A stretch of 64,000 bases of DNA from Deltaproteobacteria bacterium (GTDB lineage: Bacteria > Myxococcota_A > Polyangia > JAAYKL01): NCBI GenBank assembly GCA_016935665.1, contig JAFGQN010000242.1, positions 1 through 64,000 of the forward strand, given 5' to 3'. Both the position numbers and the translations under genes were made by a program. Shown in pieces: positions 1 to 64,000 of the stretch (the stretch's first letter is position 1; every line of letters begins with the position of its first letter). The notes beneath the pieces were generated by a model. That model was not told where the DNA came from and did no database searches. It was given only the letters and a program-made list of their open reading frames with translations.

Positions 1-37
1 TAACGAGCCGTCCTTGCTTTCAATGACGGACAAAAAA

Positions 38-79
38 ATGGGACAGGTCCCGTTTATGCTTGACGGGGACCCTGTTCAT
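38..79. repeat. REP-like imperfect palindrome
   Basis: The arm ATGGGACAGGTCCCGT is followed after a short loop by ACGGGGACCCTGTTCAT, nearly its reverse complement. Each arm is also partly self-complementary (GGGAC AG GTCCC). From memory, such GGGACAGGTCCC palindromes often accompany REP-associated transposases in deltaproteobacteria. The element abuts the ribosome binding site of the first gene. A mobile gene could lie just outside the window, but this is inference. Confidence 0.5.
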
Positions 80-89
80 GGGAGGATTT

Positions 90-701
90 ATGAGTTGCGT
101 GAAAATTTTCTTAAGAAGTATGCTTATCATTTCGCTATTTGCTACAGGGTGCGCCAGTAGTGATGCGGATAGCAGTGATGCTTTTAACCCCGGGATAACC
201 TGGGATGCCGTGTCCGCCCAGACAGTGGTGAATCTGGAAAACAGTGATGAACAAAAATATTACATTTCCTGCACTGATTTTGTCAGGTTTTATCAGCAGG
301 AGGGGACAAAGAGAGTTCGTCTGGACTATGCGGGGCTGAAGTCGCTGAAGGAGACGCGGGATGGATATTTTGTAGACGAGTCCCTTATTCTTCCCCCTAT
401 CGATGAATGCGATATAGTGTCGTGCGAATCCTTTAACGGATTTGAACGGAAATATGAGATGAAAAAATACGAATACACAGGAGATCGGCTCCTGACAGAT
501 CAAGAAAAAACAGAATATCAAACGCGTCTGACTCAGCTTGGTGACACGAGTGCTGTACCCGAAAAACTGCCCGAGTATGTGTCTTCCGAGGTCCATGGTG
601 CTGTTGAAGTCGAAATTGACTATTTTGACCAATCCCAATGCAGTTTTACCCCCAAAGAAATCCCGGCCAATACATACCTCGATTCTTTTATAATTCCATA
701 A
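90..701 (+). CDS. Putative lipoprotein of unknown function
   Basis: The 203-residue product starts with a lipoprotein signal peptide: a short basic region, the hydrophobic stretch LIISLFATG and lipobox Cys21. It should be lipidated and held in the envelope. I chose the ATG at 90 because GGAGGA at 81-86 fits as its ribosome binding site; an upstream in-frame TTG at 60 lies inside the palindrome and has no such site. The mature protein is Asp/Glu/Tyr-rich with four cysteines in two close pairs near residues 107-112 and one later (CDIVSC and a C near the end), so disulfides are plausible. I recognise no domain. No neighbouring gene suggests a role. Confidence 0.7.
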   Translation: MSCVKIFLRSMLIISLFATGCASSDADSSDAFNPGITWDAVSAQTVVNLENSDEQKYYISCTDFVRFYQQEGTKRVRLDYAGLKSLKETRDGYFVDESLILPPIDECDIVSCESFNGFERKYEMKKYEYTGDRLLTDQEKTEYQTRLTQLGDTSAVPEKLPEYVSSEVHGAVEVEIDYFDQSQCSFTPKEIPANTYLDSFIIP

Positions 702-1342
702 CATCAGTCCTTTCAGCCATTTTAAGATAACTGAAACCTCTGGATTGAATTGAGAATAATGCCCTCTTCACAACGCTCCATCTGAACTAATACAATAACG
801 CACAGAAAACCGTCCAAATCACATCTCACCAAAACAGTGAATCTTCCGATAATTCTATGAATTGTGGATACATCATAAAGTACACAGCAGTCCTAAGGTG
901 CCAGTACGTCGTCAATACGGATTTGAGTTTATCCATATGGGATTCCTTCGAAATTTTCCATTGCCGGCAGTCGTTTGGGCGGGGAAATCAAGTTTTGCCA
1001 ATCTGGGCACGCGGAGCTCCAGCTCCGACCATAAGTATTCTAACAATTTGCGGCGCAGGAGCGCCGCGTGCCCAGGATAAAAAACAGAACTCGACACACC
1101 TGGTCTTTTAGGACTGACGCATTGGAAGCATCTTTAGCTTTAAAAAAAGGCGAAACAGGTAATTGAGTTGTCCTCGACGACGGGCAGGAGACGTTGCATG
1201 CAATCTCTCTACGATAAGCGCGTCCTGTATTATCTGTCGTGTGTTCGGTACTGAGAGTGTAGGCATAATGAAAACGCAGCAGCGCCCTTTGTTGTAAAGT
1301 TGAGTTTAAGCAAAAACCAAAAACCACAAAGGGATGCTGCAA
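702..1342. other. Intergenic stretch with a palindrome, no supported gene
   Basis: I see no convincing coding region here. Short reading frames exist on both strands, but none has a ribosome binding site together with a recognisable product. The only structure is the inverted repeat at 1005-1073. The left end of an IS110-type remnant begins at about 1290-1343. Confidence 0.5.
1005..1073. repeat. 23-bp imperfect inverted repeat
   Basis: The arm GGGCACGCGGAGCTCC continues to 1027, and its imperfect reverse complement occupies 1051-1073, ending GCGCCGCGTGCCC. The 23-base loop is AT-rich. The outer 10 bases of each arm match perfectly. Each arm has its own inner palindrome (GGAGCTCC on the left, GGCGC..GCGCC on the right). 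This looks like a dispersed hairpin element or small MITE rather than a terminator, because no T-run follows. Confidence 0.55.
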
Positions 1343-1525
1343 ATGAAGAGTATCGGAATTGACACTCATAGTCGACACTGTGTGTTTGCTGTGAAGAACA
1401 AGAAAGGGAAACTGCTTGAACCTAATCTAAAAAGTGTTCTTCGAATTATTTTTTGCAATACTGGGCGTCTTACCGTCTTTACATACTACTCTTGTACCAG
1501 TGATAAACTTTCCAATTGTTCTTGA
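1343..1525 (+). pseudogene. IS110-type transposase, N-terminal remnant
   Basis: The first 26 codons from ATG 1343 read MKSIGIDTHSRHCVFAVKN and onward. This resembles the start of the DEDD (RuvC-like) domain of IS110-family transposases, which open with an IGID motif carrying the first catalytic Asp. After about residue 28 the resemblance ends and the frame stops at 1525, whereas full-length family members exceed 300 residues. It is therefore a truncated, non-functional remnant. An IS110 assignment from so short a stretch is provisional. Confidence 0.5.
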
Positions 1526-1563
1526 AAATATTGCTTCAAGAAATAAATACATCTGAACACTGT

Positions 1564-1597
1564 ATCATTGGCCATTCCGAATCATTGGCCATTCCGA
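1564..1597. repeat. 17-bp tandem duplication
   Basis: ATCATTGGCCATTCCGA occurs twice, directly abutting (1564-1580 and 1581-1597). It lies between the IS110 remnant and the next lipoprotein gene and may be a footprint of insertion or slippage. Confidence 0.6.
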
Positions 1598-1719
1598 AGT
1601 GTCGTTTTTTTGGGGTAATCCAACGAAATCATGATTCGCACAACGATTGGATATTGTTGAAATTCGCAATGAAGGATTGAATTAAAAAAAGAAAAGCAAT
1701 TTGGAACGGGAGGTATTCC

Positions 1720-2469
1720 ATGAAAGGTATTTTTGTTGTTGGTCTGCTTCTGTTTTTGGCAGCGTGTCAGAGAGAGGGCCAAACAGATGGTCTGGGGACG
1801 GATACTAAAAATGACAGTGCGGCAACATCGGTTTCTTCGGATGGTTCGGACAGTGACTCTGGCACTGGCAATACGCCCATGGATACTAGCGACAGCCGAT
1901 TGCCCATTGGTTTTGATACCGCATCCCAGGCCATCGCCACAGATAGCACAGAGATGCAATCTTCTGACGATGGTGATACCGCCTCCAACACAGATTCCAG
2001 TACATCCAATACTACAATTACGTGCCCGGAGGGGACACAGATGCATACGACGGCCAGCGGCAAGGTGGTTTGCTGCAATGGTTTGTATCCCGTTTTCTGT
2101 GACGAGAATGATGCGGGATATTCGGGAAGCTGCTGGCCAGAGGAGGTGAACTGCGATTCCATTACATTGTGCAGTGACTCGTGGCACGCCTGTAAAACCG
2201 GCTCTTTGCCATACTGTGATGCGTCGGGAAATATGATTTGTTTTCCGTGTGACAACGATGCCTCTGTTTACTATACGTTGAGTGGCATGCCAGTCTGCTG
2301 CGATGAGCCATCGCCATTGTTTTGTGATGAAAACGCAGGCGGTTTCCCTGGCGGATGCTGGGCCAGTCAAATAGACTGCAGCACCATCATCTGGTGCGAA
2401 AACCACTGGGGCGCGTGCGCCGCCGGGAATGCGGCAGTGTGTCAAAACGGTCTTGTCGTATGTCAGTGA
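1720..2469 (+). CDS. Cys-rich lipoprotein with two tandem modules
   Basis: The product has 249 residues. GGGAGG six bases before ATG 1720 supports the start. The signal peptide GLLLFLAAC puts the lipidated Cys at position 16. Residues 17-103 form a Ser/Thr/Asp-rich spacer. Two homologous Cys-rich modules follow (about 104-175 and 178-249). Each contains a CC pair, a FCDENxxGxxGxCW motif, a second Cys cluster and a terminal C. Eight or more cysteines per module suggest a disulfide-bonded extracellular fold. I do not recognise the family. Similar spacer-plus-Cys-module lipoproteins are common in myxobacteria-like genomes. It stands alone, with debris on both sides. Confidence 0.75.
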   Translation: MKGIFVVGLLLFLAACQREGQTDGLGTDTKNDSAATSVSSDGSDSDSGTGNTPMDTSDSRLPIGFDTASQAIATDSTEMQSSDDGDTASNTDSSTSNTTITCPEGTQMHTTASGKVVCCNGLYPVFCDENDAGYSGSCWPEEVNCDSITLCSDSWHACKTGSLPYCDASGNMICFPCDNDASVYYTLSGMPVCCDEPSPLFCDENAGGFPGGCWASQIDCSTIIWCENHWGACAAGNAAVCQNGLVVCQ

Positions 2470-2502
2470 GCAAAAAAAAAACGCCTTACCCAAGTCCCTG
2501 CC

Positions 2503-2942
2503 CCGGGGTATTTTATTTTTCCGACTGATTCCAGAACAAAATTTTTGTACCGTTTGATTGCGTCAATACGCAGCCATTTGTAAAGGGCGAAGAAATTGGG
2601 ATTCATGCTTCGAAGCACTTCCCGCGATTGCGGTTTATCTTTGTGATATTGCTTTAACACGGCGTCCATTCCCATGAAAGTCTGTCCATTTTTTCTCATT
2701 TCATCTGCGATTTCTTTTTCCTGCCTGGCTATATCTTCACCAATCAGTCTTTCAAAGACGTCAGGCCGCATGCTTTCATTTGACCAGGCAGGTGCAGCTG
2801 AAGTTCGGCACAGTTTCGGGCGGCGTACTCCGGTCTTTTGTGCGGCCATGGCGATGCAATACAGAAAGATTTGTGTCGTTTGTTTGGTTGGCTTTAGCCA
2901 GAATTTTCTTTGTATGGTGCGTCTGGTGATGAAATATACTAA
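2503..2942 (-). pseudogene. Transposase remnant, copy 1 (REP-associated Y1-like)
   Basis: On the minus strand this region encodes a C-terminal piece ending with a KWLRIDAIKRYK motif. From memory this matches the tail of large REP-associated tyrosine (Y1) transposases of deltaproteobacteria. The catalytic N-terminal HUH/Tyr domain is absent and the reading frame shifts partway through (about 2880). It shares an 83-base block (2547-2629) with only about two mismatches with 13210-13292, and a second block (2909-2937) with 13330-13359. It is a decayed copy of the same element. The family assignment is moderately sure; the pseudogene status is clear. Confidence 0.55.
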
Positions 2943-3085
2943 TGTTAACTGACTTATACGTCCACCTCTGACAAGACCGAGAATTGGTATTTTTTCCATA
3001 ATTTACAAAAAAACACTAATTTTTTGAGTATACGGACCGTTTTTTCATGTGCGATTGAACTTGTGTTAAAAGAAAGGGTTGACCT

Positions 3086-6000
3086 ATGGGGAAAAACACC
3101 AGAGCCATGATATGGCACAGTTTGCAGTTCAGCATCAAAACGCCTTCCTGGATGAGCGGGGAATATCTGACAATTTCAACCAATGTGTTTCAGAATTCGC
3201 CCAACCTGAAAACAGTGCTTTCTTTATTTCTGGGCATCGTTTTTTTACAGGCAGCTTTTATTTCCGGTTGTAAAGAATCGGATAACGTGAACTTGAACGC
3301 CATTTCCAAGTACGAAACCGATGAAACTGAACCGGAGCAAATTAACAATTCCAGCCTAAAAATGGCACGTCCCCTTTACGAACCGTTATCGGTGCTGCTT
3401 GGATGTGACGCCAATAGTCTCACCCCATCGTTTGGTTCCAACTATGGCACATCGCTGGATGGGGGTGAGACATGGCTGGTTATAGAAGGAGATCCCATTA
3501 TTGTGGCGGTTGGCTCCCTTGGCACCATGGCCGCATGGTCCTGTCAACCCGATGGTATTAAGCGTCAGTACTACGACGAGGATGCCTGGGGGACCAACAT
3601 ATGGCTGAACGGCGCGGACACGGGCGCACACTACAGTACTCCGTACTTTAGCAGCGCAAACGAATTTACAGCTGTATCGCATACCTTGACGGACGCCAAT
3701 ACAATCACATCTGTTTACCAGGTTGCCATGGGGGTTCAGCTAACCCAAATAGTTACCCTTGAAACTGGCGACTACTATTACAACATACACTGGGAGCTGG
3801 CCAACTCCAGCGGTTCGGATTTCACAGACGTTCGTTTTTTTCATGGGGGCGACACGTATTTTGGTGGCGACGACTCCGCCCGGTCGTGGTGGAACGCTGA
3901 AAGCCAAATGATTTACGTAAACAATTCGAGCTTCGAAACTTCTGGCGTCATGGGCTTTTTCGGTGGCGGCGCAACCCCAGCGGCGTATTACTTTGGTGGG
4001 AGGTACAATACCGGCAATGACTACGCATCCAGCACTGGCAGACTTCCCAATTCGGCGGATTCCAGCTATGTTGACGCGGGCTACCATCTGGAATGGGATC
4101 GTGCCACCCTGGCAAATGGCGAAACATGGACCATTGAAGCAACTCAAATATGGACAGACCCGGCGTCGCTTCAGGTTGTCCCTCCGGCAGATGGATACGC
4201 TCAGGCGGATCAGACTATGGCGTTGTCCTTTACGGTTCACAACCTGGATGCCGGTAGTTCAGCGACAGTAGACCTGGCAGCGGAATCAACAGATATAGAC
4301 TGGACCGTCTCACTGGATTCTTCAAGTATTACCCTGTCGGCCCTTGAGGCAGCAGATGTTTCAGTGAATGTGACAGTGCCATCCGACGCCGTTGCGGATG
4401 ACATTAGCAGTATTTCACTGGTGGCTTCCGTCGACGGCGCCACAGTGGCGGTTGGAACATCAAAAGTGACCGTCTTTGTACCGGATTACACGATTTCACC
4501 TGAATCTGTGGATTTTGGCTACGTACTGATTGATGAAAGCGACACTATAACGGTAACCATTTCCAACACCGGTTCAAATATGGAAATAGGCACAATAGGT
4601 AACTCTAACCCATTGGCGTCACCATTTGTAACCGCCAATGATACATGTTCAGGCCAGACTCTCGCAAACGGGGAGAACTGTACTCTGGATGTCACATTTT
4701 CTCCAACAGCAGAAGCGGATTTTGCAGATTCGTTTAACATCCCTGTGGTATCTCCCCTTGTGGCCAATCATATCATTGACGTGGCGGGCGTAGGTTCCGT
4801 ACCATTATCTATCGAAAACAGCAGTGAAGATGCTGTTTATCAGAACGGTGATTCCGCAGTGGCTATAGATTCGGCAATTGTGGTTCTGGGGACGGAAAAT
4901 GTGTCGACGGCCAAGGTGACTATCGAAAACCTTCAAACCGGTGATGTACTGGCCTGCACCGAGAGCGATGGGATTACCTGCAGCTACGACAGCGGTACGG
5001 GGATTTTGACCCTGTCTGGAAATGCGACCACCGCAGCCTACCAGACCGTTCTGCGTACGGTTACCTTTTACAACGCAGACACCGGCGCCAGCACCGAAGA
5101 GCGCGTTATTGGATTTGCTGTTGGTAATGCGCTGTATTTCTCGGGCAACGGTCACTTTTACGAAACGAGAAACGTCGGTTCGCCCATTACATGGACAGAC
5201 GCAAAGAATGCGGCCGCGGCCGCAACCTACAATGGGCTGCAGGGATACCTTGCGACGATCACATCGTTAGAAGAAAACGATTTTGTGTATTCGAAAATCA
5301 CCAGTCATACATGGCTGGGCGCCAGCGATGCGGAAAGTGAAGGAGACTGGAAATGGGTGACCGGCCCGGAGAATGGAACGTCGTTCTGGTCGGGCGATTA
5401 CAGCGGCTCCGCAGTGGATGATTTGTTTAATTCCTGGGCTTCTGGCGAACCCAATGATTCCGGCGGTAACGAAGACTATGCCCAGATGTATGGCACTTCG
5501 ACCACCTGGAATGATCTGCCCGATTCCAGCGGCGATATGATGAGCTACGTGGTCGAGTATGGCGGCATGGATGGCGACCCGGTCCTTCAGATTAGTGATA
5601 ATAAAATATTGAGCATTAATGATGCCCCGGTGGTTTCTACATCCGCAAACACCACAGCCACCGAAGACGTGGAATACGCCTATGATGCAGATGTCACCGA
5701 TGCTGATGGCCCATCGGCCACGTGGTCCCTGCTTGTGGCGGACACCTGCGGTGGCGCGATTAATTCCTCTTCCGGCGTCTACACCTTTACCCCTGCCGGC
5801 CCAGTGCCTGCAGATGATTGCGTGCTGTCGATTCAAGTGTGCGATAGTGGAGATCCCGAACTTTGTGGGTCCGAAACAACAACTATCAGCATCACTGCCG
5901 TCAATGATGCGCCGGCGATTTCAACGACAGCCACAACCGAAGCCACTGAAGATGTGGAATATTCTTACGATGCAGATGTGACTGACGACGATGGTCCCGG

Positions 6001-9000
6001 TGTGACATGGTCAGTGGTGAGCGCCACAGATACCTGCGGGGGGGCTATCGATTCCTCAACCGGGGAATATACATTCACACCCACAGGCCCAGTTCCGGAT
6101 GCCAGCTGCGTTATGGCCATCAAAATTTGCGATGGCGGCAGCCCTGAGCTTTGTGATACCGAAACCGCCACCATCACCATCACCGCAGTTAACGACGCGC
6201 CGCAGATTTCAACATCTGCCACAACCGGCGCCACCGAAGCGGTGGAATACACCTACGACGCCAATATGTCCGACGAAGATGGCCCAGGTGTAACCTGGAT
6301 GGTCACCGCCTCAGATACCTGTGGTGGCGTAATTGATTCATCCACCGGCGTTTACACGTTCACCGCGGCAACGCCGGTCCCCGCTGAAAACTGTGTTGTG
6401 GCAATTCAGGTTTGTGACGGGGCAACTCCAAATCTTTGCGATTCCGAGACTGCAACCATCACGATTACCGCTGTAAACGACGCGCCGCAGATTTCAACTT
6501 CTGCCACAACTGAAGCCACTGAAGACGTGGAATACGCCTATGACGCTGACTTCACAGCGAATGATGGTCCTACCGACACCTGGTCGGTGGTCAGTAGCAC
6601 AGATACCTGCGGTGGCCAGATTGATTCTTCAACCGGTGTTTACACGTTCACCCCCTACGGACCTGTTCCCGAGGAGAGCTGTGTGATGGCGATTCAAATA
6701 TGCGACGGGGCCACTTTGGAACTGTGCGATACAGAGACAAAAACCATAAACATCACTCAAGTTAACGATGCACCGGTAATATCAACCACTGCAGGCACAA
6801 GCACATCTGAAGATACGCAATATTCCTATGATGCCAACATAACCGATCCGGACGGCACTGGGGCAACATGGACGGTTACCGGCCTGGACACCTGCAATGG
6901 CATCATTAATGAATCAACCGGCGTCTATACGTTTTCACCAGCAAATCCCGGATACTGCGTTATGGCAATCCAGATTTGCGACGGTGGCACGCCGGATTTA
7001 TGTGATACAGAAACAGCAATAATCAATATTAGCGATGTTAATGAATGCACCGCAGGCATCCATAACTGTGACCCGCTCACTACCTGTACCAATACCATCG
7101 GCGGATTCGTCTGCAGCGCCTGTCCTTCCGGATACACCGACACCAACGGAGACGGCACACAGTGTGATGACATCAATGAATGTACGCTGGGCGCCGATAA
7201 CTGTGATTCGTTGACCACGTGCACAAATACCACTGGCGCCTTCACATGCAGCGCATGTCCCTCAGGATACACCGACACCAATGGCGATGGCACTCTGTGC
7301 GTTGACATCAATGAATGCACTGCACAAACCGATAACTGCGATGATTTGACCACATGCATTAACAATGTCGGCGGCTTCACCTGCAGCGCCTGTCCTTCCG
7401 GGTATGCAGATACCAACAGCGACGGTACTCTGTGCGTTGACATCAATGAATGCTCTCTTGGTACCGACAACTGTGATTCTCTAACAATGTGCACCAATAC
7501 AGCAGGCGGGTTCACCTGCAGCGAGTGTCCCTCCGGATACACCGACACCAATGGCGATGGCACGTTGTGCAATGACATTAATGAATGCACTGCACAACTC
7601 GATAACTGCGATGATTTGACCACATGCATTAACAATGTCGGCGGATTCTTCTGCAGTGCCTGTCCTTCCGGATATGCGGATACCAACAGCGACGGCACTG
7701 AATGTGTGGACATTAATGAATGCACCCTGGGCACTGACAACTGTGATTCGTTAACCACTTGCACCAACACAGCGGGGGGATTCAGCTGCAGCGCATGTCC
7801 GTCAGGTTACACCGATACCAACAGTGATGGCACCCTGTGCACTGACAACAACGAGTGTACCCTCGAAACAGACAATTGTGATCCATTGGTGAACTGTATT
7901 AATACTGCGGGTGGATTTACCTGTGGCGCCTGCCCGTCAGGCTATACCGATGTCAACGATGACGGCACCGAGTGTGTGGACATCGACGAATGCGTATTGG
8001 GAATGGACACCTGTGATGCATTAACCGACTGCACCAATACCGTGGGTGGATACACCTGCAGCGCGTGCCCACCAGGGTTCACCGACACCTTTGACGACGG
8101 CACCGAGTGTATGGACATTGATGAATGCGCGCTGGAAACCCACGACTGCACAGGCCTGACCACCTGCATCAACACAGCCGGCAGCTTTGCCTGCAGCAAT
8201 TGTCCATCGGGATATTTCGATACCAACGGTGATGGCACCCAGTGTGATGACATTGACGAATGCGCCCAGGGCACCGACAACTGCGACCCACTGACAACCT
8301 GCACCAATTCGGAAGGCAGCTTCACCTGTGGCGCCTGCCCGACCGGATACGACGATGTCAATCTTGACGGTACGTATTGTGCAGATATAGACGAATGCGC
8401 GGAAGGCGCCGACAACTGCGACGACCTCACCCCCTGTCGCAACATACGGGGCAGTTTCATCTGTAGCCTCTGCCCGGCCGGTTACACCGATGTCTTTGGC
8501 GATGGCTCCAATTGTTTGGACATTAATGAGTGCAAGCTGGGAACCGACAATTGTGATTCACAGACCACCTGCACCAATACCAAAGGGGGCTTCACCTGCA
8601 GCAGCTGTCCATCGGGATACACCGATGCACGCAATGACGGCACCCATTGCATTGACATAAACGAATGCTGGGGCGACGGTCACGACTGCGACGAGTTGAC
8701 CACCTGCCGCAACACAGCGGGAAGCTTCACCTGCACCGCGTGTCCATCCGGGTACACCGATACCTGGAACGACGGCACTGAGTGCGCTGACATCAATGAA
8801 TGCGCCCTCGGCATTGACAACTGTGATTCGTTGACCACATGCACCAACACAGTAGGCGGCTTCACCTGCAGCAGTTGCCCCGCCGGCTACACCGATACCA
8901 ACGGCGACGGCACCCAGTGCAACGATATCAACGAATGCGAGGCCAACCTTGACAATTGCGACGACCTCACCCCCTGCCACAACACACTGGGCGGATTCAT

Positions 9001-11068
9001 TTGCAGCGTATGTCCCGCCGGTTTCACCGATACAAATGGCGATGGCTCTCAGTGCGATGACATCGATGAATGCACCCTCGGTACCGACAACTGTGATGCG
9101 CTGACCAACTGTCTCAATACAGAGGGCGGCTTCACCTGCAGCGCCTGTCCTTCAGGATACACCGATACCAACAGCGATGGCACAAGATGCGAAGATATCG
9201 ATGAATGTCAACTTGGTGCTGACAACTGTGATTCCCTTACCACCTGTGCCAATATAGCCGGCAGCTTCACCTGTGGTGCGTGCCCGTCCGGGTACACTGA
9301 CATCTACGGCGACGGGACCCAATGCGAAGATATCGATGAATGCGCGGCCGGAACCGACAACTGTGATTACCTGAACCCCTGCAACAATACACCCGGGGGC
9401 TTTACCTGCAGCGCGTGTCCTTCCGGGTATACCGATGTTTACGGCGACGGGACCCAGTGCGATGACATGAATGAATGTGTGCTGGGCGCTGACAATTGTG
9501 ATGCATTGACCTCCTGCGTCAATACAGAAGGCAGCTTCACCTGCAGCGCCTGTCCGTACGGGTATACCGACATTCACGGCGATGGCACCCAATGCGTTGA
9601 TATCAATGAATGCGAAACCGACGCCCACGACTGCGACGAACTGACCTCATGCAGCAACACTGCGGGAAGCTTCACCTGCAGCGCCTGTCCGGCCGGATAC
9701 ACCGATACCAACGATGACGGCAGTCAGTGTATCGACATTGATGAATGCACCCTGGGAACTGACAATTGCGATTCATTGACCACATGCACCAATACAGCAG
9801 GCGGATTCATCTGCAGTGCCTGTCCATCCGGATACACGGACACCTACGGCGATGGCACCCGGTGTGACGATATTAACGAATGCACAGGTGTGGCCTCTTC
9901 GAATTGTGGCGTGGGCAATGGCGGCGCCTGTATGAACCTTGGTGGAACGTTTTTATGCACGGAATGCCCCAATGGGTATGCCCTTGCGGACGACAGAATG
10001 TCCTGCGTGGAAATTGATGAATGCCTGCTGAATATGGATGCCTGCGATGAAAACGCGACATGCGAAAACACAGATGGCAGTTACATCTGCACTTGCAACA
10101 AGGGCGCCAGCGGAGATGGATTCAGCTGCACTGCAACTGAGTTCGCCGGGCTGCCAGAAGATGGCGCGGCAGTTCAGGGACAAAATTTGCCGGTATCTGG
10201 CATTGGCGAACCGGGGACTCTGGTGACGGTTGCGGTAGATGGCAAAGTGGGATGTACGGCAACGGTAAATGCCTCGGGCAACTGGGAGTGTAGTGTGGCC
10301 GGGCTCAGTGACGGCACCCATACAATTGCTGTTGAAGGCCCAAATGAAGCCGGAGAAGAGGTAACGGTTTGGGTGGACAACACCACTTCGGTGAGCAGCG
10401 CGACTCCTGCAGGCGGTAGCAGCACATTCAAGGAATCTCCCTCTGAGATAACGGGGACAGGCGAGGCTGGTGCGAGCATCGTGGCAACAATTGACGGCGT
10501 AGCGGTTTGCACCACAGTTGTAGATGCGTCGGGCAATTGGATATGCGATATTGGTCTGTCAATGGCCGGCGGCGCCCATGATATCGCCATCATTGCAACA
10601 GATGAAGCGGGCAATGAGGATACGTCTGCTTTCACATGGATCGTGGACAATACCACCACCGGCGACATCAACAAAGTTTCAGTAAACACCAATTCCCCAA
10701 CAACCGTGCTGGATGGCACTGGGGAACCAGGCGCCACCGTTACAGTAGCAGTGGATGGAACACAGTACACCACCACGGTGGATGAAACAGGACACTGGAC
10801 TGTTGAAGTGCCTACCCCGACAGAAGCCGGCGAACACTATGTTGATGTGTTAATCACAGACGCCGCAGGCAACACAAAGACTGCCAGCGAGACCTTTGAA
10901 GTGGAGGAACCGATAGATAAGACATCGATTGAAGAGTCGAGCAATTCGGTTTCAGGTGGTGTCAGCTGTTCGGTAAACGGCGCCCCCACTGGATCTAATG
11001 AAGGTGTCATTATGATATTGTTGTTGCTTGCAGGCTTATCTCTTCTTAAAAAGGGGGTAAAAAAATGA
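3086..11068 (+). CDS. Giant EGF/lectin/cadherin-like surface lipoprotein
   Basis: The 2660-residue protein starts at ATG 3086 after an AGAAAGGG site. An unusually long N-terminal region precedes a hydrophobic segment with lipobox FLQAAFISGC (Cys62). Domains in order: a beta-rich region (about 90-370); an alpha-galactosidase-NEW3-like region; a choice-of-anchor-D/HYDIN-like domain (about 470-570); a C-type-lectin fold (about 682-829, with LGA, WxxGEPN and WND motifs); five cadherin-like repeats starting INDAP (842-1316); 23 EGF-CA modules (1317 to about 2350); three bacterial Ig-like domains; and a C-terminal Cys, hydrophobic helix and KKGVKK tail like a MYXO-CTERM-type sorting signal. Ca-dependent adhesion at the cell surface is the likely role. 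The next gene overlaps by 4 bases. Confidence 0.85.
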   Translation: MGKNTRAMIWHSLQFSIKTPSWMSGEYLTISTNVFQNSPNLKTVLSLFLGIVFLQAAFISGCKESDNVNLNAISKYETDETEPEQINNSSLKMARPLYEPLSVLLGCDANSLTPSFGSNYGTSLDGGETWLVIEGDPIIVAVGSLGTMAAWSCQPDGIKRQYYDEDAWGTNIWLNGADTGAHYSTPYFSSANEFTAVSHTLTDANTITSVYQVAMGVQLTQIVTLETGDYYYNIHWELANSSGSDFTDVRFFHGGDTYFGGDDSARSWWNAESQMIYVNNSSFETSGVMGFFGGGATPAAYYFGGRYNTGNDYASSTGRLPNSADSSYVDAGYHLEWDRATLANGETWTIEATQIWTDPASLQVVPPADGYAQADQTMALSFTVHNLDAGSSATVDLAAESTDIDWTVSLDSSSITLSALEAADVSVNVTVPSDAVADDISSISLVASVDGATVAVGTSKVTVFVPDYTISPESVDFGYVLIDESDTITVTISNTGSNMEIGTIGNSNPLASPFVTANDTCSGQTLANGENCTLDVTFSPTAEADFADSFNIPVVSPLVANHIIDVAGVGSVPLSIENSSEDAVYQNGDSAVAIDSAIVVLGTENVSTAKVTIENLQTGDVLACTESDGITCSYDSGTGILTLSGNATTAAYQTVLRTVTFYNADTGASTEERVIGFAVGNALYFSGNGHFYETRNVGSPITWTDAKNAAAAATYNGLQGYLATITSLEENDFVYSKITSHTWLGASDAESEGDWKWVTGPENGTSFWSGDYSGSAVDDLFNSWASGEPNDSGGNEDYAQMYGTSTTWNDLPDSSGDMMSYVVEYGGMDGDPVLQISDNKILSINDAPVVSTSANTTATEDVEYAYDADVTDADGPSATWSLLVADTCGGAINSSSGVYTFTPAGPVPADDCVLSIQVCDSGDPELCGSETTTISITAVNDAPAISTTATTEATEDVEYSYDADVTDDDGPGVTWSVVSATDTCGGAIDSSTGEYTFTPTGPVPDASCVMAIKICDGGSPELCDTETATITITAVNDAPQISTSATTGATEAVEYTYDANMSDEDGPGVTWMVTASDTCGGVIDSSTGVYTFTAATPVPAENCVVAIQVCDGATPNLCDSETATITITAVNDAPQISTSATTEATEDVEYAYDADFTANDGPTDTWSVVSSTDTCGGQIDSSTGVYTFTPYGPVPEESCVMAIQICDGATLELCDTETKTINITQVNDAPVISTTAGTSTSEDTQYSYDANITDPDGTGATWTVTGLDTCNGIINESTGVYTFSPANPGYCVMAIQICDGGTPDLCDTETAIINISDVNECTAGIHNCDPLTTCTNTIGGFVCSACPSGYTDTNGDGTQCDDINECTLGADNCDSLTTCTNTTGAFTCSACPSGYTDTNGDGTLCVDINECTAQTDNCDDLTTCINNVGGFTCSACPSGYADTNSDGTLCVDINECSLGTDNCDSLTMCTNTAGGFTCSECPSGYTDTNGDGTLCNDINECTAQLDNCDDLTTCINNVGGFFCSACPSGYADTNSDGTECVDINECTLGTDNCDSLTTCTNTAGGFSCSACPSGYTDTNSDGTLCTDNNECTLETDNCDPLVNCINTAGGFTCGACPSGYTDVNDDGTECVDIDECVLGMDTCDALTDCTNTVGGYTCSACPPGFTDTFDDGTECMDIDECALETHDCTGLTTCINTAGSFACSNCPSGYFDTNGDGTQCDDIDECAQGTDNCDPLTTCTNSEGSFTCGACPTGYDDVNLDGTYCADIDECAEGADNCDDLTPCRNIRGSFICSLCPAGYTDVFGDGSNCLDINECKLGTDNCDSQTTCTNTKGGFTCSSCPSGYTDARNDGTHCIDINECWGDGHDCDELTTCRNTAGSFTCTACPSGYTDTWNDGTECADINECALGIDNCDSLTTCTNTVGGFTCSSCPAGYTDTNGDGTQCNDINECEANLDNCDDLTPCHNTLGGFICSVCPAGFTDTNGDGSQCDDIDECTLGTDNCDALTNCLNTEGGFTCSACPSGYTDTNSDGTRCEDIDECQLGADNCDSLTTCANIAGSFTCGACPSGYTDIYGDGTQCEDIDECAAGTDNCDYLNPCNNTPGGFTCSACPSGYTDVYGDGTQCDDMNECVLGADNCDALTSCVNTEGSFTCSACPYGYTDIHGDGTQCVDINECETDAHDCDELTSCSNTAGSFTCSACPAGYTDTNDDGSQCIDIDECTLGTDNCDSLTTCTNTAGGFICSACPSGYTDTYGDGTRCDDINECTGVASSNCGVGNGGACMNLGGTFLCTECPNGYALADDRMSCVEIDECLLNMDACDENATCENTDGSYICTCNKGASGDGFSCTATEFAGLPEDGAAVQGQNLPVSGIGEPGTLVTVAVDGKVGCTATVNASGNWECSVAGLSDGTHTIAVEGPNEAGEEVTVWVDNTTSVSSATPAGGSSTFKESPSEITGTGEAGASIVATIDGVAVCTTVVDASGNWICDIGLSMAGGAHDIAIIATDEAGNEDTSAFTWIVDNTTTGDINKVSVNTNSPTTVLDGTGEPGATVTVAVDGTQYTTTVDETGHWTVEVPTPTEAGEHYVDVLITDAAGNTKTASETFEVEEPIDKTSIEESSNSVSGGVSCSVNGAPTGSNEGVIMILLLLAGLSLLKKGVKK
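7034..9868 (+). repeat. 21 in-frame 135-bp EGF-coding repeats
   Basis: Twenty-one consecutive modules are each exactly 45 codons long, from the GAT at 7034 to the base before the GAT at 9869. Two divergent modules follow. Each module starts D-I-(N/D)-E-C, has six cysteines, and ends with a D-x-N-x-D-G-(T/S)-x-C loop. The spacing between Cys4 and Cys5 is CxxC rather than the textbook CxC; the last module (23) has the ordinary CxC. Constant length with diverged DNA sequence suggests old duplications kept by selection. Confidence 0.95.
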
Positions 11069-12810
11069 AACAGCCTGTCGAATCAAATATGAAACAGCCC
11101 TTTGTCCGAATAGCGCTCTGGATTCTATTGGCGGGTCTTTTCCCTGCACCGGCGTTCAGTCAGGATATGGCGATAAACACCCAGTCTTTTAAACCGTCTC
11201 CATTCATGAACGATTTGTACGAAGTTGAACAGGCCGAAATGATGGCGGACTGGTATCGATGGAACGGAGGGCTGTATCTCAACTACCAGAACGATCCGCT
11301 GATTCTAAAAAACAACAACAGTGGCGTTGTGCGAAAGGTTGTGGCACATCAGCTGACCGCCGATGTTCTGTTGGCTTTTAAACTGACTGACTGGATCAAT
11401 ATCGGGATGGCGATTCCCGTGCATTTGTATAAAAAAGGAGAGGGATTCACCGCGAACGATATGCCCGAAAAATTCAGCTTTGGAGATGTGAGGCTTCACA
11501 CCAAATTTCGGGTATTCAGATCTGCGTCTGAGAGATTGACTCTGGCTATTGCGCCTGTGGTCGGCTTTCCTGTGGGAAAAAGCACTGACAGTTTCTCCGG
11601 CGCCGAGGGGATGACTTTTTTGCCCCGGGTGCTGCTGGATGTTTCCTTTAACAGAGTTGACCTGTCAATCAATGGCGGCTATCGCTTCAATGATAACGTT
11701 AAAGGCGGTGGCATTGAAATCAGCGATGAGCTAAATTTAGCCGTTGGCGGTTTGTTCCGGATACTGCCCGAAAAGTTAAGCGCCATCGCGGAGCTAACTG
11801 CGTCGGCAAAAGCAAAAGATCCCTTTTCGGCCATGGCGGAGACCCCAATCGAAGCCAGAGGCGGTGTCCGCTGGTTTGCAAAAAAATGGCTGCACTTCAA
11901 CCTGGGTGCGGGAATGGGCCTGACCGCAGGATACGGCATTCCCGATTATCGTATTTTTGCAGGGGCCAAGGCGGCCATGCCGGAAGAAAAACCTGTCTGT
12001 ACCGCAGCGCAGCCACCAATTGAGGAAGCGCCTGCAGACACTGACAACGACAGCATTCTCGACGATGTGGACCAATGTCCCAATGAACCGGAAGACATTG
12101 ATGCCTTCGAAGACGACGATGGCTGCCCCGATGACGACAATGACGGGGATGGCATACCGGACGACAAAGACAAATGTCCAGCAAAAGCCGAAGATCATGA
12201 CGGCTTCGAAGACGACGATGGCTGCCCCGATGACGACAATGACGGGGATGGCATACCGGACAACAAAGACGAATGTGCTCTGGAAGTTGAAGACGTGGAC
12301 GGCTTTGAAGACACCGATGGATGTCCGGATCCCGACAACGACGGAGATGGCATCGCTGATAATGTCGATAAGTGCCCCAATGAAGCCGAAGTTGTGAACG
12401 GCGAGAAAGATGACGATGGTTGCCCGGATGAAGCTCTCAAGGTTGAAAAAGGCGCAAAGATAGACCTTGCGGGCAAGATATATTTTGTGTACGACAAACC
12501 GGAAATTCAAGCAACAAGCTTTGGCGTTCTCGACAATGTTGTCTTAACATTGAAAAACCATCCTGAAATACTAAAGCTTCGCATCGAAGGCCACACCGAC
12601 ACCCATGGGGGCAACTGGCACAATGAGCTGCTATCAAAGGAGCGCGCCAAAGCAGTTCGAAACTATCTCATCGAGAAAGGCATCGAAAAAGAACGGCTTC
12701 AGACATGGGGATACGGGGAAACCAGACCGCTGGTAAAAGACGAAAAATCCGAAGAAGACAAGGAACGAAACAGAAGGGTCGAGTTTGTTATCGTAGAAAT
12801 AGCCCCCTGA
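11065..12810 (+). CDS. OmpA-family protein with thrombospondin type 3 repeats
   Basis: The 581-residue protein should link outer membrane and peptidoglycan. Its ATG overlaps the stop of the giant gene (ATGA), so the two are translationally coupled; a second in-frame ATG lies eight codons on. A signal peptide (WILLAGLFPAPAFS) precedes a beta-barrel-like region to about residue 320. Residues about 326-458 hold Asp-rich TSP3-type Ca loops (DxDNDGDGIxD with paired Cys). The C-terminal OmpA domain (about 470-581) contains the GHTD motif, LSKERAKAVRNYL and the NRRVEF arginines that bind diaminopimelate in this family. It probably works with the upstream Ca-binding protein. Confidence in the family is high; the partnership is inference from coupling. 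Confidence 0.92.
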   Translation: MKQPVESNMKQPFVRIALWILLAGLFPAPAFSQDMAINTQSFKPSPFMNDLYEVEQAEMMADWYRWNGGLYLNYQNDPLILKNNNSGVVRKVVAHQLTADVLLAFKLTDWINIGMAIPVHLYKKGEGFTANDMPEKFSFGDVRLHTKFRVFRSASERLTLAIAPVVGFPVGKSTDSFSGAEGMTFLPRVLLDVSFNRVDLSINGGYRFNDNVKGGGIEISDELNLAVGGLFRILPEKLSAIAELTASAKAKDPFSAMAETPIEARGGVRWFAKKWLHFNLGAGMGLTAGYGIPDYRIFAGAKAAMPEEKPVCTAAQPPIEEAPADTDNDSILDDVDQCPNEPEDIDAFEDDDGCPDDDNDGDGIPDDKDKCPAKAEDHDGFEDDDGCPDDDNDGDGIPDNKDECALEVEDVDGFEDTDGCPDPDNDGDGIADNVDKCPNEAEVVNGEKDDDGCPDEALKVEKGAKIDLAGKIYFVYDKPEIQATSFGVLDNVVLTLKNHPEILKLRIEGHTDTHGGNWHNELLSKERAKAVRNYLIEKGIEKERLQTWGYGETRPLVKDEKSEEDKERNRRVEFVIVEIAP

Positions 12811-12866
12811 TATACCCTCAGATCTGCACCAGATTCATCCCGTGAACCGTTCCCTATGTCTCTGCC

Positions 12867-13385
12867 ATGTCCCTGGCCCGGGAATTTGTTTTTCCGACTG
12901 ATTAAAGAACAAAATTTCGCGTGTGCGACGCCATGCACTATGCCGCGCAGCACTGTTTTTTCATGCCAGAGGCACAGGAAGTCTGCCCTGCAAGGCCCAT
13001 TTTGCTCAATTTAGCGGCAGTAGACGCAGGAGGGCACAATGCGGATGCATTACGTGGCGGTCAAGGCTGTCGGCAGGGATTCTGTTATTCGGGCGACGGT
13101 TTACACCCGAATGGATACGCATGGCATATGTACCAGCGGGAAAGAGGACATCACGCCTCCCGCGTTTCCACTCCTTTAACGCCTGCCAATAGCTTGAAAC
13201 AAACGCTTTGTACCGTTTGATGGCGTCAATACGCAGCCATTTGTAAAGGGCGAAGAATTTGGGATTCATGCTTCGAAGCACTTCCCGCGATTTTGAGTCG
13301 TTTGCCTGGTTGGCATTGACCAGAATTCCCTTTGTATGGTGCGTCTGGTGATGAAATATGTCGTATTGGGTAAAAATTATCTGGG
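12867..13385 (-). pseudogene. Transposase remnant, copy 2 (REP-associated Y1-like)
   Basis: This minus-strand remnant encodes the same C-terminal tail as the copy at 2503-2942 (KWLRIDAIKRYK, then an extra stretch ending FPAGTYAMRI typical of the family as I recall it). The first copy is truncated before that stretch. A long internal part present in copy 1 is missing here. Both copies share CCGACTGATT and AGAACAAAATTT downstream. No catalytic domain remains. Copies 1 and 2 flank the 9.7-kb adhesin/OmpA pair in the same orientation. Confidence 0.6.
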
Positions 13386-13449
13386 CAATATCATGGCCCC
13401 CTATCGGCCGTTTTCGAGATTTGCAAAAAAAGTGAAAAAAAGTAACCAC

Positions 13450-13656
13450 GCATCTCGAAGGCTCCCATGTCGACGCACCGTTTACCAATCGCGGGTTTCC
13501 GGCCAGATCTGTCGCTTCCGTCATCGCAGCCGGACTACCGGCATTGATGCACGGCGAGTCGGAGTGCAGCGTTGTGTTTATTTCCAGGAAGGTGGGAGCA
13601 TTTCCCCAAATATCCACAGTGATACCTCTCGCAGTGCGGGTGCTGTCCTGGAACAC
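13450..13656 (-). pseudogene. C-terminal fragment of a beta-helix surface protein
   Basis: The minus-strand frame contains SPCINAGSPAAMTEATDLAG followed by NPRLVNG. This pattern is typical of the C-terminus of 'choice-of-anchor Q' or polymorphic-outer-membrane-type right-handed beta-helix proteins, where SPC(I/V)(D/N)AG is followed by D(L/I)xGxPR. There is no start or signal peptide, and the upstream part is broken by a stop and frame changes. It is a fragment joined to transposon debris. Confidence 0.5.
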
Positions 13657-13821
13657 GGGCGAGAAGGTGACCGCTTTTGTGTTGTACGGTTAAAAATTGC
13701 CTCCAACGGAGCAGCCCCAGACGATATCGCCCCTGCGGAATTGCACCTGACGCCAATGTTTTGCTTCCATTTTTTGCTGTTTTCTTTTGACTGGGAAGCA
13801 CCAGGTCCATCGGCATTGGGG

Positions 13822-15231
13822 CTAAACCTGAAAAATGGTTTGGGCGTCTTTATCCCAGTTGTCAAAAAGAAATGCCTCGTGCCTGTTGTCGGCAATCAGC
13901 CTTAGGGCAAAGCGCACCTGGTGCTCGTACAGTTCGCAAAAGGCGCCGGGCGCATCCATTCCACCGTTCATTTCGTGGGCTTCCGCCGGACACGGAGATC
14001 CACAGAAGTGGCGCAGAGCGCAGGTGTTGCATGGAGTGATAGTGTCCACATTGCGCTCGCTCACCATTTTAAATGGAGCACTCTTCAATACATCGTCGAT
14101 GTCGTCTGCAAACAGATTTCCGCCCCGAAAATGGGGCAGTCCGATGAACTCGCTGCAGGGAAACAAATCGCCATTGGGAGCCACCGCAAAGAAGCAGCGG
14201 CCGCCGCCACAGGGTGAAATGTCACACATTAATCGACGCGCCGCAGGTGCAATGATGCCCAGCAGAATGTTGGCAAAGTTAGCGACCACCAGTTTTCGCC
14301 CAGTTTTTTCATACAACTCAACACTTTTTTCCAGCGCACTGAGGTAGTACGTGGAGAGCTCGTGATCGGCCGGCTTAACCTCTCTCGCCCCTGGCAGCGT
14401 GCAGCGTACGGGATTGAGCATGCAGGTTTCAACGTTCATTTGGTGCAGCAGTTCCACTATCTGGGGAAGAACATGCATATTCTTCGTGGTGGCCGTACAA
14501 ATCACGTTGAATCGCTCATACCCGTTGAGCTTTTCAATTGCCCAAAGCACTTTGTCGTGAACGCCACCCTCGTTGGACCAGCTCTTGCGCGTCTCGTCCG
14601 TTATCGATGCCTCGTGACCGTCCAGTGACAAACCGATTCCCACCTTGTGGTCGCGCAAAAAGGAAATGGCACTGTCGTCAAGCAGCGTGGCGTTGGTTTG
14701 AATACCAAAACTAAAATCGTTTCCAAACGCCTCAATCCCTTTAAACACCGCTTCCCTGTTGAGCATTGGTTCTGCCCCGTGAAAAATAACCTGAGGGCGT
14801 CTGCCTGCGGGAACGTATTGTCCAAGATACGTGCGTAGCCGGTCCAGGGCGTCCAGCAGCTGTTTAGTGCCCATGTGCGCGCCGCTGCGTCGCATATCTG
14901 TTGGAATGTAGCAGTAACTGCAATTGAGATTACACCGTTCGGTGGGATTGAAATACACCGCCGACGGAGTCAGACCAAAGCGCAGAGTCTCCATCTCTTT
15001 GGCAAAGGTCCTTTGTTTGTCCCTGTACTCCAGCATCAGTGAGCTGCCGTTGGAAAGCACATTGGCCAGTTGATCTTTTTTTACCAATGACCAGAACGCG
15101 GTGTCCGCCGCGAGCAGTCCCATGTACGTATCGTGACCAATATCCACGGGGACAAACGACGGTCCATTGCCGCTGTTGGCCATTTGCCCCCGGGATGACG
15201 CAGCGGTTTTTCTATTGGCAGACTCGCTCAT
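13822..15231 (-). CDS. Radical SAM/SPASM peptide maturase (CbpB-like)
   Basis: The 469-residue enzyme carries the radical SAM motif CNLNCSYC (Cys100, 104, 107), which binds a 4Fe-4S cluster and SAM. A C-terminal SPASM-type region holds nine cysteines (336, 341, 346, 359, 401, 404, 410, 414, 432), as in enzymes that modify ribosomal peptides with auxiliary clusters. Its ATG overlaps the stop of a 51-codon peptide gene (ATGA). A cobalamin riboswitch lies further upstream. The likely job is post-translational modification of that peptide. I recall a described peptide/rSAM pair named CbpA/CbpB that fits, but cannot verify it here. The reaction (for example thioether or C-C crosslink) cannot be told from sequence. 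No transporter or protease gene is adjacent. Confidence 0.88.
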   Translation of the reverse strand: MSESANRKTAASSRGQMANSGNGPSFVPVDIGHDTYMGLLAADTAFWSLVKKDQLANVLSNGSSLMLEYRDKQRTFAKEMETLRFGLTPSAVYFNPTERCNLNCSYCYIPTDMRRSGAHMGTKQLLDALDRLRTYLGQYVPAGRRPQVIFHGAEPMLNREAVFKGIEAFGNDFSFGIQTNATLLDDSAISFLRDHKVGIGLSLDGHEASITDETRKSWSNEGGVHDKVLWAIEKLNGYERFNVICTATTKNMHVLPQIVELLHQMNVETCMLNPVRCTLPGAREVKPADHELSTYYLSALEKSVELYEKTGRKLVVANFANILLGIIAPAARRLMCDISPCGGGRCFFAVAPNGDLFPCSEFIGLPHFRGGNLFADDIDDVLKSAPFKMVSERNVDTITPCNTCALRHFCGSPCPAEAHEMNGGMDAPGAFCELYEHQVRFALRLIADNRHEAFLFDNWDKDAQTIFQV

Positions 15232-15383
15232 CTGTCCTCTGTTTCGGTCAGAATGTAATGGGACAATCCGGTACCACTGGCATCGCAGCTTTTGCGAAAA
15301 GCGATAACATCGGGTGTATTCTCTTTGGGAAGGTCAAGGTCACTGGTCTGCTGACGTGTCTGTTCCTGGGATGTAGCGGTCAT
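15228..15383 (-). CDS. Small RiPP precursor peptide (CbpA-like)
   Basis: A 51-residue peptide starts at the ATG at 15383. AAAGGAG at 15393-15399 (minus strand) lies nine bases before the start. Its TGA overlaps the ATG of the radical SAM gene. The N-terminal half is polar (Gln, Thr, Asp, Glu), as expected of a leader. The C-terminal part reads VIAFRKSCDASGTGLSHYIL and then a short acidic tail. A single Cys, the Gly/Ser/Thr stretch and a Tyr are candidate modification sites. There is no signal peptide or double-Gly cleavage motif. From memory the FRKSCDxxGTGLSHYIL block matches CbpA-type peptides. Overlap with the maturase and RBS quality make it very likely a real gene. Confidence 0.85.
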   Translation of the reverse strand: MTATSQEQTRQQTSDLDLPKENTPDVIAFRKSCDASGTGLSHYILTETEDR

Positions 15384-15421
15384 ATCATCAATCTCCTTTG
15401 GTGCTGTAAAACCGCTGGAGT

Positions 15422-15458
15422 GGGTTTGACAGCACGCATTGCGTTTTTGTCAAAACCC
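15422..15458 (-). promoter_or_regulatory. Hairpin between riboswitch and peptide gene
   Basis: On the minus strand GGGTTTTGACA and TGTCAAACCC can pair (about 10 bp, one bulge) around a 16-base loop. It lies between the aptamer and the ribosome binding site. No U-run follows, so it may be part of an expression platform acting on translation or processing instead of a simple intrinsic terminator. The mechanism is inferred. Confidence 0.45.
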
Positions 15459-15484
15459 TTTACCGTCAGGTCTGATGGATTACT

Positions 15485-15642
15485 GTTTCAGCACGTCTTC
15501 TGGCTTTCGGGTCAACCGAGGTGTCGCGCCTTCCCAACAGAAAGTTTCCCGTCAGTGGCTGGCCATTGGCCCTGCAGTCCTCGTTACCGATTACAGCGGT
15601 GGGTCCGCCACGGATTTTCACCGTGTTCCGTATTGCTGAAAC
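15485..15642 (-). promoter_or_regulatory. Cobalamin (vitamin B12) riboswitch
   Basis: Read on the minus strand, the element opens and closes with a perfect 9-bp P1 stem (GTTTCAGCA at 15642-15634 with TGCTGAAAC at 15493-15485). In order it shows GGTGAAAATCC (15622-15612), the CACCGCTGTAAT core, GCCACTG (15559-15553), GGGAAGGC (15535-15528) and a B12-box-like AAAGCCAGAAGACGTGCTG (15507-15489). These are the conserved blocks of cobalamin aptamers. It should bind adenosyl- or related cobalamin and control the downstream peptide and radical SAM genes. In most bacteria B12 riboswitches repress on binding. Confidence 0.92.
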
Positions 15643-15666
15643 TGTCGTTTCAATAATGTGAGGAAT

Positions 15667-15695
15667 TTTCTACGGAAAAAAAACCGCAAGGTCAA
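15667..15695 (-). promoter_or_regulatory. Probable sigma-70 promoter for the riboswitch operon
   Basis: On the minus strand TTGACC (15695-15690) and TAGAAA (15672-15667) are separated by exactly 17 bases. Transcription would start around 15660, shortly before the P1 stem of the riboswitch. Hexamer matches are 5/6 and 4/6. Confidence 0.6.
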
Positions 15696-16104
15696 CCCTT
15701 TAGTGCCATTCTTCTTCACAGAAGTCCACTTCGGATTTACCAAAGCGGCACAACCGAATCTTCCACCCACTTTCCGGCATCCCCAACCCCGTCGCCATGC
15801 TCTTCCCCGTCGGCGGCGACACAAGGTGATTGTATTTATATACCCAAAAACGATTATCGCCGTCATTACAACGACAACCGAAGAAAAACAGTCAATACAC
15901 ATAAAACATCACATGAACTATAGAATATCCGCGTCATTCCCTGTGATTCAGAACATTGGAAATGCATCTGAAAACGCTGCTTCCACTTGATGCATGCCCG
16001 TCAAATTGTATAATTTTCCAATGGTGTATTTCAATTTCACAGCTCCAATTCCAACCGACGTGGAGGCGAAATAAAACGCGAGGGAATACCGCAGGATATT
16101 TTAA
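15696..16104. other. Intergenic, no supported gene
   Basis: This stretch separates the riboswitch promoter from the divergent kinase gene. I see no coding signal or clear structure beyond short GC-rich patches near 15770-15825. It presumably holds the kinase promoter, which I could not pin down. Confidence 0.5.
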
Positions 16105-18558
16105 ATGAAATCGTTGCAGAATCGTATCATGGTGACCATGGTAACGCTAACCGCGACAGCGCTGCTCGCTATCTCTTTTTTGGTTCAGAAGGATGTTTCC
16201 AATGTGGTGCGCCATTCGGAGCAAATCCATTCCAGACACATCCTGAACCAGGTTTATCGCCAAATATCCAACAATTATCAAAACGAAAAATTCTTTCGGG
16301 AAACCCTTTACCGTGAACGAAAGGAAACCCTGAAGAATTTCACTGACATGGCGCTTAAAATTGTGGAGAAAAACTATCTGAAATACAATTCCGGAGAACT
16401 CGGTCTTCAGGAAGCCATGGACCAGACGAAAGAAACTATTCGAGCCATGCGTTACGATAACGGCGCCGGCTACATTTGGATTCAGGACATCAGCCTGCCC
16501 GTCCCCTATATGCTGATGCATCCTGCCGTTCCCGGACTGGAAGGAAAAAAAGGGACAAACAGGCTCTATTACGACGCCACAGAAGACGGTTCCAACCTGC
16601 TGGCCCAGTTTGTTCTTCAAACCAACAATCCAAAACAATCGGCGTTTGTCGGATATCGATGGCCCAAACCAACCCCAAAGGGACTCAGCCAGGTACAGCC
16701 AAAAATGTCGCACGTGCGGCGTTTTGCCCCGTGGAGCTGGGTTATCGGTACAGGAATGTACACTGACGATATTGAAAGAATAACCAGAAACCATGATATA
16801 AAATTACGACATAAGCTGTTCGAGGAACTTGCTCGCATTCGCATTGTTGATTCGGGTTATTTTTATATTTTCGACGGACAGGGAACATTCGTCACTCATC
16901 CCGTCTTTCAGGGGCAAAACAAGATAAATTTACGGGATCCTCTGACCGGGAAGTACATATTGAAAGAGCTGCAAAAAATTGCCCATGATCCCCTTGGCAA
17001 CAGCTATGAATACTCGTGGGTCAAACCCGGCCAATCCAAAGAAACGGTTTTTAAAAAAGTAGCCATGGTGCGCTACTTTAAACCGTTGGACTGGTATATT
17101 GGCATTTCACCGTACGTCGATGAACTGCTGGCGCCAGCCATACGGTTGCGTACTAAAATTCTGGTAAGTTCCATAGGATTTCTCGTTCTGGTCTTCGTGG
17201 TGGCCTGGTGGATGGCAAGAACCATCTCCACCCCAATATCTCTTTTGGCCAAAGCCACAAAAGACATTCAAAAACACGGCATTGGAAAGGTCCAGCTTCC
17301 AATAACAGGAACCATTGAAACCCAAATACTCGGCCACGGCCTGCAACGCCTGATGGAGGTGGTGCAGCAAAATCAGGAACGTATTCAGGCCATGTCAAAC
17401 TACCTTGGTAATGTTATCGATTCCATGCCTTCCATGCTCATCGGCGTATCTCCTGATGGTCTGATTACACAATGGAATACAGAAGCAACAAAGGTTACCG
17501 GTATTGATAATAAGGATGCCATCGGCAACCCCCTCAATGAGGTGCTCCCCCGATTAAAGGAAGATATGGTTCTTGTCAGCAAAGCCATTTCCACAGGTCA
17601 GCAACAGAACGATAATAAACGCAGCTATTGGGTGAATGGCGAAACCCGCTACGAGGATCTCACTGTTTTCCCTGTTATGTCAGGTGAAGAAAAAGGAGCG
17701 GTCATACGGATTGATGACATTACTCAGCGGATACATATCGAACAAATGATGATACAAAATGAAAAAATGCTTTCTGTGGGTGGACTGGCCGCCGGCATGG
17801 CCCACGAAATCAATAACCCACTGGGCGGCATCCTTCAAAACATCTTCCTGATGCATCACCGCCTGTTCGACAAAAGTACCGCAGCCAATCAAAAAGTGGC
17901 AAAGGAAGCAAACATATCATTTGATGGCTTGCAGGAATATCTAACCAAACGAGACATATATAAAATGATTCAGCGAATCGAATCATCGGGGCAACGCGCC
18001 GCGATGATTGTGGACAACATACTCAGTTTTGCCCGCAAGGAAACCAGCGAAAAAAAACGCCACTCTCTGGCATCTCTCGTGGACAACTGTATTGAGCTAT
18101 CCAGTGTGGATTATGACCTGAGGAGCAAGTTCGATTTTCGGCAAATTTCAATTAAAAGAGAGTATGCAGCCAATACCCCGGAGCTGCTGTGCGATTCCGG
18201 ATCTATCCAACAGGTTGTATTGAACATCCTCCGAAATGGGAAAGAGGCGATGCATCATGCCGGAATTGAAGACCCCCGATTCATAATTCGTATTTTTCCT
18301 GTTTCGACGACGACACACAATAACAAACCAAAGATGGTACAACTTGAAATCCAGGATAATGGCCCTGGCATAAATGAAAAGGTTCAACAGCGAATCTTTG
18401 AGCCGTTCTTTACCACCAAAACCTCTATCCATGGAACCGGACTGGGACTCAGTGTGTCATACTTCATCATCACCGAAAATCATCATGGCGAAATGACGGT
18501 AAAAAGCGTTGTTGGCAAGGGTACAACCTTTATCATTCGGTTGCCCATCAACAGCTGA
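16105..18558 (+). CDS. Membrane sensor histidine kinase (Cache-HAMP-PAS)
   Basis: The 817-residue protein has a first membrane helix near residues 10-27 and a long periplasmic region (about 30-345) with two Cache-like halves; both contain a G(A/S)GYxxIxD/YIFD-type motif and a WxIGxGxY/WYIGISPY motif. A second helix (about 350-372) leads to HAMP, then a PAS domain (about 430-550), a dimerisation/phosphoacceptor domain with His567 in HEINNPLGG, and an HATPase domain with NGPGI, FEPFFTTK and GTGLGLS. It senses a small extracellular ligand and phosphorylates an unknown regulator; no response regulator gene is adjacent. AGGA lies upstream of the start. The gene points away from the riboswitch operon. 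Confidence 0.92.
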   Translation: MKSLQNRIMVTMVTLTATALLAISFLVQKDVSNVVRHSEQIHSRHILNQVYRQISNNYQNEKFFRETLYRERKETLKNFTDMALKIVEKNYLKYNSGELGLQEAMDQTKETIRAMRYDNGAGYIWIQDISLPVPYMLMHPAVPGLEGKKGTNRLYYDATEDGSNLLAQFVLQTNNPKQSAFVGYRWPKPTPKGLSQVQPKMSHVRRFAPWSWVIGTGMYTDDIERITRNHDIKLRHKLFEELARIRIVDSGYFYIFDGQGTFVTHPVFQGQNKINLRDPLTGKYILKELQKIAHDPLGNSYEYSWVKPGQSKETVFKKVAMVRYFKPLDWYIGISPYVDELLAPAIRLRTKILVSSIGFLVLVFVVAWWMARTISTPISLLAKATKDIQKHGIGKVQLPITGTIETQILGHGLQRLMEVVQQNQERIQAMSNYLGNVIDSMPSMLIGVSPDGLITQWNTEATKVTGIDNKDAIGNPLNEVLPRLKEDMVLVSKAISTGQQQNDNKRSYWVNGETRYEDLTVFPVMSGEEKGAVIRIDDITQRIHIEQMMIQNEKMLSVGGLAAGMAHEINNPLGGILQNIFLMHHRLFDKSTAANQKVAKEANISFDGLQEYLTKRDIYKMIQRIESSGQRAAMIVDNILSFARKETSEKKRHSLASLVDNCIELSSVDYDLRSKFDFRQISIKREYAANTPELLCDSGSIQQVVLNILRNGKEAMHHAGIEDPRFIIRIFPVSTTTHNNKPKMVQLEIQDNGPGINEKVQQRIFEPFFTTKTSIHGTGLGLSVSYFIITENHHGEMTVKSVVGKGTTFIIRLPINS

Positions 18559-18598
18559 GTTCGTTCACGCGCCGCGATACGCCATTGCCGCCAGAACG

Positions 18599-20113
18599 TT
18601 AAATGGCTTCAACAATCACTTTATCTCTTTCGGGAGAATACATGAACATGCATCGGGACAGCGGAGTTTTCACCAGGAAGCTTCTGCCCAATATGATAAT
18701 TCGGGTACCGGGAAACACGGTATTGGCAACGATAACCCGAAACTTTACGTTTTCGATACGCTCTTTGTTTTTGCTGGCCAGTAGCGATGAAATTTCGGTT
18801 CGCCGTTTCTGGAGTTGCCTGAGTTCCTCAAGCTCTTTTAAAATTTCCTGCTGCTCTGCTTCTGTTTTGCCTGACAAATCCGGATGGCAATCGTCACATC
18901 CCAGAATCCTGGACTTATGGGAAATGGCATCGATTATGTCGGCGCGTTCCTTATGCAGGGCTTTTTCTTCGTCCGTGCGTTGCCCCAGCTCAATAAGCGT
19001 ATCCACTTCATTTTCGCTACCCACTTCTTTGGCCTCAAACATTTGAGCACACCGTATGGTTCCCCCTCTAACAATGCCTTTTCCTGTTTTTACAATCACG
19101 CTGTCCCCGGCTGTCACCATACAGTTATGCAGATTGTTGGCCACCACCACGTTGCCATCCGCATCAATTGCGGTGTTTTGAGCAAACTGAGTGTAAACGT
19201 TACCCTTTGCCCTGAGGTGAGATTCAATTGCCCCCTGTTTCAATTCGATGTCGCCACCACTCTCAATTGTCACCTCACGCACTGTTTTACCAACGATGAC
19301 ATTCCCCAATGCACTTACTTCGAATCCGGACCGCACGGTGCCTTTCACCAGCAAAGATCCTTCATCCATATGGATATTCCCGGTGTGGAAATCCACATCC
19401 CCCGAATGTTCAAACAGTTCGGTAATACTCAATACACCATGTGCGTACTGCACCATGCCGCTTTTCTGTGCCCGAATAATGCCGTTGTCATCCACGGTCA
19501 CAAACTCGCCCACCTCAAATACCGGCCCCTTTCCCGCTTGTGCCGGCACCTGATTCCCGAATACATCGGTTCCGGGCCTGCCCTGCGTTGAGAAGACAAA
19601 CCGCCCGAGTTCGTCTCCCTGCTGCACCGTCTCCACAAATCCACGCTCGTGGTAATCCACACGATTGTGCTCATCTTCTTCCCCGGCATAAATCCCGGTT
19701 TGCACCTTTAACTCCACGGTCCCGTTCTGACCGTGCACTGGAGGTGTGCCTCTTACTACTGTATCGTCCTGAAGAGAGGCCCCCGCTGCCACCTGCTGTA
19801 TAATCGCATCCACCGTTTCGTTGGCAACGGCAACGGTCACCCCTTTTACCGTCAGTGCCTCGCGAATGAGCTGACCGGAAAGCGGACGCCCATCCCCCAG
19901 ATGTCCATGCACATGCTGAATCTGGACCGACATTTTGTCGTCCGAAATGCTTAGGCGAATTTCCGCATCCAGATTTTTTACAGCGGCAAAGAAAAGACCT
20001 TCGCCCACCTGGTTCACTAAAATGTTACTCTCATCAACGCCAAACAATTTTCCGGCCTTTATGTGGGCGTCTTCGACCGATGTGGCCTCGATGGTTTCCT
20101 GAAACTTTTCCAT
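18599..20113 (-). CDS. DUF342/FapA-like protein
   Basis: The 504-residue product matches the FapA (DUF342) pattern: an N-terminal domain with G(x)PPxxGxxG-type loop, then a central right-handed beta-helix of short repeats (GDVDFxTGNI, GSLLVKGTVRSG, GNVIVGKTV, GGDIELKQGA, GNVYTQFAQN), then a charged coiled-coil C-terminus (about residues 390-470). I chose ATG 20113 because GAAGGA lies eight bases upstream; a TTG at 20146 is the alternative. Family members act in polar localisation or flagellar/surface functions in some bacteria, but the general role is unclear. It lies 104 bases downstream of the hybrid kinase gene in the same direction and may be co-transcribed. Confidence 0.85.
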   Translation of the reverse strand: MEKFQETIEATSVEDAHIKAGKLFGVDESNILVNQVGEGLFFAAVKNLDAEIRLSISDDKMSVQIQHVHGHLGDGRPLSGQLIREALTVKGVTVAVANETVDAIIQQVAAGASLQDDTVVRGTPPVHGQNGTVELKVQTGIYAGEEDEHNRVDYHERGFVETVQQGDELGRFVFSTQGRPGTDVFGNQVPAQAGKGPVFEVGEFVTVDDNGIIRAQKSGMVQYAHGVLSITELFEHSGDVDFHTGNIHMDEGSLLVKGTVRSGFEVSALGNVIVGKTVREVTIESGGDIELKQGAIESHLRAKGNVYTQFAQNTAIDADGNVVVANNLHNCMVTAGDSVIVKTGKGIVRGGTIRCAQMFEAKEVGSENEVDTLIELGQRTDEEKALHKERADIIDAISHKSRILGCDDCHPDLSGKTEAEQQEILKELEELRQLQKRRTEISSLLASKNKERIENVKFRVIVANTVFPGTRIIILGRSFLVKTPLSRCMFMYSPERDKVIVEAI

Positions 20114-20217
20114 ATGCTGCGTCCTTCGTGCGGAATCGCCCTCCAATAAACAATATCGGTCTGTTACGGGAATACTTAAGGTTCAGGTCTGTCCACGATA
20201 CAATCAACGAACAGCAA

Positions 20218-22203
20218 TCAACGCAAAAGTTCGCTGATTTTATTGGCGAGGATGTCTCTGGGAATGGGTTTTTGCAGGAACTCGACGCCCTCTTTCAATA
20301 CGCCGTGATGCGTGACCACGTTGGCCGTGTACGCCGACGTATACAATGTGGGAATCCCGGGCAGCATTCCTTCGATTATTTTTGACAATTCCGCCCCGTT
20401 CATCTCTGGCATCACCACATCGGTCATCAGCAGACGGATTCTGGTATCACCGGCGTTCGTCACATGGGCAATGGCTTCAGATGGCGAATTGGCCGGCAAC
20501 ACCTGGTAGTTCAGTTTTTCCAGGGTGATCTGATTCACCGCCAGCACCATGGCTTCATCCTCCACCAGTAAAACCACCTCACCGTTTCCTTTGGGCAATT
20601 GGCGCCTATTCTTTTCCGGCAAGGCTTCCGCGCCCTTGAAATGCCGCGTCAGATAAATTTTAAACGTGGTTCCCTGGCCCGGTTCGCTGTATACGTTGAT
20701 GAACCCGTCGTTCTGTTTCACGATCCCAAACACGGTGGCCAGTCCAAGACCGGTACCCTCGCCTTTTGGCTTGGTGGTAAAAAACGGTTCAAAAATCTGT
20801 TGCTGAATCTCCGCATCCATGCCGCACCCATCGTCACTGACTGCGAGCATCACGTAATCGCCGGGGACAAATCCCGGATTCATGGCGCAGTAGGCGCGAT
20901 CGAACGACACATTTCGTGTTTCGATAGTAATATGCCCCACACCCGTAATGGCATCCCGTGCGTTCACACATAGATTGGCCATAATCTGTTCCAGTTGCGA
21001 AGGATCCATTTTTACCGTTCCGGGAGTGTCTACGGGCAGCCACGCTAAATCAATATGCTCGCCAATCAATCGATTGAGCATTTTCAACATCTTGGCGATT
21101 ACCTCATTGAGGTTGAGATAGACAGGCTTCATTGGCTGTCGCCTCGCAAATGCCAGCAATTGCTGAATCAGCTCTGCCGACCGCTCCGCCGCGTGCTGCA
21201 CTTCTTTGAGCGAGTGATATGTCTCAGCATCCAGATGCACCTGTTCCAGTATGAGATCCGTTCGGCCCAGAATAACGCTGAGCATATTGTTAAAATCATG
21301 GGCAACTCCGCCCGCCAGACGCCCCACTGTTTCCATTCGCTGCGCCTGGTGGTACTTCTTTTGCAACACCAGATTCTCTTCTTCCTGCAGTTTTCTTTCG
21401 GTAATATCCCATACGGTGCCAATGGAGCGCAGTGGTTTGCCACGGATGTCCAGAAAGGTTTCACCCTTCTCCTGAACATATCGAATACTTCCATCTGCTG
21501 TCAGCAACCGATGAGACACCTCGTAGGGAGTATTCTTTCTTACGGAGCTGCTATATGCATCGTGCACAAGCTGCCGATCGTCTGGGTGCACCACCTCCAG
21601 AAACGCCTCATAAGTGGCTTCAAACCTATCGGGGTCAATTCCGAAAATGTTATAAATTTCATCGGACCAGTACAGCTGGTCGTGTTCCAAATCCAGTTCC
21701 CAGGAGCCAATTCGCGCCAGTCGCTGCGATTCTTTCAAACGTGTTTCACTCTTGTGCAATGCTCTTTCCACATACTTGCGTTCGGTAATACGCTCAAGTA
21801 CAGCAGTAGCGCCCAGGATTTCTCCGGTTGCTTTTTGAACGGGATATACGTTGAAAGAATATCGGTTATGTCCTTCCGGCTGATGGGCAACGGTCATTTC
21901 GGTGTGCACGGGAGAATTTGAATCCATTGCGTCGGCCACCGGGCATGGATAATGGTCAATGGAAATGCCGGCCACATCCACAGGAGACGTTCCTGCCAGC
22001 TCATCCGCCGCGACACCCAATACGTCTGCATAGCTGCGATTCACCCACTTGATGTGCCGGTGACAATCGAAAAAAGCAATACCCAGAGGCAATGAATCCA
22101 GCCAGAATGGGCTCATTGCCCACACAGCCTCATCCGAGGCCAACTCCGATATTAGCGGTTTCATATCCATGTCACAGCCCATCGGCAAATTCTCATTCGC
22201 CAC
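20218..22203 (-). CDS. Hybrid histidine kinase with C-terminal receiver
   Basis: The 661-residue protein lacks membrane segments and is probably cytoplasmic. Two PAS domains (about 25-150 and 155-280, the second with WSDEIYNIFG and a PAC motif) precede the His-containing domain (His302 in GGVAHDFNNML), an HATPase domain (NARDAI, DDGCGM, FEPFFTTK, GTGLGLA) and a receiver domain with phosphoacceptor Asp595 in LLMTDVVMPEMNG. The GTG at 22203 has no clear ribosome binding site; ATG 22182 is an equally possible start. It probably autophosphorylates and passes phosphate to its own receiver. The FapA-like gene follows in the same direction. Confidence 0.92.
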   Translation of the reverse strand: MANENLPMGCDMDMKPLISELASDEAVWAMSPFWLDSLPLGIAFFDCHRHIKWVNRSYADVLGVAADELAGTSPVDVAGISIDHYPCPVADAMDSNSPVHTEMTVAHQPEGHNRYSFNVYPVQKATGEILGATAVLERITERKYVERALHKSETRLKESQRLARIGSWELDLEHDQLYWSDEIYNIFGIDPDRFEATYEAFLEVVHPDDRQLVHDAYSSSVRKNTPYEVSHRLLTADGSIRYVQEKGETFLDIRGKPLRSIGTVWDITERKLQEEENLVLQKKYHQAQRMETVGRLAGGVAHDFNNMLSVILGRTDLILEQVHLDAETYHSLKEVQHAAERSAELIQQLLAFARRQPMKPVYLNLNEVIAKMLKMLNRLIGEHIDLAWLPVDTPGTVKMDPSQLEQIMANLCVNARDAITGVGHITIETRNVSFDRAYCAMNPGFVPGDYVMLAVSDDGCGMDAEIQQQIFEPFFTTKPKGEGTGLGLATVFGIVKQNDGFINVYSEPGQGTTFKIYLTRHFKGAEALPEKNRRQLPKGNGEVVLLVEDEAMVLAVNQITLEKLNYQVLPANSPSEAIAHVTNAGDTRIRLLMTDVVMPEMNGAELSKIIEGMLPGIPTLYTSAYTANVVTHHGVLKEGVEFLQKPIPRDILANKISELLR

Positions 22204-22532
22204 TATTCGACGACAGATAAAATCCTGTCACTTAATACTTTTGATGTTCAACTAATTTAAGAATAGCATCATCAACGTCATTGACACCTATATTTTTTTA
22301 TCAGTTTTAGTTTTATTACTTTAACAAAAACTATGCCCCCATCGGCTTCCGTTCACATTCAACACTTGATAAAACCACATCATTTTAGCCAGTTGCCCGA
22401 TACACTGCAGGAGATCGCATTAAACAATTTCGTTGATGCCTCACGCCGCTGGGCACCCATCAAAAAGGGGGGTATATTTCCTTACAGTTTTAATGAAAGT
22501 GAATTTTTTTCATCATGACCAAGGAGGATTCC
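22204..22532. other. Divergent intergenic region
   Basis: This AT-rich stretch lies between the divergent kinase and monooxygenase genes. It contains runs of T and A near 22265-22330 that could hold divergent promoters. No gene or clear terminator is seen. Confidence 0.5.
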
Positions 22533-22874
22533 ATGAAAATCAGTGCGGTAACCGTAACGGTGAAGGATGAGTTCGTTGAAGATTTCATTGAAGCCAGCCT
22601 GACTCACCAGAAAAATACCACCCTCGAAAAAGGCAATCTTCGATTTGATTTTCTTCAGTCCAAATCCGAACCCAACATGTTCCTTTTTTACGAAGTTTAT
22701 CAATCAGACTCGGACATCGAAAAGCATCGTCAGGCAGACTCCTATAAAATCTGGCGACAAACCGTGGATGAATGGATGGCCATCCCCAGAAAAGGTATCC
22801 GCTATCGACCACTTGCGCCAATTCACAGCGCGGCGTACCGATACCCGGATTGGATGGTGCATTCAGAAGAGTGA
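22533..22874 (+). CDS. Antibiotic biosynthesis monooxygenase-like (ABM) protein
   Basis: The 113-residue protein starts at ATG 22533, five bases after AAGGAGG. It follows the ABM/LsrG dimeric alpha-beta-barrel pattern: an N-terminal strand (ISAVTVTVKDEFVEDFIEA), NLRFDFLQS, then FLFYEVYQSDSDIEKHRQAD. Such proteins act as quinone or aldehyde monooxygenases, heme-degrading enzymes or autoinducer-2 isomerases. The specific substrate is unknown. The radical SAM gene starts 51 bases later, with its own strong site, and is probably in the same operon. Confidence 0.8.
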   Translation: MKISAVTVTVKDEFVEDFIEASLTHQKNTTLEKGNLRFDFLQSKSEPNMFLFYEVYQSDSDIEKHRQADSYKIWRQTVDEWMAIPRKGIRYRPLAPIHSAAYRYPDWMVHSEE

Positions 22875-22925
22875 CAGCATCGATTGCTGACGTAACCCAT
22901 AACCCCTTTCTTGAGGAGGTATCGC

Positions 22926-24392
22926 ATGGACACGGAACTAACCAACAAACTCTCCAACGAACTGCGCGAACTGGGCGGATTGGTAAACTCACAGCTGGGT
23001 TACCCGGACGTTCATCCCGCAATCAGGGACAGCAATATCTGTTCCAAACTTACAGAAAAAACAATTCAGGTGGTGGACTTTCTGGTAAATGCGCCCCACG
23101 CTCCCGCCAAAATTGTAGCTCAGAAAATGGGCATGAGCCGGGAGGAAATTAAACTGGCCTACAAATTAATTCAGGCCAGTCCCGAATTAACTGAGCGATT
23201 CCGCAGTTCGCCCAATAACGATTATCTGAATATTGTGAGGCACTATTTCAATACCGAGATGTATGTGGTGGTCTTTTTTGTGGGGATGTCATGTCCAGGA
23301 AGGTGTATTTACTGTCCCAATGTAACTGTCCGTCCTGACGGTTCCAGATTTCTTTCGGTATATCGTGGCAGAAAAGATACTATTCCTGGCGCAAAAACCA
23401 TTGCTCGGGTGTTTGATGATCTTGATTCCATTCGTCTCGGTGGTGTGCTCCCCCTGGTTAAAATATCAGGCGGTCTGGAACCACTAACCGATCCGGAAAC
23501 CATGTCATTGATACTCGATGAGGCGGAGGAAAAAGGGATTCGCGTAAAACTCTTTACCAATGGTCTCCTGCTCAACACGCCTGAACGTCGCCGCCTCGCA
23601 TTGCGCGCATCCGATATTCGCATCAGCCTGAATGTCCTTGATGAACACAAATACGATCACATTATGTTTGGTAAACAAAACGCAACCGGAGAATACAGTT
23701 TAACAACAGTATTATCAAATATTGGCCACATGGTGAATGAAAGAGACCGACTAGGGCTCAACTCCAAAATCGGACTCAACACCATCGTTTTAGAGGAAAA
23801 CCATAAGGACATCGTCGCGTTCACAGGACTGGCAAAGAATCTGGGACTCGATTTCATCGATTTCAAACCAAACTACTTTCAACAGTACTCCCCCGAAACA
23901 CAGGCGGCTGTCTGCGACACAATCACCCGGCTGCATCACGATTGGACGCGATACCATCCCGATCTTTTCTTTGCGGGCTCACTCTTTAAAGAAAACGTCT
24001 TCTGGACACACCGGGAAGGCGTGTGTCACCCCCACAAACAGGCCCGATTTAAAATGTTCATTACGCCCTTTGGAAAATGCAGCCCGGTCCACCACGGCGC
24101 ATTCCCATCCAGTGACAGAGAAGTAGACGAGCGCTACACGGTGGGACAACTTCTCCCCAGCCACGGACTAATAGACGTTCTCAACGAACTGCAGCCGTTG
24201 CCAGACATCGAGTTCGACAAACTCAATCCCTTTGAACACATGCTTGCGCTGGAGATTGACCGGGAAGAACAGGATCTCTCGTGGGGCATTCCACCTGATT
24301 ACAACCCCTACAACTTCCCCATGGCCACCTCGGTCCCTCCGGACTTTCCAGCCAATCCAGTGCTAAAACAAATCGTTACCATTCGCGGTTAA
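22926..24392 (+). CDS. Radical SAM enzyme of unknown specificity
   Basis: The 488-residue protein starts at ATG 22926, eight bases after AGGAGG. An N-terminal helical part (about 1-115) includes a winged-helix-like stretch (VVDFLVNAPHAPAKIVAQKM). The radical SAM core starts near residue 118 with MSCPGRCIYC (CxxxCxxC), followed by a GGLEPLTDP motif like the GGEP SAM-binding turn, and strand motifs FTNG and ISLNVLD. The C-terminus has several Cys/His residues (GVCHPHKQARFKMFITPFGKCSPVHH) that could bind a second cluster or metal. I do not recognise the subfamily; a sugar or amino-acid radical enzyme is conceivable. The ABM-like gene upstream may supply or use a related substrate. Confidence 0.8.
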   Translation: MDTELTNKLSNELRELGGLVNSQLGYPDVHPAIRDSNICSKLTEKTIQVVDFLVNAPHAPAKIVAQKMGMSREEIKLAYKLIQASPELTERFRSSPNNDYLNIVRHYFNTEMYVVVFFVGMSCPGRCIYCPNVTVRPDGSRFLSVYRGRKDTIPGAKTIARVFDDLDSIRLGGVLPLVKISGGLEPLTDPETMSLILDEAEEKGIRVKLFTNGLLLNTPERRRLALRASDIRISLNVLDEHKYDHIMFGKQNATGEYSLTTVLSNIGHMVNERDRLGLNSKIGLNTIVLEENHKDIVAFTGLAKNLGLDFIDFKPNYFQQYSPETQAAVCDTITRLHHDWTRYHPDLFFAGSLFKENVFWTHREGVCHPHKQARFKMFITPFGKCSPVHHGAFPSSDREVDERYTVGQLLPSHGLIDVLNELQPLPDIEFDKLNPFEHMLALEIDREEQDLSWGIPPDYNPYNFPMATSVPPDFPANPVLKQIVTIRG

Positions 24393-24679
24393 ATTCGATA
24401 CAGCGGAATAATAGGGCTCTATCCGAATCTCTCAACCCAAATCCTTAATGAATTCAGCATGAAAGTGTCGGCCCACACCGTTTTCTCTAAGTAGCTTTTG
24501 GCGCGGAAATATGGTCATCAGGAATATCCAATCCAGAGATACTACTAACCTTCAAGGATATTCCCACTAACCAGAAGCAAAACTATCTCTAAATTCTAAG
24601 AACTCAAGGGATTAAAATCTGCACAGGCAAAATGTTGCATCCACCGGTAATTCTCACGATTTTGCAGCAATTCTGTTAA

Positions 24680-26530
24680 TCAATCGTGAATCACAACGCG
24701 GGTGCCGGGATTTTGTGCGGTGGCGAAGACGCCGTGCATTCCTTCGTTTAAGTGGGGACCAGTCCAGAAAAACAGGCGTCTAGCGTCTGCCGGCGAAAGA
24801 TTGATGCACCCATGAGAGCGAACGCGGCCAAACCGGTCATGCCAGAACGCGGCATGGAGTGCAAAGCCCTCTTCAAAATATTGTGTCCAGGGGACATCTT
24901 CAATGGAGTACGAGTCTTCACCCGCATCCGGATCGTCCATGGTGATGGAGACATGCTTGTTGTATATACGAAACTCGCCTTTGGGGGTTTCATATCCGTC
25001 TCGACCCGAGGAAATCAATGTGGCAAAAACCGGTGTCGCGCCTTCGTAGGCCACCAGTGTCTGTTCGGTCAGATTCACATCCACCCAACGTTCATCTTCC
25101 CCCACGCCGCTGGGGGGCGTTACCAAAGATGCGATTCCCACAGCTCTTTTAAAAATGAACTTCCCATTTGCCACCTCCACGTATTCCCTGTTGTTTCGCT
25201 GAATTTTTCCCCGAATCAAAAATGCGTCATAGCGCTTCACGGGACCTCCGTTTTTCAACGGTCCATTCGACGCCTCCTGTGTCAGCAATCGCACGCCGTC
25301 ACTGACAACAAACGCCAAAGGAAGCTTCATTTGCCTGCTCAGCAAAACGCCTTCAAATTTGGAAGGATTCGCCGGATACAGTTCCGCCGCATCGATATAA
25401 CGACCACGAATGGTTTGCTGCCAATTGGCGCCATCCACATTCAGCGTGTTGTTCACGCTGACAAAATACCCCTTATTCATTCGCAAATGCACATATGGCG
25501 GCATCTTCAGCGGGTCGTCGTCCGATTCTTCCGGCCCTTCAGCCGTATCCACCTGTAAAGGTGCGTCAGTCAATTCCGCCGACTCATCAGCAGCTTCGTC
25601 AGTCTCACTATCCATTTCTGCGCGTTCAGCCGGAGATGCCAGCGACTTCGCGTTATCGAGTGCCTTTTGCAGTTGGTTGTCTTTGCTTAAATCAGCGTTT
25701 TGTGAATCGTCTTCTTTTTTTTCATCCGCCCTATCCGTAGGCCCCGCTTCGTTTCTTTTCGTCTGCCCTTCGAACACCGCTTTGGCATGAGCCAACTCCG
25801 TCGCGTCCGGGATTTTCCAGAATTCCGCCACGCCGTTGCGCTTGATGTACCGATAATCATAGGGCAGCGCTTCGTTCAGTCGGGCGTCCCTGGGAGCGGG
25901 TTCAAACGACACAGGCTCCTTTGCCACATTGAACCCCTTGCCGTCACAGATAAATCCCCCGCCGCGAATCTCATGCCAACCTCGGGCACAACTCTTTGTG
26001 GAGACCCTCCTGGAAACGCTAAATGTCGTTCCCCGTCGTGCATATGCCAGAACCCTGGCATCCAGTTCGGGTTTTTCCAAAATCTGAGAATGAAAGTGAT
26101 ATGCCACGGCGTGCATTGGATACTGGTCTTCAATTACGGCTTCGGAAGAAGCCTCTGGTTCTTCCAGTTCTTCGCCTGCCGCCTCTATCGTTCGCTCTTC
26201 GTTCGGTTCCCCCGCCTCTTCCAATTCCGCTTCACTGGGTTTGGCAAGTTGAGCGTTTTCCAGCAGTTCCGATTCATTTACAATCGTGGGATCGGCTTGC
26301 CGACCGTTTCCAACATCCACCTTCGCTGGGACTGTCTTCAACGGTTCCAGCGGTGACGACGCGTCATCGCCCATGCATTGCCAGACCCCCAGCGCCCCCA
26401 GTGCGACAAAAACCACGGGCAATACCGCAGCCTGTACCCGCGACGATTTCGCCCTGCCGTTTTTTCGTTTGCGTCCATTGGAAGCGGGCGATTTTACACG
26501 TTTATTCTCCCGCCGAACCTTCTTTACCAT
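24680..26530 (-). CDS. L,D-transpeptidase (YkuD) with membrane anchor
   Basis: The 616-residue protein starts at ATG 26530 with GAAGGAG six bases upstream. A basic N-terminus (KKVRRENKRVKS...) leads to one membrane helix (about 33-53). A long acidic Glu/Asp/Ala linker (about 60-290) contains an SH3-like segment (about residues 130-200). The C-terminal YkuD domain has the catalytic RSHGCINLSPADARRLF motif, Cys575. The enzyme should form 3-3 crosslinks in peptidoglycan or attach proteins to it in the periplasm. The long acidic linker may span the periplasm. It stands alone on this strand. Confidence 0.9.
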   Translation of the reverse strand: MVKKVRRENKRVKSPASNGRKRKNGRAKSSRVQAAVLPVVFVALGALGVWQCMGDDASSPLEPLKTVPAKVDVGNGRQADPTIVNESELLENAQLAKPSEAELEEAGEPNEERTIEAAGEELEEPEASSEAVIEDQYPMHAVAYHFHSQILEKPELDARVLAYARRGTTFSVSRRVSTKSCARGWHEIRGGGFICDGKGFNVAKEPVSFEPAPRDARLNEALPYDYRYIKRNGVAEFWKIPDATELAHAKAVFEGQTKRNEAGPTDRADEKKEDDSQNADLSKDNQLQKALDNAKSLASPAERAEMDSETDEAADESAELTDAPLQVDTAEGPEESDDDPLKMPPYVHLRMNKGYFVSVNNTLNVDGANWQQTIRGRYIDAAELYPANPSKFEGVLLSRQMKLPLAFVVSDGVRLLTQEASNGPLKNGGPVKRYDAFLIRGKIQRNNREYVEVANGKFIFKRAVGIASLVTPPSGVGEDERWVDVNLTEQTLVAYEGATPVFATLISSGRDGYETPKGEFRIYNKHVSITMDDPDAGEDSYSIEDVPWTQYFEEGFALHAAFWHDRFGRVRSHGCINLSPADARRLFFWTGPHLNEGMHGVFATAQNPGTRVVIHD

Positions 26531-26707
26531 GTGATTCTCCTTCGTCACTTCACATTCCGACAATGTGTGTTTCAAATAGCAATGTCCAGAAAAGTGACCA
26601 AATCCCCAACGCACGACATAACATGTCCATTTCGACCCTGAAAAGCACCACTACTTTTCAGGTCAGCCACCCATCCGAAACCAGGGGATTGAAAATAAAA
26701 GGTGTTC

Positions 26708-26729
26708 GGAAAGGCGCTGTGGCCTTTCC
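26708..26729 (-). terminator. Hairpin, possible terminator
   Basis: GGAAAGGC and GCCTTTCC form an 8-bp stem with a 6-base loop, directly after the stop of the DUF2007-like gene on the minus strand. It is followed by an imperfect T-rich tract (CCTTTTATTTT), so it could be a weak intrinsic terminator. Confidence 0.5.
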
Positions 26730-26741
26730 ACTGGGATCGTT

Positions 26742-27116
26742 CTACTTTATTTCTTCGCTGACGGCATCGTCCAAATCGCTCTCGTCCTCAGATTCGCTGC
26801 TATCCTGCACGGCTTCCTGCTCTAAATCTTCCGCGTCATTGGTATCTTCATCCAGGTTCCCGTCTTCGGGCGACGGTTGCTGCTGCAAGGATTGATATTC
26901 CTCAAGTAATACTTTTCCCCGTTCTAAATCTTCTGCAAGTATCCGAAACAAAACAGGATTTGCAGCCCTGGGAATAAGCTGCGACATAAATCCGGCGCCC
27001 GACCGATTTACGACCTGGAACTCCACATCACCATCTTCGAGAAATGCAGCCAGCAGATCCGCTTGAACCGGGTCACTAACCCTCGTCAATTCCACATATT
27101 CAGACTGTTCGGTCAT
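26742..27116 (-). CDS. DUF2007-like small protein with acidic tail
   Basis: The 124-residue protein starts at ATG 27116 after GAGGAGG. The first 70 residues fit the DUF2007 (putative signal-transducing) fold: VxLTRVxDPxxADLLxAFLEDGDVEFxVVN, then a strand and ILAEDLERGKVLLEEY. The last 50 residues are almost all Asp/Glu/Ser/Gln and probably disordered. The function of DUF2007 proteins is unknown. The gene upstream on the other strand diverges from it. Confidence 0.7.
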   Translation of the reverse strand: MTEQSEYVELTRVSDPVQADLLAAFLEDGDVEFQVVNRSGAGFMSQLIPRAANPVLFRILAEDLERGKVLLEEYQSLQQQPSPEDGNLDEDTNDAEDLEQEAVQDSSESEDESDLDDAVSEEIK

Positions 27117-27295
27117 TCATGCCTCCTCAGGTTGGTTATCAGTAATAGGGTAGCGCAGAAATTAATAAACGCCACACCCGACATCCGATATTTTATTTCT
27201 TCTGCCACGGCAAAAGAAAGGTTTTGGAATGGTGATTGATTTTGGGGCAATTTACTGGTAATTGAAGCAAAAAATCTCGGTCCGAAGGAGGCACC

Positions 27296-27748
27296 ATGGG
27301 TATTTTAAAGGATAACATTTTGGACGAATCAAAAAAACCTTCTGTAATACAAGACTGTGTACAACTGGTAGACGCTGAAGTGGCCGCAAAAAAAGGCGTC
27401 ACGGGCATGATGATTAAAAGCAGCTACAAAGTGTTCAAGGCCATCAAACCCACAATTGTTAAAGACGCCGTAGAAACACTGTTGGACGATTTCGCAAAGA
27501 GACTGGATGAGCAATACGAAAAGTATCAGGCTGCCGTTCCCGATAAATCCCAGCCGTTCGACAAATGGGCAACGTCACGGGACAGAGAAATTGCCGACCA
27601 GCTGCTGGGAGTTACAGACGACATTATCGCGCGCAGCGACAAAGGCGCTATCAAAAAGATTTACAGTGGCCTGCGTGGTGTTGCCGAGAAAAATGTGGCT
27701 GCAGCCGTTCCCGCCATTGGCAAACTGGTAATGAAATACGCCGGATAA
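27296..27748 (+). CDS. Conserved-looking hypothetical helical protein
   Basis: The 150-residue protein starts at ATG 27296 with GAAGGAGG just upstream. It is predicted mainly helical, with no signal peptide. A central region (VTGMMIKSSYKVFKAIKPTI) is weakly amphipathic. It may belong to a small family of uncharacterised proteins seen in myxobacteria (I recall something like DUF6918), but I am not sure. Good RBS and codon pattern make it a probable real gene. Flanking genes do not indicate a role. Confidence 0.6.
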   Translation: MGILKDNILDESKKPSVIQDCVQLVDAEVAAKKGVTGMMIKSSYKVFKAIKPTIVKDAVETLLDDFAKRLDEQYEKYQAAVPDKSQPFDKWATSRDREIADQLLGVTDDIIARSDKGAIKKIYSGLRGVAEKNVAAAVPAIGKLVMKYAG

Positions 27749-27941
27749 GCGCGTCACTTTTTCACTTCACCAAACGCATTTCAGCGTTAAATGCCGTCCT
27801 TGCCCCCCTGGATGTCAATTCCTTTTATTATACGCGCGACGACAGCGCTTTTCTGAACACGTCGACACATGGTTGAAATTTTACTCTTTTCGTGTTTAGT
27901 CTTGCGGTTGCGTACAGTAATGCGCTGGAAAGCAGACGGAA

Positions 27942-29240
27942 ATGACACGACCTGTAAAAACAGTACTGACAACCACGGTTTCGCTGCTCCTGCTGATATG
28001 TGGGTTTGCTGCACTGGCCGGCAAATGGCCCTGGCAGCGACGCATCGGAAAAGATGTTGAAATTCATCACAAGCGGCAACATGAGAACCGCGTCCTTCCG
28101 GAGATGTGGCCCGACGAGCCCGCTACCCCCGCCACAATTGATGAAGCTGGATTTGTCACCGCTCTGCGGCAAATCTGTGGTGAAAAGCGCCTTGGTCCGG
28201 AACGGGGCCAAAAGTTCGGCGCAGCTATCCTGCTATACGCGCGATTGTTTAAAGTCGATCCCTTTCTTGTTGGCGGCCTGATTTACGACCAATCCCGGTG
28301 TCTGCCCAAACAACCGGACAACGAAAACCGTTTATATGGCCTTAGCCGAATCGACGTGGCCATGCATGCGCCGCATGTGCGTGACAAAAAATACAATTAC
28401 TGGATTCGCGAAAACAACCAATGGAAAAAAAAATCACTCGCGGTTGAAAAGTATCCGTTCAACCTGTGGAAGGCGGCCAATCCCATTTCAAATATTTATT
28501 GGACTGCAGCTATTTTACGGGTGTTTAAAGAACAACACGCCGATTTGGCAGACGCATTCGCAGACGGATTTGAACACGCGCAGTACAGGCACTATGTGTC
28601 TCACTGGTTTTTCGGGGATAACGTGCAGAGTTCCGAACCCGAAGATCGCGTGTTGACTGCACGGCGCCGATTGCTCCAATATTATCACGGGGGGCAAATC
28701 ACTGCGGCCGGTGAGTACGGTGGCTTGCCGCTGGTCTCCCCGCTGGATGGGGTACCGCGCATGGTGCTCGATGAATTTGGCCGGTGGCGCGGAAAACGTC
28801 GAACCGGATACAAACACAACGGCGTGGACCTGGTGGCAGAACTCGATGAACCGATTCGCGCCGTGGCCGATGGCAAGACCGTTTTTGTGGGGGTGGATAT
28901 GCCCAACGCCGGTTCCAAACGCCTGACAGGGGAAGAGGCCACGCGATTTGATCCGCGAAAAATGGGGGCCGGCGGGCGATATGTGGCCATTAATCATGGC
29001 AATGGTCTGCGTTCGTATTATATGCATATGGATACCATCGTTGTGGATGATTGGAGCGATGTGAAAGCCGGTGATATCATCGGCACGGTGGGCCGCAGCG
29101 GGTCCACCGAATCCGGACCGCACCTGCATCTGGAGTTCCGAACCGACAGCGGGCGAGAAGATCCCGCGCAATTCATGCAAAAAGTGCTGATAGACCCCAA
29201 ACGCTGGCGAGACATGCGGCGTTCGGTGGCGTCGCAGTAA
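27942..29240 (+). CDS. M23 peptidase with inactive-looking transglycosylase domain
   Basis: The 432-residue protein has an N-terminal membrane helix (about 8-27). Residues about 70-200 resemble a soluble lytic transglycosylase fold (VDPFLVGGLIYDQSRCLP, then LYGLSRID), but the residue at the usual catalytic Glu is Gln117. The C-terminal M23 (LytM) domain has Zn-binding HNGVD (His292) and HLHLEF motifs, so the endopeptidase site looks complete. It should cut peptide crosslinks of peptidoglycan in the periplasm. The start ATG 27942 has a weak site (GGAAATG region). It runs with no close neighbour. Confidence 0.85.
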   Translation: MTRPVKTVLTTTVSLLLLICGFAALAGKWPWQRRIGKDVEIHHKRQHENRVLPEMWPDEPATPATIDEAGFVTALRQICGEKRLGPERGQKFGAAILLYARLFKVDPFLVGGLIYDQSRCLPKQPDNENRLYGLSRIDVAMHAPHVRDKKYNYWIRENNQWKKKSLAVEKYPFNLWKAANPISNIYWTAAILRVFKEQHADLADAFADGFEHAQYRHYVSHWFFGDNVQSSEPEDRVLTARRRLLQYYHGGQITAAGEYGGLPLVSPLDGVPRMVLDEFGRWRGKRRTGYKHNGVDLVAELDEPIRAVADGKTVFVGVDMPNAGSKRLTGEEATRFDPRKMGAGGRYVAINHGNGLRSYYMHMDTIVVDDWSDVKAGDIIGTVGRSGSTESGPHLHLEFRTDSGREDPAQFMQKVLIDPKRWRDMRRSVASQ

Positions 29241-29377
29241 ACCAGCAGTTCCATCCAGCCGGCCATTCGCTTCCAGGGGACGCCACTTTGGGGAAACTGT
29301 TTTTCCTGCGTTTTCGCTTGATGACTCTCTTTTTGAAGGATAGTTAGAGACTTTTTACAACAGGAGTTATCGAGCGA

Positions 29378-30649
29378 ATGACCTTTTATATGGATCCACA
29401 TATTCTTGAAGACGAAACATCTGCAGTGGCGCGCTTACTGAGGTATGTGTCCATCGAGACCACTTCCAATCCCCAAAACAGCGCCTCGCCGTCCAGTGAC
29501 GGACAACGTACTTTTGGTGAGTTGCTGGTAACGGAACTGCAAACGCTTGGCCTGAAAGACGCGAAAATCGACGCCAATGGTTATGTGACAGCCTCCCGGC
29601 ATGGCGCGGGCACAGCCACGATTGGACTGATCGCCCACATGGACACATCCGACGCCTTCAGCGGAAAAAATGTGCAACCGGTTGTGCACCGAAACTACAG
29701 CGGTGAGACAATTCAGCTGAAAAATGAAGTGACCATTTCTCCTGATGATGACAAGTGGCTAAACCAGTGCCTGGGCCACACGATCATTACCGCGGATGGA
29801 ACAACCCTGCTGGGTGCGGACGACAAGGCGGGCGTTGCCATTATCATGGGGGTGCTGGAGTTCCTTCAGAAACATCCGGACGTGACACATCCCACGCTGC
29901 GCATCTGTTTTACACCGGACGAAGAAATTGGACGCGGTACAGCGCATTTTCCCACGTCGGATTTTGGAGCGGACTTCGCCATTACGGTGGATGGCACATT
30001 TGTGGGCGAATTGAATTTCGAAACGTTTGAAGCACACAGCATGGATGTCACATTTGAAGGGGTGTCCGTTCATCCGGGATATGCCAAAGGGGTAATGGTC
30101 AATGCGCTGCGCCATATGGGTGCATTTCTGGAAAAGCTCCCAAAAGCGCAAAGTCCGGAACAGACCGCAGATCGGGAAGGCTTCATTCATCCGGTCAGCG
30201 TCACCGGCGACGCCGCTCGCTGCAGCGTTCACTTGATTATTCGGGATTTCACAGAGGCCGGGGCAAAATCGCTGTGTGCCACTGTCGATCAGTTGGTGCA
30301 ATGCGCAGGAGACGCGGAACCCGGACTGAAAGTCACATCTCACACAGAGTTCAATTATCCCAATATGATGAAGTATATGGAAGCGCATCAAGTCCTTGTC
30401 ACCAACCTTGAAGTTGCGGTACAAAAGGCTGGAATTTCACCGTCCATTGTGCCTATTCGCGGAGGTACGGACGGGGCGAACTTATGCAGGAAAGGACTGT
30501 TGACCCCCAATCTTTTTACCGGAGCAGTCAATTTGCACGGTCCCAAAGAATGGGTGTCCGTAACCAATATGGGATATTCATTCTGCGCTATTCTCAATCT
30601 CCTTCGGTTGTATGCCGGCGAAACGCCGCATGGGAGTATTGATGACTAA
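29378..30649 (+). CDS. pepT: Peptidase T (tripeptide aminopeptidase)
   Basis: The 423-residue cytosolic M20 peptidase removes N-terminal residues from tripeptides. The dinuclear zinc ligands are visible: AHMDTS, GADDKAG with the bridging Asp, the catalytic DEEIGRG, TVDGT, and NLHGPKEW near the C-terminus. The insert domain (GVSVHPGYAKGVMVNA) carries the usual SVHPG motif. Length is about the family norm (around 410). CAGGAG precedes the start at 11 bases, so ATG 29390 is an alternative. The kinase gene downstream overlaps it by eight bases, so they likely form one operon. Confidence 0.95.
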   Translation: MTFYMDPHILEDETSAVARLLRYVSIETTSNPQNSASPSSDGQRTFGELLVTELQTLGLKDAKIDANGYVTASRHGAGTATIGLIAHMDTSDAFSGKNVQPVVHRNYSGETIQLKNEVTISPDDDKWLNQCLGHTIITADGTTLLGADDKAGVAIIMGVLEFLQKHPDVTHPTLRICFTPDEEIGRGTAHFPTSDFGADFAITVDGTFVGELNFETFEAHSMDVTFEGVSVHPGYAKGVMVNALRHMGAFLEKLPKAQSPEQTADREGFIHPVSVTGDAARCSVHLIIRDFTEAGAKSLCATVDQLVQCAGDAEPGLKVTSHTEFNYPNMMKYMEAHQVLVTNLEVAVQKAGISPSIVPIRGGTDGANLCRKGLLTPNLFTGAVNLHGPKEWVSVTNMGYSFCAILNLLRLYAGETPHGSIDD

Positions 30650-32567
30650 ACAGTCGCAACAACCCACACCGACCACGGTGGTTCCAGCCGATGCCCCTTC
30701 GGAGAGCACGCCTGCGGTTTCTGACCAAACCGAGACATCCCTGCAGGAAAAGGTGGATGCCATTTCGGTTCCCCCGGGTGAGAATCTGATTGGCACTGTG
30801 GTGGACGAAAAGTATGAACTGGTGCAGTTGCTGGGCGAAGGGGGAATGGGGCATGTGTATCGCGCGCGTCATGTCCTGATGGGCAAGGAATTCGCGGTGA
30901 AGATGATTCACGCGGAACTGGCCCATGTGAATGAAATTGCCAAACGATTCCAGCGGGAAGCCAAATCCTCCAGTCTGCTGCAGCATCCCAATTGTATTAC
31001 GGTGACCGATTTTGGCGCCTGCGGTGAAGGCAAAGATCAGCGGCTCTACCTGGTCATGGAATTGCTGGTGGGTGAAGATTTGGATGAGCGGCTCAGTCGT
31101 GAAAAAAAGATTGCTCCCAAAAAAGCGGTTGAAATAGCCACGCAAATCCTCAAAGGCCTTGGTCATGCCCACGAACAGGGTGTGATTCATCGGGACCTGA
31201 AACCGGAGAATATTTATCTCATTCCCAGTGAAGGGGGCGAGGAACTGGTGAAAATACTGGACTTCGGCATCGCCAAGATGGCCGACAGCCAGAGCGACAC
31301 AGATAAACTGACCAAAACCGGCGTGGTGTTCGGAACCCCCAAGTATCTCTCTCCGGAGCAGGCATTGGGGGACAAAATCGATCGCCGTTCCGATTTGTAT
31401 GCGGTGGGGGTTATTCTGTTTGAGATGCTCACAGGCGAACCCCCTTTTGCGGGCCGAACGGCAATGGATGTGATGTCCGCGCATCTCACTGCAGCGCCGC
31501 CAAAACTCATCCGGTACGGCAGCTTTCCCCGCGGAATGCAGCGCATCATTCAAAAAGCAATGGCCAAAAAGCCGCAACATCGATTTGCCAGTGCGCAAAA
31601 ATTTATCGCGGCGCTTGAAACCATCGACTACAGCAAAGAATCGCAGCCAACATTGGTCACCAGTCATGTGGCGCGCCAGAGTCTGATGGTAAAAGTCAAA
31701 GATGCGCTTCGGCAATCAGCGGTGAAACTGGCAGCGGTGTTGGTTTTACTTGGCGCCGGTGCAATTGTGGCCGGACATTTCCTGTTATCTGAACCGCCAA
31801 AAAAACGGACCACTGCCCCGGTTGCCAAACCCATCGTGACCAAACCTGATATGCCAAAAGTATCACCGGAAGAAGAACAGTCCAAAAAAATGGCGGCGCT
31901 CCTCGCTGATGCCACCGTCGCCCTGGACGCCGATGAATTCAGGAAAGCGGAAATCGCCTGTCGCAAGGCATTGCTGCTGGACGGGCAAAATCAGCAGGCC
32001 AAAATGCTTTTGGGGCATGTACTGATTGAATCCGGCAGACAGGTGGACGGCGTGTATCAGTATCAGCAGGTGATTGATTCAGATACCGAAAGCGGTAAAA
32101 ATGATCGACTGCGGGCCAATTTGTTCGAAGGGCTGCAGTGGGATTCCATTCGCAAAAAGGCCGCAATGATGCTGGCCGAATATGGCACAGCGGAAGACCT
32201 GGCCCGATTATCCGAATTGGCCAGCTCCGCGCTGACTGCCGGAGATGTGAGGCGCGACGTCCGCCTCGCACTGGAGCGGTTGAATAAAACAGCTAACGTG
32301 GATTGGATAAGCAGCCTGCAGGCGGATTTCAGAGAATTGAAAAGCTGCAAAGAGCGCAACGCCATTATCGCGCAGATGTTGCAGACAGGAACCCCGGAAT
32401 TCATTCCATTTTTGGAGAAATTCGAGATTCGGCAAAAACGAAAAACCCAAAAGCCGCATCCCAATGCATGTCTGCAGGCCAACTTGAAATATGCCCTTCG
32501 AATGCTCAAAAAACAGGAACCTGACACCTCCGAAAAGCCAATCGGAAAAGAGAGTGACGAACAATGA
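30642..32567 (+). CDS. Ser/Thr protein kinase with TPR-like extracytoplasmic region
   Basis: I start at ATG 30642 (GGGAG upstream), giving 641 residues; ATG 30612 is in frame but has no site. The kinase domain (about 50-310) has all key motifs: LGEGGMGHVYRA (P-loop), the AVK lysine, HRDLKPEN with catalytic Asp185, DFGIAK, GTPKYLSPEQ. A membrane helix follows (about 359-382). The remainder, about 260 residues, holds TPR-like helices (ADEFRKAEIACRKALLLDGQNQQAKMLLG) and HEAT-like repeats, likely outside the cytoplasm. Overlap with pepT and a 4-base ATGA overlap with the next gene indicate one operon. Substrates are unknown. Confidence 0.95.
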   Translation: MTKQSQQPTPTTVVPADAPSESTPAVSDQTETSLQEKVDAISVPPGENLIGTVVDEKYELVQLLGEGGMGHVYRARHVLMGKEFAVKMIHAELAHVNEIAKRFQREAKSSSLLQHPNCITVTDFGACGEGKDQRLYLVMELLVGEDLDERLSREKKIAPKKAVEIATQILKGLGHAHEQGVIHRDLKPENIYLIPSEGGEELVKILDFGIAKMADSQSDTDKLTKTGVVFGTPKYLSPEQALGDKIDRRSDLYAVGVILFEMLTGEPPFAGRTAMDVMSAHLTAAPPKLIRYGSFPRGMQRIIQKAMAKKPQHRFASAQKFIAALETIDYSKESQPTLVTSHVARQSLMVKVKDALRQSAVKLAAVLVLLGAGAIVAGHFLLSEPPKKRTTAPVAKPIVTKPDMPKVSPEEEQSKKMAALLADATVALDADEFRKAEIACRKALLLDGQNQQAKMLLGHVLIESGRQVDGVYQYQQVIDSDTESGKNDRLRANLFEGLQWDSIRKKAAMMLAEYGTAEDLARLSELASSALTAGDVRRDVRLALERLNKTANVDWISSLQADFRELKSCKERNAIIAQMLQTGTPEFIPFLEKFEIRQKRKTQKPHPNACLQANLKYALRMLKKQEPDTSEKPIGKESDEQ

Positions 32568-33229
32568 TTCTCAACGGCATTAAACTGCTGATTCACCCCA
32601 AAAACGCGTGGGACAAGTATCTCGCGGAACAGGGCGGACACGCCCCCAACCTGATTGCCGCAGCTTTCACCGCTGCAACCATTCCCGCAGCCTTTGTGGT
32701 GACGGGCCACCTGCTGAGTGCCAGGCTGGGATACGCCGAAAACACCGCTGCCATTCAGCGGGCAGCCATTGGATTTGTGTCGATTTGTATTGGGGCGCTG
32801 GTGATGATTCCGGCTCTGGCATTGCTGCTTCTGCGCATCGGAAACGCCGCCCGCATCGACATGACTGCGGAAAAGGCATCCGCGGCGGCCATGGCGCTGG
32901 TATGGTCCACCTGGGTGTGTGGCATCGTGATGGTTGTGCCCCCGTTGTTGAACCTGCGTCCCGAATACGGTGAATTCGCGTGGACGACCATTTCCCTGAT
33001 GGTGGCCTGGCGCGTGATCAGCCAGACAGTGGGCAATGGTCTGAATGTCAGCCGCAGGTGGCAAAGCAGGTTTAAAGTGGAATCCATGCTGGCCTTTGCC
33101 ATTTTGTTCATATCGATTCCCGTTTTGCCACCGCTGGTAATGCGAATGCTGGTGGGCGTCACCGGTCAGATTGTTTACGGCGCGCCACCGGAACTGGAGT
33201 GGCCACATCCGCCCACTCCAAACTGGTAA
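32564..33229 (+). CDS. Yip1-like multi-pass membrane protein
   Basis: The 221-residue protein has about five hydrophobic helices and a Yip1-family opening (LIHPKNAWDKYL before the first helix). ATGA overlaps the kinase stop. Yip1-like proteins in bacteria have no known activity. Its location between a kinase and a PHP phosphoesterase suggests it might be a membrane partner of the kinase, which is inference. Confidence 0.7.
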   Translation: MILNGIKLLIHPKNAWDKYLAEQGGHAPNLIAAAFTAATIPAAFVVTGHLLSARLGYAENTAAIQRAAIGFVSICIGALVMIPALALLLLRIGNAARIDMTAEKASAAAMALVWSTWVCGIVMVVPPLLNLRPEYGEFAWTTISLMVAWRVISQTVGNGLNVSRRWQSRFKVESMLAFAILFISIPVLPPLVMRMLVGVTGQIVYGAPPELEWPHPPTPNW

Positions 33230-33231
33230 TC

Positions 33232-34068
33232 ATGCTGGATCTCCATACCCACTCCAGCGCTTCAGACGGCACCCTGTCCCCAAAAGAACTGGTTCAACTG
33301 GCAAAAAAGATAAAACTGCGAGCCGTAGGGCTGTGCGACCACGATACCACCGGCGGATTGGATGAGGCCATGCGAACCGCCCGGCAGATTGACCAACTGC
33401 TGATTCCGGGTGTGGAGTTGTCGGCCAATTGTCGCCGGACCACGGTACACATCGTGGGACTCTGCATTCATCATGAATGCGAACCGTTGCAGCGGCTTCT
33501 CGAACAAACCAGACGTATGCGCGATGAGCGTAATCCCCGAATTATTGCAGCGTTGCAGCAGGAGGGCATCGACATATCCATGGATGATGTGACTCAGCTG
33601 GCCGTCGGTAATGCAGTTGGCAGACCCCATTTCGCAGCTGCTCTGATACAAAAAGGAGTGGTAAAGACCGCTGTTCAGGCGTTCGATACATACCTTGGGG
33701 CCAATGGCCGTGCGTATGTTGCCAGGGAACGTCTGGATGCCAAAGATGCCATCCAGATCATTCGGACTGCGGGTGGTGTTCCCATACTCGCCCACCCGCA
33801 TCAAACCGGGCTGGCGGAGGATGCACTGCTCAAACTGGTGGGTCAAATGAAAGAACAGGGACTTTTGGGGATTGAAGTGTTTTGTTCCGGATACACCAGC
33901 AGTATGAGCGCACAATATACACGAGTCGCCAGGCGTCATGGTCTGGTTCGCAGTGGCGGTTCCGATTTTCACGGGGCAGCCAAACCCAACATCCGTTTGG
34001 GTCGCGGCATCGGAAATCTGTACGTTCGCGATGATTTGCTGGAACCCATCCTGGCTCTGGCAAAATAA
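33232..34068 (+). CDS. PHP-domain phosphoesterase (RNase AM/YciV-like)
   Basis: The 278-residue protein carries the PHP metal site: DLHTHS near the N-terminus (His5, His7), CDHDTTGG, GVELSAN, ILAHPHQ and SGGSDFHG. Family members are 3',5'-nucleotidases and 5'-3' exonucleases such as RNase AM, or trpH-type enzymes. ATG 33232 begins two bases after the Yip1 stop; a GTG at 33199 inside the previous gene is an alternative. It is the last gene of the pepT-kinase operon. Confidence 0.88.
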   Translation: MLDLHTHSSASDGTLSPKELVQLAKKIKLRAVGLCDHDTTGGLDEAMRTARQIDQLLIPGVELSANCRRTTVHIVGLCIHHECEPLQRLLEQTRRMRDERNPRIIAALQQEGIDISMDDVTQLAVGNAVGRPHFAAALIQKGVVKTAVQAFDTYLGANGRAYVARERLDAKDAIQIIRTAGGVPILAHPHQTGLAEDALLKLVGQMKEQGLLGIEVFCSGYTSSMSAQYTRVARRHGLVRSGGSDFHGAAKPNIRLGRGIGNLYVRDDLLEPILALAK

Positions 34069-34231
34069 AATCCAAATTCTTTTCAATCAAAAGAAGTACG
34101 TCGTTACAACATCTGCACCATTTTCAACCGGACATTTAATTATCCCGACTTGACACATTTTCCATGTTTTGTACCATGTATTTATTCAGATCAGTATTAA
34201 CGACGGTTCCATCAGCCCACAGGAGGTCTCA

Positions 34232-35002
34232 ATGACGACGATTGGTAGCGAAGAGGCGTACGAGCGATGCTACGATGCCTTCATGGCCATAAAGGCAGAC
34301 AAAGTGGTGAACTGCAACATTCCCACAGATATTGCTGTGGCCGATGCGAGGGAACTGGCGCTTTGCGCTCTGGACGATCGGGTGGCGCTGATGGGGGCTG
34401 GTATCGATGCCGACGCGGTTGATACACTTGCCGATCGCGCCGGGGCGTTCAGCTGTGCCGCAGCCCGGTATGAAGCCGTCCTGAACAGCGATCCGGTCAC
34501 CTCTGAAAAATGGTGTTCTCTGCAGTCTGTGGCGTATGAAATCCAACGCTACCTCATCCGGTATTTGAGTTTTGCCTACCGCAGAGATCGCAGCCTCTAC
34601 ACCAAAGTGGCCATCATTCGCAACGGGATGGGCCCCAAAGACATGGTAATGGACTTACTGGCCCTGGCGCTGTTGGCCGAAGCAAACCCGGCCCCGCTGC
34701 GGCGTATTCCGGCGTTTGATTTCGAAAAACTCAAGGAAGCTAAAAAGCTGCACAATGCCATGAGCGAGCTGTTGGCCATCGCCAGCATCGATCCGGGGAT
34801 GCTCGATGTCACGCAGGAAGTCATGAATCGATCTTATACCTATTACAGAGTTGCCGCCGATGAGGTGAAGGAATATGGACGATTCGTTTTTGGCGGGACC
34901 AGACGCGCCGAACACTATGCCCAGGATTCCATCGTCACCAACACCCGCAAACGCGCGCGACTCGCTGTTGTAAATGACCACAACGAAACCGAAGCCGTGT
35001 AA
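34232..35002 (+). CDS. Hypothetical helical protein
   Basis: The 256-residue protein starts at ATG 34232, six bases after AGGAGG; an upstream in-frame ATG at 34169 has no such site. It is predicted helical, Ala-rich and without signal peptide or membrane segment. A pattern such as MVMDLLALALLAEANPAPLRRIPAFDF is not a domain I know. No function can be assigned. It stands by itself, with 230 bases after it. Confidence 0.65.
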   Translation: MTTIGSEEAYERCYDAFMAIKADKVVNCNIPTDIAVADARELALCALDDRVALMGAGIDADAVDTLADRAGAFSCAAARYEAVLNSDPVTSEKWCSLQSVAYEIQRYLIRYLSFAYRRDRSLYTKVAIIRNGMGPKDMVMDLLALALLAEANPAPLRRIPAFDFEKLKEAKKLHNAMSELLAIASIDPGMLDVTQEVMNRSYTYYRVAADEVKEYGRFVFGGTRRAEHYAQDSIVTNTRKRARLAVVNDHNETEAV

Positions 35003-35251
35003 TTTATTCATCGAGCAGGGACAACATGATGCCGTTTGAAACCGAATTTCAATGGAGTAGATGGCATCATTGCGATCTCCAAAACCGGAAACTATTAAAA
35101 ATAAACGCGCCTTCCGTTTTTTTTTTAAACGCCATATCCAGCTGCCCGTAAAAAAAAACGTTTATCCTTTCTATCTGCGAAAACATGATATATCTGAGTT
35201 CGAAAAGACTTTGCTTTTGTTTTGGGGAAATTTAAAGGATGCTTGTAAATT

Positions 35252-37792
35252 ATGAATTTATTTGCACGAATCAGTAACATCTGGAATTCAAGTGAACTAC
35301 CTCACGCATTTAGGCGATTTTATCCGCTGGCGCTTTTCGCTGTCGCCGTTATCTCACTGCTCTGGTATCTGGGAGAGGAGTCATGGATACTTAAACACAT
35401 CTACCTCATCTTCACACTTTCCAGCGCAGCGCTCCTTATAGAAATATTCCTGCCACTTCTCTATGGAAAGAGGGAAAATCGCTCAAAAAATCACCGAATT
35501 TCCGGCATCATTTGGGAGTGCATCCCGCCTGTGGTGATCATGGTCGTTGTCAGCATTGTATTTCGCGATATCTTCAAAGGTGAAATTCCCTACTCCTACG
35601 ACCATCCCATTCAGATTTTGAACGGCTGGATTATGTCCGACAAACTTCTGGCAACCGACCGGCTATCCGGGTGGGTACACGACAGGGGGCTGGGATTTCC
35701 TGCGGGAACACTTTATCCACAGGGCGCCTATTACCTGATGTCATTTGTCAAATGGATTCTGCCGGCCGATATGAGCTGGGACCGTGTATATGCATACTCT
35801 TTTCTTCTCTCCATGTTTATCTGGCACAACACCGTGTATGGCGCCGGCCGACTCATCAAAAACCGAACCACCGGTCTTATTGCCGGCCTGTTGGCAGTGG
35901 TGGATCCGGGCGCATATTTTCAGGGAGGAAATAATTTCGCGGTATACTGGGGGGTATGGCCGTCATGTGTGGCCGGTGGTCTATGTCTGTTTGGCGCAGC
36001 CCTCTTTTATCGCGCCATCAGTCGCAACAGCGTTTACAGTTTCATCTCAGCGGCGATAGTCTCTGGCTGGGCGATTACATTTCATCCCGTTGCCCTAATC
36101 TATCTGATGGTCTCTTTTGGCCTGGCCACCGTACACGTCATTATTGTTTTCGCATGGGAAAAGCCATGGAAAATCACGCTGAAGGCGGCAGCGCTGGGGG
36201 CAATGACGGTAGGCGTGGCGGCAGTATGGCTACTGCCATTCCTTGCCTACAAAGAATACTCTGAGCCACTGCAATCCGGGTTGGCTGACTTCGAAAAGCT
36301 GGTGGCGAATTTTCTCTCATTAACGTTCTATCCCAACATGTGGGCACTGGTGTTTGCCACCTCCATCCTGGGCGCCATTCTGGCATACATTGAACGGCGA
36401 CCGCTAATGATATTCTTTGTGCTTTTAAGCGCTGTCTTTACACTGATGTCGAGTTCCCTTATCAGCGAACACGTATGGGTACCGCTGGAACTTGATACAT
36501 TTATACGAAGATTGCAGCCAAGTCGATTTTACCTCTTCATCCGACCCATTTCGTTGCTGGCGGCCGGCTATGCCGTCAGTTATTTGCTCGATCTTTACGT
36601 TCGTCATGATGCCTCCCGACGTCCCCCTGGAAACCGTTTCCCAGGCTGGCGCAATTATGCGAATCTGCTGCTCACCACTTCCGTATTTGCAGTATTTGTC
36701 GTGCCAGGGGTTACCGAAGCCTTCAAGAAATATGTGGAACCGGCCACTCACTGGAGCCGACTGCCAGACACATGGGAAGATTACCGCAAAGTGGCGGCAT
36801 TTTTAAAGGAACAACCCACGCCCCCACTGGGTATCATTCGCGCCATGTGGGACCGTCGCTGCAATTCAAATGTTCATCATTGCTACGAAGACAGCACCGT
36901 ATATTCGACTGTTCCCCAATATTTCCCAGCCCACCACAGTGGCGCTACGTTCAATGGATTTTTCGCACCCCGCAGCCCCCAAAGGCCTGATTCACCAGTG
37001 GCCAATTTAAATACCAATCTGGCCAGCCGAAGAATGGGAAATGTGAAATACATTGTTACCGATAGAGCTGCGGTTCCCGGTGCGGCAAAGAAAATTTTTT
37101 CTTCAGGCAAACTCAACGTCTTTGTTGACGACGCTGTTCAGGCAGACCGACCATTCGCAATTGAGGGTGGCGCAAACGCCAGGCTGGTGGATTTCGAGGA
37201 TGAATATATTGCAATTGACATTGAAGATGTGCAACCCAAATCCCGACTGGTATTGCATGTATTCGAGTTCTGCAATTGGCATGCATTCCTCAACGGAAAA
37301 GAAATTCCAATCAAAATTTACAATAAAAAAACCATCAAGCGACTGATGCGTGTCGATATACCTGAAAATGGTCTGTTGGAATTTAAATACATCCATGGCA
37401 CACCAGAGCGTTTGAGTCCGTGGATTACTTTTGTAACCCTCCTGATTTGCATCGTGATTCCCTTCAGGCGGCGAATATCACCGGCTCAAATACGCAAGCT
37501 GGTATGCCGAATAGCCCCAAAACGTTCTTCTCATCCAGATGTGAATGCCACTGATTTTCCAGAGGCAACACCCCCCGTTCAAATGGGCGTCCCCGTCAGA
37601 ACAACAGCCGGGCGACCATTTCATCGCAACTGTCGACGAATGAATCCGAGAAGGAACCGATACACCCGGTCTGGAAGGAATTGCCAACACCGGCATTCCA
37701 TCTGTTCCAGAGGCCATCGGCCCCGACGGCGTCGAGGTGCGGTTCGCGGCGCCGGCCGACGCGGCTATTGGACTTCCAAAGGTTGCATTTAA
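35252..37792 (+). CDS. Large multi-pass membrane protein, C-terminus probably frameshifted
   Basis: The product (846 residues as read) has a long run of hydrophobic helices (about 12) up to residue 500, an extracytoplasmic region, and one more helix near 730. It resembles 6-pyruvoyl-tetrahydropterin-synthase-related or glycosyltransferase-type membrane proteins (conserved DHPIQ loop, short RxxxLxxGxxxxxWxxDRGLGFPAG motif after the first helices). The last about 80 residues are Arg-rich and unlike a real tail. Plausible protein sequence continues in other frames to TGA 37809-37811, just before the next start at 37822, with a C6 run near 37570 as a likely slip point. Sequencing error and mutation are both possible. 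A role in glycan export or transfer is only suggested. Confidence 0.75.
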   Translation: MNLFARISNIWNSSELPHAFRRFYPLALFAVAVISLLWYLGEESWILKHIYLIFTLSSAALLIEIFLPLLYGKRENRSKNHRISGIIWECIPPVVIMVVVSIVFRDIFKGEIPYSYDHPIQILNGWIMSDKLLATDRLSGWVHDRGLGFPAGTLYPQGAYYLMSFVKWILPADMSWDRVYAYSFLLSMFIWHNTVYGAGRLIKNRTTGLIAGLLAVVDPGAYFQGGNNFAVYWGVWPSCVAGGLCLFGAALFYRAISRNSVYSFISAAIVSGWAITFHPVALIYLMVSFGLATVHVIIVFAWEKPWKITLKAAALGAMTVGVAAVWLLPFLAYKEYSEPLQSGLADFEKLVANFLSLTFYPNMWALVFATSILGAILAYIERRPLMIFFVLLSAVFTLMSSSLISEHVWVPLELDTFIRRLQPSRFYLFIRPISLLAAGYAVSYLLDLYVRHDASRRPPGNRFPGWRNYANLLLTTSVFAVFVVPGVTEAFKKYVEPATHWSRLPDTWEDYRKVAAFLKEQPTPPLGIIRAMWDRRCNSNVHHCYEDSTVYSTVPQYFPAHHSGATFNGFFAPRSPQRPDSPVANLNTNLASRRMGNVKYIVTDRAAVPGAAKKIFSSGKLNVFVDDAVQADRPFAIEGGANARLVDFEDEYIAIDIEDVQPKSRLVLHVFEFCNWHAFLNGKEIPIKIYNKKTIKRLMRVDIPENGLLEFKYIHGTPERLSPWITFVTLLICIVIPFRRRISPAQIRKLVCRIAPKRSSHPDVNATDFPEATPPVQMGVPVRTTAGRPFHRNCRRMNPRRNRYTRSGRNCQHRHSICSRGHRPRRRRGAVRGAGRRGYWTSKGCI

Positions 37793-37821
37793 CAGAACAA
37801 CCGGTTTATGATTGCGGGGTT

Positions 37822-39150
37822 ATGGAACAGGTTCCCCATGCGATAATAGTCTCTCCCGATGCGCGAACATCGCGATATCTATCTGCGTGTATCGGCCAGG
37901 ACGAAAATTGCAAATCCGTTACAGCAACGAAGGATTTCGAAAAGAAGGTCACCGTGTTTATCAACGCAGATGAACATCCGGTGCTGATCATTGTGCCATT
38001 TGAAAACATGCCCTTCGAAGTGGTCCATCTGTGCCGCACCTGTTCCGAAAAAGCCGGATTAACGCTGCTATGGGCGCGGGAATCCAACCAGAGAGGCGAC
38101 GGCTGGCTGCTGTTGAAGCTGCTGCAAAACGCCGGGGCCACCGTCTGTGAGACACTGGATTCCCTTGCGCTCACCGCACGGCTGTTTCAGGTTTCCGCGT
38201 CGCAAAATATCCGCTTTTCGTCTGTGGCACAGGTGGCGGTTCAGAACGCGGTGATGGCCCATCTTTCTGACGCCATAACCGATGTGACCGATGAAAACGC
38301 AAACAAAAACGCGCCACAGATAAAGATGAACAAGTCCGCGCAGCTTGTGGCGACAATCGGCAAAAAAAGCGTTCCCGTCACATCATCACCATCGGTGCTT
38401 GGCGACGCATTAACGAAACTGTGCGGACACTTCAGCAAGCAACGCCCCAAAGTTGCTTCCCCCGAAATAACATACGATGTCGATATTATTGAGATGATAG
38501 CCCGGCCCCCGGCGCGGATTCTCTCGGAAACGGCCTCCAAGCGATTGCTGGGTGCGTTTGGATTGGAAACCCCAAAGGAAATGCTCTGTGATTCCCCCAG
38601 CAAGGCGGTGCGATTTGCCAAATCACTGGACGGCCCGGCAACCCTCAAACTGGTGCGTCCCAATTTCCGTTTCAAGACCTCCCTGGGCGGCGTTATCCAT
38701 GATGTGACTGGCCCTTCGGAAATCCAGAAGGCATATCAGTCCCTGCTCACGCTTTCGGCGGACATGGGCGGCGGCCGGGCACTGGGTATTCTGGTCTGCG
38801 AGCAAATCGAAACAGCGCATCAGGTCTGGCTGGACGCCAGGCGTCACAACGCCCTTGGACGCATCGTATATTTTGGCAAGCGGAGTGAAACAACTGAGCA
38901 ACCGGACGGCGTGCTCACCCTGCCATGCAGCCTTCAAAATTGTGTGGATGCCATTTGCCGCGCTTTTCCGGAGATGCCCGAGCCCGCATCGAATGCGTTG
39001 GCGAACGCCATGTTTCGCTTTGGCGCCATGTGCACCCATTTGGGGGAACAGGTGGGGCTGGCCCAGATTCACCCACTGGCCATTACACCCGCAGGCGCAT
39101 TGATGCTGGATGCGGTGGTGGGTATCACCGACTACTATCCCGAAAGATGA
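37822..39150 (+). CDS. ATP-grasp acyl-CoA synthetase (ADP-forming)-like protein
   Basis: The 442-residue protein resembles the C-terminal half of ADP-forming acyl-CoA synthetases. Residues about 50-140 look like a CoA-ligase subdomain (VLIIVPFE, LQNAGATVCETLDSLALTARL). An ATP-grasp-5 domain fills about 224-442 (SETASKRLLGAFGLETPKEM, TLKLVRPNFRFKTSLGG, IHPLAITPAGALMLDA). The N-terminal CoA-binding Rossmann domain is missing and I see no catalytic His-loop. It may need a partner subunit or have a different role. I start at ATG 37822 (weak site GCGGGG). Its stop overlaps the SDR start (ATGA), so the two are coupled. Confidence 0.7.
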   Translation: MEQVPHAIIVSPDARTSRYLSACIGQDENCKSVTATKDFEKKVTVFINADEHPVLIIVPFENMPFEVVHLCRTCSEKAGLTLLWARESNQRGDGWLLLKLLQNAGATVCETLDSLALTARLFQVSASQNIRFSSVAQVAVQNAVMAHLSDAITDVTDENANKNAPQIKMNKSAQLVATIGKKSVPVTSSPSVLGDALTKLCGHFSKQRPKVASPEITYDVDIIEMIARPPARILSETASKRLLGAFGLETPKEMLCDSPSKAVRFAKSLDGPATLKLVRPNFRFKTSLGGVIHDVTGPSEIQKAYQSLLTLSADMGGGRALGILVCEQIETAHQVWLDARRHNALGRIVYFGKRSETTEQPDGVLTLPCSLQNCVDAICRAFPEMPEPASNALANAMFRFGAMCTHLGEQVGLAQIHPLAITPAGALMLDAVVGITDYYPER

Positions 39151-39920
39151 ATATTATGACCGAAGCAACCAAAAAAGTGGCGCTGGTAACCGGTGGCGCG
39201 CAGGGAATTGGCAGGGCCATCTGTCTTAGACTGGTAAACGAAGGGATGCGGGTGGAAGCTGCCGATTTGGACGCAGAAGCTGTTGCCGAACGCAATGCTG
39301 CATTCTCCCCTTCCCTGAGGCACCACGTCGCCGATGTGTCGTGTGAAGAGGATGTGAAATCACTTGTGGAACACATCGAACAAGCCCATGGCCGGCTGGA
39401 TGTTCTGATTAACAATGCAGCCATCGTAAATCCGGTAAATGCACCCATCGAGCAACTGGCGCTTGCAGACTGGAACAAAGTGATTGCCACCAATCTGACG
39501 GGCGCATTTTTATGTGTCAAATACGCCACGCCGCTACTCAGGAAATCCGGTGGCGCCATCGTAAATATCGCTTCCACCCGCGCCTTGCAATCTGAAGCCA
39601 ACACCGAAGCCTATGGGACCAGCAAAGGCGGTCTCGTGGCGCTGACACACGCTCTGGCGGTCAGCCTTGGGCCTTTGGTTCGCGTGAACTGCATCAGTCC
39701 TGGCTGGATAGCTACCGCGGCATTTCAAAAAGAATCCAAACGCACTGACCCCACATTTTCATCGCGAGACCATCTGCAGCATCCCGCAGGTCGTGTGGGT
39801 GTTCCCGAAGACATCGCCGCCATGGTCGCCTACCTGGCATCCAGCGATGCCGGCTTCATCACCGGACAAAACTTTGTTATCGATGGCGGCATGACCCGCA
39901 AAATGATTTACGAGGAGTAA
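39147..39920 (+). CDS. Short-chain dehydrogenase/reductase
   Basis: The 257-residue SDR has the NAD(P)-binding TGGAQGIGRA motif, NNAAI, the catalytic Ser in NIASTRA, and YGTSK (Tyr-x-x-x-Lys). The C-terminal GxxFVIDGGMT is the usual SDR ending. The ATGA overlap with the previous gene indicates coupling; ATG 39156 is an alternative start. The cosubstrate and product are unknown. Confidence 0.93.
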   Translation: MNIMTEATKKVALVTGGAQGIGRAICLRLVNEGMRVEAADLDAEAVAERNAAFSPSLRHHVADVSCEEDVKSLVEHIEQAHGRLDVLINNAAIVNPVNAPIEQLALADWNKVIATNLTGAFLCVKYATPLLRKSGGAIVNIASTRALQSEANTEAYGTSKGGLVALTHALAVSLGPLVRVNCISPGWIATAAFQKESKRTDPTFSSRDHLQHPAGRVGVPEDIAAMVAYLASSDAGFITGQNFVIDGGMTRKMIYEE

Positions 39921-40152
39921 TATCCGAAATCGCCACCGCCCAATTTACAGGCAAAAACAAATACGCCAACGCTCGTTGAGCGGCTACAAATCAACGACAA
40001 TATGCAGGAACAGACACACTCCTATTGGCAAAATTGCACGATATCCCAAAACTGCGTTGACGAATCGGGCGTACAATCTTATCGAGAAAACCGTGAGGCA
40101 TTTTTAGGCTTTGTCTCAAAAAGGTAATTGAACCTTTCGAAATTTTGTTTTT

Positions 40153-40234
40153 GCCCCAGAGGGGCCGAGACATAATAGCCCCGGGCGTCGCCCGGGGTTC
40201 AAGCATATCAATAGAGAAGAAGCCCTGAAAGGGC
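40153..40234. repeat. REP palindrome cluster, left
   Basis: Three consecutive short palindromes: GCCCCAGAGGGGC, AGCCCCGGGCGTCGCCCGGG and GCCCTGAAAGGGC. The same three kinds recur at 40792-41014 and 41616-41700, so they form a REP/BIME family linked to the nearby RAYT-like gene. Confidence 0.85.
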
Positions 40235-40336
40235 GTTACATTGAGAACCAGATCACATGCATTGCCTTTTTTTTGATTTTTCGATTTCAATTTCGCAGTC
40301 TGATTTCACTACGTTTTTTTTTAAAGTGAGGTCCAG

Positions 40337-40787
40337 ATGTCAAGATTGTTATTGAACGATCAGCAATGGGAAAAAGTATCCCGATTGATTCCGGAAAGCA
40401 AATCCGGCGGCCGGCCGCCACTGCCGAGACGAAAGATATTAAATGGAATATTTTGGATTCTCCGTACCGGTGCCCCATGGAGAGATTTGCCAGGAAAATT
40501 TGGTGCATGGCAGACAGTTTGGCGGCTGTTTGATAAATGGAATAGCGATGGCACTTTGGACAATATCCTCGGGACCCTTCAGGGGGAAGTTGGGTTCAAT
40601 CAGGAACTTTGGTGTATTGATGGTACCGTCATACGCGCAGCACGATGCGCCTCTGGTGGAGGAAAAAAAAGATGACCCATCTGAGCCCATGGATCATGCA
40701 TTGGGACGTTCGCGAGGGGGATATTCTACGAAATTGCATATCGTGTGTGATGCAGAAGGCCACCCATTATGTTTTCATTTTGAATGC
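40337..40787 (+). pseudogene. IS5-family transposase, 3'-truncated
   Basis: The first frame (40337-40675) encodes the IS5/DUF4096 N-terminal region with RPPLPRRKILNGIFWILRTG and APWRDLPGKFG, 112 residues to a stop. After an A8 run at 40663-40670 the second frame continues with SRGGYSTKLHIVCDAEGHPL, the start of the DDE catalytic domain. IS5 (IS427 group) elements commonly use -1 frameshifting here. The second frame ends at about 40787 where REP palindromes begin, so most of the catalytic domain is gone. GTGAGG precedes the start. Confidence 0.9.
40663..40670 (+). promoter_or_regulatory. Slippery A8 at the transposase frame junction
   Basis: Eight consecutive A residues lie at the end of the first IS5 frame, where the second frame overlaps in -1 register. 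This is a typical programmed -1 frameshift site in this group; whether it acts here is moot since the gene is truncated. Confidence 0.6.
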
Positions 40788-40791
40788 TTTT

Positions 40792-41014
40792 GGCCCTGAA
40801 AGGGCATGCGCATAATAGCCCCGGGCATCGCCCGGGGGACGGATGATGATTTATGAAAATAGCCCTGTAAGGGCGCCACATCCGTCGACGGGCCTTTAAA
40901 GTCGACTATTGTAGCCCCGAATGTAACGCCCTTTGCAGGGCTGAATATATTTGTCTATTCACCGAAACCCCGGGCGATGCCCGGGGCTGTTATGCAGCAG
41001 CCCCTCCGGGGCGG
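40792..41014. repeat. REP palindrome cluster, middle
   Basis: This non-coding block upstream of the RAYT gene contains six or more palindromes, including GGCCCTGAAAGGGC, AGCCCCGGGCATCGCCCGGG, AGCCCTGTAAGGGC, CGCCCTTTGCAGGGC, CCCCGGGCGATGCCCGGGG and GCCCCTCCGGGGC. It begins exactly where the IS5 transposase stops being recognisable. Confidence 0.85.
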
Positions 41015-41150
41015 TTTCACGGAAAACCGTCGAGTCTTTTCTCGTTTTGAAAAAACTGCTAAGAACTTCGGCGGCATGGTAAAAATGGCATTCATCAGAT
41101 GTTATTTGAAGCTGTAGAACCGAAATGTTCCACAGTAAAGGAGTCGGGCA

Positions 41151-41603
41151 ATGGCGCAGTCACTATCCATGGTATTGCTTCACATTGTTTTCAGCACCCA
41201 CAATCGGCAAAAGACGATACCGAAACATCTTCGTTCGAAACTGCATGCGTATCTTGCCGGGGTTTGCCGGGCTATCGGCGCTGAAGCCTTTCGCGTCGGC
41301 GGCACAGACGATCATGTTCACATTGCCTGCACGTTGCCGCGCACCCTAACAATGGCGAAACTTGTCGAGGAAGTAAAAAAGCCATCCTCTTCGTGGATGA
41401 AGCAACAGGAAGGCGGAACAGCTAATTTTTCATGGCAGTCTGGATATGGTATTTTCTCCCTGGGCCAATCAAAGCTGTCTGCATTGCTTCGTTATGTCGA
41501 TAACCAGGAGGAACACCACAGGTCAAATAGCTTCAAAGAAGAGCTTCTGGTTCTTTTGGAAAAATATGGCGTGTCTTATGATGAAAAATACCTCTGGGAT
41601 TAA
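41151..41603 (+). CDS. RAYT/IS200-type Y1 transposase
   Basis: The 150-residue protein carries the HUH motif (DDHVHIA) and the catalytic Tyr (SGYGIFSLG) of Y1 single-strand transposases, at the length typical of IS200-like enzymes. AGGAG lies seven bases before ATG 41151. REP-type palindromes flank it on both sides (40792-41014, 41616-41700), as in REP-associated tyrosine transposases, which cleave and join REP sequences through single-stranded DNA. The gene seems intact. It has invaded an IS5 element and shares its limits with it. Confidence 0.9.
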   Translation: MAQSLSMVLLHIVFSTHNRQKTIPKHLRSKLHAYLAGVCRAIGAEAFRVGGTDDHVHIACTLPRTLTMAKLVEEVKKPSSSWMKQQEGGTANFSWQSGYGIFSLGQSKLSALLRYVDNQEEHHRSNSFKEELLVLLEKYGVSYDEKYLWD

Positions 41604-41615
41604 CCGATATGGAAC

Positions 41616-41700
41616 GCCCTTTCAGGGCTAAAAACATTAATCGAACGCCAGAACCCCGGGCGCTGCCCGGGGCTGATATGCCTGGGCCCCTTCGGGGCGG
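41616..41700. repeat. REP palindrome cluster, right
   Basis: Palindromes GCCCTTTCAGGGC, CCCCGGGCGCTGCCCGGGG and GGCCCCTTCGGGGCGG follow the transposase stop directly and mirror those at 40153-40234. The IS5 right terminal repeat follows 16 bases later. Confidence 0.85.
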
Positions 41701-41867
41701 CTTATACCAAAAGAACTTTTGAGACAAAGCCTAGTGTGCGAAGCCAAATCAATTGAGACAGTGAGTGTGAATCTGACCAGAATAGCCGTATCCAGCAGCG
41801 ACGGAAAAACAGTCGGTCAGCACTCTGCAACGGCAGCTCCTGAGACGCGTTTTTCCTGTGTATCCCG

Positions 41868-43016
41868 TCACGGCAAGTCAGATAATCCCTGTTGTACTGC
41901 AGCTATCACCCGCGCAACAGCATCGTCAGACAGCGAATTGAACATTGGCAGAGACATTATTCGCTCACACGCGCTCTCGGTGTTGGGACAGTGAACATAG
42001 CCACCATTGTGGTGCTGCACATAATAGTCGTGCTGATATACGGGAATGTAATGCACGTTAACGCCAATGCGTCTGCTGCGCAAAAAATCAAACAGCTGCT
42101 GACGGGCGTTCGCGCCGTATTGCTCTGCCAGTCGGAGCACATACAAATGATATGCGTGGGTCCGATTCTCGTGAACATACAAAGGGTCCAGGCGATGGTC
42201 ACCGGCAAACGCGGCGTCATATTGCTTTGCAATCTGCTGTCGCCGTTCCAACCATCCATCGATTTTCTTTAATTGACTCGACGCCAGCGCGCATTGAATG
42301 TCGGTGATGCGATAGTTGTATCCCAGCGTCTTCATTGTGTACCGCCACGTCCCTTCCCTGCTGCGTTGCGCGTGGTCGGCATCTATCCCGTGGTTTCGAA
42401 AGCGACGCATGGCATCCGCCCACTCTTTGCGGTGCGTGGTCACAAGGCCCCCTTCCCCACTGGTGATATGCTTTACCGGATGAAAACTGTAGGTGGCCAA
42501 ATCCGCATGAAACGCACAGCTTCTGTCACCATAGGTGGCCCCCAGACTGTGGGCGCAATCCGCGATAAGCACGAGGTGATAACGATTGCACAACTCGCGC
42601 AGCGCTGTGTAGTCGCATGGCTGGCCTGCATAATCGACGGCGATGATGGCTCTGGTTCGTGATGTGATTTTTTTTTCGACATCAACAGGGGCAATTAAAA
42701 GCGTGTCCGCCAAAACATCGGCAAAAACCGGCGTCGCCCCCAAATAAAGAACGCAATTGGCGCTGGCGGCAAAAGTGAGTGGCGACAAAATGACTTCATC
42801 TCCTTTGCCAATCCCCGCCGCATGCACCGCACAATGCAGAGCAGCTGTACCATTGGATACGGCAACGGCAAATGGGACACCCAGATACTGGCACATGTCC
42901 TGTTCGAACTGTGCCACACGGGGACCGGTGGTCAGCAGGGGCGACCGCAGCGCGTCCAGTACGGCCGCTTCATCGTCCCTGTCGATGGATTGCCTGCCAT
43001 AGGGAATGAAGTCCAT
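41868..43016 (-). CDS. pseC: UDP-4-amino-sugar aminotransferase PseC
   Basis: The 382-residue PLP aminotransferase belongs to the DegT/DnrJ/EryC1 family and matches PseC, which transfers an amino group to UDP-2-acetamido-2,6-dideoxy-L-arabino-hexos-4-ulose in pseudaminic acid synthesis. The PLP lysine (K182) sits in FHPVKHITSGEGG. GNGTAALHCA, DCAHSLGA and the RNHGID motif also fit. I begin at ATG 43016, five bases after the pseB stop; longer starts inside pseB are possible. It follows pseB in the same operon. No later Pse genes (pseH, G, I, F) follow; the IS5-type element is 130 bases downstream. Confidence 0.93.
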   Translation of the reverse strand: MDFIPYGRQSIDRDDEAAVLDALRSPLLTTGPRVAQFEQDMCQYLGVPFAVAVSNGTAALHCAVHAAGIGKGDEVILSPLTFAASANCVLYLGATPVFADVLADTLLIAPVDVEKKITSRTRAIIAVDYAGQPCDYTALRELCNRYHLVLIADCAHSLGATYGDRSCAFHADLATYSFHPVKHITSGEGGLVTTHRKEWADAMRRFRNHGIDADHAQRSREGTWRYTMKTLGYNYRITDIQCALASSQLKKIDGWLERRQQIAKQYDAAFAGDHRLDPLYVHENRTHAYHLYVLRLAEQYGANARQQLFDFLRSRRIGVNVHYIPVYQHDYYVQHHNGGYVHCPNTESACERIMSLPMFNSLSDDAVARVIAAVQQGLSDLP

Positions 43017-43020
43017 TTCG

Positions 43021-44031
43021 TCAGGCACAGAACACGCCTTCCTCAGCGCCCCGACGTACCATAATTCGCAATTCATCCACCGTTAAAAATTTCTCATTGG
43101 TGCCGCTGCTGTACACATAGTTTGGCGCGCAGGGTTTGGCGCCCTTTTTAATCTTGATTCGACCGCGGGTGCCCCAAAGGTCACTGGGTAGAATTACATA
43201 ATGGTCTTCAAATTCGAGCGTATGCCACGACTCGTCTTCCGGTATCATCACTTCATGCAGCTTTTCACCGGAGCGAATGCCGATTTTATTCATCGGACAA
43301 TCCGGTGCAATCGCTTTGGCCACGTCGGTAATGCGATAGCTGGGAATCTTAGGCACGTGGATACCACCGCCATCCATTCTCTCCATTGTCTGAATGACAA
43401 AGTCCACACCAGCCTGCAGTGTAATTGAAAACCGGGTCATTCGCTCATCGGTGATTGTCAGGATACCGGTGTCTCTCTGCTTGAGAAACAACGGCACCAC
43501 ACTGCCTCTTGAACCGAACACATTTCCATAGCGCACCACACTGAAACGGGGCTCCGGCCCGCCACTCATGGAATTGGCCGCCACAAACAGCTTGTCGGAA
43601 CACAATTTCGTGGCTCCGTACAGATTGATGGGAGCTGCCGCTTTATCGGTGGACAACGCGATGACGCCCTTTACCCGATGCTGAATGCAGGCGCGAATCA
43701 CATTCTGGGCTCCCAGAACATTGGTTTTTATGGCTTCAAACGGATTGTACTCCGCAGCAGGCACCTGCTTGATGGCCGCCGCATGAATCACATAATCGAC
43801 ACCGCGAAATGCCTCATACAATCGCTCCGGGTCCCGCACATCCCCAATAAAATACCGCAGCGCCGGATAACGGTGTGTGGGAAACCTGTCCTGCATCTGA
43901 TATTGTTTTAATTCATCCCGTGAAAATACTATCAATCGGTTCATGCGATAGCGCTGCAGCAGGGTTTCAACAAATTTTTTCCCAAAAGATCCGGTACCAC
44001 CTGTGATAGCGACCGTTTTGCCGTTAAACAT
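43021..44031 (-). CDS. pseB: UDP-GlcNAc 4,6-dehydratase (inverting) PseB
   Basis: The 336-residue enzyme carries out the first step of pseudaminic acid synthesis: C5-inverting 4,6-dehydration of UDP-N-acetylglucosamine. It shows the Rossmann motif AITGGTGSFGKKF, HAAAIKQVPAAE, STDKAA and the extended-SDR YGATK. Length fits (about 330). CGGAG sits 7 bases before ATG 44031. Pseudaminic acid usually decorates flagellin or surface polysaccharide; the downstream pseC confirms the pathway, but the rest is not in this window. Confidence 0.94.
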   Translation of the reverse strand: MFNGKTVAITGGTGSFGKKFVETLLQRYRMNRLIVFSRDELKQYQMQDRFPTHRYPALRYFIGDVRDPERLYEAFRGVDYVIHAAAIKQVPAAEYNPFEAIKTNVLGAQNVIRACIQHRVKGVIALSTDKAAAPINLYGATKLCSDKLFVAANSMSGGPEPRFSVVRYGNVFGSRGSVVPLFLKQRDTGILTITDERMTRFSITLQAGVDFVIQTMERMDGGGIHVPKIPSYRITDVAKAIAPDCPMNKIGIRSGEKLHEVMIPEDESWHTLEFEDHYVILPSDLWGTRGRIKIKKGAKPCAPNYVYSSGTNEKFLTVDELRIMVRRGAEEGVFCA

Positions 44032-44327
44032 GAGATATCTCCGAATTCGATACAATTCTTTAATGAATGATTTCAAACGAGAATAACGGAAGGTTCAAAA
44101 AAAAATTAACCCACTGGTTCAAATGGGACCCGTTTTTAAACAAAAGCTATTATTTCAAAAAGCGAACCATGCAATGCGTGACGCCAACGTCGAAAAACCG
44201 TTTTTGTTCAAATCTGCACGGAATTCCAGCGCCCTCTTTTTTTTCATCGAAGCTTTTGGTATGGTCAACGTCGAAACACGGCATTTATGACTCGATGACG
44301 TGTTTTTTTTTCATTTGAGGAAATCAT

Positions 44328-45209
44328 ATGACGAGTGTTACCAACGCCCTTAAAATAAACAAACATCTGATGATGTGGCTGTTCACGGTTGGCATTGCCG
44401 TTTCACTGACCATGGCCCCACCTGCATATTGTCGCAAAGTACGCAAGGAACACGTGGTAAAAACAGGGGATTCCATCGCTAAAATAGCTGATTTTTATGG
44501 AGTTTCCCAAAGAGACCTGCGCGAACTCAACAAATGGCCCAAAGGCAAACCGCTGCAGATTGGACAAACGCTGCTAATTCCCAATGTGCTGCGCGTATCC
44601 GGTAAAACGTACCAGGTAAAGGAAGGCGACTCTCTCGCATCCATCGGACAAAAATTCGATCGTACCCCAGCAGAAATTGCCCATGCCAACAAGCTTGGCG
44701 TGGATGACCCTCTATCTGTCGGGCGTGTCTTGGTAATTCCGGACAAAGGCGCCACGGGGAATACCTACAGGTCAAACGAAGTTGAACAACCGGGAGCGAT
44801 TCTCTTTTTACGCGTTCGCACCGGTGAAAGAGAACGGCTGCAACTCTACTCCAGCAAGGGGAAAATCAATAAATCCTCAGTGATGGACTTAAGCCGACTG
44901 GCCAAAGATCACAAGACTGGAAAAGTGAAGCGACTCAATGCCCGACTCATTTATCTGCTGCAGAAAATAGGCGACCACTTTGACAGACATACCATTGAAA
45001 TCATTTCGGGATACAGGGAACAATCCACCGGAAATGAATCCCAGCATGCATTTGGGCGGGCAATGGATATTCGTATTCCCGGTGCATCCACCAAAGCTGT
45101 GTTTCAATTTTGCAGGCAATTGCCCCGTGCCGGCTGTGGCTACTATCCCAATGACGGTTTTGTGCACGTGGACGCCCGCGAGAAAAAAACCTTCTGGATT
45201 AACAAGTAG
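44328..45209 (+). CDS. LysM and M15-like (DUF882) peptidoglycan protein
   Basis: The 293-residue protein has a signal-anchor-like N-terminus, two LysM domains (about 42-85 and 93-137, KTGDSIAKIADFYGVS and KEGDSLASIGQKFDRT) that bind peptidoglycan, and a C-terminal DUF882/M15-like domain with SGYREQSTG, SQHAFGRAMDI (His and Asp) and GFVHVD, the zinc ligand pattern of D,D-carboxypeptidase-like enzymes. GAGG sits seven bases before ATG 44328. It should act on cell-wall peptides in the periplasm, although the activity of DUF882 proteins is mostly unproven. Confidence 0.9.
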   Translation: MTSVTNALKINKHLMMWLFTVGIAVSLTMAPPAYCRKVRKEHVVKTGDSIAKIADFYGVSQRDLRELNKWPKGKPLQIGQTLLIPNVLRVSGKTYQVKEGDSLASIGQKFDRTPAEIAHANKLGVDDPLSVGRVLVIPDKGATGNTYRSNEVEQPGAILFLRVRTGERERLQLYSSKGKINKSSVMDLSRLAKDHKTGKVKRLNARLIYLLQKIGDHFDRHTIEIISGYREQSTGNESQHAFGRAMDIRIPGASTKAVFQFCRQLPRAGCGYYPNDGFVHVDAREKKTFWINK

Positions 45210-45419
45210 CCCATCCCTAATCCACAGAGGAAAAACGTTATCCGCCAACATTCAGCTATTGTACAGGGAAGAAATTCCGCAAATTTTCTGGACCGTTTTG
45301 CAGTGACGCTGTACTTTAGGAAAGTAGTTTAACTTTATTCAGTGGCTGCATCCGCTTTCCCAAAGATGGGCAATCACTGGTCGTGGATGATGGATTTGCG
45401 AGCATTGGAACCAATAGTG

Positions 45420-46607
45420 ATGAACCTGCAGATAAACCGATTTCTTTTTTTCCTGTTTTGTCTGTTTCAAATCGGCATTGCCGGATGCAGCCAGACCGGG
45501 CTTTGGAATCCGTTGTATCAAACCGATACCAGCGCTGTCACAGTGGACGGCGACAGCGACGGCGATGGGGACAGCGATGGGGATGGCGATGGAGACAGCG
45601 ATGGGGACAGCGATGGAGACAGTGATGGGGACAGCGATGGAGATAGTGATGGAGATAGTGATGGGGACAGCGATGCCGATTCAGACTCTCACTACTATTG
45701 CAACATCATCGCCACCGACATGGACAGAATGAAACCGCGAATCCTGATTCTTCAGGACCGTTCGAGCACGATGAGCAGGGGGCGTCGATGGGAAACGGTG
45801 CGCGAGTCTATTTCCCAGGTCGTGCTCACTCTCGAAGATGATGTTGATTTTGGCCTCGATTTATTTCCCAGCCCAACTACGGATGGCGAAGGCAGATGCA
45901 CATTGAGCGATACCGTTTTCAATGACGTCCATGGAAATAATGCGGATCCCATTGTTGAAGACCTGTATGGTATTGCAACGGGATCCGGTACCCCGTTGCT
46001 GGCAACGCTGATGAATTATGCCGAAAACGACGACTACGCGCCCCGATTCCAGAACAGCCCCAATGGCGGGACACTCATTGTAGTGTCCGACGGTGGCGAC
46101 TCCTGTGGTACGAATGGCAGTTTTCCGCGCGATGGTTTGTCGCTGGAGGACCTGTCCAACACCACTGTTTCCCTCCTGGAACGCTATGACATAGAAACGG
46201 TTGCCATTGGCTTTCCTGCAGATGGAAACAGTTTGGAGCCTCTCGACGTCATCGCCCAAAATGGCGGGTCCGATTTTAAATCGATGCTTCCCGCTGCCGC
46301 AGGCGAAGAGTTGACCGACATATTGCTCGGCGTAGTGGAAACCGTATTGCAGCGATGCGAGTACGAGGTCTATTTTGATGAAGACGCATTCGATGGCTCC
46401 CCTAACTTTGAAATTGTTCTCGAAGACAAAATCATAGCTGAGAATAATAAGAATTGTGACTCCGCAGAGGGTTGGGCATGGGTCAGCGAGAAACACGCCG
46501 CGATTCGGTTGTGCAGGAAAACCTGCGACGAACAAAACAGAACCAACAACGCCAAAATGGTCTCCGCACTGGTATGCGATGATTTCGTGCATCCCACCGT
46601 TGAATAG
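45420..46607 (+). CDS. Lipoprotein with Asp/Ser/Gly spacer and von Willebrand A domain
   Basis: I start at ATG 45420, which gives 395 residues with a signal peptide and lipobox IGIAGC (Cys23); no strong ribosome binding site is seen. Residues about 44-97 are a DSDGD-type spacer encoded by a degenerate GATGGGGACAGC repeat. A von Willebrand A-like domain follows (ILILQDRSSTMSRG, the metal-ion motif with T in the last position, GTPLLATLM, GTLIVVSDGGDSC). The C-terminal part contains Cys pairs. It is probably exposed at the outer membrane surface, binding a ligand through divalent metal. Such proteins are typical of myxobacteria-like genomes. Confidence 0.85.
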   Translation: MNLQINRFLFFLFCLFQIGIAGCSQTGLWNPLYQTDTSAVTVDGDSDGDGDSDGDGDGDSDGDSDGDSDGDSDGDSDGDSDGDSDADSDSHYYCNIIATDMDRMKPRILILQDRSSTMSRGRRWETVRESISQVVLTLEDDVDFGLDLFPSPTTDGEGRCTLSDTVFNDVHGNNADPIVEDLYGIATGSGTPLLATLMNYAENDDYAPRFQNSPNGGTLIVVSDGGDSCGTNGSFPRDGLSLEDLSNTTVSLLERYDIETVAIGFPADGNSLEPLDVIAQNGGSDFKSMLPAAAGEELTDILLGVVETVLQRCEYEVYFDEDAFDGSPNFEIVLEDKIIAENNKNCDSAEGWAWVSEKHAAIRLCRKTCDEQNRTNNAKMVSALVCDDFVHPTVE

Positions 46608-46670
46608 CCCTGTCAAATAGCAATTGCCTCAATAATTTCATTCATTTAAGAACTCCTGTTTTGATTCTTG

Positions 46671-46698
46671 TTGGTGACTTTAAAAAAAATGGTATAAG
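46671..46698 (+). promoter_or_regulatory. Probable sigma-70 promoter
   Basis: TTGGTG (46671-46676) and TATAAG (46693-46698) are separated by 16 bases with an A-rich spacer. They precede the gene at 46746 and would give a leader of about 40 bases. Confidence 0.5.
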
Positions 46699-46745
46699 AA
46701 CTCCATCAGTTGTTCAGTTATAAGAGAATACAAGGAGCACTTTGA

Positions 46746-47258
46746 ATGAGCATTGAAAATTCAAGCGGCGCACAGCGTACCAAAGGAAACGACGGAACCA
46801 CTCTGGATATCGTGGTCGATGAGAAGAGCACTCTGCCTCATGGACTGGTTCGGTTGCGTTCGGGGGTCATCGCCGTCACTCATGTATACTGCCCCAATGG
46901 CCATAATCTGGTCGATAAAGATTCGGATGCGCGATTCAACGGCTATCCTGGCATCTCATTGAAGGTAAAGGGAAAAGAAGAAGAAGGAATCGTCATCGTG
47001 AGCCCAATTCATGGCGACGACACCCGTTTTGGGGCCAACGATTTCACTCCGGGCGAAATCACCAGAGTCAGCTGTCCCATCTGTGACGTGGAACTGCCAG
47101 CTGTTCAGGACTGCGGTTGCACCAATGATTCGAAACTGGTCGGACTTTACCTGGACCCGGAATTGATTGAAGGAAGCCAGGTGGTTATGTGCAATGCATG
47201 GGGATGTCTTCGTTCGCGAATTACCGACCGTTTTCAAATTATTTCAAAATTGGATTAA
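46746..47258 (+). CDS. Hypothetical protein with zinc-ribbon-like cysteines
   Basis: The 170-residue protein starts at ATG 46746, eight bases after AAGGAG. It has no signal peptide. Cysteines occur in VYCPNGHNL, VSCPICDVE, CGC and a final CNAWGC, giving possible metal sites. I recognise no family. A good promoter and RBS upstream support it as a real, singly transcribed gene. Confidence 0.7.
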   Translation: MSIENSSGAQRTKGNDGTTLDIVVDEKSTLPHGLVRLRSGVIAVTHVYCPNGHNLVDKDSDARFNGYPGISLKVKGKEEEGIVIVSPIHGDDTRFGANDFTPGEITRVSCPICDVELPAVQDCGCTNDSKLVGLYLDPELIEGSQVVMCNAWGCLRSRITDRFQIISKLD

Positions 47259-47452
47259 ATCTGCCCATTGGCCACCCTGCCATCATTTCACAGGTCATAC
47301 ACACTGAAACAGCAACCGTTTTCCCTGTACTGCATCAACAGACGTTTTATTCCATTCTATAGAATTCAATTTCATTGAATTCCGCGGTTTTAAAACATTC
47401 TTTCTTCGTTGTCCCTTTTGCGCCTTTCTGGTAGGACACCATACTTGCGACT

Positions 47453-48103
47453 ATGGATACAATATATAAAGTCATAATAGTATTGGTGCCCATGATTCTT
47501 TCATTGTCGGTGCATGAATTTGCCCACGCCTGGAGTGCGTACAAACTGGGCGATGACACCGCGAAAAGACAAGGGCGCCTCACGTTGAATCCACTGGCAC
47601 ACATTGACATTATCGGCACAATTGTACTGCCGATAGTGCTCACCGTGCAGGGGGGCGGTTTTTTCTTTGGCTGGGCCAAACCCGTACCGGTAAATCCAAC
47701 AAATTTCCGGCGCGGAATTTCCATGCGAAAAGGTGATATTCTCACCGCTGTGGCTGGCCCCTTCTCCAACATCATTATTGCGTTCATTGCGTCCGGCATA
47801 GTGTTGGGCATGGGACGTTTTGGCGCCATTTCGGATACCAACCCGGTGATCATTCTGCTGACACATATGTTTTTCATCAATATTGCGTTGGCCGTATTCA
47901 ACATTATCCCGGTGCCGCCGCTGGATGGACACTATCTGCTGCCGACTGAAATCCAGGCAAAAATGAGACAGTATCAAATGATTATTTTCGTTATGCTCAT
48001 TCTTGCCATGAATTTTTTCAGCGCCATTCTTTCGGTTCCAATCGGATTCCTGGCCAGAGCGTTCGTCGCGTTCTGGAGCTTGATTTTTGGTGGAGGTATA
48101 TAG
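47453..48103 (+). CDS. Site-2 protease family membrane metalloprotease (M50)
   Basis: The 216-residue integral membrane protein has the zinc motif HEFAH (His21, Glu22, His25) in the first helix and NIIPVPPLDGH in a later one, with the Asp ligand, like FtsRSH-neighbour and YwhC-type S2P proteins. Four or more membrane helices are visible. It lacks PDZ domains. It probably cleaves transmembrane segments of a substrate. Its stop lies one base before the scpA start, so it leads the scpAB operon. Confidence 0.92.
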   Translation: MDTIYKVIIVLVPMILSLSVHEFAHAWSAYKLGDDTAKRQGRLTLNPLAHIDIIGTIVLPIVLTVQGGGFFFGWAKPVPVNPTNFRRGISMRKGDILTAVAGPFSNIIIAFIASGIVLGMGRFGAISDTNPVIILLTHMFFINIALAVFNIIPVPPLDGHYLLPTEIQAKMRQYQMIIFVMLILAMNFFSAILSVPIGFLARAFVAFWSLIFGGGI

Positions 48104-48104
48104 G

Positions 48105-48917
48105 TTGGATAATCAACAGTCTCTGTTGCAAAAGGATTTGCGGTACACGGTTTCGCTGGATGTGTTTGAAGGTCCGCTGGATCTCCTGCTCCACCTGATT
48201 AAAAAGCACGAACTGGACATTTTCGATATTCCAATTGCGTTTGTTACCCAGAAATACCTGGAGTACCTGGAACTCATGAAGGATTTGAATCTGAATCTGG
48301 CCAGCGAATATCTGGAAATGGCGGCCCATCTGACGTACATCAAATCCAAAATGATGTTGCCCAACCCGGATGGCGATGACGAAGAGGACGGATTGGAGGA
48401 CGGACCGGATCCCCGTGAGGAACTGGTGCGTCAGCTGCTGGAATATCAGAAATACAAAACCGCTGCCGACGATTTGGCCGATAGACCACAACACGGCCGG
48501 GATGTGTTTATTAGAGATCCGCTGAAGGTAAAACACGAGGAGGACAGAGACCTCGCGAGCCCGGGACTGTTTGCGCTGATGGAGGCCCTGAAGAAAATCC
48601 TGGAGCAGGTGGATTACTCCGAAAACAATCCGTACAAAAACAATGAAATCCTCATCACGCAAATATCGCTGACCGCGCGTATTCACGAGATTGTGGACAT
48701 CCTTCAGAAAAAAAGTCGTGTGCTGTTTACGGAATTATTTGAAGGGGTATACAGTCGCATTGACGTTATCACGTCGTTTATGGCAATTCTGGAGATGACC
48801 AAACTCAATCTGGCCAAAGTGCATCAGGCAGCCCCAAATTCAGAAATATATATCTCTGTTCTTGCAGACAGGGATGCGGCAGAGCAGGTACTCTCAGAGC
48901 ACAAACTGGAGGCATAA
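48105..48917 (+). CDS. scpA: Segregation and condensation protein A
   Basis: The 270-residue kleisin of the bacterial SMC complex starts at TTG 48105, eight bases after GGAGG, one base after the protease stop. The N-terminal motif FEGPLDLLLHLIKKHELDIF that binds the SMC neck, the middle AxLTYIKSKMML and the C-terminal winged helix (TELFEGVYSRIDVITSFMAI) are visible. It bridges SMC heads in chromosome organisation. scpB follows with no gap (TAAATG). Confidence 0.96.
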   Translation: MDNQQSLLQKDLRYTVSLDVFEGPLDLLLHLIKKHELDIFDIPIAFVTQKYLEYLELMKDLNLNLASEYLEMAAHLTYIKSKMMLPNPDGDDEEDGLEDGPDPREELVRQLLEYQKYKTAADDLADRPQHGRDVFIRDPLKVKHEEDRDLASPGLFALMEALKKILEQVDYSENNPYKNNEILITQISLTARIHEIVDILQKKSRVLFTELFEGVYSRIDVITSFMAILEMTKLNLAKVHQAAPNSEIYISVLADRDAAEQVLSEHKLEA

Positions 48918-50374
<1,457 letters not shown>

Positions 50375-50378
<4 letters not shown>

Positions 50379-51094
50379 CAAGACTTCACGTAAATATCGA
50401 TCATATCGCCACTCTGCGCCAGGCGCGTGGTGTGCAGTATCCAGACCCCGTATTCGGCGTTCCTGTGGTTGAAATGGCGGGCGCACACGGTATCACCGTG
50501 CATCTGAGAGAGGATCGCCGCCATATCGTGGATCGGGATGTGGCGCTGATGCGCCAGACCATTGGCACGGTGATGAATCTGGAAATGGCGGCCGCGGATG
50601 AAATCATTCAGATTGCGGTGGATACCAAACCCGAGATGTGTACGTTGGTGCCTGAAAAGCGGGAAGAGCGCACTACCGAAGGCGGACTGGCGGTGGCCGC
50701 CGATATTCCCAGAATGACCAGAGTGGTGAAAACCCTGCACGATGCAGGCATTCGCGTGAGCCTGTTTATTGACCCCGATGAAAAAGAAGTGCGCGCCAGC
50801 AAAGAAGTGGGGGCGGACATGATAGAACTGCACACCGGCGACTACTGCGAAGTCACCACCGCAAGGGAGCGGGAAGCGGAACTGGCCAAACTGCGGGCCG
50901 CAGCAACTCTCGGCGCGGCACTGGGGCTGAAAGTGGCCGCCGGTCACGGACTTCACTACCACAATGTGCGGGAAATCGCCGACATTCCAGAAGTGGAAGA
51001 ACTGAATATTGGTCATTCCATCGTTGCGCGCGCTGTTTTTGTGGGGCTGGAAAAAGCCGTCGTTCAAATGCTCGAAGTCATGGGTGAAAAGTGA
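50375..51094 (+). CDS. pdxJ: Pyridoxine 5'-phosphate synthase
   Basis: The 239-residue TIM-barrel enzyme condenses 1-deoxy-D-xylulose 5-phosphate with 3-amino-2-oxopropyl phosphate to pyridoxine 5'-phosphate (vitamin B6). Motifs [54 protein letters not shown] and AGHGLHYHN fit. It overlaps scpB and acpS by four bases on either side (ATGA and GTGA), so it is coupled to both. Confidence 0.97.
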
Positions 51095-51459
51095 TCCTGG
51101 GCATCGGCATCGATATTTGTCCGGTCAACCGAATTCAGCAGATTCTGGAGCGCCAGGGTGACGCGTTTGAGAATCGGGTGTATACCCGCACAGAACGGGA
51201 ATACGCCAAAGGCGCCGCACGGTTTGACAGGCTGGCTGCGCGCTGGGCCGCCAGGGAAGCCGCCATCAAAGCATTGAATGCCCCCAAAGGGCTTGGATGG
51301 CATGACATTTCGGTGGAAAATTCACAAACGGGTGCACCGTCGCTTCTATTCAAGGGTGTTGCCCTCTCTTTGGCGGAGAAACTGGGCGTGAACAACATAA
51401 TGCTCAGCATGACACACGCCGGCGGCCTGGCCGTGGCGGTGGTCATTCTGGAAGGATAA
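51091..51459 (+). CDS. acpS: Holo-[acyl-carrier-protein] synthase
   Basis: The 122-residue enzyme attaches phosphopantetheine from CoA to acyl carrier protein. [10 protein letters not shown] carries the metal-binding Asp, [12 protein letters not shown] the catalytic Glu and Lys, and [12 protein letters not shown] the C-terminal motif. It starts with GTG 51091, overlapping the pdxJ stop. Trimeric enzyme of the AcpS class. Confidence 0.96.
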
Positions 51460-51465
51460 AGTCCA

Positions 51466-53043
51466 ATGTCAAAACACTTGCCCCCTCACAGCTGGAACGA
51501 AAACATCATTGTCTCCCGCGACCAGATTCGGCAATACGATCGCATCGCCATTTCCGAGATGGGCATTCCCTCAGTGGTGCTGATGGAAAACGCCGGAATT
51601 GGCGCCTCGCGAATTGCGCTCGAAATGCTGGGGCCCAAAAAACGCGTGGCGATTATCGCGGGTCCGGGGAACAATGGCGGTGACGGTTTTGTCATGGCAC
51701 GCCACCTCATCAACGCCGGGTGCGACGTGGAAACATTCATCACCCAGGACGCCAAACACGCTTCGGGGGATGCCAAAACCAATCTAACCGTTTTGCAAAA
51801 CATGGGAGGCAAAATAACCTCAATCGTTTCAAGCGACCACGCCGCCAAACTGGGCAGACATCTCCATGCGGATCTTGTGGTTGACGCCATTTTAGGCACT
51901 GGCGTCAATAAGCCCGTGGAAGGGCATTTGGCGGATGTGATCTCAAAAATGAACGAATCCGGCATTCCGATACTGGCGGTGGATATTCCCTCAGGACTGG
52001 ATGCGGATACTGGCATCTCCTGGAAGGCCACCGTTTTGGCCACCGCCACGGCCACATTCGGACATATAAAACAGGGACTGCTACTCCATCCTGGGGCGTC
52101 GTATGCGGGAAAAGTGCATGTGGTGCCCATTGGTGTCCCGTCGGACGTATCGCAAAAAGCAGGCATTCAGGGACGCCTCCTCACTGAAACAGATGTGCGT
52201 CCTCTCTTCCCCAAACGCCGAGTGGACGCCCACAAAGGGACCATGGGGCACCTGGCGGTTGTCGCGGGTTCACTTGGCAAATCCGGTGCAGCGGTGATGG
52301 CAGCCCGGGCGGCCATGCGCGCAGGCACGGGACTGGTGACGATTGCCACCACCCAGAATGCCAGGCCCACCATCGAATCCCGCTGTCTGGAAGTGATGGT
52401 TGAGACGGTCATCGAAAAACCCGACGCCGCTCTGACCGACAAAGATGTGAAAAAGCTCGCCACACTGGTGGAGGGAAAAACCGCAGTGGCCCTGGGCCCG
52501 GGACTCACCACGGCGCCCGGCATCAGCGCCCTCTCCATGCGTCTGTTGCAAATGCTCGAAATTCCGGCGGTCATCGATGCAGACGGTATCAACATTCTCG
52601 CCAAAGATCCCTCCGGCGCCGGGCGAATCATCGCCCCCATGGTCTTTACCCCACACCCCGGGGAGATGGCCCGACTCACAGGAAAATCCACCGCCCAGGT
52701 GCAGGCGGATAGAATCGAAATTACACGAAAAACCGCCCAATGGCACAAGGTCACCATTGTACTCAAAGGCGCCCACTCGGTGATAGCGTCCCCGGACGGT
52801 GAAATTTACATCAATCCCACGGGCAATGAAGGCATGGCATCGGGCGGCATGGGCGATGTGCTCACCGGCATCATTGGCAGCTATCTGGCGCAGGGAATGA
52901 GTCCATTCCACGCGGCCATGGCCGGCACCTATATCCACGGTCTGCTGGCCGATCGCTGTGTGCAAAAAAAAGGGAAAGCCGGCCTCATCGCCTCCGACCT
53001 GATAGCCGAACTGCCCTACCTGCAAAACGAATGGGGACTGTAA
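51466..53043 (+). CDS. nnr: Bifunctional NAD(P)HX epimerase and dehydratase
   Basis: The 525-residue protein joins an N-terminal YjeF/NnrE epimerase (about 1-230; AGPGNNGGDGFVMAR, DAILGTG, VDIPSGLDADTG) with a C-terminal NnrD dehydratase of the ribokinase type (about 240-525; VVAGSLGKSGAAVMAARAA, LGPGL, VIDADG, FTPHPGEMARL, NEGMASGGMGDVLTGIIG). It repairs hydrated NADH/NADPH in the cytosol. It is the last gene of the operon that begins with the M50 protease. Confidence 0.95.
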   Translation: MSKHLPPHSWNENIIVSRDQIRQYDRIAISEMGIPSVVLMENAGIGASRIALEMLGPKKRVAIIAGPGNNGGDGFVMARHLINAGCDVETFITQDAKHASGDAKTNLTVLQNMGGKITSIVSSDHAAKLGRHLHADLVVDAILGTGVNKPVEGHLADVISKMNESGIPILAVDIPSGLDADTGISWKATVLATATATFGHIKQGLLLHPGASYAGKVHVVPIGVPSDVSQKAGIQGRLLTETDVRPLFPKRRVDAHKGTMGHLAVVAGSLGKSGAAVMAARAAMRAGTGLVTIATTQNARPTIESRCLEVMVETVIEKPDAALTDKDVKKLATLVEGKTAVALGPGLTTAPGISALSMRLLQMLEIPAVIDADGINILAKDPSGAGRIIAPMVFTPHPGEMARLTGKSTAQVQADRIEITRKTAQWHKVTIVLKGAHSVIASPDGEIYINPTGNEGMASGGMGDVLTGIIGSYLAQGMSPFHAAMAGTYIHGLLADRCVQKKGKAGLIASDLIAELPYLQNEWGL

Positions 53044-53284
53044 AACCGTCGTCCCTGACCGCGCCACGTCCTTTGTGAAGTAACAAAACCAGCGAAAATG
53101 TTTCGCAACCAGATTGGCCAGGTCCATCCAACTGATTGATTTTTCAAAAGAAGGCAGACGAATCCAGCGACGCTGATTCGGATGACTCGTCCAATGACGC
53201 CTGCCCCGCCAGCTGCCGATTGATTATCCCGGAGTAAGGACCATGTCTATATCCAACCGAATGCGGACGTTGCCAGGGACGGAG

Positions 53285-53388
53285 AAGGATAGACAGTAAG
53301 GATAGACAGTAAGGATAGACAGTAAGGATAGACAGCAAGGATAGACAGCAAGGATAGAGAGTAAGGATAGAGAGTAAGGATAGAGAGT
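53285..53388. repeat. 13-bp tandem repeat, eight copies
   Basis: Eight copies of AAGGATAGACAGT run head to tail. Copies 4-5 end in C (GACAGC) and copies 6-8 read GAGAGT. They lie in the convergent gap between nnr and the next minus-strand gene, ending 7 bases before that gene's stop codon. Confidence 0.95.
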
Positions 53389-53394
53389 CGGTGT

Positions 53395-54867
53395 TTACTC
53401 AGCCGCGACGTCGCCTTTGGGTTTATTGGCCTTGTATTCGTTGAACTCTGCTTCAGGATCCACACCACGTGCGGTGAACGGAGATACAGGCTCACGTGAA
53501 CAGTTGTCATTCAACGGACCAAACATATTCTCCTGCTCTTCTTCCATCACCTTCAGCACTTTGGCCATTTCTTCCAAACGCGACAGATACGCGTTGAAAT
53601 GGGACTGCGAAGCGTTCTGCAGGATGGTTTTCTTGGAAAGATCGCCAACAGGAATCACGTACTCACCCGGTTCGGTTGTAAGTTTGTCATCGGCGCCCTC
53701 TGGGTTGTAAACAGTCAATTCACCGCTGAATCCACCCACTTTATCCTGAATCTGTACCTTGTCACCATTCAGTGCGCCAAGAATAACAATGTTGGCTGTC
53801 AAGGCGTTATTGTTATTTGTATCTCTGCTGAAACGCACCCCATATTGGGTTTGCAGCAATTTCTGGAACTCGGCGCCAGCTACGGTTAACGCTTTTTCGT
53901 CGTTATTGGTGGCAGCGCGATGGTCTGCAATCATCGTCGACAAGGTATCCCAATTGCGATACAGATTGGCCATCATTTGAACAACCAGCGGATTGAGGGT
54001 TTTAAAATTCCGATCGGTAAACAGCCGTGCATCAAACGGATTGCCTTTTACCTTCTGCGCCAGCAGTGCAATGTGACTTTTGTTGAATTTTTTCTGTCGT
54101 GCATCGGCCAAAGCCGTATTCACAGCGGCCTGTACTTCGCCATGTAAATTACGCAATTCCTTCATTTCGTATTGGATAATCCACGCATCACGAAGTACTT
54201 TATTGAGCATGGCGCGCTGATTTACTGCCAGACCGGCCCCGTACCCAATTCCGAAAAATACAACTCCCAGTATTGCGCTGATTACCAGTGCAGCTTTGGT
54301 ATTTTTTACAGGTGCAATATCTCCCAGTCCGCCAACAGCCATATCGCCGGCGTGATCTGCGGGGATACTGTACGAGCCAGGCGCCGGCCCACCTTCTGTG
54401 GCGAAGGGATCGCGGGCCATCTCTTTGGCCCGTTCCGCTTCCTGTTGTTTTCTTATAAAGTCCGGTACATTTCCACCCGTCGCAGCACCGGGGGCGGGCA
54501 TGGCCTGCCCCATCCCTGGAAGTCCGCCACCAACGGTTTTTTGGCCCATTCCAGGAAGTCCACCACCAACGGGTCGCTGACCGATTCCGGGAAGTCCACC
54601 AGCGGGTGCGGGTTTGGATGTGAGCCCGGGCAATCCGCCACCAGCGGGTCTCTGACCGATCCCTGGAAGACCACCGGCAGGTGCGGTTGAAGTCAGTCCA
54701 GGAAGTCCACCGCCCGGTCTGGCGCCCAACCCGGGGAGTCCGCCGCCTGGGGGGCGAGAACCAAGGCCGGGCAATCCACCTGCTGCTGGAACGGTACTGG
54801 TTGGTTGTACTGGAGCACCTGCAGGAGATGCGCTCGTTTGTCCTAAGTTTTTCTGATCGTTGCTCAA
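53395..54867 (-). CDS. Membrane protein with GGLPG-repeat N-terminus
   Basis: The 490-residue protein starts with TTG 54867, seven bases after GGAGG. Residues about 29-125 contain eight GGLPG(L/I/M) repeats, about 12 residues apart, Pro/Gly-rich and surely disordered. One membrane helix follows (about 193-216, ALVISAILGVVFFGIGYGAG). The C-terminal 270 residues are helical and presumably periplasmic. I recognise no family. The arrangement (cytosolic disordered repeats, one helix, periplasmic part) suggests a scaffold or secretion role, but that is guesswork. Confidence 0.75.
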   Translation of the reverse strand: MSNDQKNLGQTSASPAGAPVQPTSTVPAAGGLPGLGSRPPGGGLPGLGARPGGGLPGLTSTAPAGGLPGIGQRPAGGGLPGLTSKPAPAGGLPGIGQRPVGGGLPGMGQKTVGGGLPGMGQAMPAPGAATGGNVPDFIRKQQEAERAKEMARDPFATEGGPAPGSYSIPADHAGDMAVGGLGDIAPVKNTKAALVISAILGVVFFGIGYGAGLAVNQRAMLNKVLRDAWIIQYEMKELRNLHGEVQAAVNTALADARQKKFNKSHIALLAQKVKGNPFDARLFTDRNFKTLNPLVVQMMANLYRNWDTLSTMIADHRAATNNDEKALTVAGAEFQKLLQTQYGVRFSRDTNNNNALTANIVILGALNGDKVQIQDKVGGFSGELTVYNPEGADDKLTTEPGEYVIPVGDLSKKTILQNASQSHFNAYLSRLEEMAKVLKVMEEEQENMFGPLNDNCSREPVSPFTARGVDPEAEFNEYKANKPKGDVAAE

Positions 54868-55084
54868 CGTATTCCTCCCAAGCTGCTAATAGCCTGATAT
54901 GTTGGCTAAGTGCCAAACGGTGGTTTGGTCGGGCAAAGATTACTTACATTTACACTTCCTTGTCAAGGCATCTCATCGTATAAAGTGAGGTAAATCATAT
55001 GCTTGTGAGCGAACAAATTTACTCACAGAGTAACTTAACAGAATCATCACAACACCAGAGGTTACCAAAAGGCACGCCTTATAA

Positions 55085-55777
55085 ATGATTAAATTGAAAA
55101 TAACCCAAATAACCAAAGGAAGCGCCATCTGGTTAATTCTCGTTGGGGCACTCATTTCGGTCAATGTCCAGGCATACAAAGGGGCGCTGGGCATCAGTGG
55201 CCAGACAGGAATATCGTTCCTCCCCACCAAAAAATTGAATTCACCGGAGAGCATCCCCGGCCTGACCGGTGGGATCAGAGTATTTTTCGGAATCACCAAT
55301 GCCATTGGAATCGAAGCGGCATTTAGCGGCGCCATATATCAGAATTACACACCAACCATCAGTCAATCCGTCGCAGATGAAAACGGTCAGGAGGGCGCCC
55401 CGAACATCATATCTCTCACTCCCATCGAAAGGCCACAACAGCAACAGTATTCCATAGGCCTGATTTACAATTTTGACAATTATCGTCTGATTCCCAGTTT
55501 CAGTCTGGGAGTTGCCCGTACCGTAACAGGTGCACGCTCGGTGTCTTACGGCGAATCGTTTCCGGACAACCATCTGTACATTTCCGGTGCCCTGGATTTT
55601 AAGATTACCCCCAGAGTCTGGGCCGGCATGAGCGTCCGTATCAACACCCCCATTTCCGACAATCTGCCGCCGACCATCGCATACGGCGGTTCCTCCTGCA
55701 TATTGCTGCGCATGTCATACGTATGGCGAATTCGCCGTTATGATTCGCAGCAGAAACGGGGCAAATCCAGATTATGA
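55085..55777 (+). CDS. Outer-membrane barrel-like protein
   Basis: The 230-residue protein has a signal peptide ending about VQA, then alternating strands with GGIRVFFGI, GIEAAFSGAIY, YSIGLIYNF, LIPSFSLGVA and LLRMSYVWRI, the pattern of a small eight-stranded barrel as in OmpW/OmpA barrels. It ends in a basic tail. The next gene overlaps by four bases. Start ATG 55085 has no strong SD. Confidence 0.65.
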   Translation: MIKLKITQITKGSAIWLILVGALISVNVQAYKGALGISGQTGISFLPTKKLNSPESIPGLTGGIRVFFGITNAIGIEAAFSGAIYQNYTPTISQSVADENGQEGAPNIISLTPIERPQQQQYSIGLIYNFDNYRLIPSFSLGVARTVTGARSVSYGESFPDNHLYISGALDFKITPRVWAGMSVRINTPISDNLPPTIAYGGSSCILLRMSYVWRIRRYDSQQKRGKSRL

Positions 55778-56523
55778 ACAAATTCACGCCACTCATGATA
55801 ACCCTGATTTTCCCCACGTTTATCGCATGTGCCCGCGGCACGTCCATTACATCGCCACCACATCACGGCGCATTTTTTCGAACGAACTGGCAGCCACTCC
55901 ATCAGGACTCAAACAGCAAAGCGACGTCTGTGAGGAATTCCACAAGGGACAAAAAGAATGCGGGCCTTGTGGCTTCCCGGCGAGAGGCAATCGTTCGAGA
56001 GTCATTGAAACTCTATCACAGCGGTAAATCGGCAAAACACTATGGCGCCCCGGATGTGTATTCCGTTTTTCAATCCGCCGGACTGACCGGTTGCATCGCC
56101 GCATCGGACGATGCGCCTGACATCGTGAAAAAGGCAACCCGGGCCAATGCATATTTCACCCGGGAAAAACCCCAGTCTGGCGATATTGTCCTGTTTCACA
56201 ATCAGTACGATCGCAATCGCAACGGCAAATCCGACGATTGGTTCACCGGGGCGGCCATCATCATTGAAGCAGGACGTCGCACCCATACGGCCGTCACCCG
56301 AACATCGGGGGTCCCAAGACTCATCCGGATTTCTCCCAGAGGACCAATGGTTCGGGAGTTTAGAGGAAAATCGGTCAACAGCTACGTAAAAATTCCCGAT
56401 GCGCACGACCCCACCGATGCCCAATATCTGTCGGGACAGCTGTATGCGGGGTTCGTGGATATTGACGCGTTTTTGCGCACCTGTTCCCGGCAGGCCGACG
56501 AATTCCATTCAGTTCAGGAGTAG
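55774..56523 (+). CDS. Lipoprotein with NlpC/CHAP-like region
   Basis: The 249-residue product starts with ATGA overlap after the barrel gene. A short signal peptide IFPTFIAC gives the lipidated Cys. A region about residues 95-200 (GAPDVYSVFQSAGL, KPQSGDIVLFHNQYDRNRN, AAIIIEA) resembles NlpC/P60 or CHAP cysteine peptidases, including GDIVLF. But where a catalytic Cys is usual (before S in DCSG) the sequence has VYS, so it may be inactive or another fold. Its stop is followed by the SD of tlyA. Confidence 0.55.
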   Translation: MNKFTPLMITLIFPTFIACARGTSITSPPHHGAFFRTNWQPLHQDSNSKATSVRNSTRDKKNAGLVASRREAIVRESLKLYHSGKSAKHYGAPDVYSVFQSAGLTGCIAASDDAPDIVKKATRANAYFTREKPQSGDIVLFHNQYDRNRNGKSDDWFTGAAIIIEAGRRTHTAVTRTSGVPRLIRISPRGPMVREFRGKSVNSYVKIPDAHDPTDAQYLSGQLYAGFVDIDAFLRTCSRQADEFHSVQE

Positions 56524-56526
56524 CGA

Positions 56527-57267
56527 ATGTCCAGACAACGTATAGATAAACTGCTGGTGGAGTTGCAATTGGCGCCCACGCGCCAGAAAGCCCAGGCGCT
56601 ACTGATGGCGGGCCAGGTGCTGGTGAACGAAACAGCCGTTACCAAAGCCGGCACTATGGTCAACCGCGATGCCAGTATTCGGATCCGTGGCGAACAAAAT
56701 CCATATGTCTCACGGGGCGGTATTAAAATGGCGGGAGCCCTGGAGCTGCTTCACATTGATGTATCCGGGAAAATCATTCTGGACATCGGCGCCTCCACTG
56801 GCGGCTTCACCGATTGCTGCCTGCAAAAAGGCGCCATCAAGTCCTATGCGGTCGATGTGGGTACCAATCAGCTGGATTACAGCTTGCGAAAAGACAATAG
56901 AGTCGTTTGCATGGAGCAAACCAACGCCAAAGAAATCGTGCCAGACATGTTTTCACCCGGCCCCAACTTTGCAGTAATCGATGTGTCGTTTATTTCCATC
57001 ACCAAAATTCTGGCCCAGGTGGTGCAGTGCCTCGATGACTCCGCCGAAATTCTCGCCATGGTAAAGCCGCAGTTTGAAGTGGGCAAAGACCGTGTGGGCA
57101 AAGGGGGCGTTGTGCGCAGCGACACCGATCGCATGGCCGCCGTGCAAAAAGTAATTGATAACGCGACCGCCCTGGGTCTGACGGTTGTTGATCAGGCAGA
57201 TGCAGTAATCAGCGGCCCCAAAGGCAATCGGGAAGTATTTGTGCTTTTGAAGAAAAACCAACGTTGA
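56527..57267 (+). CDS. tlyA: TlyA-family rRNA 2'-O-methyltransferase
   Basis: The 246-residue protein has an N-terminal S4 RNA-binding domain (RIDKLLVELQLAPTRQKAQALL) and a FtsJ-like methyltransferase domain: SRGGIKMAGAL, LDIGASTGGFTDC (SAM binding), VDVGTNQL, IDVSFISI and VKPQFEVGKDRVGKGG. Homologues methylate 16S/23S rRNA. AGGAG lies six bases before ATG 56527, spanning the previous stop, so it may be coupled. Confidence 0.95.
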   Translation: MSRQRIDKLLVELQLAPTRQKAQALLMAGQVLVNETAVTKAGTMVNRDASIRIRGEQNPYVSRGGIKMAGALELLHIDVSGKIILDIGASTGGFTDCCLQKGAIKSYAVDVGTNQLDYSLRKDNRVVCMEQTNAKEIVPDMFSPGPNFAVIDVSFISITKILAQVVQCLDDSAEILAMVKPQFEVGKDRVGKGGVVRSDTDRMAAVQKVIDNATALGLTVVDQADAVISGPKGNREVFVLLKKNQR

Positions 57268-57279
57268 AGCGAGCAATCA

Positions 57280-58188
57280 ATGATTATTGTCGGAATCGAT
57301 GAAAATGGTTTGGGACCGGTACTCGGACCACTGGTGGTAACCGCATGTGCGTTTCGAGCGCGGATATACTCGGAGGATGAATTCTGGGCTCTGTCCGACA
57401 AGTCCCTTTTGGCCGACGACTCCAAAGTGGTCTTTAAAAAAAATCAAAAAGCAAAGGCAGAAACGGCGGTACTGAAATGGCTCAATCTGTTTGCGCTATC
57501 GCCATCGGATGCCCATGAACTGTACTCTCAAGTGTGTATGCCACTCCCCCTTCCCTGCCCCGCCGACAATGCCCACGTATGTCGACCGCCCAAAGCGTTG
57601 GCAATCCCCCAATACAACGCGTCGGAGTTCCACGTATCCGAACACATTGCGGCGCGCTTTGAAACAGCCGGAATTCACCCACTTTCCGCTGTTGCATTTA
57701 CCGTTTGCCCCGGAAGCTACAACGACGCACTGGACTCTGGAGAGCGCAACAAGCTGCAGCTCGATTTTGAACTGATGCTGCAACTGGTAAATCAACTGAA
57801 AAACAACCACCCAAACGAACCCATCCTCGCTTTATGCGGCAAAGTGGGTGGCACCCGCTGCTACAGCCCCTGGTTCGCTGCTGCAGGCGCCGGCGCCATC
57901 ACCATTCTGGAGGAAAACCGGGACAGAAGCCGGTACCAACTCTATGGAAACTGCCAAATGGCATTCATCAAAGACGGCGACAGCGCCCATCTGCCCATCG
58001 CCGTAGCGTCCATGGTTGGCAAGTACCTCAGAGAACTCCAAATGACCGAAATCAACGAACGCCTGCGCCAGGGCCAGCCCCACATCAGCGGCTATCGCGA
58101 CCTCAAAACCAAAGGCTTCATTACCGAAACCGAAACCATCCGAAACTCATTGGGAATCCCCGACCGCTGCTTCATTCGAAATTGCTGA
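57280..58188 (+). CDS. RNase HII-like protein, divergent
   Basis: The 302-residue protein opens with IVGIDENGLGPVLGPLVVTA, close to the DE(A/G)GRGPLAGP motif with two catalytic acidic residues of RNase HII. A C-terminal LPIAVASMVGKYLRE corresponds to the PIAAASIxAKVxRD motif, and an Asp just before it may be the third acidic ligand. It is longer than typical RNase HII (about 200) with inserts around residues 95-115 and 160-200. It may remove RNA from RNA-DNA hybrids, or be a specialised relative. It directly follows tlyA and precedes the tRNAs. Confidence 0.65.
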   Translation: MIIVGIDENGLGPVLGPLVVTACAFRARIYSEDEFWALSDKSLLADDSKVVFKKNQKAKAETAVLKWLNLFALSPSDAHELYSQVCMPLPLPCPADNAHVCRPPKALAIPQYNASEFHVSEHIAARFETAGIHPLSAVAFTVCPGSYNDALDSGERNKLQLDFELMLQLVNQLKNNHPNEPILALCGKVGGTRCYSPWFAAAGAGAITILEENRDRSRYQLYGNCQMAFIKDGDSAHLPIAVASMVGKYLRELQMTEINERLRQGQPHISGYRDLKTKGFITETETIRNSLGIPDRCFIRNC

Positions 58189-58217
58189 AATAAATTAAAA
58201 AAATCCAATTCATTTGC

Positions 58218-58244
58218 TTGACACATCACATCCGGACATATAAA
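58218..58244 (+). promoter_or_regulatory. Probable tRNA promoter
   Basis: TTGACA (58218-58223) and TATAAA (58239-58244) with a 15-base spacer, 15 bases before tRNA-Gln. The short spacer is a weakness; the hexamers are near consensus. Confidence 0.65.
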
Positions 58245-58259
58245 TAAGCTGCCTGTGAT

Positions 58260-58330
58260 TCGGGAATCGTCTAACGGCAGGACGACGGGTTCTGGCCCCG
58301 TTAATCTAGGTTCGAATCCTAGTTCCCGAG
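58260..58330 (+). tRNA. tRNA-Gln (CUG)
   Basis: The acceptor pairs TCGGGAA with TTCCCGA, discriminator G. The anticodon arm is ACGGG with loop TTCTGGC, anticodon CTG, and CCCGT. The T arm is CTAGG/CCTAG around TTCGAAT. No CCA is encoded. Confidence 0.95.
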
Positions 58331-58338
58331 CAAATTTG

Positions 58339-58411
58339 GGCCCCATCGTCTAGTGGCCCAGGACACCGGCCTCTCACGCCGGTAACAGGGGTTCGAGTCC
58401 CCTTGGGGTCA
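58339..58411 (+). tRNA. tRNA-Glu (CUC)
   Basis: The acceptor pairs GGCCCCA with TGGGGTC (one G-U), discriminator A. The anticodon stem CCGGC/GCCGG holds loop CTCTCAC, anticodon CTC. T arm AGGGG/CCCCT with loop TTCGAGT. No CCA is encoded. It starts eight bases after tRNA-Gln. Confidence 0.95.
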
Positions 58412-58413
58412 AG

Positions 58414-58448
58414 GCTCTGAAATCGTTTGGATTTCAGGGCTTTTTTTT
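58414..58448 (+). terminator. Intrinsic terminator after the tRNAs
   Basis: GCTCTGAAATC and GATTTCAGGGC form an 11-bp stem (one G-U) with a 5-base loop, followed by eight T. It ends the tRNA transcript. Confidence 0.92.
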
Positions 58449-58658
58449 CGTCTGGAATTTACCTGAAATTTTGTTGTGCAAGCGCTGTGTAAGTATTTTG
58501 AAGCAACAGATGTTCATTTATCATCGTGCCATAGCGTTGCCGTACAGCGGCACCACCGATGCTCTGGATCATATTCCATGGCGCTACCAAATGGTCCGCT
58601 AAACGCATTGATGGTGACGGCACAACCTTCGTCATGCGTTTGCTCATCGGCGCGAAAA

Positions 58659-62120
<3,462 letters not shown>

Positions 62121-62581
62121 TCACATTCCGCATTGACTACAATTTGAAGTTTCACCGGACTTATTGTCGCGTTCCGCATCAAGTGCAGAACTGTACAATT
62201 TATTGGCAGTGGCATCGAAGCACCAATAAAGAACGGAAAATAATTCTTTTTTTGAATCCCCCCCGGCTTTTTCCCGCCGCCAATCGGCCAAATACCCGCC
62301 ATCCCCAGGCTCAACAAGCGCATTATCGGATTCGACATCACCTGGCAACGCCAGTCCTTCGACCTCAGTCTCTTGCTCTCTGGGCAACAAAGGGGGACGT
62401 AGTCAGGCAGATCACTGGCCAGTCCAATGCCACCATATCTTGTGGTGCAACGTGTTGCCAACCATACAATATGCTGTGTTTCGCTTTCAAATTTTCTGAA
62501 AAACCGAGGTTTCTTCTCAGGGTCCAACTTGGTTACGTCCCCTATTGCCCTACGTCCCCTATTGCCACTATTGCCACCTAT

Positions 62582-63016
62582 TCTCAAACAATGTCACAGA
62601 TATTTCTCTGGCTGCCGAAAAGGGAGGGGAACGCCAGTTCCTGCCAGAGCCGGAACGCCTTAAAGACAAGATGCTGCTTGCCCATCGCGGATACGAAGAA
62701 ACATTCTATTGTGATGATGTTGCAGAACGCGGGCGGAAATTTTATCATCCGTTTCAAAGGAACCTGCAACCCGACGGTTATCGCCGTACGCGGTGCGGAT
62801 TTGCGCAGAATAAACATCAAACAGATGCCACTGAAAAAGGCAGTCAAAACGTTTCGCAGGCAAACGGTGGAGATGGATGTCTGCTGGAATAAGGGACAAC
62901 GGACCATCCCGCTGAGGGGGATAATCACACGGAATCCCGAGGTTTTCTATCCCAAAATGCGGGAATGGCTCTTCCGGGTAGAGACAGAATCCTCGGAAGC
63001 AGAAACTGCGGGATAG
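62582..63016 (+). pseudogene. IS4-family transposase, frameshifted fragment
   Basis: One frame reads DKMLLAHRGYEET, then near 62722 another frame takes over with MLQNAGGNFIIRFKGTCNPT and KKAVKTFRRQTVEM. Together these follow the middle-to-late part of an IS4-type DDE transposase (HRGYE, GGxFIIRxKxxxNPT). The N-terminal part is missing and a frameshift is present, so it is dead. Confidence 0.7.
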
Positions 63017-63079
63017 TACCAATATTCGTCATTGAATGGAGGCGGCTACTCTACATTGAGGATTTAAACAGGTGACGCG

Positions 63080-63823
63080 CTAACAACCGCATTTATCCAG
63101 GCAAAAAGCGCCGGCAAAACCGATACAGGCGGAACATATGAATACATTTGTGACACATGCAGCGCCACATGCTGCAATATAATACCATGGCACTGTGTCT
63201 GAAATGCAATTCCACGCGCAACCAACACTGCAGCGGCGATAAATATCATCTTTTTGCAACACGATGCCATCTTCAACCTCGTCAACCTCATTGTTGGCAT
63301 AGTGTATGGTTTTGATTATCTCGCCAAATTCTGAATACAGTCTGAGGGTTCCATTAAGCTGTGGAATTTCATCATTCTCTGAATTCATCTGCAGGTCGCT
63401 GGAATCAATAACAATCGATTTTAAAACGTTCAAATTGGCATCCAGATAGGCCATAAATGACATTGATATTCCGTTGTGAGAAATTGGTACACTTACCGCA
63501 GTCATGTCAAGGTCCGAGTACTCGAGGTATTGTGCGTTATTGACCAGTATTTCATCAAAACTATCGCTGAGATTTTCAATGTATCCTTCCTGGTTCAACG
63601 CCTGCAATCGTGCATCACCCGTTACCAACGGAAGCGCAAAATCCGAGAGACATTCCTCAGAGGTTGATGGCGAGTAATTCTCTGATACCTCGTCGGTATT
63701 GGGGCTTAAAATTTTTTGCTCCAAATTTCCTTGTTTCGAAGTTCGATCGCAACCGACAAGCGCAAATATGAAAGAAGTTAAAGTGATAGTTGACAGTATA
63801 CGTTTTAATGATTTTTTTTTCAT
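63080..63823 (-). CDS. Lipoprotein with Cys-rich hydrophobic C-terminus
   Basis: The 247-residue protein starts at ATG 63823 (AAAGGG seven bases before). Signal peptide LTSFIFALVGC gives lipidated Cys25. The middle part is soluble and acidic. The C-terminal 50 residues are hydrophobic with about 10 cysteines (CSVGCAWNC, AACGAACVTN, CSACIGFAG, CLDKCGC). This pattern recalls halocin C8-like Cys-rich bacteriocin domains; homology is not shown. It could be a toxin-like peptide fused to a lipoprotein carrier, or a disulfide-rich membrane-active tail. The region is more AT-rich than its neighbours, which hints at recent acquisition. Confidence 0.6.
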   Translation of the reverse strand: MKKKSLKRILSTITLTSFIFALVGCDRTSKQGNLEQKILSPNTDEVSENYSPSTSEECLSDFALPLVTGDARLQALNQEGYIENLSDSFDEILVNNAQYLEYSDLDMTAVSVPISHNGISMSFMAYLDANLNVLKSIVIDSSDLQMNSENDEIPQLNGTLRLYSEFGEIIKTIHYANNEVDEVEDGIVLQKDDIYRRCSVGCAWNCISDTVPWYYIAACGAACVTNVFICSACIGFAGAFCLDKCGC

Positions 63824-63870
63824 GGTTTAACCCTTTTGTAAATTGTTTGATGGCTAAAGACACAAATAGA

Positions 63871-63876
63871 ATTATA
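63871..63876 (-). promoter_or_regulatory. Perfect -10 box for the Cys-rich lipoprotein gene
   Basis: TATAAT reads on the minus strand at 63876-63871, about 48 bases before the start codon of the gene at 63823. No good -35 box is seen at 17 bases, so activation or an extended -10 may be used. Confidence 0.5.
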
Positions 63877-64000
63877 ATGGGAACAATTGTGCTATTTGAC
63901 ATTCTCCTTTCTGCCTGCGTATTATTTCAGGTCTGTCTACAATGTAGACTTTGTACCAACGGTTTTTAAGTCAGTGATAATCAGCCTCATATCATCTTGT

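Follow-up and report, generated by a model that had tools for sequence, protein, structure and literature searches.

What is a gene for a 51-residue peptide, followed by one for a radical SAM/SPASM enzyme, doing behind a cobalamin riboswitch? Such a locus is found in the window, i.e. the whole stretch of 64,000 nucleotides analysed here. The original prediction described it as a RiPP system that may be made when B12 is scarce, with a product that perhaps captures cobalt or cobalamin or acts as a signal.

The cbpAB locus of the window

The features of the locus are listed in Table 1. The peptide gene, said in the original prediction to have 51 codons and a strong ribosome binding site, carries AAAGGAG about 9 nt 5' of its ATG. 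Its stop codon overlaps the start of the radical SAM/SPASM gene in an ATGA, also as predicted. The TIGR04163 match of the enzyme covers residues 28-455 on profile positions 3-428. Profile searches of peptide and enzyme thus place both partners above the curated NCBIfam cut-offs, 35 bits for TIGR04164 and 375 bits for TIGR04163, and the CbpA/CbpB pair named in the prediction was confirmed.

Table 1. Features of the cbpAB locus (positions in the window)
Feature	Position	Strand	Evidence or content
cbpB, radical SAM/SPASM peptide maturase, 469 residues	13822..15231	-	TIGR04163, 679.5 bits; PF04055 (Radical_SAM) and PF13186 (SPASM); AlphaFold pLDDT 90
cbpA, 51-residue precursor peptide MTATSQEQTRQQTSDLDLPKENTPDVIAFRKSCDASGTGLSHYILTETEDR	15228..15383	-	TIGR04164, 43.9 bits (cut-off 35)
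CbpA conserved core, residues 26-45 VIAFRKSCDASGTGLSHYIL, single Cys33	15249..15308	-	TIGR04164 match; conservation over 80 loci
Leader, aptamer to cbpA	15384..15472	-	Strong hairpin without T-run, CUCC, then AAAGGAG ribosome-binding site
Cobalamin riboswitch aptamer (RF00174), full length	15473..15655	-	cmscan 85.3 bits, E 1.3e-19, model 1-189

The pair is an already catalogued NCBIfam family and hence not categorically new. TIGR04164 (CbpA, cobo_pep) and TIGR04163 (CbpB, rSAM_cobopep) describe the same gene order as in the window, with no difference at the family level. With NCBI models for both partners, family-level novelty, which the prediction itself called uncertain, is lower than hoped. 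To judge from the short names cobo_pep and rSAM_cobopep, the curators had noticed a link to cobalamin. In the open-access literature searched, we found no paper that names cobopep, TIGR04163 or TIGR04164 or describes the pair, and none on CbpB in connection with radical SAM and RiPP or on a cobalamin-linked radical SAM peptide. What is new here is how widely the pair is associated with B12, and the proposal drawn from this; the family itself is known.

The B12 aptamer that had been read from the sequence matches the whole RF00174 model and exceeds its gathering score of 31.5 bits. Judged by its family, it is a predicted cobalamin-binding, expression-repressing element. The region 15360-15480 folds with -32.3 kcal/mol (z -2.49), and no terminator-like site was found on the minus strand of the leader. 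Because the hairpin lacks a T-run and a CUCC lies upstream of the GGAG, the leader is more likely to act on translation, as a probable translational expression platform. The promoter hexamers of the prediction were not confirmed; a consensus scan gave no site beside the aptamer, and sites in the region were not more numerous than in shuffled sequences.

Conservation and genomic context of cbpAB

A TIGR04163 search of the window's phylum found paralogues in 335 of 379 genomes, with only the window's own genome (1/379) above cut-off. This rarity indicates that cbpAB is optional for B12 metabolism. A copy on a plasmid of Methylovirgula sp. HY1 (L039), annotated as cbpA/cbpB by NCBI, is 60% identical to that in the window. 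Using a two-sequence alignment as query, 80 further loci were drawn from GTDB genomes. Their enzymes, spread over about 15 phyla, are 56-66% identical to the window CbpB. On a maximum-likelihood tree of 82 sequences, the phylum label must change at least 32 times; the minimum possible is 14, and shuffles give 50.6. The patchy distribution fits repeated transfer, although mis-binned contigs and losses can add changes. Carriage by viruses was rejected, as radical SAM genes on 47 viral contigs are merely 18-35% identical.

The original prediction would have been refuted if the aptamer had given no covariance-model match, or if peptide homologues had been missing next to related enzymes; neither is the case. 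CbpA adjoins CbpB in 82 of 82 loci; in one of these (L103), cbpA ends approximately 400 bases ahead of cbpB. The motif RKxCxxxGxGLSHY (R-x-x-C-x3-G-x-G-L-S-H-Y/F) is nearly invariant among them. Counted from the cysteine, R(-3), C(0), G(+4), G(+6), L(+7) and H(+9) are invariant in the 80 CbpA sequences aligned by script, S(+8) differs once, position +10 is Y or F, and position +5 is T, V, A or I. In L092 and L102, R[KR]xC is replaced by RQRC. The motif is absent from 76 control loci (596 kb) harboring other radical SAM genes.

In 60 of the 80 loci (52/70 scored via genomes and 8/10 others), a cobalamin riboswitch precedes the pair on the same strand at a distance of up to 1 kb; riboswitch density would predict 0.03 of 70 by chance. 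Thirteen of the 20 loci without a riboswitch (L053, L065, L066, L068, L072, L075, L077, L078, L087, L096, L106, L108 and L118) sit inside B12 operons and therefore need no switch of their own. Two more, L067 and L076, are cut by contig ends. For five complete loci (L045, L088, L093, L094 and L119), as well as the Methylovirgula plasmid locus, no riboswitch was detected and no B12 neighbour recognised. Of the five, four were searched with E up to 1, and L119 at the gathering score, and no cobalamin-like RNA was found.

The neighbors point to no single step of the pathway: cobalt genes stand in the ring operons, and CobT, BluB or CobU elsewhere. Eight corrin-ring operons have an identified gene downstream of cbpB, and in each of them it encodes a cobalt chelatase, CbiX (L068, L106, L108, L118) or CbiK (L078), or the cobalt importer CbiM (L053, L072, L096). 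The next gene is CobT in L055, L074 and L084, and, as judged from the BluB coordinates, BluB in L092 and L102. In the window, cbpAB stands alone next to its riboswitch. In L065 and L087, late B12 genes and a BtuF/BtuC-like importer are encoded in the same operon as cbpAB. These two related loci (L065:2055-6064 and L087:2277-6372) also hold asparagine-synthase-like, diphthine-ammonia-ligase-like and second small radical SAM genes around cbpAB, within this corrinoid salvage and uptake operon.

Predicted modification of CbpA

CbpB has the radical SAM motif CxxxCxxC (C100/C104/C107) and a seven-cysteine SPASM pattern, C341-x12-G-x4-C359 followed by C401-x2-C404-x5-C410-x3-C414-x17-C432. The radical SAM and the seven SPASM cysteines are invariant across 60-61 aligned sequences. 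By profile and fold, the nearest solved structures are CteB (5WGG/5WHY), whose entries stem from a study of thioether formation, and then the anaerobic sulfatase maturase anSME. PapB is the next NCBIfam match after TIGR04163. The SCIFF maturase CteB and the PapB-type ranthipeptide maturases share with CbpB the SPASM fold and the full set of auxiliary-cluster cysteines, yet the fold alignment of CteB and CbpB has only about 20% identity. By analogy with these enzymes, a single cysteine thioether is probably the likeliest modification of CbpA by CbpB.

CbpA itself belongs to neither of the corresponding peptide classes. SCIFF peptides have six cysteines in about 45 residues, whereas CbpA has one conserved cysteine. 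PapA-type ranthipeptides are defined by Cys-x3-Asp/Glu, which CbpA lacks; position +4 from its sole invariant cysteine is Gly in 80 of 80 aligned sequences.

A parallel in size and distribution is offered by the precursors of PQQ and mycofactocin, which are short and strongly conserved, are paired with a radical SAM/SPASM enzyme and are spread across phyla. CbpA has all of these properties. The cbpAB loci differ in that no PqqD-, protease- or oxidase-like partner recurs; B12 genes are found instead. The parallel raises the possibility that CbpA is consumed to yield a small cofactor or a cobamide lower ligand, as PqqA is to yield PQQ. Its core is as fixed as that of a cofactor precursor, and in five loci cbpB is followed by CobT or BluB. 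Still, position +10 may be Tyr or Phe and position +5 varies, and BluB is above cut-off in 11 of 71 cbpAB genomes, so the pair is no simple replacement of lower-ligand synthesis. This coexistence also led us to reject a strict replacement of DMB synthesis by cbpAB. We consider a disposable CbpA highly improbable.

Methanobactin and other metal-linked RiPPs are modified ribosomal peptides tied to one metal or nutrient regulon, which is also what we predict for CbpA. Their maturation enzymes are different ones, and cbpAB has no recurring exporter or uptake genes, in keeping with the intracellular role proposed below. The analogy nevertheless suggests that the CbpA product could be exported as a cobalophore, a corrinoid-capturing peptide or a signal, and re-enter the cell via TonB receptors. 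BtuB-like receptors are found close to a few loci. In the Humidesulfovibrio clade (L049:11525-14856 and L076:1745-3796) a gene for an HlyD-type protein follows cbpB, and L076 also encodes an ABC transporter ATPase; these genes are possibly a clade-specific exporter. Across the loci, however, we found no dedicated exporter or leader protease recurring beside cbpAB, and we saw no secretion signal in CbpA. Unlike capturing or signalling peptides, its core is near-invariant across phyla. Export is accordingly very unlikely in our opinion. Of the original prediction, the riboswitch, the precursor peptide and the SPASM maturase were right, as was the link to B12 scarcity, which 80 loci now support; the exported capturer or signal fares less well.

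Possible role in corrinoid and cobalt handling

CbiC is absent from 20 of 71 cbpAB genomes, the window's included. Four of these 20 are probably incomplete bins, as CobJ is above cut-off in them. The window's genome, which is 95% complete, is among 16 of the 71 that have neither CbiC nor CobJ above cut-off, some others of which may be incomplete. Since these apparent corrin auxotrophs still keep cbpAB, the pair is unlikely to serve ring building alone, and we favour a function shared by synthesis and salvage. The window's genome keeps CobS and a riboswitch-led cluster encoding a TonB receptor, CobT, CobS, a CobQ-like protein, an aminotransferase and CbiB. With these genes, and with neither CbiC nor CobJ above cut-off, its organism looks like a corrinoid salvager.

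The same genomes bear on a cobalt-specific function, in which modified CbpA, as a chelator or metallochaperone of cobalt, would supply the early-insertion chelatases CbiX/CbiK or act together with CbiM. Gene order favours this reading, with a cobalt chelatase or importer next in all eight corrin-ring operons described above. It is weakened by the apparent auxotrophs, which seemingly have no ring to metallate and keep cbpAB all the same. Most of them retain a CbiM-type importer, possibly one for nickel, and a CobN-type gene is present in the window's genome, so cobalt could still be handled in such cells. We regard a function confined to cobalt as rather unlikely.

The product of CbpA could also take over a B12-dependent function in cells short of B12, in the manner of MetE or the class III ribonucleotide reductase. 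The window's genome has cobalamin riboswitches before nrdD and before a unit ending in a MetE-like gene (named by eye). Genes within the B12 biosynthesis and uptake operons of many phyla should, however, serve supply and not replacement, and no partner enzyme recurs adjoining cbpAB. Substitution therefore seems quite unlikely to us.

Based on these observations, we suggest that cbpAB is a B12-repressed RiPP-type module whose peptide handles corrinoid or cobalt in B12 supply; we give this reading a probability of roughly 0.55. In brief, when cobalamin is scarce the riboswitch would permit translation of cbpA and the overlapping cbpB, as the leader and the family of the aptamer suggest. CbpB, resembling CteB, PapB and anSME, would then abstract a hydrogen from CbpA and most likely close one thioether, from the only invariant cysteine to a residue of the invariant GxGLSHY. 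The shortest CbpA has 29 residues, which leaves little room for a leader, and the modified peptide, with almost no leader, would probably be cytosolic. A near-invariant core across phyla and no recurring exporter or protease fit an intracellular role with one fixed target. Judged by the position of the genes, modified CbpA probably binds, carries or activates a corrinoid or its cobalt as B12 is made, salvaged and loaded.

Taken one step further, crosslinked CbpA may serve in B12 metabolism as a peptide cofactor or carrier, ribosomally made and horizontally spread, that loads cobalt or corrinoids in producers and auxotrophs alike. We put this forward tentatively, at somewhat below even odds. 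RiPPs have mostly been studied as antibiotics, signals, metal scavengers and redox cofactors, and we know of no RiPP that fills a cofactor or carrier role in B12 metabolism. If correct, this tiny, almost invariant modified peptide, tied to B12 operons in about 15 phyla, would add a ribosomal product to a pathway held to be fully mapped. It could account for some of the delivery of cobalt or corrinoids, for example in the early cobalt-insertion pathway, where the known metallochaperone is not used. One peptide of 29-51 residues, one enzyme and one riboswitch make a short and defined target for study.

Several other riboswitches are found in the window's genome (G000). On contig C183 (L169), with riboswitches at 5474-5706 and 7956-8140 on the minus strand, a CobN/magnesium-chelatase-type gene comes after a second ORF of 720 residues, receptor-like by eye, downstream of a riboswitch; this genome lacks CbiC. 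On contig C128 (L170), the riboswitch at 5291-5495 (minus strand) lies directly before the gene of the class III (anaerobic) ribonucleotide reductase, the B12-independent isozyme (ORF 3023-5278, minus strand). On contig C158 (L168), two riboswitches (6822-7005 and 5514-5708, minus strand) flank a MerR-type regulator, and acetolactate-synthase-like and MetE-like ORFs, named by eye, are located downstream. In the window itself, the plus strand at 3086-11068 encodes a protein of 2660 residues that has EGF-like repeats in a long array and a hydrophobic anchor at its C-terminus; the next gene, at 11065-12810, encodes an OmpA-like protein.
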